Shown here piece by piece: positions 1 through 64,000 of a DNA stretch of 64,000 nt. This DNA is from Callaeas wilsoni. Taxonomy: Eukaryota > Chordata > Aves > Passeriformes > Callaeidae. The stretch is from NCBI GenBank assembly GCA_013398955.1, contig VWPU01014792.1:1-64000 (forward strand), written 5' to 3'. Each line of letters starts with the position of its first letter. Positions within the stretch are counted from its first letter, which is position 1. Position numbers and translations under genes: made by a program. Below the pieces are notes generated by a model, which saw nothing but the letters and a program-made list of their open reading frames with translations, ran no database searches and was not told the origin of the DNA.

Positions 1-3000
1 TAGTCCATGCTGGGATTTGGGGGGCCGTAAGTGTGTGGTCCCTGCGGAATGAGTATGTGAGTACTGTGTGTCTGCAGTGAGCACCAAGCTGGACCAGCAG
101 TGAGTCAGGGACTCAAGGGCAGGCAAGGGAGCACAGGACTGGGGAAGGGTTGCTGGGTAGGCACAGGGACCATGATGGTACATGTCATATCCACAAACGT
201 GTGTGTACGTGTGAACTGGGAGAGTGTCATGTTAGCAAAACCAGCCAAGTCACTGACAGGCCAATGAGCCCCAGTCTGAGGCAGTAGCAGGCTTGGGATT
301 ACAGCTCTCTCACGGCAATTTGTACTAGCCAACAGACTGCTTGCTGTTGAGGATGTTTAATAAGTCTCTAGAAGTGGGAGGCAATCTTCCTGCAAGAGGT
401 TTGAGTTCAGAATTGTGAGATTTTAATTACATCTAGTAAGTCCTATTATATTGTGCCGTATCATGCTGAAGAACATCTCAGGAGATACTAAAAATTGAAT
501 TTCACAAGGAGAGATAAACCCAGAAAAAAACCACATATGAATGTGAATTTTGAATACTGTTATTAAACTTCTTCTATGTTTCTCTTGTTTGCCACAGATT
601 ATTTGACTTTAATTTAGTGGAATTAGCAAGATATCTTTGCAAAGAATCATCAGGATTATTGAAAAATTTGGGGATAGTCTGTGGGAAAATATTATAGACG
701 GGAAATTGATATAAAAATCAGAATTAATAGACATGAAGATTCCATCTCAATAAAAAAATAATTCACAGAAGGTCCAATGATCTGTAGTCTCTGCAAAGCT
801 TTGGCTGTTGCCACGAGCCTTTCTTTATTAAACTTATGCTTGGTAGAATTTTAAATATGACAACCTTAGTTAGCTTGAAGTTGAAATGATTGCCACCAGC
901 TGTGCTATCAGTATGATGGGAAAAATGACTCTTCCATTTATACGTGATATTTAACATATTCGTGATCCTGCCTGCATATATAGGCAGCTAAAAATACTCT
1001 CAAGGCTGATAATAAAAATAAAATGTTGTCACAGAGAACTGTATGCTTAAGGAAAAAAAAGGCAACACCTGTTAAAAATCCCACCACATTTAAAACATGT
1101 TTCATTTTGAGAATAATTTTAAGTCTACAGGTTTTGAAAGCCATATCCAGCATCAAGACAGAGATCTAACCAAACCCTTTCCTGAGTAAACTGAAAATGG
1201 AAGGAGTGAATGGATACACAGCCAGAGTCTCCCCTTTCACAGGCTAACACAAAAACAGTGGCTTCTTTGAGAATGAATCAGTGGTCCTAGAGCTCTTCCT
1301 GGTTCTCCAGAGGCGCCCTCTCAACAGACATCCTGTGATTACCTGTAATAGATAAATCCTCTGCCATAATAACAGATCTGACATGAATGAAATAGTCCAC
1401 TAATCCATTCCTTAAGGAAGGACAATTAGGGATAACTATTTTATAAGCTATGTACAGGTAAAGCTGAAAGCACCTCACAGAGGAACCTGACGGTTTATTC
1501 AGTTTATGGAGCAAGAAACTGGGTCCCTGTGAGTTGAAGTGACTTGACTGAAGTGAGTGGCAAGCTGAGAAACACCTCCTATATGACTATTGCTATCTGA
1601 CTACAAAAATAATTTCTTCCAGCATTTTTTGCATGCAGTGGAGAATGCAGTTTTGAGTTGTCTGACTCCTAGGAAAGTCACAGAGAAATCTTATTTATGG
1701 ATATACCCACTTGTAGAAGAAAGTTTTTTCTTGAGGGCCTTGTCTTATTGAACATGATATGCAGCACTCCGACTTTTACTGGTCTAGGCCCTGCTAGCTC
1801 CCTGGAACTGCCAGAGACCAAACCTCTCTGTGATCACTTCTAGAACACCTGATATGGCAGCTCCTTTCCTCTACCGTAATGCACCTGTGCTAGGCAGGCT
1901 GGCAACCTCTAAGAGAGTGACAGGTGCTTTTGTTTCTCATTTACAATCAGAGGAAGGCAGCTGGAATTCAAATGCAAAATAAGGTTGCACGTAGCAACCA
2001 TATTTTTCATTGTTTTCATCTTATTTTTCAACCAGGCATTTTCCATCTTCGATCCATTGTATGGATCATCATTAGAAACGCTGCTGCATATTCATACGCA
2101 CACTTAATTTCCTTCCTAACTCATAGGAAGAAACCCACTCCTACCTCCTTTATGAAGCAAATAATGTTAAGGATTGCAAAGAGGTTTGGTAAAGAAATTT
2201 ACTTTGCTCTCAAAAGCTCTATTTGGTCCCTACTGTGCAAAGACATTCCTCTTACATTTTCCATAGCAACAGAAGTTCTGTGCAGTCTGCTCTATAAAGT
2301 TCTTTATGAGGATCAATGAAAGCTAGAGGCAGGATGCCTGGGCCAAAGCTGGAGCTGCTTAAGTTTAATGCACTAAAAGCATTCTTATAGATGCTGCTGT
2401 AAAGGCACAAATTGGAAGGAAAACTGAGAAGAACAGCTGAGAGGAGAATGTGAAACCATAATGTGTTTCGGGCTGGCAAATGCATGAAAAGGCCACCAGG
2501 CCATCTGAATACTGTTGACTCAGGGGTCACTTAGCCCTGTGAGGGAAGTAGACAACGTAAAGGAGGATGCGAAAGAGCTTCCCCCTGACCTTTGGGAGCG
2601 CAGAATCTAATAAGGCATTTCCAAGCTCTAGCTCCAGCTCAACAGTGCTCAGAGGGCTCTGCAGACAGACAGAGAGAGAGCTGAGGGCGTGGTCTTACAC
2701 ATGCTTTCAAAGTCACCACCAGCTGACAACACATAAGCTTTGCTCATGTATGAGAGGTAAATGGTTCTGCAAGGAGCTTGTCCCCACTTCCATTTCTTCT
2801 TCCCACGCAGATCTTCTCCCCACCTCGAGGCCATCAGCAAGAAGAAAGCAGGTGATGTTTCCCATTCCTCATCATGGTAATGTGAGGGGTCCTTAGATTT
2901 CCAGTGCTGTAACACTGCTTATGGCACATCCTTTTGTCTCTGATTCATAAGGTCATTACCATTTAGCCATGGTAGTTTTACCTTTCCCATCCCTGCTTTA

Positions 3001-4435
3001 AGTATGTGATTTGAAGGCAAGTCAAGAGAAATGTTTCAGGAGAAGACAATTCAATGTGATGTGTTGCTTTGCAGAGTGGCTGGTCACAAGGAATGGCTCT
3101 TCACCTACAGCAGTGAAGCTGCAAAATAAAGTCATCGCCACAGGCAAAAGCCCCAGTTATTTTTGCTGTCCTTCTACAATTTTTTATGTATGTCTGAAAG
3201 ATCACAGATGATTGACAATAGCACCTCCAGACAACTAAACAATCTTCTTTTTCTTGTCTTCCACCCTCTCTCTTTAATACTCTTTATAGGATTGCCAGAA
3301 ATGGCATTCCATAATAAAAGTCTTTCAGCAGATAAATAGAAGGGAGCAAGGGATAATGTTGAAGGAATGCCACACTGCAAACACTTTATCTTGCTTTATT
3401 TCTTTTTCTGTCTTTGGAAAAATGTTAAAAGATTTACTTCCAGGATATCCCCCCCTAGTCCCTCTGACAAAGGCTAGCAAAAATAATAGCACAGAACAGA
3501 CCGGGCTGACATCTGAGCTCCATATCTAACATCGTCTCAGTAACACCTACATCCTCAGTCTACATAACGCAACTTTTGGAGAGCTGCTCTTTTGCAATGG
3601 CTCTTCCATCTGCCCATGCATGGCCTCCTGCTCCATGTTCACAGAGCTCCCTCACTTGACAGATTCTCCTTTCTCCATTCCTACCACCCCTATCAAGAGA
3701 CAAATCTCTATTACACCTTCAATTCCATCCAATTATTTAGGCACAGTGAGCAAAAACCAGGGAACCTTCTCCCAGGTTTTGGCCTGTTCTGCATGAGTGA
3801 GAGCATGAAGGTAAGCGGAAGAGAGCTGAGGTGAAAGAGAGTGAGATGGTACAGGTCTTTTTCTGGTTTCAATAAGAAAGGTCTGACAAAAAATGGCTTA
3901 ATAAAAGAGTTTCTTTAATAAGATACAAACAAGGGAGAAATATAGATAGCAAGTAAATCTTATGTCACTTCAGATGCTGAGAACCCTATGGCTGTGCAGC
4001 ATTGAGTGTCCCCTGGATGCTCAGGTTAGCTGTACTGTGGATCACTAACTCCTGAGCACGGTCATGGACGGACCCCTCCAGAAGAAGATTTTCTTACCAT
4101 CATGCTGATAAGTAGTCTATATTCTTCTTTTTCCACATTTTCCACTCTATACTTTGTAATTTCTGTTTGGTTCACAAGCTTCTGTAGCAAGCAATGTCTT
4201 TTTTGCATGCCGATTACGTGCAAAGAATAAAATCATTGCCTTTAACACAGAGTCTGTAAGATTTCTACTTGGCATAAGATGGCAACCTGATTTCACAACT
4301 ACCCATCACTAATGTGATGCCATTAGCTTAGTCTTGACTCATAGCTAGCCACTAGAACAGGCCCACTTTTGCAGTGTGCATTTAAAACCTGGAAAAACAG
4401 GAGGTGGTGCATGAGTAAGACCCCTCTGTAAGTGC
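1..4435. other. Unassigned AT-rich non-coding sequence
   Basis: No repeat family, RNA gene or convincing exon is recognised here. Open frames are short; the longest, at 1924-2319 (+), has about 131 codons. None shows a domain, a signal peptide with plausible downstream sequence, or an exon-like frame bounded by convincing splice sites. The stretch ends at the TCTGT target site of the LTR that begins at 4441. Confidence 0.6.
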
Positions 4436-4440
4436 TCTGT
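4436..4440. repeat. Left target-site duplication TCTGT of the 4441-5824 LTR
   Basis: This is identical to the five bases TCTGT at 5825-5829 directly after the LTR. It marks the integration site and fixes the LTR edges. Confidence 0.85.
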
Positions 4441-5824
4441 TGTGTTGATTTGTCACAGCCTGGTTTTTGCTAGTGGGGCAGGGCCACAGAAGTGGCTTCT
4501 GTGAGAAGCTGCTAGAAGCTTCCACGATGCCCAATAGAGCCAATCTCTGGTGGCTTTGAAGATGGGCATTCTACTGAGCCAATTAGAGAGGTTAGTAATG
4601 CCTCTGTGATGACACATTTAAGAAGAAAATCAAAACAGCGCAAGCACAGTATTTTTCAGGGGGCCATCCCCGGCACAGCGCCCAGTGATGCACCACCATG
4701 GCTGCTGCCATCTCAGTGCAGCCCACGGCGAGCCTTGCCTGCTCAGCCACCCCTAGCCAGCTGCGCTGCAGGTGGAAGGTCAGGGGCAGTGGCGGCGGCT
4801 TCTCCTTCCCGGTGCCCCACACGAAGAGAGGCATTAAACAGCCCCAGTGCCTCGGCAGCCGCCACTGCATGCGCGATGGCCGCGGGGCCGCGTAGCTGAC
4901 GGTGAAAAGGTGGCAGGCAAATCCCTGACAAGGAACCTAGACGAGATTAACTTCTTGGCACTGCAGGATCTCGCAAGAATCTTTGAATTAATGGAACTTG
5001 TTGGCAATGGTACCCACAAGCAGCAGTTTTTCTTCTAGTCAGAGGAGGAAGTGAAGACACTTGAGAGAAAACATGGTGACACCAAGGTCAGTGGAAAAAA
5101 ACCAGAGGGGGAGGAGGTGCTCCAAGCATCTGAGCCGAGATTCCTCTGCAAGCCATAGTAAGGACTACAGTGAAACAAACTGTTCCCTTGTAATCCATGA
5201 AGTCCATGGGGGATGCAGAGATACACTTGCAGCCTGTGGGAAAAGTCCTCACACCGAAGCAGGTGGATGCCAGAGAAAGCTGTGATCCAGTGGGACACCC
5301 GAATAGAGAGAGAGGGCCTCTGCTTCCAGAGACAGAGAGAGGCCTTGCTTCCAAACTAGAGCAGCCTATCCTTAAAAGACTGCACCCTGTGGATGAGTGA
5401 CCCATGGCACAACCATTTTGGGAAGACTGTTTGCCCATGGGAAGGACCGCACCACGTAGCAGGACAAAGACTCCTCTCCCTGAGTGAACAGAAGATCTCC
5501 AGTGATGAACTGACCAAAACTCCCATGCTCTGTCTCCCTGCACTGTTGGTGGGAAAGAGGGAGGGGCTGGGGGGAGAAAAAGGTGTTTTAAAGGCTTGTT
5601 TTACTTCTCATTTTCCTCCTCTCACTCTGTTAATAATAAATTTACCTTATACCTTTAAATTTGAACCTGTTTTGCCCTTAAGGTGTTTTTCTCCCAAAAT
5701 TTATGTCAACTTGTGAGCCCTTTGTTAATATTTTTCCCCCTCTCTTCTGCCCAGCTATAGCAGAAAAGAGTGAGCGAATGACTTTCGTGAATACCTGGCA
5801 TTTGGCCAATATCAAACCATGGCA
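4441..5824 (+). mobile_element. Solo LTR, ERVL-like, with 5-bp TSD and internal host-derived insert
   Basis: The element starts TGTGTTG and ends CATGGCA, giving canonical TG...CA termini. It is flanked by perfect 5-bp direct repeats TCTGT at 4436-4440 and 5825-5829. A 5-bp duplication is usual for ERVL-class retroviruses. U3 carries a CCAAT box at 4579-4583 and a TATA-like CATTTAA at 4615-4621. A polyadenylation signal AATAAA lies at 5635-5640. The body (5040-5560) has the degenerate 'gagcaggtggatgccag' type of repeats I remember from a common avian, especially passerine, ERVL LTR. No gag or pol sequence is present, so it is a solo LTR left by recombination. At 1384 bp it is longer than I expect for the family because of a foreign block at about 4650-5036, described separately. 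The family name is from memory and not checked; the boundaries are read directly. Confidence 0.88.
4650..5036 (+). pseudogene. TNIK: Captured 5' end of TNIK (MAP4K4-family kinase) mRNA inside an LTR
   Basis: This block is absent from the LTR family as I remember it. It lies between LTR sequence ending near 'gcgcaagcacag' and LTR sequence resuming at 'agtcagaggaggaag'. Its first 250 bases are CpG-rich, like a vertebrate 5'UTR. From 4910 to 5023 one frame aligns without gaps to the first 38 residues of TNIK: the segments NLDEI, ALQD and IFELMELVGNGT correspond to SLDEI, ALRD and IFELVELVGNGT. By eye about 23 of 38 residues agree. The match includes the start of the kinase glycine-rich loop (GNGT). 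The TNIK start codon is GTG here (4910-4912), and homology stops after Q38, followed by a TAG at 5036-5038, so it cannot make a kinase. In the MAP4K4/MINK1/TNIK family, as I recall it, an intron falls near residue 19. None is present here, which suggests a spliced RNA source. The ELVELVGNGT and LDEI pattern fits TNIK better than MAP4K4 or MINK1. This is inference and needs alignment. Confidence 0.72.
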
Positions 5825-5829
5825 TCTGT

Positions 5830-8800
5830 GCCATGTGAGGAACACCCCATTGTTCTGAAGATGTTTCATGCAATCACTGCAGTAAGTTTCATGGTGATGA
5901 GCTTGTACCCTCATTTCATTCACTATGTCTTTGTTCTTTAGAAATTCCCTTTAGCATACATACTAGTTACATGGATTTTGCTTTGTAAAAAACAAAGTAA
6001 TTGCTTTATATAGCTTCTTGTGAATATGAGAGCCTTTGGGGTGTTTTTATAAAAACGAACATCATTAGCTGATTTATTTTTATCATAATTTTTAGGAGAA
6101 AGTTATTGCTTGCCATGGAGGCTTTTGCTCTCAAAAGGGTTATTGTTGCACTGGGAATCATATTGACCATAATAAATTTTTAAAAAATAAGTCACAGACC
6201 AAAAGGGAGAAAATTAAAGAGTGGAAATTTTAACCCTGCTTTCTGCTGCTTGTATAATACATGTATGTTAGACTTTCATAGTTCTTCTGCAATTTTCTCT
6301 CTCTGGCCTTGCACACCCTAAAAACCAGAGCTATGTATGGTTGGATCTACACTTACCTCACCGAAAGTCACTAAAAAGTACTGGGTCTTGTTTCTCTGAT
6401 GAGCTGCTGGTTGAAACATCAGTTTGGAGTTACACTAGGCATTCAACAGACAAAATAAAGATTTCCACAAAAATTCTCTTGCTTTTGGAATACCAAATCA
6501 GAAGTACTGTAAAAAACTCAGGAATCAAGCTTGGCAGGGCCTGAGGAAAGCAATGGTTTAATCATCATACCAGGTTCTGGTTGTTTTCCGGTATATATTT
6601 GCACAAAAAAAGCCAATGAATCCCCACAGACCTCAACTGATATTTCAGGGAAGCAAGCAGAAAACAGATTTAGGCAGGTTGCATAAACTGTTTTCTTTCC
6701 TCACACAAATATTAGCATGGAAAGAAAATATTTTTTGGAGAGAATTCATAAATATCTTGAGATAAGTACTGAGTAAGTGAGAATCCAGGAAGCAATCAAG
6801 ACCATACAGTGTAACAAATCGTGCCTGCCTACAACAAAGCAACAGAAAATGGAAGAGTTCACATTTAGAGAAAAGTTTCATAAAATTTTTGAAATGTAGA
6901 TTTCTAGACCAGTCAGAGCCAGTGCCAAAGGACAGAGCATTAAACATAATGAGAAGGAATAAAAAATTCATGGCACCAGAAGGCAAGAGGTGGGTTTTAG
7001 GCAGTAGTATAAATTAAGGAAAGATTTTTGCTATATATTTTGAGATACATGATGCCTTTTGAGACATTGCAAATTCCAAGTGACTGTGAGCGTGTCTAGA
7101 AGAGCAAGAACTTCCCTTGTACGTCACAGGCATGTTTGACTGAAAAGAAATTACTGGAACGTATCACAGGTGTGTCAGATCAGCACTGTATACACAACAG
7201 TTTCTCAAGTCCATCACCAGCCAGGAAGGCAAGAAAATAACTATCAATACTGCCCATCTCACAACTCTTAGGAGCTCTCTTTAGCCAGTACCTGCACGTG
7301 AAAAAAACAAATATCAGATATGAACAGATTAGAGTTGGCTGCTGTCAACACTCTGATTAGAATTCAACATTATCGAACCATCCGTCATTGTTTTAGATGT
7401 GCCAAAAGATGCAACACTGAAGAGGCTAAAATTCAAGAAGGACAGATAGAGGGTGAGATCTGGTGGCATTACACTTCATCTCTTACAATGTATGAGGTAA
7501 AAGGCGTCTCTGTTCTTTAAAATGAGTCAGAACAAATCTAGTTCAGTGGTGTGCAATATTAAATTAGGACTGAAAATCAAGCAGTTAAATTAAAACTATA
7601 TGTGAAATAAGGAGATGATCACACAGTCCACTAGGTTTGCCCTGGCAGCTGATATGGATGTTTGTTACAGTTGTCCCCGTAAGAACTAGAAAAGGGGTGG
7701 GTTCACTGGTGTAATAAATTGTAATAGTATCTCCTAAAACACAAGGGGCAATGCGATTCTCCAAACAGAACCAAAACACTATAGGCAAAGAAATGCTCCA
7801 GGAGATGCCTCACCAGAAACATTTACAGCAGAACTGGACATCACAACTGGACATTTACAATTGTGATTAGAGAGCAATTAAATAGTGAATTTACAATTGG
7901 GAAATTACAGCAACACTAGCAAAGAAATTCAGGACACTTTAGCCTAAACACAAAAATGCTGAGATGCAAAAAGAATATCTTGACTTATGTTAACAAATAT
8001 TCAGAAATTGACCTGTTTGCTATTTTGAAGAGACCAAATGAGATGTGGTGGGAGTAGGTGGTAAAGCACACTGTTTTGATTGAAAACTAATTCCAAAGAG
8101 AGATAAGGGAACACACATTGCTTGCCACTGCCACTCAGTCCTGAGCTCTGTAACCCAGACAGTGCTTACATACATAACAAGGAAGAACCCTGGCTATGAC
8201 AGTATCTTCATCACAGCTTCACTGCTTTAATTTCCTGCTGAGTTTTCCTTGCACCTTAGGCAAAGCAATTTGTTTATACTTGCTCCTGCCACATTTTCAG
8301 TCTGCTGGGATGAGCAAACCAGATGTGCTGAAGTTGGTTGCATTTACATGTAAACAGAATCATTAAGCTATTAATTCAAAAGGCATCTTTAAACTTCACC
8401 TCCAAGCAGAAATTCCACTACATGAGGCACCCTTTAGTTTGTTATTAGCTAGTAATGGATATGCATTAAGTATGAAATAGAAGTCAGTAAAATCTTTATG
8501 ACTGTAATATTTAAAACCAAGACACTCATCACCACAAATTAGAACAGAGTGGGAAGAGTAATTTTTTAGGAAGTTCTGCTCCCAGACTGGCTTTCAAAGC
8601 TAAATTTTCAAGAGGAGAGTAGACAGCAGATAAAATACCAGAAGTCACCATCTCCTGGGGAAGAATTGCACTGAAATTGCAATTGAAATGCACTGTAGTC
8701 CTTTGGTCACAAACACTAGGTTTTGAAAATTCTTGTTTAAGTTTTAAACATTCAGTGGTAACCAATTCCTCCCAAAATTATCCCTGACAGTAGAGGGAGT

Positions 8801-9574
8801 ATGCCTGGGAGTAAAAGGTACATCAGCATCGAATCTGAATAGACTTCACTAACCCTTCTCCTTTCAAAGTGAACCATTGGATGGCGATGTGGCCAAGGAC
8901 ACTCACACCTCTGTCACAGTGGGTTAACTGGATGTGTCTAAGCACAGTGTTCTCCCTGCTGCAGCACAGATGCCTTGGGGACCCACTCATCAGGAGAGCT
9001 GGCAGTTTTCTCTGAACTGTGCCTGCTTGCTGAGCACTCTCAGATCTGTTCATCTGCAGAGAGAAAATCTCTGTGTAGTCTAGTGGTCCATTCAGGCTAA
9101 TCTTGCATCCTACAGAAGTAATCATAGATATCAATGAGGAGAATAGGATGCAAAGCTTGAACACAGAGAGGTCCTTTCTCTTTCAACTCCCACCCTTCAG
9201 CAGCTCAGGTACCTGGCCAGGGCAAATTATGATCATTTCAGAGCAGATCAGAACACACGGTCCAGTCCTACTTCTCCTGGGAAAACACTCTGTGGAGTCC
9301 CTTAATGTAGATCCACATCAGTTCCTTTCCAACATGACAAAGGTGTTCCTATATTGGCTGCAGGATGTTTTCTATCTCCATCACAGTTCTCCAGCAGCAG
9401 AACAGAAGCCCTCTGGTTAACTGGATCCCTCCACACATGCACACGAAGCAACATTAAAACACTTGTCAGGGATCGTTTCCTCCTGCAACTAACTCAGAGG
9501 GAGTGCACTGCCATCAAAACAGCAATCCTTGTGCTCCAAGGATCACAGTAGAGCTGAAAGAGCCTGCTATGTCC
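5830..9574. other. Unassigned AT-rich sequence
   Basis: I recognise no repeat family or gene. Open frames are all under about 115 codons and carry no identifiable motif. Short A-rich and T-rich runs are scattered through it. Confidence 0.55.
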
Positions 9575-9811
9575 TTAGGTTAGATATTAAGAAAAACTTC
9601 TTCACCCAGAGAGTGGTTGAGCACTAGAACAGACTCCTTGGGGTAGTGGTCACAGCACCAAACCTCACAGAGTTCAAGAAGCATTTGGACAATGCTCTTG
9701 GGCACATGATGTGATTCTTGGGGATGTCCTGTATAGGAGGGATAAGAGCTGGACTCGCTGATCCGTGTGGGTCCCTTCCAACTCAGCTCTGTGGCTCTGT
9801 GATTCTGTGAA
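9575..9811 (+). mobile_element. CR1 LINE, 5'-truncated 3' end
   Basis: The sequence follows the CR1 3' consensus in order: 'ttagatattaagaaaaacttcttcaccc', then 'agagtggttgagcac', then the 'gttcaagaagcatttggacaatgctcttgg' segment. After these come 'ggtcccttccaactca' and the terminal 'tgtgattctgtga'. The first blocks are the very end of ORF2 and the rest is 3'UTR. CR1 copies in birds are almost always truncated at the 5' end, as here, and no reverse transcriptase remains. Small indels and substitutions show it is old and inactive. Confidence 0.9.
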
Positions 9812-10476
9812 AAGTAGCCAAGAATTGTCATTTGGGCTTTGGATCTGGAGGGCAAGATGACTTGACTCTTTCCTGGGTGCAAAATCCCAGTAAAGACTGC
9901 TTGAGACTGCAGACAAAAGCAGGCACCTCAGAGCACAGCCACTTACCAGGCTCCATCTCTGCTCTCTGGGTATGCTGAGCAGCACGAAACAGTGTTTAGA
10001 CTACCGGGTATCTTGAACTGCCATGAGCTGGCTGCATGATCCTACCTTCTCCTTGTCCTCTAGGCTTTCTGAAAGTACCTCCACGAGTCCTGCTCCCATG
10101 TCCTTGACTTCCCAAACAATGGAGGATATCTTACACTGCATCTCGACAAACACCTAATGCCCATCAGTACCTCATGGGACCTGCTAAAGGCCTTCCTTTA
10201 CAACTACACCTCACAGAAGGCAGGGAATATTCTCCACTGAATTTGCAGGGCATGTCATAGCTCGATGTCCTGATGCTTCCACATATTGAACTGTCTAGGA
10301 GAGTGTTAGACATGTATTCACCTGGGCAATTTACTGTCCAGAGCAGGAAGTTTTCGTGGTGTATTTATGAAAGAAATATATCCCATTTCACATATTATTT
10401 AATAAGTACGTTTATTGTCCCCCAGAAATTCTACAAGTAGACAACATTTTGGGGACCCACTTTAAGGTTCAATTGT
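9812..10476. other. Unassigned sequence
   Basis: I see no recognisable gene or repeat between the CR1 tail and the AT-rich block that follows. Confidence 0.5.
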
Positions 10477-10604
10477 TTATAGTATAGATTATACCTATAG
10501 AAATGTAGATTATTTCTAGATATAGAAATAATATTAATTAATATAGATTAATTCTAAATATAGCATTATAGATTATAAATATAGAAAATATCTTTGATAA
10601 TATT
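10477..10604. repeat. AT-rich degenerate repeat (ATAGATTA-like)
   Basis: About 125 bases are almost entirely A and T, with irregular reiterations of 'tatagatta', 'tagaaata' and 'attaattaat'. Several are self-complementary, for example the near-palindrome 'tatttctagatatagaaata'. This reads as decayed low-complexity sequence. Confidence 0.75.
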
Positions 10605-12974
10605 AGGTAGTTTTTTTCTAAGTAACAGTATTTTGAGAGCCATCTGATTACAGGAAAGGCAATTAATGATGAAATAGGGGACAAGAAAGGCAGATGCATT
10701 GGGATATAATGCTAAGATATTGGCTGGTTCTTTCCCATTTGTATGGGAAGTTGTCCTTTAGTTCAAAATCTCAAGAAGCCACTCATCAAAGATTCCTGTT
10801 AAAGTGGGCCAGGTAAAAAGGAAGTGCGACCTGTTCCTTATGTATTATAACTTGCAAGAAATGTGTTTGTTTAAAGAGCTGTTAAGAGAGTCCTACAGCA
10901 CAATGTCATACTATGCAGAACTCAGACAGTGTAAGCTGTGCTGTGGGGATGAGGTCAAAAGAGACAGGAATTTCCTACCAGGGTTTTTGTCTTCCTTTTA
11001 GTGCAATTTGTAGAATCAAAAAGATTATAATAGTAGATAAGCACATTTTTATAAACTGCTTTTGTTTACTAAAATCCAGGAAACTTCACAAAGGTAGAAA
11101 TGAAATCAAAATAAGATAACTCAGGTTTGTTTTTTTTTTCCCACTGAACTGAGTTTTGCCCTCTATAGCATGGACATTGTCTTAGGGGATGTGCAGGTTG
11201 ACACCTGTTCTAATGCTGTAGGAAAAAGGTGGTCTGTAACGTTGTTTGGTTATGCCAGGTGGGGTTTTTTTCTCAGTTGCCAGCCCACAGTTGTGGTGTG
11301 AATATTAGAAAGAGAGAAATATATTAGCCTATCTGAAATACTGCAGATAACACATTAGGGTTATCTACATATACATAAATAACCAATATGAACTGCTGCA
11401 CTCTTGGTGGGATTTCCAGAAGCATTCAATCCACAAAAAAAACCCCTATATCTCTTTGTAACCAAATTCCTCTGTTGATTTTATATTAAACACCAGTAAT
11501 ATAAAAAAGCAAAAATGCTTCTTCATTGCTTCAAAACACTTACAAATTAAGACATGTTCAATGTAAGAAACATTCAGGCAGAAATAGCATGGTTTTTAGG
11601 ATTAAAGCATCTCAAAAGAAGACATATAGGGATCACTCCTTGACAAAGACTCATGGTTGCCATGGATACATAAAAAATAAACATAACAATAAGAAAAAAG
11701 CGCTCTGGAAGCAATGAAGAATTAAGTAGCACACAAAAAAGGACATAATATAATGCCTAAACCGCAAGAGTTTTGTTTTTTATCTTTAATGCCCATGTGC
11801 TCTCCTTTCATATAAAAATATATAAATTTTTATATCTGTATGTAAGCCTCAAACAAGGCCTCAAACAAGTACACTCTCTTCACATTTCAGTGCAGCTTTT
11901 CTGTGGGGTGATAGATCTGACACAAAAAGTTTATTGCAGTTTTTCAAAGGAATTTTGATTTCTCTATCACCAGGAAAAAACATTCAGAATAAACAAAACT
12001 ATGTATTCTAACAACCAGCCTGAAAGATTGAGATCTTAACAAAACTTGTAAAGGGATTCAGCCACTTTACGAACATGAAAAAACCTCTTTTCTCACCCTG
12101 TTTCCTGAAGAACCAGCAGTAGCTCCTGCTAAAGTCAGCATGCTAGGCTTCTTCCATTTAGCTTGTGGAATTTGGCCATTCCTGTGCTCTCAATACATCA
12201 ACAAGAAGGATTATTCATTAAAATTACAAATTACTTTTCAAAAACCCTATCAAATATTTTACTTTTTCCCATTTATTAAACAGCAAGGAGTTATTTTAAC
12301 TTGCTTCCCACTTGAAAAGCATTCACTATATGAAGTCTCCTTCCTGTAAGTTAACTACCAGCATTACTGTTGAGTCAGGCTTTAAAAGAAGAAAACTGGT
12401 AGCTCTTCAGTCTCCAGTCGTCTTAAGAACTGCTAGGGTATTTTGAGAGACTTAGTCAGCTTTCGCTGGCTACTCCTACAAGGAGTTTAGCTTCTTGTGG
12501 CCTCATACGATGTAGATCCTTAGCACCCAGCACATCTGAAATTTTCTAAATCCAAGCAACACTGACTAACTGGAGCCTCTGATTCAGAGATTTGTGATTC
12601 TTTGTTGACTTCAGGTGGTTCCAAACCCAAATAAAGCTAGTACAACACTGACCAATGAAGATTAACTCAGTCACATACATTTCATCAGATTGCTTGACAT
12701 GAAAGGTTTTAGCCCAGTTTTTTTCAATTATCAAACAGAGGTTAAAGAAGCAGCTCCAGAGGACGACTCTTCCTCCAAGGGGGCACTATGCATAGTGCTG
12801 GGCTAGATCTGGGCCTTGTCCTCTTCTCCCACAGTGTGCAGGTTTTTTTGGGATGTAATCCAGGAGATCAGTTTTGTTATTTCTGCCCATAGCCACATAT
12901 CAGGAGCAATATGCTGGTGCTAATTGGATGTCCATGCTCTGGCATGACTGACAGTAATGTTCCACAGCCAAATT
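10605..12974. other. Unassigned AT-rich sequence
   Basis: Nothing is recognised. Open frames are below 70 codons and no exon-like structure is seen. Confidence 0.55.
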
Positions 12975-13160
12975 GTCAAATATGGATGGGCAGCAACATA
13001 GCACTCCCTATTCCAAGGAAGGTGATGGATTCACCACCCTGGAAGAGTTCAAGGAATGACTGGATATGGCACTTGTTCACAGGAAGATGGATCACTCAAA
13101 GACTGGACTTGAGGATATTGGGGGTCTTTTCCAACCTGAATGACTCTGTGATTCTGTGAT
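12975..13160 (+). mobile_element. CR1 LINE, short truncated 3' end
   Basis: The CR1 3' segments appear in order: 'ggtgatggattcaccaccctggaagagttcaaggaatgactggatatggcact', then 'gactggacttgagg', then 'ggtcttttccaacctgaatgactctgtgattctgtgat'. They end at the usual (ATTCTGTG)-type terminus. The left edge is uncertain because the first 40 bases are more diverged. The copy has no coding capacity. Confidence 0.88.
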
Positions 13161-16100
13161 ATCCAGGCCTCTTCTTCTCAGCAGGGCAGAGAGAGCCTGT
13201 GATTCCTCAGCAGAGGCTTCAGGGACAGGAGGAGATAGGCCTTGATTTTGCCAAGTGCCCCTGTCCCAGGGTGAGTGCGGCGTTAACTGACAGCAGCCGT
13301 CACGCTTGTGTTGCCAAGGATCTTCAATGTCACACATGCCACTGCTGAAATGCTTAGTAAAAGCCCTGTGTCTCCAAACAACTGCACGAAGCAGTATAAG
13401 AGAGGAACTAACCCCTGAATAAATTTTTAAATGAACTGTAACTTTTGGGTAGGCCTCTAGAGTAGCAATTAAGACCTGCAGTGTGAATGTCATCAGACAG
13501 ACACTATGTACAAGTCGACCCAGCAGACAAGGTCTCTAAACAATTTAATGTGGTTTAAACTATTTTAGTTCAGTGTAGCAAATCAATAATCATCTGTGAA
13601 GAGCTCTACTTAAAAAGGAAGGATTTGAACTGTGACAGCTGGTCAAGGAAGGGCCTGTAATGGCAGACACTTGATTATTCCAAAAAGAAAAGGTTGACAA
13701 TATTTTCTGTGGCTCAGTATTACATACAAGTTCACCTTCAGTGGAAAGGCAACATTAACACAAACAAAATATCATGAGGCTAAAAGAAAAAAGAGCTCCA
13801 GATTTTGTTTTGGTAAATGAGATGGTGTCAAGGAAAATGTAGAGAAAAAAGATGGCCCTCATAAAAGTTCTCTTTGTCAAAATAATGACTACATGAAGGA
13901 AATCCTTCTCATGCAAAACAACAAGCACAAGACAAGTTCAAGGCCAGTTTGAAGTGGGACTTCCTGTCTACGTATAATTGGTGATGATACCTACAAATGG
14001 AAATTTTGCAGGAATTATAAGATTTGGCATCATCAAAAGAAGAGCCGAAGCATAAGTAATCAGTGTGAGGTTTCCACAGTCCCACTGAATGAAATGATTT
14101 TGTTGTGTTTCTATTTCAATGAGCCACTAAACAGAAGCCATTTTAGTCATAAGATAGAAAAGTTTGCAGTTTGAAAGTTAATCCCAAAATTGTCTGCAAC
14201 AGTAGTTGTCTAAGATGCTTCCCTTTCATAATAAATGACTGTTCTTCTCTTTCACAAAAGAGCAGCAATGGAATTTTATTAATTTATTAGCTTTTTCTTT
14301 GTATTCAAAAGAAGGAGAACATTTGTGTAAGAGGAAAGCTGGATTTGCAGAGAAAGCTATTTTTATGTCTCCCAGCAGAAGATTTTAACAGTCAGTCTAG
14401 CTCTCACGAAATGTCCTCACTTTCCCTTCTGACCCATCCTCTCTGCCATTTGCGTGTCTAGCTTCACTTACTGTGAGAAACACCCATGGAAGCCAGCTGT
14501 CAAAGACTGTGCTGGCTAAGGAGGAGGAGGATGTTTACTCTGACAGAGTTAGGATTTGTGCTGAAGGTCCTTCTAAAACACGTCCCATTTCTTCCACCGT
14601 TTCCAGGACTGATGCAAGAATTGTCAGGTGAGTTGTTCTGTGTTTTGTTACACAAAAAGTCCACTTAGGAGACCGCAGAGGACTTCTGTTCCACTGTCTG
14701 TGCATTTCATCACAGAGATCTGAAAATCAGGGTTGTGACCCACAGCTGGAACTGGCTGAATTCAGTGCCAGCACAGAGAGCAGGATTATGTGTTTTGAGA
14801 TTGCTTTTTCAAAACAGTCAGGTAACAATGGCATTACAAAAAAAGGCACCAAATGAAACAGAACATCTAGTACAGCCAGTGGGACCACATATCACAACAA
14901 ATCCCGTTGTGAAAAGAATTTAAAAGTCTTGCGAGAGGGAAGACCAAAACAGCTCATATTCAGACTTTTCTCCTTTCTGTTTGTCTTTTGAAAAAACAAG
15001 CAAATAATGTCCTGGAGAGATAATGACAATTCAGACCACGAGGTGCTCTCTGCTCAGATTAATGCACATCTTTTGTTTTCTGTCGATCCAAGACCAAGAC
15101 GTATGTTTAAAGAAATAGGGAGAGGCATAAAAACAAAACATAAGGAATACTGTATGTACGGTGTATGGTTATTGAGATAAACCCCCCATTGTTTGGAACA
15201 TTAGAAAAAAGGAATAAGAATCATTTATTGCCAGTGCTTAAATAGCACATAAGTAAACTAAATTGGAGAAGGTATAACCCAACATATAAGCATTGATGCA
15301 CTGAGGCAGGAAGTGTCCTCTGGAAAGGATGCATTTGCTTACAGCATGTCTGAAAGGACTAATTCATCAGAATTTATATGCAAATGTATATAGCATGCTT
15401 ATATATAGCAGTGGATAGAGTCAGAACATTAGCAAAGAAACAACTCTGGTTGACAGCTGTGCTCCTTTTTTTGAGCAGTTCTCTTTTATGAAATTTACCT
15501 TTAAAATTCTATGACTTTAATAGAAAGGAATTATCTTTTCATCCTTTTCAAAAACTCGGTTGTGCCTTCTCAACCCAAGAATCAGCCTTGGCACAGCCCG
15601 TCTCCAACTACAGTGAGACAGTGCCTTTCATTCCTGCAAACAGATGATCTTCCTTCTAAATGCTACCTGAAGCCAAACAAGCAAGTGGAAGACAAGTACA
15701 TACATTTTGTAGGAGACTCGCTACACAAACCCCAGATACAACTGTATACACCACTAAGGCTGCTACACTGTGCTTACACACGTGCATAAATATGCAGCCC
15801 TGACTCCACAGCGTGAGTCCTATTGCATTTTGTGCCATGCACAGAGAAGTCAAAAAAGAAAGTCACACATGGAGAGAGCAAGAGTAGGGGAGGCCTTTAC
15901 TTACTTTGAATGCAGTACAAGTATCTCCGGCACCCACAAAACAGAGCCTAAGGGAGGCAAACTACACAGCTCGTGTGCTAAGAAGCATGAAATAGAGTAG
16001 AAACATGGCCTTAGTCAGACAGTTCTGAGAAGTCCCACAGGTTGCAGTGGTCCCCTGCATTATGTAAACTGTTTGAGCTGCCAGTGGCACTGCATTTCTC

Positions 16101-17058
16101 TTCGTAGAAGCTCAGCTGAAACTGAGAATTCTAGTGGAATGAGAGAAGAGTGACTGTGCAGCACCAGTTACAAGTCCTGTTTCTCAAGAGCTTGAGCTTC
16201 TGAGGTTCTATGAGCAGGTAAAACTTCTTACTTCCACTGCTGGGCAGTGTTGCAGACTCCTTCCCAACACTTGACACCATTCAGACATGCATGTTTGGGT
16301 GGATGGGGTCATGGGTGCTGGGGAGGGTGGGGAAGATATGGAGGGTGGCCTGTTACAACATTTGCCAAAGCCTGTGTGTGAGGAGTAGGTAAGCCCACAG
16401 AACTACAGCACAGGCAGTTTCATTAGATCACACATCCCTGTTGAAATGCTTTTCTCCATCATTCTGATGATGACTCATATACAGCTTCAATTGGCCTGCA
16501 TCTTATGTAAGATATTTTGAGACTCTGTGGCATCATTTCTAGGGAGTGAACCAAAAAATCACATAAAAGATAAGAAATAAAACTGTCAGCTTTAGGCTGG
16601 TGGCAAGAACTTCAGACTACATGAGGTAACAGGCCTTGGGACAATGTCTGTGGCTTTACCATCTATTTGTATTGCATCTGGTCCAGTAAGGCACTGGATC
16701 TATTACAGAGACAATAATGCAGTATTCATTTAGGAAACTGCAGGCCTGTCTTTCAATCAAAGAAGCAAATCCCTGAGAATGGGTTTATGTTAGTGTGGGT
16801 GAAAGTTCAATGCACACCCAGCCCTGAAAAAAAGTACATACCAGATACTGACTGCCAGGCAGGTGGGAAAACACAGGTTGATGGAGATAGCAGGAGCTGT
16901 GTCCAGGAATTACACAGATTTACAACATGAATAATCTCCTTGGTCTTAAATTATGGCACACAAAACTTGTCTGATGAGTCTGTGAATGGATAGGAATGCA
17001 CGGCTGACTTATTAGGTGCATATAATTCCAAAAGATCTTCACATGCCTCATGGTATTA
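13161..17058. other. Unassigned sequence
   Basis: I recognise no gene or repeat family. A G-rich patch lies at about 16296-16350 ('gtgctggggagggtgggg'). An ATGCAAAT octamer occurs at 15378-15385 in AT-rich context. A single 8-mer is not evidence of function. Confidence 0.5.
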
Positions 17059-17112
17059 ATTTCTAAGTCATTAACCATTTCTAAGTCATTGACCTTACAA
17101 CTAAGTCATGAG
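17059..17112. repeat. 18-bp tandem repeat, about 3 copies
   Basis: 'atttctaagtcattaacc' (17059-17076) is followed directly by 'atttctaagtcattgacc' (17077-17094), with one mismatch. A more diverged third unit contains 'ctaagtcatgag' (to 17112). Confidence 0.8.
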
Positions 17113-18140
17113 ATGGAATCAGAAGGCTTAATCTGTGACTATATGCTGTGTTCATGTTAAGGGATTAACATCAGGATTTTCTGTTGCAGTAATTACAGAA
17201 ATTGATAGTTGTTTGAGAAAAAAGCTACTGTGGGATTGAAATAGCTGACATTTCATGAGTTTTGTACATGAGCTAGTAATTGTCACATGTTTCTGCCAGA
17301 ATATTTAACGTATGGCTAAGTGCCATGAAACAGATTTCTCACTAGCATTCACACATTTTTGTTTTGACTGTGGAAGCAATGAAAGGGGATTCATATGCCC
17401 TAAATTAGTGACCTAGAAGTTTGAGGTATGAGAGTGAATTAATCAAGACCTTCTTCATACATAAAGTGAAAGGATAGGACCATCATATACATTTACCTCA
17501 TCAAACAATTGTTCAAGACAGGTTTGGACGTGGTTCTTAACATCTTAACAAAAGAGAAGCCAGCTCATATACAAATGTTGAACTCTGATTCTTTAAATAA
17601 AATAGGAAGGCTTCTCACTTGCTGCACAGTTTAAAAGAATCCACATACACCCACATATACCTACCTGAAGACAGACAAATATATTAAAATTAAAGAGAGT
17701 TTTCTAAATCAAGCATCACAAACTGGAAAACATCTGAAATAAGACCAGTTTCTAACTCCCATCATATCATAAGTATCAAACAACTACCACACATCCTCCA
17801 GATTTCCTGGTGCAACTGCAAACACTTGCTCAGTGGGACATTCCTCTTTAGGAATGGACAGTCCAACTTCACTTTGCAAATCTGGCTGAAACATTTCTAT
17901 GTTGTTGATCACCCATCTCTGCCCAGCAATTTTCTTCAATGTAGTACAAAACAAACAGACCAGTGTCCTGAAGAAAAGTAACTCACATAGTAGATTCCTA
18001 ATTGATTTCCTGGCTTCCAAAAGAGAACCTTACCCAGTGACTTCTCTGGAGTTCAGCTCTAGCTGGCTACAAGTAAGAGCAGGACAAGACGTCAACTGCA
18101 AGCCCCCTTTCAGACATGGGACAGAAATGATGAAGTCCAG
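17113..18140. other. Unassigned sequence
   Basis: Nothing is recognised before the short (TTA)n tract. Confidence 0.5.
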
Positions 18141-18164
18141 TTATTGTTATTATTATTATTATTA
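18141..18164. repeat. (TTA)n microsatellite
   Basis: A run of about seven TTA or TTG units, 'ttattgttattattattatta', forms a short simple repeat. Confidence 0.85.
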
Positions 18165-21100
18165 ATCTTAAACCTTGGTCTGAGTTGTAAGGTCACAATA
18201 CAAGTTTTCCCTTGGTGACTACCTAGAAACATTACAACATTTAGGAAGGATTAATAATAAGAAATGACGGGACTCAAACTGCTCATGACTATCCACTAAT
18301 AATTTGGCTATGTGTTTAAGAAGGATATTAGAAAGGCCAGATTCTCAAATCACAAGCAGGTAGGAAAAAAAGAAACCAACCCTATTAGTTCTTCCTTAGA
18401 AGTAAATTTTGGTGAAAAAAGGAACTGGGAAAAAATCAAATGCCATGGCACCATCACAATGCTGCATTCATATATGAACTGCTTCTGTTTACTGTTATAA
18501 AAAACCAAAAATTCAAACAAGACCAGTGATACATCACAAAAAATTGAAAGCTTGCTCTTAAAAGGGCTGACCTTATCAAAGCACTGTACTCTATCCTTTT
18601 CTTTTCAAGGAAATTTCATCAGAAAATTTTGGTAAAGATTATAGTCTGATGAAATGGCCTTTTGTGGAAGAAAATTACTGAGGTAGGACGTTTGCAAATG
18701 ACTGCATAAACAACCCATTCATGGAAGCCTGCTGCATCATTGTCTGCTTGAAAGATCAATTCATTTTTTCAGTAATCAGTGTACCAGCAGATAATGCTCC
18801 TTCTGGAGTCATATCTTTTCAGATTGAGATTGCTTTACTAAAAAAAAAAACAATGGAGTGATACTGGATTTACATAAACTGAAAAATTACAAATTTGCAG
18901 CTATATCAATTACAATAAGGGAGCTATTTTTTGAAGACATACTGCAGATATACATGAAGACATACATTGTTGAATTCGAAAGCTCAAAACTTAGAGCACT
19001 TACACTGCTTATAGCTGTAACCTCAGTTTGCCAATGACTTCCTTACCTGCCTACCCACCATGGAATTGCATTTTGTATTTATGATACTGAACACAGATGA
19101 CAATTATTAAATTGATGTTCTGAAAACATGGGCTTTTGCTGTGCTCTGTTGGTGACTGCCCATTTACAATTTATGCCATATGTCAAACACTTGCCCTCTG
19201 CAAAATGCAGAAAGACCCCCTGAAAAACACAGCCTGCAGTCAGCTTGGGGAAGCAAGAAAAAAGGGACAAAACATTCCCATAGGCCAGGGACACAGGCTA
19301 CAGGGCAGAAGTGTGACAAAGTTCCTAGTCAAGGGGAGAGAGTCATTCATGTGAAAACAAAAATACTTCATACTTCTGCCCTGATTGTTTACCACCCTGT
19401 TGAACAAGTCATGCAGGAAAGACACCTCAAGGAATTTTGCATGCAAGTTCTTCAATACTGAATTAAGAAATGTTAAACATATTATTCTTTAATCCTTTCC
19501 GCTACCTCTTTTCTCATGGATGGGCCAGGAAAATGACTGGAACACAAAACAGCCCATAGAATGCAATACATTTCTTGAAATGGTGAGCAAACCCCTCCAG
19601 AGTCTCATAGTGTGTGGAATGAGTTTACAGAGGCTGTCCTGGGCATCCAGTTGTTTTAATTCTATAAATCCCAAGAAGACAGTGATGGTCTGTGATAATT
19701 TTTTTCCCCACTGTGCTCCTCAGAAGTCTATGGATATGTACTTTGGAAGAAGAATACTCTCCAGCTTTACACAGTCATTAATCCTGACCAGAACACTACA
19801 GTTAATTAGAGACACTGGCTCCTTGCCTACAAACAGATGCCTTTTCATCTTTCAGAGTCAGGGAAGAGAGACAAATTTACGGTGATTCTTTGAAAAGAGC
19901 ATTACAAACATTGGATTTTCACTCTTCCAGTCAGATGAACATGCCTCTGCCTATAGAAATGGGGCAGCGATTCATCTCTCAGTAAAGCAACTGACATTCC
20001 CATATTCCCCACATTTCAGGAACACAAAGGAGACATTTTTAGTAGCTAAGCAACTGACCATGGTGGTGTCTTTTAAAATAACAAATTCTTCTCTCCCTAA
20101 CTGAAGCTTGCAGAATTAACATAAAAAACTTCAGTCATATTTCTCCCATTTGTTGGTCAGCTATGAAACTGCTCACTTTTCGTTTGTTTGCTTTTGCAGC
20201 TGACATGACTGAGCCATTCTCTGTTCAGCTTGGGGGTTTTTAGAATCTTTTAGGCAGAACTTTTTTCCCTAATGGCGTTTGAAAAACTTATCTTGGAAAA
20301 CTCAGTTAAGATAAAACCTACCTTATGCCTGAACCAAAGAAATAAAGATTTCTTTATATACAGATTAATTATTATCAGTTATGCAGACTGTTCTCATGAG
20401 AGGATTTATTTGGTGAAAGGACATGTCTGTAATTCCTTTGGAGCAAACCAGTTTTTAGCCATAGAAAGCAGAACTAGTAATGGCTTACTGCTGCACTGGG
20501 TTCTGGCTGAGAGGTAGTCATGAAGTTAACTTTCTTCTTAACAGCTAATATAATGCTGCGTTTTGCATTTGTGACTAAAATAATGTTGATGACATACTGC
20601 TGTTTTACTTATTTCTGAACAGTTCTTGGACAGCATGAATCCTTCTCGGCTTCTCACTTGCCCCTGCAGGGAACAGGTGGCTGGGTGGGCGAGGAGTTGG
20701 GAAGGGACACTGCTGGAAATGCACTGAATACCCAATACTGTATGACTTTCTGCTTAGCAATGAAAGCTGGAGGAAAGGAGGAGGAAGGAGGCATGTTTGT
20801 GGTGATAACATTTGTCTTCTCAAGGTGGCACCACACGTGCTGAGGCCCTACTTTCCTGGAAAAGGCTGGATGTTTTTAGATAATGCAATAATTTTGTAGT
20901 TGCAATGTGGAGAAACAACAAGAGCTAGACTTTCATTGTGTGTGTAAACTGTCCATCTTTGATGAGTTTGTGATTATGTTACTTTGATTTTCAGGTGTAG
21001 AACTTTTTTTGTGGATACAAGTGAGTTTCTAAGGAGTGTATAGTGAATATATAATTTAATGACAATTCAGTTTCACAGAGACAAGAGGTAGAAAATATAT

Positions 21101-21184
21101 GATGTAGGTATCCAGGCTTTGGCAGTAGAGGCTCTGCAGCACTGGCCTCAGCACTGGGAAGAGGCCAAGGGTTAACTAGTGCTG
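18165..21184. other. Unassigned AT-rich sequence
   Basis: I recognise no gene or repeat. It contains a run of A at about 18840-18851. The longest open frame (about 120 codons, 19520-19885, +) has no motif I can identify. Confidence 0.5.
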
Positions 21185-21550
21185 GACACAGATGATTCCA
21201 GGCAGTTCCAGCTGGTTCCAACAAACCCAACACAGGACATAGCTGAGCCCCTCGGTCAAGCTCATGTTACCTCTGAGCAAAGGTATTTAAGAAAGGTCAC
21301 AATGCTGTGAACAGTGAGATTTTTAAAAAAAAAAAAAAATGCAAGAAATGACCCTGCAAACACCAAGGTCAGAAAAGGAGGAGAGGGAAGATGTTTCCCA
21401 AGCTCCAGAGCAGTGACTCCCCCTGTGGCCTACAGAGAGGATCACACTGGAGCACAAAGCCACACTGCAGTAAATGCAGGATCTTATGCCGGAGAAGGTA
21501 GATATTTTCTGTCAGGAACTGTGGCCTGTGGAGAGCTCCTATTCCCAAAA
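21185..21550 (+). mobile_element. Old partial LTR related to the 4441-5824 family
   Basis: The order of blocks matches the LTR at 4441-5824. 'ccagctggttccaaca' and 'agctgagcccctcgg' lie in U3. TATTTAA follows at 21284-21290, where the other copy has CATTTAA. 'aacaccaaggtcag' plus 'gaggagaggga' corresponds to 'gacaccaaggtcag' plus 'gagggggagg'. Then come 'ctccagagcagtgac' and 'gccggagaaggtaga'. It lacks the TNIK-like insert; the two flanking LTR blocks are separated here by a short stretch with a run of about 15 A. No clean termini or target-site duplication are found, so it is truncated or heavily decayed. Confidence 0.65.
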
Positions 21551-21565
21551 GTTATGCAGACCCTA

Positions 21566-24489
21566 GCTGGGTTATGTCATGCTTGAAAAAGCCTCTTTCT
21601 CCACCACCTATAGGAGTCTAAATAATGACTGTAACTACAATGAAATACTGTATTTACAGGACACACGGGATTGCTTGTGTCCTTTACATTTGAACCCTGT
21701 CTCGTTCTGGAACAACTGTGCTTTGCAGGCAGGAGGACATGATGAACTCAGTCATGGCTCTTCTCTTTCTGTTCCCCTGGTGCTTGACTTCTGCTTCCAT
21801 CCAAGACTCAGGGACCACCAAGTCATCAGACCAATTTGCTTTATTAGGGGTAGCTTCTGTAACTGTAGTTGAAAAATACAGGAATGAATCCTGCCATTAG
21901 AAAGCATGAGCATCGCTGATGTTGTGTCTCTATGAATAGGCACAAGAATTAAGGTATTCACTCCTTTCATATTGCTGCATTGCAATATAACTGTTAAACG
22001 CAACGTTCACCAGGGTAATAAGGTGCCCTCTTTTACAGCAGAGTACACCTGTGAGTCTACACTGCTTTTAAACACTTCATTGCTATTTAAGGGGAATTCA
22101 GCCTTGCCCTGCCAGCAAGGCAGGTGAAGTGAGGTGATGAACGTTCCTACCACCATTTCTGTGAACGCATGCCCTTGTCTCAGCAGAGCTAAACCAGTAG
22201 CCTTCTCAGTTACAACAGAGGAATAAATGCAGATGTTTCATACTATTTTCCTGGGCCAAGAATCCCTTCAAATTGTCACTGCACTGAAGACCTTTAGGAA
22301 ATAAATATCAGAAGGGGATTTTTTGACACGCAAGTTCAAAGTGACATGAAATACTGTAATATGGAGCTCATTGTTCTCATCCTGTTCTTCAGCTGTATTG
22401 CAGATGAGCTTGAACTTCTGAGTTCTGAGCCTGGCCCCAGATTGAGGAGTGAGAATTTCACAAGGAAATCCTTTTATAATAATTTCCTGAAGCTTTTCTG
22501 TGCCATGATATATTTCCCACTGTAGGCTTCCTCACTGTAGGAAAAAAATGGGAGGTAAGCATTGAAAACTGGGTTCTAATGCCTCATCCTTACATTGTTC
22601 TTTTCAGATGGAGTGGTTTTTTGGATTGGTGTGGGCTATTTTTTTGTTTTGCTGGGGGTTTTTGATGTCTTTTTTAGTAGCAGTATATGATTCCACAGAA
22701 GAAAAAAAAAAATCCTGCTTTCTCTATTGTAGTCTATCAGCTCCTGGACAAAAAGGATCTTGTTTCTTGGTCTTTCCAAAAGCTGCGAACTCTCCTTCTG
22801 ACCTTCTCTTGGCAGTTCCAGACTCCTGAATTGGCTACCTTTCTCTGTGGATAAAATCCAGTAAGCTGTTTTCTGACCAACTCATCCCTTCACAGCCCTG
22901 TACAAGCAGAATGACACAGGTGGTTTTTGCCACATACCCATTATTTAGAGACTTTCAGATGCTAATGCCACTGATTATACAAAGAGATCTCTCCTTATAC
23001 GCCTCTGAAGCAAATTTTACTTGTACAGCATTGAAGTGAAGATATAGAAAATTTGCTGGAAGAAAACAGTGTCCTTTCAGAAGAATGCTTTGTGAACATC
23101 AGTGCAGGAGAGAAAGATTATGTATTGAATGAAGATGGTAAATTAATTTTTCTTTCAAGGAAGAATAAAGAACATAGAAAATTAAAAGCAGTATTGCTTA
23201 AATGGCAAATCACAACACATACAGATCACAATAACTGAAAATTCACATTTCATCTGCTTAGAAACCACTATTAGGGCAAAAAAAAAGGTAAATTACTCTA
23301 TAGAAAATGTAGAAAAAAGTACCTAGTGCAAAGAAGAACCATTCTTTCTTTGCATGATTGTTAACAGTTAATGCTCCCCCTTCTTGAATCTACAGTGATT
23401 CCAACAGCTTTGCTTTCTTTCTTTCAGCAGGGAAGGCTGAGATTGTTTGTGCATTAATGTTTAATAGTGATTGCATAGCAGCTGAAAACAGAGGAGAGTA
23501 CAAGCAGAATGAGTGAGTTGTCCTGTCTTGCCACAGGATTCTTAAATGTCCTTGTGCAACTCATGTCAGACAAGATGAAAGAACAGAGCAGTTCTAAAAG
23601 ATATAGAGATAAATCTGAGCATGGGCAAGCCGAGGCTTCTTCTGCAGACAAAGGTGAGAGCCCAGCACATCTCAGCTGAGATTCACTGCAGCGTCATACA
23701 CCAGACTGTTCTCAGGTTCCCAGTGCTATCAACTCTGCCTTTCCCTCAGGATCTCACCTTTCTTCTGTCCAGAAGAACTTCCTTTTTAAGTAAGATGAGA
23801 AATTCATAGCTTAACCTGCCTGGATATCCCAGTCTTCCTGCTGTGTCTCCTGCGAAGTATCTTAAGGAAGGTGACCAGGAGGCCAGCATGAGCCACAGTA
23901 ATGAGTTTCATATGGTCGTGAGTAAACCTTCACTCAGAGCACATAGATAAGGTCTTACAGACCCACTTTTTTGTTACAGGTTATTATACCTGTCTTCTGT
24001 GTAAGTGCTGGCTGTGCACTCTGCAATATTCTACATGCATTTATAAAACTGCAGTTGCAGCATCTTAGCAGCACGTCAGGAAGTGGTAGGGGGAGCTATA
24101 CAATGGTGGGCCCCAATATGAATACACATCTCTACATGGCTTACCTCTCAGTCAGCATGTCTCTGCCAACAAACACCATCTATGAGTAGTAAGAATGGAA
24201 AGAGGAGGGTGCTACATCACTGAAGGCTGTAAAGCTTCTCAACCCATTCTGTCACAGGCCCACTGGAGAAACAGAAAATCAGCAGGCATTCAGGGCTAGT
24301 CCTAAAAACAAGAGGTCTGCCCTGCCTGTGCTGCATAATCACTATTGAAAATCCAGAACTGAGTCGAAACAGAGACCCAGAAGTACAGGATTTTCCTGAG
24401 GATCACTTACCCAAGGGTGCACTGGGAAAGGAAAGGAAAGCATGCCAAAATCAGAGAGGTTGTAAAGAAACATAGGTTCTTTCACAGAC
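21566..24489. other. Unassigned sequence
   Basis: I recognise no gene or repeat family. Short T-rich and A-rich runs occur near 22608-22720 and 23279. Confidence 0.5.
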
Positions 24490-25140
24490 TGGAATAAAGT
24501 TCAAGAAGAAGAAACTTAATGGTCATTTTGCTGAGTGGAAAATATTCAGTAATGATGTCCCTCAGGTTTTATTAACATCCTCATCTGAAAACTTGTGAAG
24601 GAGCTGAATAGTGAAACCTCCAATTCTGCTGCTGATAGTCTGATAGTCTTTCAGTCAAATGCCACAGTTAATGATGAGGCAGTCCAGAATGACCTTTCAA
24701 AACTGATTTAGTGGGCAAAAGAATGGCTGATAACCTCCAGCATAAACACAAAACAATGTGTCTACAGATAAATAATTCTAAGCCATGCTATTGTGGCACT
24801 AAGAGCAGAACTGGCAATTCAGCTCAGGATAGAGCTCTCAGACAGGTCTCTGCAAATATTGCTTCAGCATGCAATAGCAGTGAGTTGAGAAAAACCGAGT
24901 AGAATGCTAAGCACCCCCAGGGAAGGATGCAGAAGAAGATGGGGAATAATTCTTTTGTACCTAAAACCATGGTACCTCTATTTCATAACCACTATGTGCA
25001 ATTCTGTTCTGTACCCCTCTAAATGGGTGGCAGCGAGGATTGGACAGGCAAAAGCAATCAGGTGGTGGACTTCTAGAGAAAGACTGTTCTGCAGTCCAAG
25101 AGTAAAGGGGGACTCCATAAAATGAGTATGAATTTGGGCT
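24490..25140 (+). mobile_element. Old CR1-like LINE fragment (reverse transcriptase C-terminal region)
   Basis: Blocks of the CR1 ORF2 3' region appear in order despite many substitutions. 'gtgggcaaaagaatggctgataacctccagc' corresponds to the 'W..EW.M.FN..KC' segment. It is followed by a 'gatagagctctcagacaggtctctgcaaat' segment and 'accatggtacctctatttcataaccactatgtgcaattctgttctg' (the 'vRP.LEYCVQFW' region). The copy is full of stops and indels, so it is an ancient inactive remnant. The right edge is uncertain because the usual 3'UTR and tail are not recognisable. Confidence 0.75.
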
Positions 25141-28100
25141 AAAGAAATAAAAGAATCTAGTGGTGTATAAATTTGGGGAATCTGCTGTCGTAGGAGGATA
25201 GAGAAGAAGACCATGTCAAAAGTCATAGGCAATAAGCCTGCAATTATGTAGTTAAAGTTTAACTTCTCAGTTCCAGTGACAAGCTGAGTAGGAGAGCTGC
25301 AGAAAACAGCCAGGTTTCCATGATTTCCCTCAAGGTTCACCTCTGCCAGCTCTCACAGCTTCCCTCTCTGACACTCTCCAACAGGAGGGAGCAAGCAGGG
25401 AACAACACTGACATGAGAGTGAGGAGTTTCTCTAAGGTAGATAATGGATTTTCTAGATATAGAGAGTAAAGAGGGATGATTCTTATTTATGCCAGTTCTC
25501 TTGAAAGCCTAGGAACGTGCAGGTGGCCTGAGCCATCATAGGGCCAGGCAGAGAAGGTTGATCCAGTTGAGAGGCAGAAACTAGCTGCAAACGACTGGAT
25601 GAACCTCACTTGTGGTGGCTACACAAAAGAAGAACTAAGTAGAGAAAAAAAAAAATTTAAAAAGGGCTACTAGAAGACCAGATGTAAGCTCAGAGAACAG
25701 TCTAGCTCAGAAAACAAAGAAACAGCCAGACCAACAGCAGAAAAAGCCTTCTTAATTTTTAAAATTTTTTTTGCATAACTTGTCTCAGAAATTGAGATCT
25801 TCTGTCATAGGAAGGATTTTGACCCAGGAAAATAAGCTTAGATATTTATCAACAAGATTTGAATAAGGAAGGGGAGGACACCAAGTTTGCCAGAACAGTA
25901 CCAATCCACAGAGAACATGCAGTGCTTTCCTTGTGCTCCAGGAAGCTGCTGTTGCTCAGCTTCAACAGCACAGAAATAGATACTGAAGACACTACTTCCA
26001 TTTTGCTACGGACTGCCAGTACTGGAGGGGGGAAGAGAAGGCAGACCATGCAGCTGCTACCTGCAGGAAACCTTCCCCCGTAGGGGGAATACACTCAGCC
26101 CGGCTGGTGTCAATGGGCCTCTGCAGGCTTTGAAGCACGTGGTGTGTACAGGTAGGTGGCAATAGGTCATAGCTTGGACATGATCTTCTTTCTAAGCTCA
26201 GACCCTGCACTCAGATATACAACATGCTTGCCCAAATGCTGAGGAAAAAAGTGGAACGATCATTTAAAGAGATTTGGATCTCAAAGCATGGCACTTCTCA
26301 CAGGCTCTGCTTATAACTCCAGAAAAGTGTCAACACTGGCTGCAAGCAGAGCGGTGAGTGCAGAATGGCCCTTTATTCCACAAGTTTTTCAGACTCTTTC
26401 TGGTATTCACCTTTGAGGTAGGAAATTGCCAAGGGATTCCTTCTCCTTGACTGCTGGTTCTGATTCTTTATCTAATTAGACTCAAATTCCATTATTTGGT
26501 GTCTATTGCTTTCTATCTGTCTGTGTACAGCTGTATTCCTAGAAGTTGTTATGACCTCCTTTTTCTATATCGTTACTTCAAACCACTGTACATGTATTCC
26601 CTCCTCCGTCAGCTTTGTGAGCCCAGATTCATCTAAGCTGCTATTCTACACATTATCTGGGTGCTCTTTTCCATGTGGGACCACAGTGAAATGGAAACCC
26701 AGTGCAAACTAGGTGAAACTTCTTGGGAAAGTGATAGGTATTATCAGCCATTTATTGGTTGCTCGCCCAAACACAAGACTCTGGCAATTCTCTATAGAGA
26801 CTAATTTCTACCTAAACAGCTTCTAAGACACATGCTGGCTTATTGTTGCATAATGTGGGTGATACGCGGGTTACAGCTGGCACCAGTCCTTTAGAGTGGC
26901 TTGAAAGAAATGACCACTACAGAGTAATCTTACGCCCAGTTCAACCCAATGTATGGATCCAACCCACTGACTGTGAAATACTTTACTTGATGAGGAGTCA
27001 TGCAGCCACTGAGTACACCCAAAGAATATGTTTCATCTATAAGGCTTTTGGAATTTCAAGCAGGCAAGCTGACTGCTTGAATGCCAGGATAATAAAAATG
27101 GTTTCAGGCCATTTCAGTCTGATCTAAATATCTGCCTTTTATGAGAGTTCTTTTAAGTCCAGAAATCAGACTTTGCCTTTCTTCTCCTTCATCTTTAAAC
27201 ACAGCCATCCTTTCAAAAGGCATAATGAGAAATGTATCCTGTTGATACTTCACAGTTCTGGAAGAGAGAAAAGAATGCTGTCATCATCACCATCATCATT
27301 AATAATTTTTATTTTTATTTAAAAAGACTTCTATTTTTATTAAAATGAACTTTTCTCTTTACAGAAAACAGAAGCAGAACAGGAAAATGGGCAAATGTTA
27401 CAACCTGAAGCTGTCACAGCATCTCTCCTGAAAATTTTTAGTCTGCCAGACTTGTCACAATCCATCACACTGATTGCTGTGTCACCTTGCATCTTGAATG
27501 AGCTGTTCTTGGCAAGAAAAAGCTAAACTTTCTTCCCAGGCTTTGCCAACCCCTTTCCCTGCAACAGTGGCAGAGAGATGATGCCATTTATCTGGGCCTT
27601 CAGCAAATGAGGAATGTCTTTACCTTTCTTTCACACTGGAGACACAGAAAACAGCAAGTGTTTAGTTAAGCAGCAAAGACATACAGCCGAGGCCTTGTTG
27701 TCTCTGCCATATCATACATTAATTTCTGATGGCCAGTTTGTTAAGTGGCACATATTCCCTCTTTCCACTCTGCTCGTTCTCCTTACTGTTGGAGGAAAAG
27801 ATCTGACACATGGGGCTGAAGAACCAGAGAGGAAGTGGGGTGATGGGCTAGATAAGTTCACCCTGCATGAGACAGAACTGGGAGCTAACATATGGAGAGG
27901 GCAGGCAATGTGTAAGGCATGCCATGGTCATGATGAGGAAAGGAAAGGCACTGAGGAAGCCAGGAGCAGTGCTATCCTTTTTGGTTAGCCAGTTACTTTC
28001 ACAACTAGCTTATTTTCCCTTGCTAATGTGCTAACAAACAAGACATATCCCTTCTCCCCTACAGATATCTTTAAAGAAGGAAAGAAAACTATCCTTCTTT

Positions 28101-31100
28101 TGTACACATGGAGAAATTAATGAACTATAGGAAAGGCAGCTCTGTCATTGTCCCATCATAAATAAAACCCATCAACATTTGGAGCAATCAGACTGTACAT
28201 GCACAGAACATATAGATGCACTAGATTATCCTTGTAACTGTTTTAATATTACAAGACCACAGGGAACCAAGCTTTGGAGTTAAACAGCATGGAGCAAATA
28301 AAAAAAAAATCAATGTGAATTGCACATCTAAGGCTAAAAGGCTAATGCCTTGTGCCAAGACACAGAGCAGTGGCAGAGGATGGAAAATTACTTACTTTAA
28401 TTAGTTTAAAAAACAGAGGAAGATTATGAGGATTTCTGGATGATTCATAAATGCAATGCTTCTTTTAATCTAGTCATTACAGGATTGAAAAATGAACTCC
28501 ATAGGAATTTTCCTTTATGCTCTGAAATTGGTGATTTTTTTAATAGCTGTTTCAACTATCAAAGCAATCTCTGATTTACTGACCTGGAAATATCTCTGCC
28601 TTATTAAGAAACAATGTTTGAGACTGATTGCTGTTGCTTATACAATTATTAACCGACAGCAGAAGAGCTGGTGAGAGGAAGGAATCCTGGCAGTTTAGAA
28701 TATATGGGCCCCAGTTACACACATAGTTTTTTCCCAGATTATCCAGTTCATCTGGATCAGGCACGTCTCATACACTTATACTTCCTCACCAGAAACTCCC
28801 TTCTCTTTCTTCTTCTCCCTTCTCAGTTAGTCCATTTCTTTGGGATATCAGGCAGGAATATACCAGTGAAGATATTCTAAGTCTCATTCAAAACAGCTGA
28901 GCAGGTTCACCTGAAACTTTCTAAAGCATTTAGCCAGAGCTACACACCTGGCATGGAAAAATATCATCTTGGATGCTGAGTGTATAGAAAAATGCTAATT
29001 GTGTCAGGTGGGATATAATGGAAAACACCTCCCATACAGCACACCATCTGCTTTCCCAAAAGTGACAGAACCAGTCACTGTGATTTTCTTTCTGTCCAAG
29101 CTCACTGTAGCTCTTTTTCTTTGAAAAGCATATGTCAAAAAGTGACATTTCTAATGATAAGATGGTCAGTCTGTTTGAACACATTTGTTGCACTGAGATC
29201 TTCAGAAAAAGGTCTGCAGGTGGATACGTCTGGGAAGCCAGTATGAACCTACAGATGAGGAGTGCTAGACTAACCAGGTGCAGTTGTGGTCTTAGAACCT
29301 CATACTTGGTAAGTTTGTGCATATTTGCACCATTGCTGAAAGAGGTTCAGTCAGATGGATCAGGCACATTTGGGGACAACAGACATATAAATGGCACAGT
29401 GAATTTTGTCCCTAGTTTTCTGATAAAATCTAGGTACCTTCTCCAAACTGTGGCACTAGGGAGTCAAGAAGAAATAAGATGGATGCTGTCAGATTCATAA
29501 TACAATTCTAGCAATCTTAATACTTTGAAAGACCTGTATGTTTGTAGTCTGTTCTCCTTCCTTTCCTTTGTGATTTCTACTGCCTTTCCTTACCTCAAGC
29601 CCTTGGAACCAGTTCTAGGTGTTGGCAGAGCATTCCTTTGTCCTGATTGTACACAAGATAAAGGAGACAATGCCCTATACACAGTATTGAATCCTGTGCA
29701 TCAGAGGGGAGCTGCACAGCTGACTTTCCAGAATTGTTGGCAAATGAAGGTAAAATGAAAAGCTCTGTGCAGATCTGAAAGCCTCAACAAGTTAGGACAT
29801 CATCATCATCTGTCTATTTGAAGCAAGTCTGGATGTCCTAGCTTGCTGTGCTGCAAATGTGTTTTCTTGTGTAGTAATTCTTACAACACTGCCTGATCAT
29901 TTCTAACAGAGCAAGAGTAATAGCCTGGAAAAACCTCCACAAACTGAAATTGAAAGGTATACAAGCAGGTGAGAACAGCATGGTGCAAGTGCTGAGATAT
30001 GCTATTTGGGCCCAAATTGCACTTCTGATAATCCAAGACCAAATCTCAGAAAGACAGCAATTCACCTTCTTTCCACCTTCTGTCCCTGGGACTCAGCAGC
30101 CAAGTTCTAAGCAAAGCTATGCTTTTATCTATTTGTCCTTGCTAGTGGTGGCAAAAGTCTGTTAATTAAAAGGCAGTTATCAGTGCCATAATCATTTAAT
30201 CACCTCAACTTTTAAAGAGGTGAGTGAAATCTTTGCTGATGGACTACATAGCTCATGGCTTTACCACAGAGCAGAATCTGGCCATTAAACCTAAAGAAAC
30301 TTGGGTTTGGACAGCACAGCTAGACTAGACTCTACTGCCCCAGTTCCAGCCTTTCCTGCCCTCACCCCCTGGTGATTTTACTCTCCTCTTGGTGATTTTG
30401 TGAGCAACTAAAACATTTTTCTCCACTCAAATGGACAAATTAATAAAAGAAAGAAGGATACCAAGAAAAGGGGAAATGTTTTTTAACAAGAGATAGCAAT
30501 TATTTTGAGGTTTTGTGAATGTAAAGACTGTACATCAACCACACAGTTCAAACTTCTTGTACATCCTCATCTGGCATCAGCTGATATTTATCCCCTTTTT
30601 CATGGAAAATGCCACGTGTGCTGAAAGATAGGAAGCTAGGAACTGCTGTAATAGCTCACCAAATGTATGATTAGTAGCAATTCTTTACCTTGACAACAGG
30701 ATGAGAACGAAAAATCATCTGTGTGGACAAGATAAACCTCTGAAAGCAGCAGTGTACTGAGGCATCAGCATCTTCAGTCTCCCTCCTACCAGAAATGTGA
30801 AGGTGCAGACTGCAAGCACCTTCTGCTCAATGAATTACTAGGAAAAAGCTATGGCTGGCTCAATCTTTGCACTTTATTTCACCTGCCATAATATAAAATT
30901 TATAAGTAAAATATTCAACCTGTCAAAAATTGTGCTCATGTATACTGTGTTAATACTTCTTCTTTTTCTCTCCCCAGATTTTCACAAACAACCCTCCAGC
31001 CCACTAAATTAGGGACTCGGAAGGATAATCTCAAACAGATGATCCCTCACAGGTTTACATTATCAGCTGCTCACATGCTTATTTATACATTCTTATTGTT

Positions 31101-33845
31101 TATCGAGCTTAAATGATCTGTGATGTGATAAAAAACACCTAAAAGAAGGAGCCATCTATTTCTGCAAGAACTGGGTTCAAAACTGACTTACTATATGACA
31201 CATGTACCACCTATTCTGAAAAGAAATTTTCAGAAAATGACACCAAAAAATGTGCTGTAAGGAAAAAGCATAATTTTAGAAATCCCTCATTGTTTAAGTA
31301 GCAACAAAACCAACAAACTAACTAAACAAAATCCCAAGTGAACACAAAAGAAAGGGAAGAAAAATAAAGGCATTTAGAATTCAGGAAGTAGTTTTTGATT
31401 GTGAATTTCATTTTTTTTCCCAGACTGAAAAATGTTATGCAGTTTTTGCAGAAAAAAATCTGAAAATTTTGCATTACATTGTCTGAAGGTGTTTATGTTG
31501 CAACAGTGAAGTTACTTCTGGCAGAACTGGCTGAGCCTGAATCTGCTCATCTCATTTATTTCTAGAGAGCACAAGAAGAAATAAACCCTGTACACTTGTC
31601 CTGAGAGGTAAATGAATGTTTCTCTAAGTCTCAGTGTCTTTGAGCTCCACAGACTGTCAACAGTACTTATTTCTACTGTCAGCTATAAAACTGCCCTAAT
31701 CCACTGGCCAGCTACAACAGATTTGGGCTGTGGAGGAGGAATTTGTAAAGTTAGGGTAGGTTGTCATACAGCATTAAAAAAATTGGGAACTAATTCTCAT
31801 TCCCATGGACATTCATGCAACAGGGTTAAAATAAGGTGGGCCTGAAAATTAATCACTTCTCCATGGCACAAGAAGCTGAAAGCATTTTTCATATAGACTT
31901 CACACTGGTTTTCAGGCCCTACACATTTAGAACAGTTAATGTAGCCTTTCAAAGTTCTCATACAGTAAGCTAAACAAGTGCAACATAGAGTCATCATCTT
32001 TCTTGATTTAAAAGCTTCCAGTTTTCATGTTAACCCTTAATCACTCTCTTTTGTCAGTAGCTCTTAATTGTAGAACATGATCTGTTTCCCTGAGTTTGTT
32101 TTTAGCACTCTTCACCTACTCTGCTTGGAGTCAGTAAATTACCAAGGGTAGCTTTGACATGACTCATTCTGTCTCCTGGATGATGTAACAGATTGTAAAT
32201 ATGAAGAAGATTTGTGGGGAAATTCATTGGAGAAATTGCGCCTGGATGTTTTTATCGTTAAAAATATCTCTACCTTGTGTTGTTCCTGTCCAACAAGGCA
32301 GACTTTTATATGTAAATCTTTCCCTAAGCATGCTAATGAGATACATAAAACTGCCTCCTTCTGAGCAGCCAGAGCCCATGGAGAACTCCCTTTTTCAGCT
32401 CTAAGTTATGCGCACCCTGGAGGATGCACTAATGTATCCAAAGCAGCCTTCATCTTTATGGAGTTCTGACCTCGCTGTGTAACAAGCTCACTTTCAAGTC
32501 CTTCCAGCTACAAGAAAAGCCAGAAAAGATTCGAGGCACTTAACATATTTTTGAGTCAAGACTTCTTGATTAAAAACTGAAATTTATGTCTTCTGCTAAA
32601 TGAACATTCCTAAGTGTCACAGGTGCTCCAGTGGTTACATAAGAAGTTTGGCTCCTAGTATGGACACGCCTTAAGGGCTTTGTGCAAAGGGTAGTGACTG
32701 CAGTGGGATGAATGTGCATTCTTGAAGGAGCTGGGATAGGTCAGCAGATGTGCCCAGTGCTTTTGGAGCAACACAAAGGCTTAGTAGGCATCACTGAGTC
32801 TCTAACGCAGAGACAGGCAATCTACCCTAAGCAGGTTTGGAAATCTCTATGTTTCAGTCTCTGATCTTATGACATTGTCTGTAGGGCACACAAATTCACC
32901 TTCACAGAAAGATTTTCACAAGACAGGCTCTGAGCAGTGCTTACTGGGAGCCCAGATATGCTCGACCCTGCCAGACAACAGGTTTTTCTTCTGTGAGGGG
33001 ATGCCCAGATAGCTACACATCTGGTCTGAATGTCTATCACCTCTACTACAGACCAGTGCTATCCAGTCTTGATGGGATCTGGCCACAGAGCCCTATGGAG
33101 CTCTAGACCACTCTTATGATCCTCACAGATTGGTTCACCACGTTTCAAGTCTATCTGCAAGGGCTATAAACAGACTCAAGCTCCTTTCACCAAAAGGCCA
33201 AACTAACCCAGCAAAAAGGCATTGTGGGCATGTGGGGGTGAAAGCCCAAGATGGGTCAACACGACTCACTTCTTGGCTCTGATTATACAACCTCCCTGTG
33301 CCTATGTCATTCCCCAGCAGAACTGTACTCGAATGGCTTGAGGAATGCACAACTCTTCAGTTCTGACTTCTTGCACTCCAGGAGAACTTGATATCCAAAC
33401 CACCAATTAGACTGTCCTCGTGGGGGTTAGGGCTGGTTATCCTTTTTAATATGCAGTCAACCAGACAACAGTTACTTCTGGTTCCCCCACCTAAAACAAG
33501 CCTTTCTCAGGCTGTAAGAGCTCCAGGACATTGTACTGCAGTCTGTTACCTGCATACAAGGAGAACAAAGCTCAGCTGGAGCAGCCAAGGAAAGAGGTAA
33601 AGGGCATAAGACAAATCTCTTGCCCATGAAGTGATAATGCATCCTTAAAACTCTTTTGACAAGAAGGCTGAGCAGCATAAGTCAGAAAGACTTATGCCAG
33701 GTGCTTCACTGGTGTGTTACTCACCCAGAAGTGCACTGCATATCCTAGCCACTATCATTAAGAGGGCTGACAAATGGAGTTTTGAGAGCAAAGAACCCTT
33801 TCACAATGGAAAATAATATGGTGGTTGAAAAATTTTTTTCTAAGT
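25141..33845. other. Long unassigned stretch
   Basis: I find no gene, RNA or named repeat in these 8.7 kb. Small features are a (CAT)n-like patch at 27281-27300 and T/A-rich runs at 27301-27350. About 32700-33600 is modestly higher in GC than its surroundings and could be an unrecognised old repeat. Open frames up to about 130 codons (28930-29322, -; 27614-27988, +) show no domain signature. Confidence 0.45.
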
Positions 33846-33960
33846 TTGCAATTACTGACATAAGCAAGGATGCTATACTGTAAATATTGAGACATAATTG
33901 GTAAGACAGGTGAGAGTAGTGGAGAGTCCTAAATTATGGGTCAGAATAGTCACATTTCTT
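33846..33960. repeat. Dispersed duplicate, copy A (about 115 bp)
   Basis: This is about 85% identical by eye to 37022-37130, in direct orientation about 3.2 kb away. The best-preserved core is 'gagacataattggtaagacaggtgag', followed by 'ttatgggtcagaatag'. Similarity fades abruptly outside the unit on both sides. All three forward frames are closed by stops, so it is not a coding exon. Confidence 0.8.
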
Positions 33961-34769
33961 TTTGTATTTAAAATGCAAAAAGAAAACTCCTGAATTTGTT
34001 GGCAATTAAAAGGTAAATGCAAGTCTTGATCCCTGGAGACACCACTGGAACAACTGGAAATTTAAAACAAAAACATCAAAAGACATGATAGGAGAAAAGC
34101 TGAGTTTCATAAAGCAGAGACTCAGAGACACATTAATTAACCAAGAAAAAAACAAACAAAATCAATCTATCCTTTAAAGGAGTTCAACAAGCATGGGAAA
34201 AGGCTTTAAAAGTCTCTGTTACAGAACTTGTCCAAAAGAAAGGCAAAAGGGAATACCGCTTGAGACTCTGGCTGACCAGAAAAGATGCAGCCCTTCTCCC
34301 AGCTGCCTCCTGGTCATCAGTTATGTCAGTTAGTGCACAGCTGGAAGGTGTTCAGGTAGCAGGAAAAGGGGGATATCATCTCTCTACCTGAGTATATTTT
34401 GAAGTGGGGATGAAACAATCGTTTTGTGTTTGTTAAGCAAACAATGATCACATAGTTGCAAGCAGCAACATGGTAAGAGAGAGCAAAATATTGCACCTAA
34501 TTTCTCTACCACAAATAATACCCAGTTTCTGAAATTTGAGGAGAGCTGCAACTTTGCAGAAATCTTAAGGATTGGGTTATCCAACACTGCACACAATCTG
34601 TTCTTTTAGCATAGACATGGCCATTTTTGGTCTAACTCAAAGGATCATTTATCTCAGCTTCTCTGTAACACTACACAAGAGCAAAAGTATTGGAGAGAGC
34701 AGAACAGGGTAAGACTGCAGCAGTACTCTCCTAATCACAAGTAATTTGCAGTTCAAGGACTTCCCCAGC
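33961..34769. other. Unassigned sequence
   Basis: I recognise no gene or repeat. Confidence 0.5.
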
Positions 34770-35075
34770 CAAAGGAGATGTTTTTATATTTAAGAGACCT
34801 CAATTAATTTCTTTTCCATGAATTTGTCAAGTTGCCTTCTGAATCTGTGTGAACTTTTAACAGTCACAGTATCCTGCAGCAAAGGGTTATAATGATTAAT
34901 GATAAACTGTATAAAGAACAAACGAAATCCTCCTGTTTTGAAACTCCTTCCTTCTAATTCATGTGTTGCTCTGTAACTTTGCTTTGAAGGGACAGTGACT
35001 AGTCAAACTCCATTCACCTTTGCCAGACCATTTAAGAATCTACAGAACCATCTCATATACCTTCTCAGTTTTCTT
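34770..35075 (-). mobile_element. Ancient CR1/L3-like LINE fragment, inverted
   Basis: Read on the minus strand, the blocks follow the 3' ORF2 region of old amniote CR1 elements: 'aacacatgaattagaaggaaggagtttcaaaac', then 'gttctttatacagtttatcatt', then 'gcaggatactgtgactg' and 'ttgacaaattcatgg'. These match remembered segments for 'agg..g.n.k......fft.sv...iw..lp..v.....v..fk..ld...'. Divergence is high and no frame stays open. Confidence 0.7.
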
Positions 35076-37021
35076 TTTTTCATAGTGCAGTGTATTTACT
35101 GTTTTCCATAGTAGTAGAAGTCTGTTTACTCATTTCCAAAACCCTCACAGATCTGCGGTCATTCCCCTTCTCTGTACCGTACTCTGCACTAAACAGATCC
35201 TATGCAAAGCAGTTACAAATGGCTATTGTTCTTGGACATGAAGAGCACCTTACAGAGACAGTGAAATCGTAGGACTTGGTTAGACAGGAGTGAGTGACAA
35301 AGTACCCAGGAACTCAAACATTTACCTGAACCTGGACCAAGGGAAATATTGCTAAGTAGCAAGAAATGATCCAGAGGTAGGAGAGAGATAGGCCTCTGTC
35401 TTGTCCCTTTCAGTATTGCCCTTTTCAGATCTGTAACAGATATGTGGGTCTGTTTTTAGGTCAGTTTCCTATTGGTAGAGAAATTGTGTATACGGGATCA
35501 GGTATTTTCTCACTTACTTAAGGAAACCCAGTCCTGGAAGAGACACAGTCATAAATGACACACAGACCTCTAGAAATGCCCATCTGCTGTCTCTCACTTT
35601 AAACAAGAGAGCTGACAACTTCTAAAATACTTCATTCCATTTTTTTCTTTTTTTTTTTTTAACCTAAGCTTTTATTTTTTGTACTTTTAGGACCAGATTT
35701 ATTAGACAAATTCTCAGACTCAGTGACATCTGCTGCTGAACTTCTATTAATACATTTAAAAAATCCAATTTCACACAAATTACAATATTATCCATCCTTC
35801 AGGATCATAGCACAGAGCTAGATAACATGACTCAACAATATCCAAGAGCTCTGAAGCCATAAGGCAAATTAAACTAGGTCAATGTCTGTAAAAGTTGCAA
35901 ACCATAAGCCAGTCTTGTGATCTCATGGAGAAGGACACAGGTTTGCGTATTTCAGCTTAGCCATGCATCCAGCTGAGTTTCAAAGACATGGATAAACACT
36001 TTCCAGAGTAATAGCTAAGAAGAGCATAATTGGCAGTGACTACTGTATGAGTACAAAAGAAGATATCAAGAAATATAAAAAGATTTTCCAGATGAGAGCT
36101 GTCAGTCTGAAAATGAAAGGCCAGCTCCAAACCCATCTTTTCTAGGACAAATTCAAGTATATGGCTTATTAAATTCTCTCACAGCTGGAATGCTCAAAAG
36201 AAGAAAAATCAAATGAGAAGCACTGTCTGCTCTAAATGGATGAGGAAATTTAAAGCTTTGCAGTAATGTCTGCTTTAAAAGAGAAAGTGCCAGATTATGG
36301 CAGCCGTGAGCAGAGCTGGATCGTTCTTTCAGCCTACCTATGAAGCAAGAACAGCACAAGCAACAAAAAAAGATCTGTTCCTTCCGTAGGTATGAGCTGT
36401 TTCTCAAGGAGGATGAACTGAGCAACATGAAACAGTACCAAACATTGTGGGCAGTACACAGGCTCGTACTGCTCTCTTTAGGAAGGGTGTATTTAGAGCT
36501 GCTCTGCCCACTCAGGGCTCCAGTCTCCAGGTGTGTGCATAGCAGTATCTGAACGATTGGCCATCACTGAAGACAAACCAAAAGAAACCAGGATACAGTC
36601 TGGGAGAGCCCCTCAGAGCCAGGCTGAGAGCTGAAGCACACTGCTTCTGCTTTGTGCAAATCATCCAAAACTTAGGGTATTCTGGAAAAATACTTTAATT
36701 GTGTTGGGATTTCAGAGGTCTGTCTGGAATCTCAGATGTCTACTTCAGCATGTGAAGAACAGATGTGAAGTTAAGATGGGCAATTTCTGAGAGATTCAGT
36801 TGTATCCTGTTCTTTGTTCTGTTTTCTTCTTTTCTCTTGCAGTTTTTCTCCCATTAGTCTACCACAGGTAGATCACTCTTACCTTCCCCCAGACTTCCAG
36901 ATTCCTGGGAAAAGGCTCTACTTCTCAGTCTGTGCGCATAACCACAGTGCTACTGGTTGAGTCAGAGTGTATACTTAAGCCAATGAGTCATCCACAGCTC
37001 TTTCAGGAGGAAATACTTTTT
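35076..37021. other. Unassigned sequence
   Basis: I recognise no gene or named repeat. A T-rich run lies at 35640-35660. Confidence 0.5.
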
Positions 37022-37130
37022 AAAACTGCAATTACTGACACAAGCTACACTGTGACAATTGAGACATAATTGGTAAGACAGGTGAGGGTAGGGAAAGTCC
37101 CTTATTATGGGTCAGAATAGCCACACTTCT
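37022..37130. repeat. Dispersed duplicate, copy B (about 109 bp)
   Basis: This is the direct-orientation partner of 33846-33960. Relative to copy A it has a deletion of about 7 bp in 'caagctacactg' and a few substitutions. The core 'gagacataattggtaagac' is unchanged. Confidence 0.8.
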
Positions 37131-40100
37131 AATTGAAATTCTTTAGGTGAGAAAGAACTTTTTTTGGAAAGAACAATCTTAGTACAAGTGACACTTTTCT
37201 ATGTTTTTTCAATATTTCATTTTCTTCAACATCCAGAAATGCCACTCAGCTTTTTAGGGATTGTTGGCAAGAACTAGAAAACTGTGTAATGAGTTAGTTT
37301 CATTTACAGTCACATACAAAACTAAGCAGAAGTAAATGACTTAATTATTCTTAAAAAAAAAAAAAGCTATGCATAATGCTAATTAACAAACACCTCTAAC
37401 ATTCAGTACACTTAGAAACATTTTTCTAAACTATAACCAAAAATGGCATGCCAATGTGTTAAAAATTACTCCACAAAGTTAGGGTGTAACTAAAAATGAA
37501 AGGGAGCCAGCATGTTTCAGAATGCTTTGATAATAAATATTCCTCTGCTTCTGATGCAAGTGAACTTTCTTGGAGAAATTTAGTCCTAGGTAAAGTCACG
37601 TAGGACAGAAACACAAAACAGAAGAATTAATTAAATCAGCAGAAGTTTCCAACCTGCAGAAAAAAACCTGTAGTCATAAAACGACTCATCAAAAGTCTAT
37701 GACAGTAATTAAAAGCGAATATAACTGACAGTAATTCACCTTAACAATTTCCGTATCTCTTCATATGCAGTTTCAAATAAATGCTTGTTCTTTATTTCCT
37801 TGCTGAGCAGGAAAGTGTCATAATTGACAGACAGTCCCATTAGGTATTGTTCCCAACTGTCAGACTTCAGCAGAAGGTTGCAACTCATCACACAAAACAG
37901 TAAAATTCAGTTCTTTAGAAAGTTTTTCAGGGCAAGGAACAGGCTTAAAATTAAAGAAGAAAGAGGTTTTTACAAAATTGAAGACTACGTCTTTCAATCC
38001 AGCCTAGCACTTAAGGCTTTCAATAGAACAACAAAAGTAATTTTGACCTTATCTTTGACTGCGTCCTTGGAAGACAGCTAAAGAAATGAGTGTGAGTCAG
38101 CACAGAGAAATGCATGTGTTTTCTAAATTCCCAGTTACATAAAAGAAAGAGGAAATGCAATTGAATCAAAGGAAAGGTACCCAGTCAGATCAGATGTGCG
38201 GTGGTTAAGACATGAATAAAAAGTAAAGTTACACAGGCATCTCTAAAAAATCAAGAAAAAGAAAGTTTAAGGCTATGAAATTCTGTTTACAATGTGTACA
38301 AACAGCTTTCTGTCTCCAGACCTTAACAACTGGTTCTGAATAGAACCAGCTCATGAATAGTAAGTATTCTTCCTAAGGAAAGATTGTACACAATAATAGA
38401 AGCTCTTGAATTTCACCTTTTCTGCAGCATCATGGTATAAAGTTCCTGCAGATTCCAGGCTTCAAAAGCCAGGAATCAATCTACCTCAAGCTATGGAAGA
38501 AAAAAATCTCTGTGAATATTTGGCTTATGAAATAATGAGAGACTGAAATTAAATGGCAGTTTCTCTCATTAATATAATTCCTTTACCAGCAGACCAATCA
38601 CATAGAACAGGCCTAATGAGGACCCAGTTGATACAGCAAAGTAGAAAAATATGCAGCACCTGAAATTAATTAAGAAGTAGGATGGGAAATGTAAATGGTA
38701 GAGGTGCTTCTGGCCAGCACAGGTTGATCATCATCTCCTCTCAGTGACGGAGCTTTATTACCATGAGCATAGTGAATGTTTGCTACGTACTCTGTCTGTT
38801 TTGTTGAATAGCACAACCCGATTTCTATCATTTACAAGGGCTCACTAGAGCCTATACTTACCTACAGTGGGTAAGTTTTTTAGTTTAGGGGTCACTTTTC
38901 TCAATCTAGGCATCACAGATCTCTAGGGTCATGGATCTTCTAGGGTTTGACTGCCACAAAAATTCCCCTGTACATTTCTGAAGGAAATTGAAGCCATCTC
39001 AGGAAATAAGCAAGTGGCCTACTAAGCATTAAAAAAGTTGTGTATCTTTCTTGAGAAGTACAGTTGTGTGCAGCTTTTGTCATTGAAGTATTCTCTGTTC
39101 AGTTAGATGGAGGAAATTGTATCCTACAGTTCTTTATCAAAGACCTTCCCCTAAGTTGAAGGCATTCCAGAGACAGGATGCTCTCTGCATAAGCAGACTT
39201 CTGAGTCTCACTAGTTCTTTCTTCCCATTGTGGCATGGACCCAAACCAACAGCTTAAATTTCTCACTTACAGCTGAATTTTCTCCAGGGAACCACACATG
39301 TTGCTTGTGTCTGTGTATATGCCACCTGTGGAGAATTCTTGAGTAGAACTGCTCTGTCTGCCAGAGCCTGTTATCACTGCCTTTTCCATGCTGACTACTT
39401 CATATTGTCTTTTCCACGAGAGTCAGACCATTTCCTCTTTCAGACTGAGCTTTAGACCCTGTCAGTACTCTGCTAAACAGGAAGAGAACAATGCAGGCAG
39501 CACACCCTGACTAATCTGCATCACAAGGACATGGTACTCCCATAGATCTAAAGGTATTGTGGGAAGGGTGTTATGCTCGAGATATGACCCACAAAAATTA
39601 ATGAAAACGTTGGATTAGTCTAGCACAACTGGATAAATCAAAACCAAAGAACATGTATCTAATCTGCAAGCCTCTAAATCCAGGAAGATACAGACCAAGT
39701 AAAACCTACAGCAGCTGTTTTTTTGAGCTATGAACTGTGCTGGAGGGCCACCATCCAGAGGAAGCTGGAGGAAGCGCTGAACTCTGCCGATGTGCTGCTA
39801 TAGAAAAAACTTCTGTCATAATATCTAGTCTTGCATGGGCAGGGAGTCTGGAACAAAGGAAGTCATCATCTAATAGAAGATTTCTGTGAATGGAACACTG
39901 TCTGGATGATATCCCACTGACAAATGCAGCAGGATGTGGAACTTGCCAGGGCAAATGCCTTGCAAGGAGGCATTTAATCATTGCAGCTACAGAAACAGAG
40001 TCACCAAATAGCTGAAAAGTGAGCAGAGCTGTAGCCTGTGGAAAACTGGGTGGTTAGCAAAGGTCTATGGGTACTCTCTGTTGATTGCTTCTGGAGCGAG

Positions 40101-42640
40101 GAAGGAAAGCTCTTTGCAGAATGATGGGCACATGAAGGGACAAAAGGATAACAAACATTATGCCATGCTTCATTAGGCATAACTGATAGTTCCACAACTG
40201 AGGTCCAAGTAAAATCTACTTTATGACGACCATGGGATGACCTGGAATTATGTGTAGATGTCAGGCCCTGAGGGCTCAATACAGTCACTAGTAGATTCCT
40301 GTCTCAGACACTTCAGATGTAGGCACTCTTTTGCTTGCACATTTTACCACGTGTCAGTTCATCACAAGAGGAGACACAGGTTGCAGGTTTTCGAATTCAC
40401 TCTCTGTCCCAATCTCACTGATCAACCCTTCACATCTCATTGTTCTGCTCTGGCTTTGCTTTCCATGTCTCTTAGGTCAAAGAAGGGGATAATGGCAGAA
40501 CTGCTGTCTCACTAGATTGCAGGGTTCATTTGCACAGGGCCTATTGTGTTTACAGTTATCTGGAAGCAGTGTCATATGCTTTCTGGATCCTGTGCTTTTG
40601 TTTCTGAGGCACAGCTGGTGGATGTCTAGAACAACCTCTACTTACCAAACCAGTCTTCTAATTAAGATGAACAGCCATCTTGGAATGGAATTATTTCATT
40701 GGGAAAAAACCTCCCACAAAATGGCAGAGCATAGAGGCTCTTATGGAGATTTTAAATAAGAGGAGAAAGGAAGAAGAGACAGCCTTACTAAGACTGTGAA
40801 GTCTTCTCCAGCTTTACAGGGATATTACTCAGCTATGAGACAGCAACAACGTCATGGAAGACTAACACTTCCAGTGCTGACAATGGGGTGTGCAAAAACA
40901 ACAAAGTGTTTAGGATTCATTGGTCTCACTCAGCCCAACTGGACAGAGGCTTCTGCAAGAATCTCCACCTCATAATGCTGAGAATTTCATTTCAGGTTAA
41001 GTGCAAAGTGCTTTTTATTCTCTAATGCGAGCACAAGTGTTCAATTCCCATCTTGTGAGGATGCTGAGAGGTGAGAAGACAGCTTGCTATGACTCCTCAG
41101 TACTGCACTGCTGTCTGTATGGTGAGCAGACCACACCAGCAGCCACACGTACAGGGAACAGTAGTGGGAAGTAAAATGGGAGTGGACAGAAGACAGTGCT
41201 ATGGATGTGATTTTGCAGGACATCTGCCCTCATGCAACTCTCTACACCAAAGAGCTACCACTTACTACAGATCCACATAGCAGAGAGATCTGAACACTCC
41301 TAGTGGGAGAAAACCACCATTAAAGGCTTGGCTGTAGTCGAGGAAGGCATGAGTCACAGTCATTTGACAAACTTGCATATGGGAGAGAGAGGAAAATAGA
41401 AAACAGTTACTGTGCATAGGTGCTCCAGCAGCAAAAACCACAACCAAAGGTACTAGGTTTTCAGGGCTCACAGGTCTTGGATGGCAGGAAAGAACAGGGA
41501 AGGCTCAGCAGCAAACTGTAGAGATGTGCAGGTTCTGGACTCAGCAGGCTCTTCATGGGTTACTATCATAGATCTTGAAAGCTTTTTTCTTTTTTTTTTC
41601 AAAGAGAAGCAAATCCAGACACAAACAAAAAAAAAGGCAAGGAATACACATAAGAGGCAAGGATAAATCTTCTAATTGTCAGAGAAAAGACTGAAAAAGA
41701 TTCATCCCTTACCTGTTTGAAGTATTGTAAAAATCAAGGTGATGGGCTTCCAAAATCCTGTGTGCATATCTCAAGACTGACCTGTTCCAAAGAAGGGATT
41801 CAAGAAGATCAACGGTGACCCTGGCACACACCACAGCTTTTGAGTTCTGAAAGTGACGGTTTCTGTGTGATCCTTCTTCAGAAAGTATCACAATCTGAGG
41901 TGACGTGAACAGACATCACATGCTAGAAGACTGACTGTCACTAGAGTGAGAGAGATTTTTCTTTTTTACATGAACAAAAAGCTCCACTGCAATAATAGAG
42001 CAGAATATCATGCACAGAGGAATACATCACTGAAGTTTGCTATACTAGGGTGGTAGGCAGCCCTGTGTGCTCCACAATGTGTCTCCTTTAGTGAAGCATC
42101 ATGATCTATTCCACCAGAAGCAGACCGTCATTAAAATACCACGCAGTGGCCCACCCTGAGAATCGTCAGGGAGTCAACAAACCATGTTAAAGGACAATCT
42201 TCCTCCCCGACAAAGCCATATGATTGCTCTCTGAAATCTCCTTTTCTAAGACCTAAGCATCTTCTCTCATTCTTCTCTGCTTAGTCTTCATTTCTTACCT
42301 CTGAATCAGGATTACTTTATATGAGGGGTAGCTTGAGCCTCCATGATTTATGATCTTGTGGGCTTGACTGAAAAATCTTACTTCCATACTTATCTTGAAC
42401 TCTAATTCATACTCTTGCATAAGACAGAACTTAAATTAATTTATAGTTGCTTATTTCCAGAGATGCCACTGTGCATCATAATTTTGTTACAGCTTCATAT
42501 AACTCATTTCTGTCTAATGATCTTTGGTCTGTTTATGCAGGAAGCAGCAAGAGACCACATTCTGTCAAAAACATTTAATACAACCATGAGACTGAAAGTG
42601 CACTTCCCTACATATGTTCATTTCATAAACATGTTTCTGC
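37131..42640. other. Long unassigned stretch
   Basis: I recognise no gene or named repeat. A run of 13 A lies near 37351. The part from about 39700 to 41050 is somewhat richer in GC and has several overlapping open frames of 80-95 codons on both strands. I could not match any to a protein family, and an unrecognised old transposable element is possible. Confidence 0.45.
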
Positions 42641-42793
42641 AATAACATGCAGAAAAAACCAAAATCAAGCCAACCAACCAAAACAAACAAACAAAATAAC
42701 CCCAAACACCTCAAAACCCCAGCCCTCTCTCCCCAAAAAACCCCAAACATACAAACCAGAAAAAACCTCCCACACACCACCACCATCACCACT
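42641..42793. repeat. C/A-rich, strand-asymmetric low-complexity block
   Basis: About 150 bases consist almost wholly of A and C on the plus strand, with blocks such as 'ccaaccaaccaaaacaaac', 'ccccaaaaaaccccaaac' and 'caccaccaccatcaccac' and only a handful of G. The minus strand is correspondingly G/T-rich, with several GGGG or GGG runs (for example opposite 'cccc' at 42702-42740). It looks like an expanded and decayed simple repeat. Confidence 0.85.
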
Positions 42794-45700
42794 GTTGTTT
42801 GGAAACATCCTGCCCTTTATAGAGCTTGTATTTCCTCCTCCAATCATAATCTAGATCCAGAAGTAGAGACTCTGCTGTATGCCTTGCTCATAGCTGTTTC
42901 ACAGTCTGTTGGCAGACATTAAAGGCTTCTATTTCAACAAAAGAATAATATTCCTTACCACTGAGCAGAAAAAAATTTGTCTCCTGGCAGGCATTCATCA
43001 GCTGCATGATTTTAAAAAATAACAAGCATTAGATAAAAGATAAAGAGCATGCCATTAACTTTCCCTAGAACACACAGCATGTGATAAGACTCGGGAATGC
43101 TAAAAAATTTAATAACTATCTTCCCCATTTCACTCTTAAGAATCCTGTGAAACTCCCTTAGTTGCATGCTTCACTTTCTGCCTTAAGCTCTAGGTGAAAG
43201 GTAAGGAAGGTGAGAGATGAAACAAGAAAAGTCATTACTGTGCCTTATTCATGCCAAACTCCAGCAATTAAGGCATCCCAAGAGGCTTCACTGGAGCCTA
43301 CCTTGTAGGCTAGCCACAGTTAGTTTGGCCATAAATCACTTCGAGTGAAAGGAGGTACAGGAGGCAACCTGAAGACCCCCAATTAAATGTAGCTGTTTTT
43401 TTCTCATGTGCAATAAATCTACACAAGAACCAAGGTGTCTCAAGATTTGTTATATAGATTTTCATAGCCAGAAATGTCCTAGACACTTTTCCTGAGATAC
43501 AAACTCTGTCAGCTTAAAACCATTCTTGAAATGATACCAGCTTGCTATTCGACTATTGTTTTGTATCCTGGAGGTATCCTTGATTGTCTGGCAGAGTGCT
43601 ATAACTCATTCATAGTTTTTCCTGCAGCGGAGGTGTTAATAATCTCTCATTCCTGAGTAGTTTCCCTGGGCTAGGACATGTTTCACCTTACATAAATTTA
43701 AACATCTAGCAAGTAGGTGACTCTGTGTGAATTAGATTCACTTTATCATCAGCTTAAAGTAGCAAAGTAGGTCAGATGAACTGTGTCCCAGAAAAAAACA
43801 TCGACTTTTCTCTCACACTCCTTTGGAATTCTGCTGGTAGAAATTATGGAAATATGTCAGTTTCCCAAGAGGCAGCTTGAAAAGCAGTTAGAATCAAGAG
43901 GCTAACAGTTTGAATAACAAGGTAGGGCACACAGAAGTACTACAATTACAATTCTTACCTGCAGGCAGTCACATGCCCTAAAGCCCCTCCCCTCTTCCAG
44001 TCATGAAGTTTGTGTGTTCCACCTCTTTTTTGCCCTAAGTGTCACCATTTGAAAATACATAATACCTCAAGTGCTTGCAGGCTGCCCTGTAACTGGTTGG
44101 CAGCACAAGACATCCCTCCCTTCCTATCTACTCTATAAGAATTTCATAGCAAGAAAGCCTATATATTAAATATGCAAGGATCCACCTCTTTCAGCCACAA
44201 TTTCATGGCAAATAGCCTCCATATGGTTAACTGTGGTGTCCCAAATGTTTCCATACTGGACTGTGACTGGCTGTGTCTTGACTCCACCATACCTGTACAT
44301 AGCACAAATATATCAGTATATAGATACATAAAGACATAAATTAAATATATGTGCATATATTCATTAGCATGTAGAAAAGTTATAATTAGTAGAAAATACT
44401 CTTTAGTCAGAACTAGAGACATTAATAGCTGAAGTCTGACTGTGAATAGAAAGCACTTAAAAGTAAAAGAGAGCTTCAGTCCTCAATCTGCTTTACAAGG
44501 CAGATGAACAAGCCTTCAAAATTCACGAGGAGGGCTGGAGGAGAGTGGGCATTATGGGAGTGGGAGATACAAATGAAGTACAGCATGACTTGGGCTGCGA
44601 ACCCATCCTCAAAAGCCACCCAGGTTCCTGTGCAGCCCCGGGGTGGCATAGAAGAAATCCATGCTATGAGCTGAACCAAGAGGCCAGCACCTGGTCACAG
44701 TCCAGCTGGGTGATTGTACAGTGTGGCTTGGGCAGACTTTGGGTGGGTTTCAAAAAGACCACATTGTGTATGAAAATGGAAAACAAAAAAAATTCCAGAA
44801 ACAGAGGTGGCAGGGGGGAGGGTAAGGCAGGACATTCCACAACAAAAAGCCCTTAAAGTCTTTCTGACATGGACCATACAAACTGGGAGAACTGGCCAAT
44901 GGGCCTAAGAACAGGAATGTGCAATTTTCAGTAAGTTTCACACAGACAGGGCAGGTGGTCTTGATGAGATCCCTCTTCCAAAGTTGCAGGTCATTCTTAA
45001 AGCTACCTGTAAGACCGCTGTGGAGTGCAGGCTTGTCCAAAATTTGTTTCCTTATCCTTAAGTTGGTGACCCTATAGAAAGTTTCAAAAAGCTCCGGATG
45101 ACTGACTGAGGAGGCAAAAGTAAGAAATATGTCATGATTTGCTGACATTCATGTCTGGGGCCTGACAGAGTAGCAGAAAGGGGAGTGGACATAGTTGGAA
45201 CAAAGACATTCTGGGGAAAAAGACTGAAGAAGTTTAGCAACCAACTTCCCTTACATGCCATTAATAAAGTTTATCTGTACATGAGCTCAAATGATTGTCA
45301 AATGTTGCATTTCTAACATGATTGTAAGAGCAGTAGGTTGCTGGACACGCCTGCATCACTGCTTCCATTGAAATACATTCATTGTGTTCCTGGGAAGGCA
45401 GAAAACTTGGGAGATATAAGTTGTTACTCTCTGAACAGAGGGCAAGTGGCAACCTGGCAACCCAGCTTTCAAACCAGGACTTTAAATGTTATTCAAGGTG
45501 GCAAGAAACCCCTTTAGAAGACCAGGTGATTGTGGCAGAGGTGAATGTGCAGTGGCAGGCAGACTTGATAATATGCAATGTTTTTTCACCTATAACAGTG
45601 GTGTTAAGTACATTTTTATAGTGCCATACATATAGGACAAACATGCCTGAACATTAGTTCAAAAGGTAAAACAAGCTCTGAACCACTCAGGGCTTTTAAA

Positions 45701-46236
45701 ACAATTTTAGCTGGTGGCCATGCACATCAGAAATTCAGACTGACAAGAGACAAGACTTTTTAAACGAAGGTTTAAACAAACAGTTAAAGAATGACAATGT
45801 TCACCATTTTCCTACTAGTAATAAGTGCAGTAGTTGTAGAACATTTCAGCATGACACTTAGAATGAAGATGTGTGGTTTATTTTACCACGTACAATACTA
45901 TTGTGCTACACTGATGCATTATGAGGGCTTATGAAGAGTTATAACCATAATTTCCAGGGATCTCTCCGAGCCAATTGTGTGGACATGGACCCTTTCAACT
46001 TGTGGAAAAGGATGCTCTGACAAGTTTCAGCAGCACCCTGTGTTTCTAGTCAGATGGCATCCTATGGTGATATCATTATGAGGTAAACATGGAGGTGTAG
46101 CAGCTGCTGGCAGCCAGTCTCAGACAACCTATGAACATCCTACCACCTCTTCTCCTGTTCTGGAAAGCCTTCTGCCAATATGTATGGGTGTTCCATTAAT
46201 GCCGAGTCCAAGTTCAAGCCACAATACATAGGCCGA
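42794..46236. other. Unassigned sequence
   Basis: I recognise no gene or named repeat. The longest frame (44750-45148, -) has about 132 codons and no identifiable motif. Confidence 0.5.
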
Positions 46237-46672
46237 TGTCCTGGTCACAGCTAGGGTTGAGTCAATTTTTCTCAGTAGTTGTTACAGTGCTATGCTTTGA
46301 TTTGAAATGGGAATGGTGTTGATAATACCCTAATGTTTTGGGTTTCCACTAAGTCTTGTTTATTCTAACTCAAGGACTTTTTTTTCCCTTGTCTGATGCT
46401 CTGCCAGTGAGAGAATACACAGAAGTGACTGGGCGGGAGCATAGCAGGTGGTGAGCAATTGCCTTCTGCACCACTTGTTTTTCCATCTTCTTATCATTAT
46501 TATTATCAGTTCCCATTATTACTTTATTTTCAATTATTAAACTGTTCTAATCTCAAGATACAAATTTTATTTTGATTCTTCTGCCTGTTCATCTGGGGAG
46601 GTGGGAAGAGACATGGGGTTGAGGGGGTGGCTGCATCGTGTTTCATCTCCATCGAGGCTTAGAACCATGACA
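46237..46672 (+). mobile_element. Shortened solo LTR, ERVL-like
   Basis: It begins TGTCCTGGTCACAGCTAGGG and ends ACCATGACA, giving TG...CA termini. The order matches the abundant avian ERVL-like LTR I remember. U3 carries 'gtgttgataatac' and 'aatgttttgggtttcc'. Then come 'ggtggtgagcaattgcct', the 'cacttgttttt' segment, a TTATTA-rich tract (46481-46510), the polyadenylation signal ATTAAA at 46536-46541 and a 'gggtggctgcatcgtg' segment near the end. The middle of U3, where related copies carry the TATA box, is missing between about 46395 and 46445. This copy is therefore an internally deleted 436 bp. Flanking pentamers GCCGA and GCCAG match only partly, consistent with decay of a 5-bp duplication. 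Confidence 0.85.
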
Positions 46673-47424
46673 GCCAGCTACCAGGTGTTTTGAAGGCAAC
46701 CTTGAGGAGGTGCTGTGGATGATAGTGCCAGACTACTATCCGGGCTATTGGATGCCAGACTACTACAGCAAAGCAATTCCTCTTAACAGGGCAAGAGGAA
46801 TGAAAACTGTGCAGAATGAAAAGTTCTTTTCTCAATGCCAAGGCAGGCAATCCTCATGAATCCAACAAATATGGTTTACTGACCAGTTTAGAGCCTTCAA
46901 GCTAATTGCTAGAATGAGTCAGGGTCAACTAACCACCTTCAAGCAAGTTACCAGACAGTACCAGAGCAGCCTACCCATCACCACAGACACTGTGTAAATG
47001 AATAATACTGTAAATTTCAGGACATGCTGAAGTGAAGACTTGCTCAAGACCTTAACTGCAAAAAGAAGTAAGAGCTAAGACAGGCAATTACAACAGAAAT
47101 GCAGATAATTTTGAAAAAAGTTGAAAATTACTTGGAAAAAACCTATTCAAACAGGAAATAACGGAGCTAGATGGGGGAATGATGATAGATTGGAAGTTTA
47201 CATCCAGTGCTATCTGCAGATAGGGTTATGAATTAATAAAGTCATTTATGACCTCACTTTTCTTTATTCAGTACTTCATCTCATTTTATTTCTCATGGTC
47301 AGTTCCAGATAACTGGGAGTAAAAACCTATACTGTCTTCCTAGTGAGTGGGATAAGCTTTCAATTGCTTACCTACTTGCCTCAAGAAATAAATGAGTGGA
47401 GTGGCTTGTGAGTGACCAGAAATA
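46673..47424. other. Unassigned sequence between LTR and CR1 tail
   Basis: I recognise no gene or repeat. Confidence 0.5.
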
Positions 47425-47478
47425 AATCATAGAATATTTTGAATTGGAGAAGACCTTTAAGATCATTGAGTCCAACTA
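47425..47478 (-). mobile_element. CR1 LINE 3' tail, very short, inverted
   Basis: 'aaatcatagaatattttgaattggagaagacctttaagatcattgagtccaac' is the reverse complement of the CR1 3' terminus ('ggactcaatgatctt...' to 'attctatga'). Only about 50 bp remain. Confidence 0.85.
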
Positions 47479-48000
47479 TGAAGAGGGGTTAGGTGATGAG
47501 TTCCATTCTGAAAGTGTTGTGATACAAAGTGTTTAGCTGTGCACACACACAGATGTCACAGCTGTGCCTTCCAATCTTTTCCCAGCTTCTTATTTTGTCC
47601 CTTTAGCTTTGTCATTGGAAATGATACATTTACAAAGGCTTGGTACAAAAAGCTCTTCTGTCACATCTGCTCAAGAGGTTTTTATAAATTGACCTTAATT
47701 GTCAGGTTCATTCAACTGCTTTCAGCATCCTCTTCTTCCCAGATTTTCCCTAGAATTTATCGCCTCAGAAACAGGAAGAAATGCAGTCAGGCTGAAAATG
47801 CCATCAGCTCAAACACTAAATTGAATTCAGATACCCACCTTTAAAGCTGTGCTCTATGTCTGCGTAAGAAAAGCTGTTCCTGTAGGTTGTGCCCTGAGAT
47901 TCAGTTCCATCCCTTGTCTATAAAATAGGAGCCTTTTGGAGGCAGACATGCACTTGAAAAAATGCTATCAGTCTGAGATGGTGGCAAATGAGTCACCAGA
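47479..48000. other. Unassigned sequence between two CR1 tails
   Basis: Nothing is recognised. A short CA run (gtgcacacacacag) lies near 47540. Confidence 0.5.
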
Positions 48001-48283
48001 GAATCACAGAATCATTTAAGTTGAAAAAGATTTCTAGGATCATCCAGTCAAACTGTTAACCCAACACTGCCATGTCCATGACAAAGCCATGTCCTTTAGT
48101 GCTGTATCTACAGAGCTTTTAAATCCCTCGGGGGATGGCAACTCAAGCACTCCCCTGGGCAGCCTGTTCCAATGCTTGACAACCCTTTCAGTGGTGAAAT
48201 ACTTCCTAATACTTCCTAATATCCAAACTAAACCTTCCCTTGGCAAGTTGAGGTTTTTTCCTATCATTTGCAACCCAGGAAAA
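48001..48283 (-). mobile_element. CR1 LINE 3' end with ORF2 C-terminus, inverted
   Basis: This is the reverse complement of the CR1 3' region. It starts with 'gaatcacagaatcatttaagttg' at the tail, then the 'aggatcatccagtcaaactgtt' segment and the 'ggcagcctgttccaatgcttgacaaccctttcagtggtgaaatacttcct' block. On the minus strand a frame (48040-48294) reads the typical C-terminal pieces RKYFTTERVVKHWNRLPRGV and 'SPEGFK'. A 10-bp unit 'acttcctaat' is duplicated in tandem at 48201-48220. The copy is truncated beyond 'ggcaagttgagg'. Confidence 0.92.
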
Positions 48284-49275
48284 TAGATGAACAACCACCT
48301 TGATACAAACTTCTTTCATGTAAAAAGAGAAAAGCATTTTCCTTAAGTCTCAAAGGAGTTCACAAGGAGGAGCAGTAGGTGAGTACCACAGCTGTAGCAC
48401 AATGTTAAAAGTCATGGGCTCAGCAGTCTGGATGCATGAGCTGTCACACCACTGTGGAATTTACTGTCTATGTACTCTCAGGAGGTGCAGAAAAAAACAC
48501 CACTGACTAGCAGGATGAAGAGAGAACCTCATGACCTTGGCTGCACATCCAATCAAATGAAAATTAGAAAATTTATGTCCTCTGGATTGCTGCCTAGTTC
48601 TTTAGGCATTAGGTTCTCTCTTGATGTGGTGCAGCTCATGTGCTGCATGAAGAACATCAGCCTTCCTGTTATCTGGCACACAAAGTGTAGGCTTTACTGC
48701 AATTAAAACCTTTCCTCTGGCCTCTCCAACAGACTTCCCTCCATTGAATTACTGCATCTTGCCATTAAAAAGGAACTAATTTCAGAACAATCTCTTCTCT
48801 GAGCACTCAGAGAAAGGTTCCTTGTTCTGAAAAAAGGCTGCGAAGACTGTGACATGTCACAAGCTGGAGACTTTAAAAGAACACCTGATGGAAACATTAT
48901 AAGATCTCTCCTTTGCTCCCACTGCTGTGTGTTCTCCCACTCCCTTTGCAACTTCTAAGAAATCTTCTGTGTTACTCAAGATTTCCAAATTGCTCAATGC
49001 AGCTAAAGAGATTTCAGAGACTTCACATCCCAATTGTCTTTGTTTGACCCCCCGGCAGGCTAGAAAACAGCCCCATTACTTCCAAGGTGTCATTTCTGTG
49101 CAGTTTGCAGACAACTACCTCCCACCAGACTCTCATGTTTGCGTTGGGTCTGAGAACTGGACAAAGGTGAGAGACGCACAGTCTTCTTTACCTGAATGAA
49201 AATGTGGAAATGAAACAGAGACTTCTGCTGTTACACATTGCATTGCTTTCTCCAATTCTTTCTCTCTCAAGCTTT
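48284..49275. other. Unassigned sequence
   Basis: Nothing is recognised before the inverted LTR. Confidence 0.5.
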
Positions 49276-49280
49276 CTGTT

Positions 49281-49978
49281 TGTGCCGATTTGGACACAAA
49301 TCTAGGAGGAAACAACCGGAAAAGGGCATCTCTCTCTCCTGCCTGCCGGGCAAGCAGGCCCTTCCCCCCACGGGTTCAGGAAAATAATTTCTCGAAGGAA
49401 AGTGAAAAAACCTATTTATTTAACAGATAGAGTGCACACAGGCACGGGAAAAAGAATGAGTAATGGTAGATAATAAACCTTCTCTCTGCGGAGAAAGCTG
49501 GTGGATTCAGAGCTCTTTCTGTAGGTGTGTCTTGGCTCCTCCCGAGGTCCAGAGCCAGGATGCGTGGTCCCGGGCCTCCCCTCCGGGCCGCAGCATGGGA
49601 CTCCCAGCGATGTTCTGGTGTTTTGGACCGGGGCAGAGCTCAACAGCTCCAGAAGAAGAAGCCGCAGTCCCGGTCAGACTTCTTGCCTCAGCTAACAAAA
49701 AGAAGCTAGCTAAAAGCAAAGATGTACTCCCTTTCCCTGGTGTATACGCAGAGCTGATGAGGTAAGAAGAAAAAAAACTCTTTCTTCTCCCTCCTGACCC
49801 ATGTAACTGGCATGTAACTTCCAGCCCGGAGAGAAAGTATGTAAACTTCTAGCTTCAAGGCCAAGCGAGCAGCTTTGGAGAGTTGCCTTGACTTCTCCCT
49901 CTCTTTTCAGTTAAAAGGTACAAACTACATTCTATGGAGATAGGGAATAAAGTACTGCCATAGACTCACCCCAAGACA
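49281..49978 (-). mobile_element. Solo LTR, ERVL-like, inverted, with 5-bp TSD
   Basis: On the minus strand the element starts TGTCTTGGGGTGAG and ends ATCGGCACA, giving TG...CA termini. It is bounded by perfect direct repeats CTGTT at 49276-49280 and 49979-49983. Its length is 698 bp. The minus-strand polyadenylation signal AATAAA is at plus coordinates 49415-49420, about 135 bp from the LTR 3' end. A GC-rich segment ('ctccgggccgcagc', 49545-49650) lies upstream of it on the minus strand. The 5-bp duplication points to the ERVL class, and the sequence resembles an LTR family I associate with songbirds. Open frames inside it (49416-49765) are shadows of the LTR and not genes. No internal retroviral sequence remains. 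Confidence 0.88.
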
Positions 49979-49983
49979 CTGTT

Positions 49984-51489
49984 GTAAGGCACAGGTTTTT
50001 TTTTAAAGCTGTAAGTTGAATGTAAAATGCCAATTGGCTGAGGCTGGTTTAGCAGTCAGCTAATCTTAACTGGTTTTTGCAGTAAATTCATTTCCACAGG
50101 ACACCTTCAGCTCCTAATATCCTGCCAGTTTTATTAATTTAGACAAATATATTACCTTTTCTTGCCACAGATCCATCTCTAAGAGTGGGTCAGAATACTA
50201 CATTGAACTCAGGGATCCCTCCCATTCAAGTGTCACAGCACTGCGTTACACAGATGTTTCCACCACTCCATGTCTTTCCTGGTTGTTCACAATATTGCAA
50301 AGAGCAACATAGGTGTGACACACTCTTATCTTTGTGGGAAACAGCCATGGGGAACTCAGGTCCAGACACACAACTTTGGTGTACTTTGGCCTCATGCATC
50401 CCCAGTGTGAGCTGTCACAACCACTCACCCCGTTAACCCATTCCAGTGTGAGGGAAACCCCTTTCAACCTTAGCTTCAGTAAAGAGGCTTTAAACAGCCA
50501 TTTATCTCATCCAATCTACAAGATTCAAGAAAATACACAAAAAATGAAGAATTGAGCATTTCATTTGAGCTAATATGAAATAAAATGAAATATTAAATAA
50601 TATGAAATAACTCTGTAAATCAAAATTAGGTGATGCCTGAGCTGTTAGACAAAATTTTCACTTCTTGCATAACTGAAGACACTGTTTTCACCATTTCAAC
50701 AGCAATTCTAACTACCCACAGTATCTTCTCACTGTTGAATAGGTTCTCCTGGCCCCACACCTTTGGATTCCTCATGTGGGTGCATAGGCCAGTTTCTCAG
50801 CTCATTGAAACCACTCAGAAACCACTTCTATGCCAGTGAAATGATGCAGATTTATGCTTACTGAGCTATTCAGTTTACTTACCAACAAAGAAAGCAGGTT
50901 TTCAGGTAAAAAACTTTTTCTTTCTTGACTGCTTTCTAGCATCCACAGTCAGGCAGAAAAATTCATTTATCTGACACAGATGTTTTAGCAGTTGAGCAAG
51001 GAAAGCAATGACTGCAGATTATAATACTTTGTTGTTGATGTGCTCCTCATTAGGACCATATGTTTGCAGCAATTACCAAACACTATATGAAAACACACTT
51101 CTATGTCATTGCTGGCCTTCCTGAACTAGAACAACCCACGGATAGAAGAACCTTGTTGTGCATTTGCCTGTACTTGCCTTTAACTCTGCTTGTTCCATCT
51201 CCATTGTCTTGATTGCAGCTCCAGGCCAGCCACAGGGTCACCTCTCTCAAGGCAGCAAATGTATGTAACCACTGTTATAATTCTTTGCATTTTAATCTCT
51301 TCAGAGGCTGAGTTAGCAAGGGGAAAACATTAATCTTATCAGAAAAGGTTTGCATGAAATGTGGCAGAATCTTTCCCCCTCTCATAGTAAAGAAAACTGA
51401 ACCACAAACAAAAAGCTGGCTATTAAATTACTTTTTCCCTGGTTAGTGTTATTTGGCAGATCTACAGAGTTCAAACCGCCTGATGACAG
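49984..51489. other. Unassigned sequence
   Basis: I recognise no gene. A small AT-rich reiteration of 'aatatgaaata' occurs at 50572-50610. Confidence 0.5.
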
Positions 51490-51552
51490 GGAGGTAGGGA
51501 CCCGGTGATCTTGAAAGGTGCCTTCCAACCCAAAGCACACTATGATTCTATT
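51490..51552 (+). mobile_element. CR1 LINE 3' tail, very short
   Basis: 'gtgatcttgaaaggtgccttccaaccca' followed by 'tatgattctatt' is the CR1 3' terminus in forward orientation. The left edge is not sharp. Confidence 0.8.
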
Positions 51553-52181
51553 CCATGAGGACTGATACTGGGGCTGGGATAGACATGCTGTTCAGAGATG
51601 AAACCTGACCTTCAATTCATATGTCACAGACTAACAAATTATGCCCATTTTCCTGTACTTGTATGGTGAGGTGGAAGGTAGATGTTCCTGAGAAACTGCA
51701 ACTACATGCAGAAAGTGGAACTCGTGTCTTTCAAAGTGCAATTGCCATGACAGACATACCTGTGTATTTTACAATGAAAGGAGTCATGATATGCTTGCGC
51801 CTGTACTGTACTCAGCTCTGAGAGCAGAGTACAATAATTTCGACAGAAAAACGAAACTATGAACCTCTGAGGAGAACTGTTCCTTCTTGTAGGCTTCATA
51901 CCATAAGAAGCTTTTTCTTTCCCTTCTTAATTTTTTTTAATGAAGGATTCATTACAGGTCTTATCCCATGCCTTTTCTACTCCAAAAACATGCAGAAAAT
52001 GGAAATTTGTGTGTATTGTGCAGTTGTAATATAGCTGGAAATTTGTGAAATACACAGCTAATAACCCAATACTTCAAATTTTTTGTGTGTCTGTTAGTAA
52101 AATCCATCACCTTGGGGCAAAAATCACAGAGAAAGTGAATCAATGTATTTAATGTTCTAGGCATTTTTGGTTAAGCTGTGG
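51553..52181. other. Unassigned sequence
   Basis: Nothing is recognised before the duplicated segment that starts at 52182. Confidence 0.5.
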
Positions 52182-52959
52182 TCTGGGGAGATCAAGCTTT
52201 CAATTTAATATTTTCATTTTGTGGCTCCTTTCATGAATCAAAATCTTTTTCGTGTATAAGGTTAAATATACTCCCCATGGATAAACTGTTCTAGGGGTAA
52301 GAGTAGCCTGGGGTCTTAATGCGTTCCTGTGGGTAGTTAAGGACAGGTTAACTCAGCACACGGAGTCAGCCGCCGCGGCACAAGACTCGAGGGTGTCCTC
52401 GCTGGCAGCAACTCGCAGTGGCACAGCGCTGACACAAGGCAGAGTACGGCGCGGAAGACAAAGAGGCGGGAGAGGTCTTCTGTATGGGTCTCCAAGGTTT
52501 ATTGCCTCGAAGGGGTCCAGGGACAAAAGAACCTCGAGGCGCGGAGAGCAGGGACTCTTATAGGGTTAAGGGGGATCAGGATACAACCAATGGGTGAAGG
52601 GCAAGAGGGAGAGGAGCAGAACCGGATTGGGGGAGAACAACCAATGGGGTGAAGAATCCAAAACCAACCAATGGGGATAGAGAACTGGGGGAACTTTCCA
52701 GAACAGGGACTTGGATTGACAAGGGGAGGGTACAACATCGTGACTGACAGGGCTGAGGGAGGAGAATGAGGTACTGCAACAGGGTCTGGGGTCTTGCAAC
52801 ATAGATCTGGGGAGATCAAGCTTTCAATTTAATATTTTCATTTTTTGGCTCCTTTTATGAATCAAAACCTTTGTCTTGTATAAAGTTAAATATATTCCCC
52901 ATGGATAAACTGTTCTAGGGGTAAGAGTAGCCTGGGGTCTGAGGTCTTGTAACATAGAT
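52182..52959. repeat. 153-bp tandem duplication, first copy split by an LTR
   Basis: Copy 1 is 52182-52316 plus 52788-52806, and copy 2 is 52806-52959. Both read 'tctggggagatcaagctttc', continue through 'ccccatggataaactgttctagggg', and end at 'ggtcttg(c/t)aacatagat'. By eye about 9 differences in 153 bp separate them (roughly 6%). Removing the LTR at 52317-52781 and one of its flanking GGGTCT hexamers restores copy 1 exactly to the structure of copy 2. The duplication therefore existed before the LTR arrived. Confidence 0.88.
52317..52781 (-). mobile_element. Young CpG-rich solo LTR, inverted, 6-bp TSD (class II/ERVK-like)
   Basis: The insertion is flanked by perfect hexamers GGGTCT (52311-52316 and 52782-52787). 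Six-base duplications are typical of class II (ERVK, alpha/beta-like) retroviruses. On the minus strand it begins TGTTGCAGTACC. U3 has at least three inverted CCAAT boxes (plus-strand CCAAT at 52587, 52641 and 52668). A TATA box TATAAGAG lies near 52556-52562 and AATAAA at 52498-52503, which gives a short R region of about 30-60 bp. U5 (52317-52480) is GC-rich and keeps many CpG sites, so the copy is younger than its neighbours. The 3' terminus is odd: after ...CGCA there are three more bases (TTA on the minus strand) before the duplication. No internal genes are present. Confidence 0.88.
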
Positions 52960-53565
52960 TTTATTTACAATTTTAATACTGTTATCAATTCCTATCCTCA
53001 AGACCATGCTGAAATATTAATCTTTCCTGTTTCAAGGTTTGTTTTTACTTTAGTGGTAGATTCATTTATTACTTCATAAATACCTAGTCATTTACCACAT
53101 GTGAGTGTGCTTCCATTGTTTTTAGGAGTGTAAGTTTCTACTTTCCTGTATTTTGCAAAAATGACAGCATATTTTACTGCCTTTCCCAAAGACATAAGGC
53201 TTCCATTGGCTACTCTTGTCTCTCTTGTCTCTCTATTATCTATATACTGATTCTGATTATGCCTTAGCTTCAGAATTACTCATTGGATACCTTTTAAAAA
53301 GAACATCTTTTGGTGAATGTAAAGCCGGATGTTTACAAATATGGTATTATAGGCTTTGCATCAGAAAGAGGCTTCCCTTGCATTTTGTCTGGGGCTGATT
53401 CCTGACATGGGGAACAAATACTTTCACTTTCTGGGACATTTGCCAGAGCCCAAGGGGAAAAAAACCCCTCTGTGTTACTTCTGCTGACAACAAAAAAGCA
53501 TCAGGAACAGTCTTTTGTAGGCAACCTCCTCCCAGCCTGCAGTAGCATACACTCCGTGTGGTGTA
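52960..53565. other. Unassigned sequence
   Basis: I recognise no gene or named repeat between the tandem duplication and the inverted LTR region. Confidence 0.5.
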
Positions 53566-53602
53566 CATGCTACCTACCAATACAGAGCACAGCACTGTAA
53601 AA
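53566..53602 (-). repeat. Possible second LTR U3 fragment
   Basis: 'ctaccaatacagagcacagcactgtaaaag' resembles 'gctactaatgcaaagcacagcactgtgaggg' at 54039-54068, in the U3 of the neighbouring inverted LTR. About 30 bp match well. Beyond that the similarity is weak, so it may be a decayed second LTR or chance. Confidence 0.35.
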
Positions 53603-53639
53603 GCACAAATAAAGCTAAAGCAATTGTCTTGGGCATGCA

Positions 53640-54111
53640 AGCACAGTAAAAAGAAAGAAAAAACTCAAACCAGAACTTAACAAACCACAAAGGATTTTAT
53701 TTTCTACTTCCCACCAGCAAGCAATGTCTGGCCACTTCCTGGGAAGCAAGGTTTCAATACACACAGCAGATGCTCCAAAAGGCAAACACCATAAGCAATG
53801 AATGCCACGCCTTCCTTCTCTTTTCCCTTAGGTTTTGCACCTGGACAGACATCCTATGGTGTGGAATGCTCCTTTGGTCAGTTTGGGTTGGCTGTCCCAG
53901 CCATGTCCCCTCCCAGGATCCTGCCCACCCCCAGCCTCCTGGCCTGTGTGGGGTGGAATGTTGGAGAGAGAGGCTGATGCTGTGCCAGCACTGCTCAGCA
54001 GCAGCCAAGGCACTGCTGTGTTGTCAACACCTTTCCAGCTACTAATGCAAAGCACAGCACTGTGAGGGCTGCTGGGGGAAAATGAACTCCACCTCAGCCA
54101 GACGAAATACA
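53640..54111 (-). mobile_element. ERVL-like LTR, inverted
   Basis: On the minus strand it starts near 54111 with 'tgtatttcgtctggctgagg', a mutated version of the family start. It continues with U3 blocks 'cagtgctgtgctttgca', 'ggtgttgacaacacagcagtg', 'tgctgagcagtgctgg' and 'ctgggaggggacatggctgg'. These are followed by 'gacagccaacccaaactgacc', 'cattcattgcttatggtgtt' and 'cccaggaagtggcc'. A minus-strand AATAAA lies at plus 53696-53701. This is the same broad LTR group as 46237-46672, but another subfamily and opposite orientation. The 3' end near 53640 fades without a clear CA terminus or target-site duplication. The overlapping open frames at 53754-54133 on both strands are LTR sequence and not genes. 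Confidence 0.82.
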
Positions 54112-54344
54112 CTTTGACATAAGGAGGTGGCATCTTTCTGAGGAGAGAAGGAGGGATAGTGCATAGGGATACCTTGGCAACTCTGTAGCGTAGGAAAGGT
54201 GCTAATGTGTGAGCTAATTTTTTCCAAAGAGAATTAATTGGGTTATTGAGTTTAAATAGCTGCTTGCATTTATATCCATATGATCATTTGTGTTGGCTGG
54301 GGATTAGGCATAAGAAAATGTAGAGGAAATAAAGGACAAAATAT

Positions 54345-54396
54345 GGAGGAGGGAGAGAGGGAGGAAGGAAGGCAAGGAAGGCAGGAAGGAAGGACT
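54345..54396. repeat. Purine-rich (GGAA)n-like block
   Basis: 'ggaggagggagagagggagg' then 'aaggaaggcaaggaaggcagg' is an uninterrupted purine run, broken only by two C, on the plus strand. It contains several GGAA and GGAAGG units. Confidence 0.85.
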
Positions 54397-55379
54397 CAAA
54401 ATGAAATGATGATAAATCCAAATATCTTCTTTCTAAATAAAGAACAGGTGTCATACCTTCTTCTAATGTCCATGCGTGAGATAGCTTCTCTATAATGAGA
54501 GAAGTCTGATCATGACTGGCTTGCGAAAATACCAAGGCCCAGAGGGAGATTTATTCCTGTTCCTCTTCCTTTTACCTCCTAGGAAACCAGAAAGCAAAGA
54601 AAATTGAAACAATTTGTGACTGTAAAGCAAACATAGAGTTCTAATTATATTGTTTTTCACAAACAGTTGCTTTAAATACACTGTCCCGGCTTGTATTTGC
54701 TTTTCTAAAACCCATTAGTTCTGTCAGTAGTGTTTTTCCCGGAGGAGAAAGTTATTCTAGCTGAGCAGCCTTTGATTATTTTCATTATTATCTGAGACAC
54801 TCGCACAACTCACAAAACATTCACTGTGGCCTCCGGCCTCTTGAAATGCTGCTGTCTCTCTTCAGCATCCCTTGATTTGGTTTAAGGGTTTCATCTAATT
54901 CAACTGACAGAAAATAATTTAGTCAGGTCTTAAAGCAGGTTTCTTTCTTGACCTACAAATCTAATTTCCAATCAGCAGTCGCTCTTTGGTTGCCTTAGAA
55001 ATTTAGACATAGGCAGACAGATGGACAGATGTGCTGTATTCCGGTGCCCCTTTATTTACTTTGCATTCTGGATGTCATGACATGCTCACATGGCACATCT
55101 TTGCACATACTTTTCCTTCTCAATGCTGGTCGTATGTACGTTCTGAACAGTAGCTGATTGACCACTGATTATCGGACTAAGGGTTAAGAGGAGAGCATCA
55201 ACACCAAGGCTGTTTCTCTAACGATGACTAACAAAGGAGGAAAGCAGATTAGGCAATTTTAAGTTAATGTCTGTGCTGAGTGGCTCTAACAAACTACAAA
55301 AACAACAGACATTTTGGGAAAGTGCCTTTGTCATAGCTTACATGAATATCCTTTTCTTTCGAATTTTTAAGCTGCTTCC
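54397..55379. other. Unassigned sequence
   Basis: I recognise no gene or repeat. Confidence 0.5.
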
Positions 55380-55540
55380 ATCTTGCTGAGGCTGGAAGTG
55401 ATTACATCCTTGGGCTCCATATATAAGAAACCAGGAAAGGAAGGAAAGAGACCACTATGGATGAATCAAGACGTGCTGGTCAAACTGAAGGACAAGAAAG
55501 AAATGCACAGGCAGTGGAAGCAGAGACCTGATGATGGTGC
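55380..55540 (+). mobile_element. CR1 LINE internal ORF2 fragment
   Basis: The frame at 55383-55568 reads pieces typical of CR1 ORF2 between the endonuclease and reverse transcriptase domains: 'GKEGKRPLWMNQDVLVKLKD' followed by 'KKEMHRQWKQ'. The corresponding CR1 pattern is 'R.PAW.N.ELL..LK.KKE.YR.WKQG'. It is an isolated internal piece without CR1 sequence on either side, so the source copy was truncated or later broken. The frame is short and closes soon after. Confidence 0.78.
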
Positions 55541-57469
55541 TTTATCTTTACAATTTGCTTTGGATTGAGTTTAATGTATATGTAAATTAATGTAGATATA
55601 AAGTCATTTCCTTTGGCTAATGCCAGATGAAAGAACACCTCCCATCAGAATACTGTTGCAGTTAACTTAAGAAATGGCAGTAATTATGAACAGCTTTTCC
55701 GCTAGAGAGAAGAATGGTGCATTTAAAATGCTTCTTAGTTTGTGAACATTCAGCCTCTTACAGTGGAGCTGGGAGAAGGCCAAAGTGTAACATTTCAGGT
55801 TGGTTATGATTTGTAATCACTCCTAGTGCTGAAACACCCCTATGTGGGATGAAGACCAAGGGCCCAGGCAAAGGCTGAGTCTTATTATTTACAGTCTGCC
55901 CTGTGTACCCAATGTATTATCTTTGCAGGTGGAGAAATGCATAACTGACATGGAGAAAACATGAGATGGCTGCAGGACATGGCCTGGTGGAGATAGAATG
56001 GTCCTCTTTTTGTCTCTGAAGAGGTGAGCAGAACTAAAAGAAATTGCATGATCAGAACATTGAAGGATGCTATGGATAAAAAATAACTTTTGCCTCATTC
56101 AGGGTTATTTAAAGTGTATCATATGCTAATAATCTCGATGAAGTACATGCTACAACATATATGACTATATTTCTTAAGTCTCTGTCTAGACCATGCTGTA
56201 TGTATGTAAAGAATTGGAGGAGGATAAGATTGGGCTGTATATAAGGAGGGTAGAAATTTCACGTAGTTAGGAGGAAGACCAAAAAAGACCTTGAAGACAG
56301 TTGAGGAAGACAATACCTGCATCTTTGTGCTAGTTCTCCTCCTGCAATCCATCTTGGGCCAGTGTAGGAAATCCTCTCAGTGCATATTCTGAACAGAAAA
56401 AAAAGTGGTTACTAGAGTAAGAGGGGATCCTGCAGCCGAAACTACATATCGAGACTCAGATGGGTAAATATAAGCAGGAAAACTACATAAGAACATGTTT
56501 CACACAATTGCATTCAAGGTGGAAAACAAAACGACGTAATTCTACTAGAATTCTCCATCTCTGCCAGAAACCACAGAAAAATTCAGTAAATCAACATGTT
56601 CTTGACATTAGTTAAGTTACTCCCTCAAATATACAGAGGTGGACAAGTCCATACTGGTATATCCTTCCAATTTTGACTAGAAGGTCTCAGGAGCAGAGAC
56701 CATTTTTTGGTCCACAATCACACAACCAGTAATGCATTGCATATTATGGGGGATAATGCCTGATGCTTGGTGAGGTGCTCAAAGATCTGAGCATCTCCAA
56801 AGGCATTGTTGGAGTTTGTCGAACTCCAAGGCTCTGAAATTATTCATGACAGATTGCCCTGTTCCTCTGTAGATGAATTAAATCAGGGCCATAATTAGGA
56901 GCTTGATACAGCACTGTGGGTGTGACCTTGTCATGCAGAAAATCACTTTGAAAAGAGAAAAGATCAGAGATTCAGAGAATTTGTTTTCTAATTTTCATCA
57001 AAAAGGTCTTTGAAATGCAAAAGAATTGTGACTAAAAATGGAACATCCATTCTAAGTAACATGAGAGACGGTTAATAACTTAGACTATGTCTTTTTTATC
57101 AGTTTCTATCTAAAATAGGAAATTCGGGAAATAATATAAATTCAAGAAAGAGTACTTTTCAGTATGGGCTTTGTCTCTTTCTGGGATAATATATTTTTGC
57201 TTTTTTATCCATAGAACTTGCTTGTTTTTTAATAGTGACACAAATACAAATAGCAGTATCCAACATATTATCTTATTTTCTTTCTTTTAAAGAGTTAATG
57301 GGGAATATCCACATAAAGTATGGTGCCCTATTCTAACTATGAACAAGAGTCCAGGAGTGTTCTGAACGTTATTGGTAATAACTTCGTAATTTGCATAACT
57401 GCAAATGAGGAATGAACTGAGAAATAACTGAGGAATGAACAAGGATGGGTGCTTCCCTCTCTGACATTT
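55541..57469. other. Unassigned sequence
   Basis: I recognise no gene or named repeat. Confidence 0.5.
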
Positions 57470-58089
57470 GAGAAGAAGGAATCAGGGATGTGAATGGTGG
57501 GAGCTGCTGGACAGCACCACTGCGGAGAAAGACCTGTGGGTCCTGGTGAACAGGAAGCTGACTGTAAGCCAGCCATGCACTCTCAGGCCACCAGCAGCCT
57601 GGACTGCGCAAGGAACAGAACTGTCAGCAGGGCAAGGAATGAGATCCATCCCTTCTTTCTCTCAGCAGCGTTGAAGCCATGGCTGGAATGTGGGAGTTCA
57701 GTTCCACGTTCCCCAGTACAACAGAGACATAGATTTTCTGAAGAAAGTTCAGTGAAGGCACCGGAGCATCTTTTGTACAAGAAGAGGGTGAGGGAGCTGT
57801 GACTGTTCAGCCCAGAGAAGTGAAGGCTCAGGAGAGCATGACCAATGTGTGTAAATAGTTGAGTGAAGGGAATGAAGAAGAGGGAGCCTGAAAATTCTCG
57901 GTGTTACCCAGTGACAGAATCAGAGGTAATGGGCACAAGCTGAAACACGAGAAATTTCATTAAAGCATAGGAAAAAATAAATTTATCCCAAGAGTGATCA
58001 AAGAGTGGAATGGGGTGGCCAGACAGGTTGTGAAGTCTCCAATTTTGCAGACATTCACAGTCCAACAGGAAATGGTCTGGGATATCTCA
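57470..58089 (+). mobile_element. CR1 LINE fragment, reverse transcriptase 3' region
   Basis: Consecutive CR1 ORF2 blocks are visible: 'actgcggagaaagacctgtgggtcctggtgaacaggaagctgactgtaagcca', then 'cccagtacaacagagaca', then 'gagggagctgtgactgttcagcccagagaag'. After these come 'atgggcacaagctgaaacacgagaaatttcat' and a final 'tcaaagagtggaatggggtggcc'. Two frames on the plus strand (57468-57674 and 57494-57802) each follow part of the protein, so frameshifts have accumulated. The 3'UTR and tail are missing: the copy stops near 'aaatggtctgggatatc'. This is the longest clear CR1 in the window. Confidence 0.9.
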
Positions 58090-59818
58090 GTCCTTCAGAC
58101 TGCTATGAGTGGAAAGATTGTCTGTTGTCAGTTATAAAGAGAATGGGAGAACATCTAATGCTGTTGTTAGTTCAGTGATGCAAATCCATGTAATTCAAAC
58201 CCATTAGTAACAGGCCCAAAGGCTCCTTTCCAAAGTCATGACTAAGTCCATCTGTGTACAAACAGGCCCAGGATTCTTTGCTTTTACCCTCTAACACAAA
58301 GGGTGTTATTACCTCACACCAAAGGTATGCTGTTCTGCTGCCTTGCCAGAATACCCAAAAAAACTAAGGAGCTGCAGTAAACTGAAGTCCCAAATCTTAA
58401 TTCCACAGCAATGGTGTTACCTCCTTTTTAACTGCATGTTAACATGGATGTTGACTGCACAGTGCAAGACGGTTTGTCTCCTTTGATGAAGGCATATGAG
58501 TCCCTCTGCTTCTCATACAGACTTCTAACCATGTAATATCCTGAAAAAACTGTATCGTATCAGGAGATCTACTCTTCACTTCTATTGTACCAGCACTTTT
58601 TTAAAAGTGCAAATTATTACAGCTAATGCGCAACACCTGTTTTATTCAGTCAGGAAAAATCCCTAGTCAATTTGGAATGGTTCTTTTTTTTATTTGATGT
58701 GTGATTTAGATGCTGGGCTGAAAGACAGGTATACAGAGAAAATTTTATAGAGAGTGAAAGAAAGAGTAGAAGCCATTTATCCCCATTTTTTGTTTCCCAA
58801 ATATAGATTCCCTCTCAGGGATTTGACTGTTCTGGAAAAGCCTCTCTTAGTCCTGCAAGGTTCTGTGACATTTCATTATACTCTGACTTCAGTTTGTAAA
58901 AGATTTGTTGAAGCTTTCACTGCTCTGATGAGTAGGAACAAACATTGTGATGCTTCGAGCAGATCTGCTTCACAGTTTTATTTTCTGGTCTGCTTTCACC
59001 TTCTAGGCTCAGACACTTGAAGAACAAAACTTTCAGCCATGTGTAAAAATAGTCTTTCTTTTCCTGATGCAGTCAAACTGTACAGTCTGTAGCAACTGCC
59101 AGGATATCTGATGAGATAGCCCAGGTATTTTTTTATACTTTACAAAAAGTCAAAAAAAAAGGCCAAAGACAAGTTTATTCTCTTCGTTGGGTATGTGGGG
59201 CTTATTATGTTCAGGTTTTGTTGGATTTACTTCAGCCTTTTAAAGAAAATCACCTGCAAGAACCATTCCACTTGAAACTACCACATCTCCCTTTTGGAAG
59301 AGGCAAGATCCTTGAAAGAAAAGACTGAAGAGCTCATAGTAGATAACTGATCTAGCCGGTGACATTTGAATTATGAAAAAGCCACTGAGAAGAAAAGTGG
59401 AATGGAGCCTGAACATCCCTTGTCCCTCTCAAGCTTGTTTTCTTCATGAACAAATTCTGAACAATTTTTTTGATATTACTTTCACTCTATTCCTTCAGAG
59501 CCCCTACCTGGAGTAGGTTGGTAAATGTGAGGAATAAAAAGTTCTTACTCTTTGAACAGTCGACACAAACAGAGGAGACAGGAAACATTAGTGCTCCATC
59601 ACAAAACTGTAATTGCTATCCCAGTATTCAATTCTTGTTATGGCTAGTAGTTCCTCTAATTAACTATTCATTTTAACATTTTAACATTTGTGTTTACCTG
59701 GAAGCATATGAACACATCAATCAAAATAATAAATACCTAATTGTAGATAATATCTCTAGGATAACATCAGGCAGGTTGCCATCTCGGGCTTACCACATTC
59801 AGGCTGGAAATACACTGC
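58090..59818. other. Unassigned sequence
   Basis: I recognise no gene or repeat. A run of about 10 A lies near 59151. Confidence 0.5.
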
Positions 59819-59838
59819 AAGTCTTAAATTTAAGACTT
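59819..59838. repeat. 20-bp perfect palindrome
   Basis: AAGTCTTAAATTTAAGACTT is its own reverse complement. A further half-copy 'aggtcttaaat' begins 2 bp later (59841-59851). Confidence 0.95.
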
Positions 59839-59851
59839 AAAGGTCTTAAAT

Positions 59852-62800
59852 ATTTTTCTTGACCAGTGCAACAATCTCACCTGTCTGATATTCAGTGAAT
59901 GATGGGGGAAGAGTTGTAGTTAGCAGTTCTCAGAATGCTCTATTTTGCTTGATCAAATTACACTAGACTAAATGCGGAAAATAGTAAATATGAGTAACTA
60001 TCAGAAGATTTTGTATAGAAAATGCTAGTTTTCACTGGCTGGAAGACATTTCACACAGAAGACTTTGTGTACTGACTGCAGCAATCAGGCTTGGAAAGTT
60101 ACTGGTTTAGACAATAGCAGGTCTTCTACTACCCATTTCTTAGAGCATTACCCACTTTGAATCCTGTTCTCACTGCATGCTATAACCCAAAAAAGAGGAG
60201 ATTTGTGGCATCTCCAGCATCATGGCATGTCTGGCAGTTGCCCTTCTTCCCCACCAGAGACGACAAGTTTATAATGACTTAATAGCATAAATAATGCCAT
60301 AGGTCAGCCAGTTTTCATCCTATAGAAATAAAATTATATTGTTTTTGATGTCCTTTAAGGCATCTGGAGGTCACATCCTTTTACAGACCTGTCTAATACA
60401 TGATCCTGTAACAAGACTGTGTATTGTCCTTAGTAGCTCACGTCTTGAGTAAGTATTGTCTTGACTTACAGGAAAAGTTTGTTCATAAAATGTGAAACCT
60501 AGAAAATTGTATCTGAAGGAACACCGACAAAGAGAAAAAAAGTCCTAGCTGTGCTGATATGTCCTCATTGAATCTCTTCAATAGGTAGAAAAATCATCTC
60601 TTTGTAGCTCCTGCTCAGAATAAAAGAGTCAGACATCATTATAGTGTGAATCACCAGCAAGGATGTCTTTCTCCCATCCTAACAAATCCATTTCCCTCAA
60701 GTATCCTGATTCTTTTCTCTCACAAAGATGTGGGACTGTAATAATTTTTGACTTCAAAAATGATTCTCAATCCATTTAAGTTTCTGACGACCAAATTGAA
60801 ACTCTCATATCCTGATAAATGGAATAAAATTGGAAACAATCCTTCTATATTTTAAACTCCAAAATGGTGAGGCAGATGTCCATGAAACCTTAGGAAAGGT
60901 TTGTTGGTGCTTGTAATGTGTGCCATGAGAAAGTCACATTTCCAAACTTCCTGAAGAACAGAGTTTCTGTCTAGGGAGAGCTGTTAATGAGATGATCAGA
61001 GGAAGAAAGTCTGACAAGTACCTTTAGTGCATTCATGCGGAGACAAAAGGATGTCACTGTAACTCACAGACTGACATCTCATTCCTGCCCCATACTGATT
61101 CTCCTCTCTTGACTCTAAGCAGCTGTCTTTGTGTAGTATGGGATGGTGCTCTGCTCTGCTTTGGGTCATTCCATAAACAATTGCCTTTTTCAAATTCAGC
61201 TCATGCGTATTGGCTTGTTACAGAAGTGACCCACACCACAGAAATCTTAAGTTCCTTTCCCCAGTCAAGAACAGACTTCCATAAGGCAGGAATTGCCATG
61301 TTCAGGTACATGATGTGGCAGGTATTCCTAAAGTATATTCCCAAACTGTAATGCATGAAATCTCCAAAGAAAACTCCAAAAGCAGACAAGGTCAGATAAC
61401 GTTTCTGTGTCTCTGAGCTTCTGGTGAAAGAAAGAATATTGCACACAACTCCTCAGTCTTTGCTACAGCAGCCAGACAATTGAGGTAAAATTAAGTAACT
61501 CGAGTCACTGCAAAACATTTGCTTGTGACCAGTATCTTAATATGCCCCTTTCCTAGATGTTTATGCCATCTTTCTGCTGTTTCTTTCATTGTTTTAAGCT
61601 GCCTGTTTTGGGGACTCATGCATCAAAAAAGCAAATGTAGAGGAAAATCTGCAGAGGAGACTGAAATTCTTTCCTCGTTCTGTCAAATTATGGCATCAAT
61701 CAGGAAAGCATGTGAGATGTCACAGAACATAGCTAAAAGCAGAGATCACAATCTGATGTGGTGCATATGTGCTCCAGTTCACCAAAGGTCAAGGTGTAAG
61801 AGCTTTGAAATGGTTCACAAGACATCTGAAATGTGCCAGGGAAATGGCACATGCCAGGAGTTTCCCATGCTGAAACTATAAAGTACGACATCAAGACACG
61901 TGCCTTGTAGTGGACTGCTGTCTGGGCACAAGTGGCCAGGCAGGATGGAAGGTGGAAGGGATGTTAGGACGCAGAGAGTTGTCAGAAGTTGCATGTGGGA
62001 AATGAAGCAGAGAGAAGCACTCAGATATCAAGAAATTCTGTCAGTGCAGTCTGTGGAGCACCAATGACAGTGTCTTGGTGAAGGCAAACCTGCTGCAGGA
62101 ACAACACTACTGGGGTGAGTTTAAGTAGACAGGCACCACTTTTATCAGTAGACTATGAATGGTGTGCAATTGCATTTCATTCAGGGAGATCTCCAGCATT
62201 CAACAGGTTACAAATTTCCTTGGAAAAGGTCTTTCCTTTCCTCTAGTCTGATAACATCCACTTCAGAGGGCAGAGGCTATCCCTCTCCTAATTTCAGGCA
62301 AGAAAAGCAGAGTGGAGCAGAGCTATCCAGTATAAGATCTTAGCAACAGCAGCTGAACAGGCATTCAGAGAGAAGAAATTTTCCAGGATCAACCTGAAGT
62401 CAGAAAACAAGAGGGAGACACTACCTTTGCATCTGACTCCACAAAAGGGATCCTCCTGTTGTTGTCTGTTTAAATGTCAAAGCTTTTAACAGGACCATAA
62501 ATTGGAGCCACTGGAGAAAAGAAGCTGCAGAATCCTCAGTAAATTAGCAGTGATAAATATTTGAAGGATTTTTACAGTTTGTTGGCCTGTGATTAAAAGC
62601 AGAGTTAAACACAGTAGACCCTGTCTTCCCCTTGCATGCCAGCACCAGGAACAGAAGAACTCACAAAACACTGACATATTGGTTAAATTAAAACCTTCCT
62701 GAAGATGTGTTAGATGCTAAAAGATAATGCTTTGTGGGTCATCCCTAGAAAATAATAGATGACATGGCTTTAATCACCCACACTGTAGCTCCAAGCTGGC

Positions 62801-63865
62801 AAATATCCACTGGACTCTTCAACATTATGTATACAGGTAGGTGTAATGGGTACAGTGAGACTGCTCAATGTTCAAATCAGGTGTGAAGGCTGCACACATC
62901 CTGGTAAGTTAGCCTGGGAGTATGCTAGAATCTCTAGCAGCATGGAAAAGGTTGACCCCTTAGCAAACTGTCCTAGTTTCCACAGTGAGTGGCTGAATGC
63001 CAAGTGCCGGTGGCAAATGTTCCCTGAAAGATCTTCTTTGAGACAATGTGCAGCTAATCAGGAACATGGATTACAGTCTATCAGTCCCTGAAAATATATT
63101 CCAGGAATGGTCCCTTACAAAACCAGACCCATTAATATAGATACAGATAATATTATTTACAAGATCAATGCTAAACTGAAGAAGTAAGATAATGAAAATG
63201 TCTCTAAGTATCTCAATAATCACTGTGATACGGAGACTAAAAACACAGACTCTGATTCTGGGTGTAATGAAGTCAACAAAGGAGATCCTTGGATTATTTC
63301 AGCCGTGTTTTGGCCATCTCCTTATGTCTTTACAGACATCTAACCAAGTGATGGTCACTTGGAATAGTGGTAGGTACCTGAGATAAGTTCTTGAGATAAC
63401 TACCAAGTCATTAAAATTCACAACCAAGCAGAATACTTCTTGTGCACCACTATCTGGCTGTCAACAAACTGCTCCAAGTGTAGTTTCTTACATTGTCTTA
63501 GCTGATGCATGAAATAGAGTTGAGGTATACTGCATGGTCTTTCACACGGCTGGACTTGCTCTCTCCTGCATTAAGCAAAGCTGCAGCACAGGAAAAAAAA
63601 GTTGTCAGTATCACTAAGTCATTGGAGATGTCAGTGAGAGAAAATCTCTCTTAGGTGCAGGCTTTTTATAAGAAATAATTTTTTTTCTGTTAAAGAAGGT
63701 AAGTAAGCAGAAAAAAAGACAAGCTCAGGCAAAAGCAAAATTACTTTGCAGTTAGTTAAGAATCGGAAAAATCCTTAAAAAATTAAGGCCAGGAGAAAGT
63801 TTTGGAAGAGAAATATAATATAGGACTGACCCTTAACCCTAGTACTTTTAATTCTGTTATGGTTT
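59852..63865. other. Unassigned sequence
   Basis: I recognise no gene or named repeat in this stretch. Open frames up to about 120 codons (61519-61881, +) have no identifiable domain. Confidence 0.5.
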
Positions 63866-64000
63866 TGTGTTGGTTTAACACAGCCTGGCTTTTACTGGGG
63901 GTGGGAGAAGCCACAAAGGCAGCTGCCTAGAGAGAAACTGCTTGAAGATTCTACTGCATTCAGCAGAGCCAATCTGTGAAGGTTCTGACAATGGACATAT
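63866..64000 (+). mobile_element. 5' part of an LTR of the 4441-5824 family, cut by window end
   Basis: 'tgtgttggtttaacacagcctggcttttactgggg' aligns with the start of the LTR at 4441 ('tgtgttgatttgtcacagcctggtttttgctag'). The match continues through 'agccacaaaggcagctgcc', 'cagcagagccaatctgtgaagg' and 'gacaatggacat'. By eye roughly 70% is shared. Only the first 135 bp of U3 lie inside the window. The five bases before it are GGTTT; the other edge cannot be seen. Confidence 0.85.

Follow-up and report, generated by a model that had tools for sequence, protein, structure and literature searches.

We found a long terminal repeat (LTR) that carries the 5′ end of a spliced host mRNA, that of the kinase gene TNIK, broken off inside an exon, and that has multiplied in the genome of Callaeas wilsoni together with this captured piece. 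The LTR occupies positions 4441–5824 on the forward strand of the window, the 64,000-nucleotide stretch of contig VWPU01014792.1 that was analysed. Its captured block of about 364 bp (roughly 4660–5023) consists of 5′ untranslated region (5′UTR), exon 1 (codons 1–19) and the first part of exon 2, up to about codon 38. We propose that a reverse transcriptase probably switched templates onto TNIK mRNA and made an LTR with a host leader just past its TATA-like box.

The window copy is 1384 bp in length, starts with TG, ends with CA and is directly flanked by identical 5-mers, TCTGT at 4436–4440 and again at 5825–5829. Thus, it is a complete solo LTR with a target-site duplication (TSD), enclosing the TNIK block. 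The U3 part (4441–4645, from aligned copies and a motif scan) contains the TATA-like sequence ATTTAAG at 4616, and the rest of the LTR (R and U5, 5024–5824, from aligned copies, a profile search and a motif scan) contains AATAAA at 5635. These motifs follow each other in the order expected for an LTR; the U3/R and R/U5 limits are putative. Most other fetched block-bearing copies could be aligned along 4441–5824, and TG and CA termini were seen in the window copy and in most copies inspected. We surveyed TSDs in the 48 block-bearing loci in hand, 40 of which had both ends mapped. Exact 5-bp duplications lay within two bases of the expected ends in 28 of the 40, and at exactly the expected ends in 23 of those 28. 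The 1-kb flanks of the mapped copies had no sequence in common other than two pairwise matches, both well away from the LTR. A 5-bp TSD is used by the ERVL class and can be used by other classes also; the element has this ERVL-like feature and is known here from its LTR sequence alone. The LTR may already bear a name in repeat libraries such as Repbase. Other repeats in the window include two direct copies of 135 bp (52182–52316 and 52806–52940, 95% identical) and a related pair, each member about 110 bp long (33847–33959 and 37027–37130, 81% identical).

A preliminary description of this DNA had placed a host TNIK insert inside the LTR at 4650–5036. The insert is present at about that location, while its edges shift, the right one to 5023 or just before it and the left one to between about 4650 and 4665. 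The 35-residue translation of 4910–5014 had human TNIK as its top match in the PDB (E = 5.2e-6), followed by the paralogues MINK1 (2.3e-4) and MAP4K4 (7.2e-3), and in a scan of both strands of the whole window the block scored 98 against 37 at the next unrelated place. Exon 1 coding sequence (codons 1–19) lies at 4910–4966 and is fused directly to exon 2 sequence (codons 20–38) at 4967–5023, all on the forward strand, the last two codons being less sure. The reading of 4910–5023 as TNIK residues 1–38 therefore holds, both by the PDB match and by comparison with exons 1 and 2 of the gene itself. The start codon is GTG in the window copy, as had been described, and ATG in 27 of 38 aligned copies, so that the GTG is probably a later change. 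These 38 are the first 40 scored elements less two, L026 and L033, removed by a script filter; seven copies fetched later stand outside the set. In the LTR copy L026 (C1344:5167–8541), a partial duplication has taken in some of the TNIK block. In the less mutated copies nearly the whole TNIK N-terminus can be read in frame. A scan against Rfam at the gathering score gave no match, nor did an exact-pattern search of viral contigs or a near search of phage records.

We located the TNIK gene on another contig of the same genome, C5187. Exon 1 (C5187:172866–172922) encodes residues identical to the expected ones at 19 of 19 positions and is followed by GTGAGG. Exon 2 (C5187:146036–146101) is identical at 22 of 22 residues, preceded by a pyrimidine tract and AG (ctcctag) and followed by gtaagg. 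Two further exons on this contig also had TNIK as their top PDB match. The intron between exons 1 and 2 is approximately 26.8 kb, and in all 38 aligned LTR copies the two exons are joined without a gap, from which it follows that the source was spliced RNA. Capture of unspliced, genomic TNIK sequence is thereby ruled out. The preliminary description had argued for a spliced source from a match running across an intron expected near residue 19, and the intron of about 27 kb in the gene, missing from every aligned copy, bears this out. The comparison it had suggested with genomic exons 1 and 2 showed matches to both exons and to the 81 bp available upstream of them. A paralogue was considered as the source and rejected, since TNIK scores best in the PDB and the TNIK gene exon encodes ELVGNGT versus QVVGNGT in the paralogue on contig C10771. 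This paralogue is assigned to MINK1 by elimination only, and a further one on contig C9982 is MAP4K4. DNA searches with two block copies as queries returned LTR copies and not the TNIK gene, probably because C5187 ends only 81 bp above the TNIK ATG.

The CpG-rich part of the block upstream of the coding sequence (4660–4909, forward strand; GC 0.68, CpG observed/expected 0.62) had been described as resembling a 5′UTR. Its origin in the TNIK 5′UTR is confirmed for 81 bp and probable for the remainder. Contig C5187 stops at 173003, in GC-rich sequence, and cuts off the upstream part of exon 1. The 81 bp of the gene that precede the ATG align to 4829–4909 of the window and to the counterparts in other copies, with a mean identity of 79% over the 38 copies (best 87.5%, window copy 78%), which is level with the 80% identity of the coding part. 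The comparison with the gene thus covers 4829–4909; the roughly 170 bp between this stretch and the left edge (4660–4828) are probably further TNIK 5′UTR. The CpG observed/expected ratio is 1.23 in the stretch from the gene and averages 0.57 over the copies, while for the window it is 0.14.

On the right side of the block, identity to the gene by alignment column is mostly 0.79–1.0 up to codon 36. The three columns of codon 37 have identities of 0.37, 0.21 and 0.89, codon 38 returns to 0.89, 0.97 and 0.89, and beyond it identity is at most 0.08 at seven of the nine remaining bases of exon 2. At codon 37 most copies share a change (the first base is alike in 24 of 38 and the second in 30 of 38), and a minority, for example L018 and L010, are gene-like. 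The right joint therefore likely follows codon 38, which places it 9 nt short of the 3′ end of exon 2; it could sit as much as two codons further upstream, but judged from the aligned sequences it is in any case inside exon 2. We reject splicing at the true donor of exon 2, as the homology ends short of it. The left edge lies 36–43 bases past the TATA-like ATTTAAG in the 38 copies, in agreement with the earlier placement of the insert just downstream of this box, and would be near the expected start of the LTR RNA as predicted from the motif. A short similar sequence of the type CAGTTTTTYC is found at both edges, CAGTATTTTTC at 4647–4657 (forward strand) resembling 5024–5035. Within the same copy, a median of 3% of other positions score equally high; the edge repeat ranked within the top 1% in 9 of 33 copies and within the top 5% in 18 of 33.

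Searches of the same genome revealed how widely the block has spread. The window block as query gave 40 scored elements from 129 candidates, a second copy gave 40 from 158, and the more divergent copy L041 gave 40 from 1063, with 40 of 40 alignments in the last search spanning its codons 1–38. The candidate counts are first-look numbers that may include relatives without the block. The union of scored elements from the three queries comprises at least 95 distinct block-bearing elements, and in the first 40 the block is collinear with LTR sequence to its left, to its right or on both sides. Copy number, collinearity with the LTR and TSDs together establish that the captured TNIK piece propagated with the element. 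The preliminary description had taken a shared block in many copies as the outcome expected of retroviral transduction rather than of a one-off insertion, and the 95 elements favour the former.

L041 belongs to another LTR of this family, a more divergent one, which begins at the right end of the window (63866–64000), runs on into L041 (867–2404) and likewise contains the TNIK block. Measured outside CpG sites in the LTR part downstream of the block, it is about twice as distant from the other copies (0.34) as these are from each other (0.16), and the fetched pieces of the L041 type differ from the window type in like manner. We therefore recognise two groups of copies, defined by this distance and these shared differences and not by a tree. 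Codon 37 encodes glycine in four of six L041-type pieces (L086, L088, L092 and L096). The 5′UTR part beside the left edge varies between L041-type copies (L085, L087, L089, L091, L093 and L095), and many genome matches to the L041-type query skip this part.

Related LTRs without the block were also found. The copy at 21185–21550 of the window lacks it, as had been noted, but is a distant relative, matching the downstream-LTR profile with an E-value of 3.8e-9 and the U3 profile at only 1.2 in the same search. With this older LTR, 6 of 30 matches cross the insertion site without extra sequence. Four older LTRs were fetched (L097–L100) and the block profile matched none of them. Profiles of the LTR on the two sides of the block both matched L098 and L100, the U3 profile alone matched L099, and the downstream profile alone matched L097, with E-values of 8e-15 to 0.0014 that are lenient in so tiny a search space. 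In view of these older LTRs, the block is most simply a gain in the lineage.

We compared divergence within the block and around it. The median Kimura two-parameter distance between copies at non-CpG sites was 0.135 for U3, 0.158 for the UTR part, 0.178 for the coding part and 0.161 for the rest of the LTR, which suggests that block and LTR are of similar age. With CpG sites included the block appears faster (0.354 and 0.263), in keeping with decay of CpG-rich sequence under methylation. When the window type is compared with L041, divergence of the host-derived block exceeds that of the surrounding LTR even outside CpG sites (0.48 and 0.59 versus 0.34–0.35). Half of the pairwise value gives about 0.08 substitutions per site per copy. 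Birds have a substitution rate of 2–3 per billion years, and the rough age is then about 25–40 million years.

How the block entered the LTR is best explained by a template switch during first-strand synthesis, because the captured piece is the 5′ end of an mRNA, is truncated within an exon at its 3′ side, and sits near the expected start of the LTR RNA. An LTR element of this lineage would have packaged spliced TNIK mRNA beside its own RNA. First-strand DNA would have copied R almost as far as the 5′ end of the RNA and jumped onto TNIK mRNA within exon 2, and the growing DNA would have copied TNIK back through exon 1 and the 5′UTR before returning, by a second jump, to the 3′ LTR at the point where R begins. 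The product would be a provirus in which both LTRs hold the host leader downstream of the TATA-like box and ahead of the remainder of R, with the block as the putative new start of R. By transposition and divergence this element would then have given rise to at least two groups, many copies of which are now solo LTRs. Two jumps predict a repeat at the edges, and the one observed is weak (median 3%). Template-switch transduction, the main reading of the preliminary description, thus holds with regard to the spliced source and the shared copies, while the order of the jumps and their occurrence during retroviral reverse transcription are what we infer from the form of the product.

The main rival is a chimeric transcript, in which an element inside TNIK was reached by a transcript from the TNIK promoter that was spliced or read through into R, packaged and reverse transcribed. 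It is suggested by the gene sequence after codon 38, GGGCAG|GTCTATAAG, where CAG|GT resembles a weak cryptic donor, and has a precedent in the human retrotransposon subfamily SVA_F1, which acquired MAST2 exon 1 by 5′ transduction (parts of PMC6928650). However, the junction lies within exon 2, at least 9 nt before the true donor, and at the other side no good acceptor is visible: there is no pyrimidine tract ahead of the left edge, and the two letters before its CAGT are CA, TG, CA, GG, CG, TG and CA in seven copies, never AG. A second unusual strand transfer would still be required, and we consider this route rather unlikely. LINE machinery primes its copying at the 3′ end or poly(A) of an mRNA. 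Insertion of a TNIK cDNA piece by a CR1 LINE into one LTR of an active element, followed by spread, would account for the short near-repeat on both sides of the block, which had earlier been read as leaning towards a LINE insertion. We do not share that leaning, as the repeat is short and modestly above chance, and the homology ends at about codon 38 with neither the 3′ end nor the poly(A) that mark a processed pseudogene. The piece moreover lies near the expected RNA start and would have needed further steps to pass from one LTR to both, and we consider this origin distinctly improbable. Late insertion of one processed pseudogene into an LTR that was already old is refuted by the 95 distinct carriers, with the block collinear with the LTR and TSDs that enclose the LTR as a whole, and is left with hardly any probability. 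It might finally be argued that the block, which belongs to the LTR in the copies fetched, is ordinary LTR sequence resembling TNIK by chance. The match of about 80% to the gene exons and to 81 bp of untranslated sequence, together with the in-frame readability of the less mutated copies, refutes this reading and makes its probability practically negligible.

The TNIK leader may have replaced the element's own RNA start, and we raise, tentatively, that a CpG-rich, host-like leader aided transcription or translation; a role for the GC-rich leader in expression is possible. The short frame may also have been translated for a time, yielding TNIK 1–38 and a group-specific tail. This tail is very short in window-type copies, and in L041-type pieces the frame continues to near QFSPESEKRKR. 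The 114-nt frame is free of stops in 26 of 38 window-type copies and contains a stop in three of six L041-type pieces (L086, L088 and L094). Differences from the gene by codon position (0.181, 0.173 and 0.256, confounded by CpG sites) are not convincing evidence that the short frame was under selection in the 38 copies.

MAST2, like TNIK, encodes a kinase. Capture of host mRNA by retroelements is already known, and comparison with other systems indicates what is particular to this one. Crocodilian endogenous retroviruses captured KIT-ligand (CrocERV29) and nectin3 (CrocERV31) mRNA, which was likewise taken into a lineage and inherited by later copies, but there a coding gene is placed in the internal region, whereas here 5′UTR and about 38 codons lie in the LTR and form no complete gene (parts of PMC4299795). 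Rous sarcoma virus with src is also a retrovirus carrying host-derived sequence, though as a functional gene outside the LTR, while the part captured here is unable to make a kinase (parts of PMC4299795). SVA_F1 resembles our case in that a retrotransposon subfamily opens with a gene's GC-rich first exon, and an advantage for the element was proposed; it differs in being mobilised by LINE-1 proteins, whereas here two spliced exons, ending inside exon 2, lie within an LTR (parts of PMC6928650). In barley BARE-2, abnormal template switching placed foreign sequence in the LTR and gave a new promoter class, the donor there being the retrotransposon Wis-2 rather than a host mRNA (parts of PMC13317346). 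Literature searches for TNIK with endogenous retrovirus and LTR found none, those for TNIK with retrotransposon and avian gave nothing related as judged from the listed matches, and a broader search on such captures held no such case among the matches listed; main-text portions of a paper on estrildid finch LTRs (PMC6523648) describe no such capture. An LTR that took up the 5′ end of an mRNA and went on to multiply with it appears to represent a new variant.

Gene annotation and read mapping could confuse solo LTRs of this block-bearing family with TNIK exons. About a hundred examined copies preserve a probable fossil of template switching by a retroelement onto a host mRNA, in which the LTR was changed and not the coding part. 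A role of the leader in expression would, if true, explain how the lineage came to comprise at least two groups and perhaps several hundred LTRs, if not more. The family makes it testable whether a stolen host 5′ leader aids the spread of a retroelement, an idea already put forward for SVA_F1 of primates.
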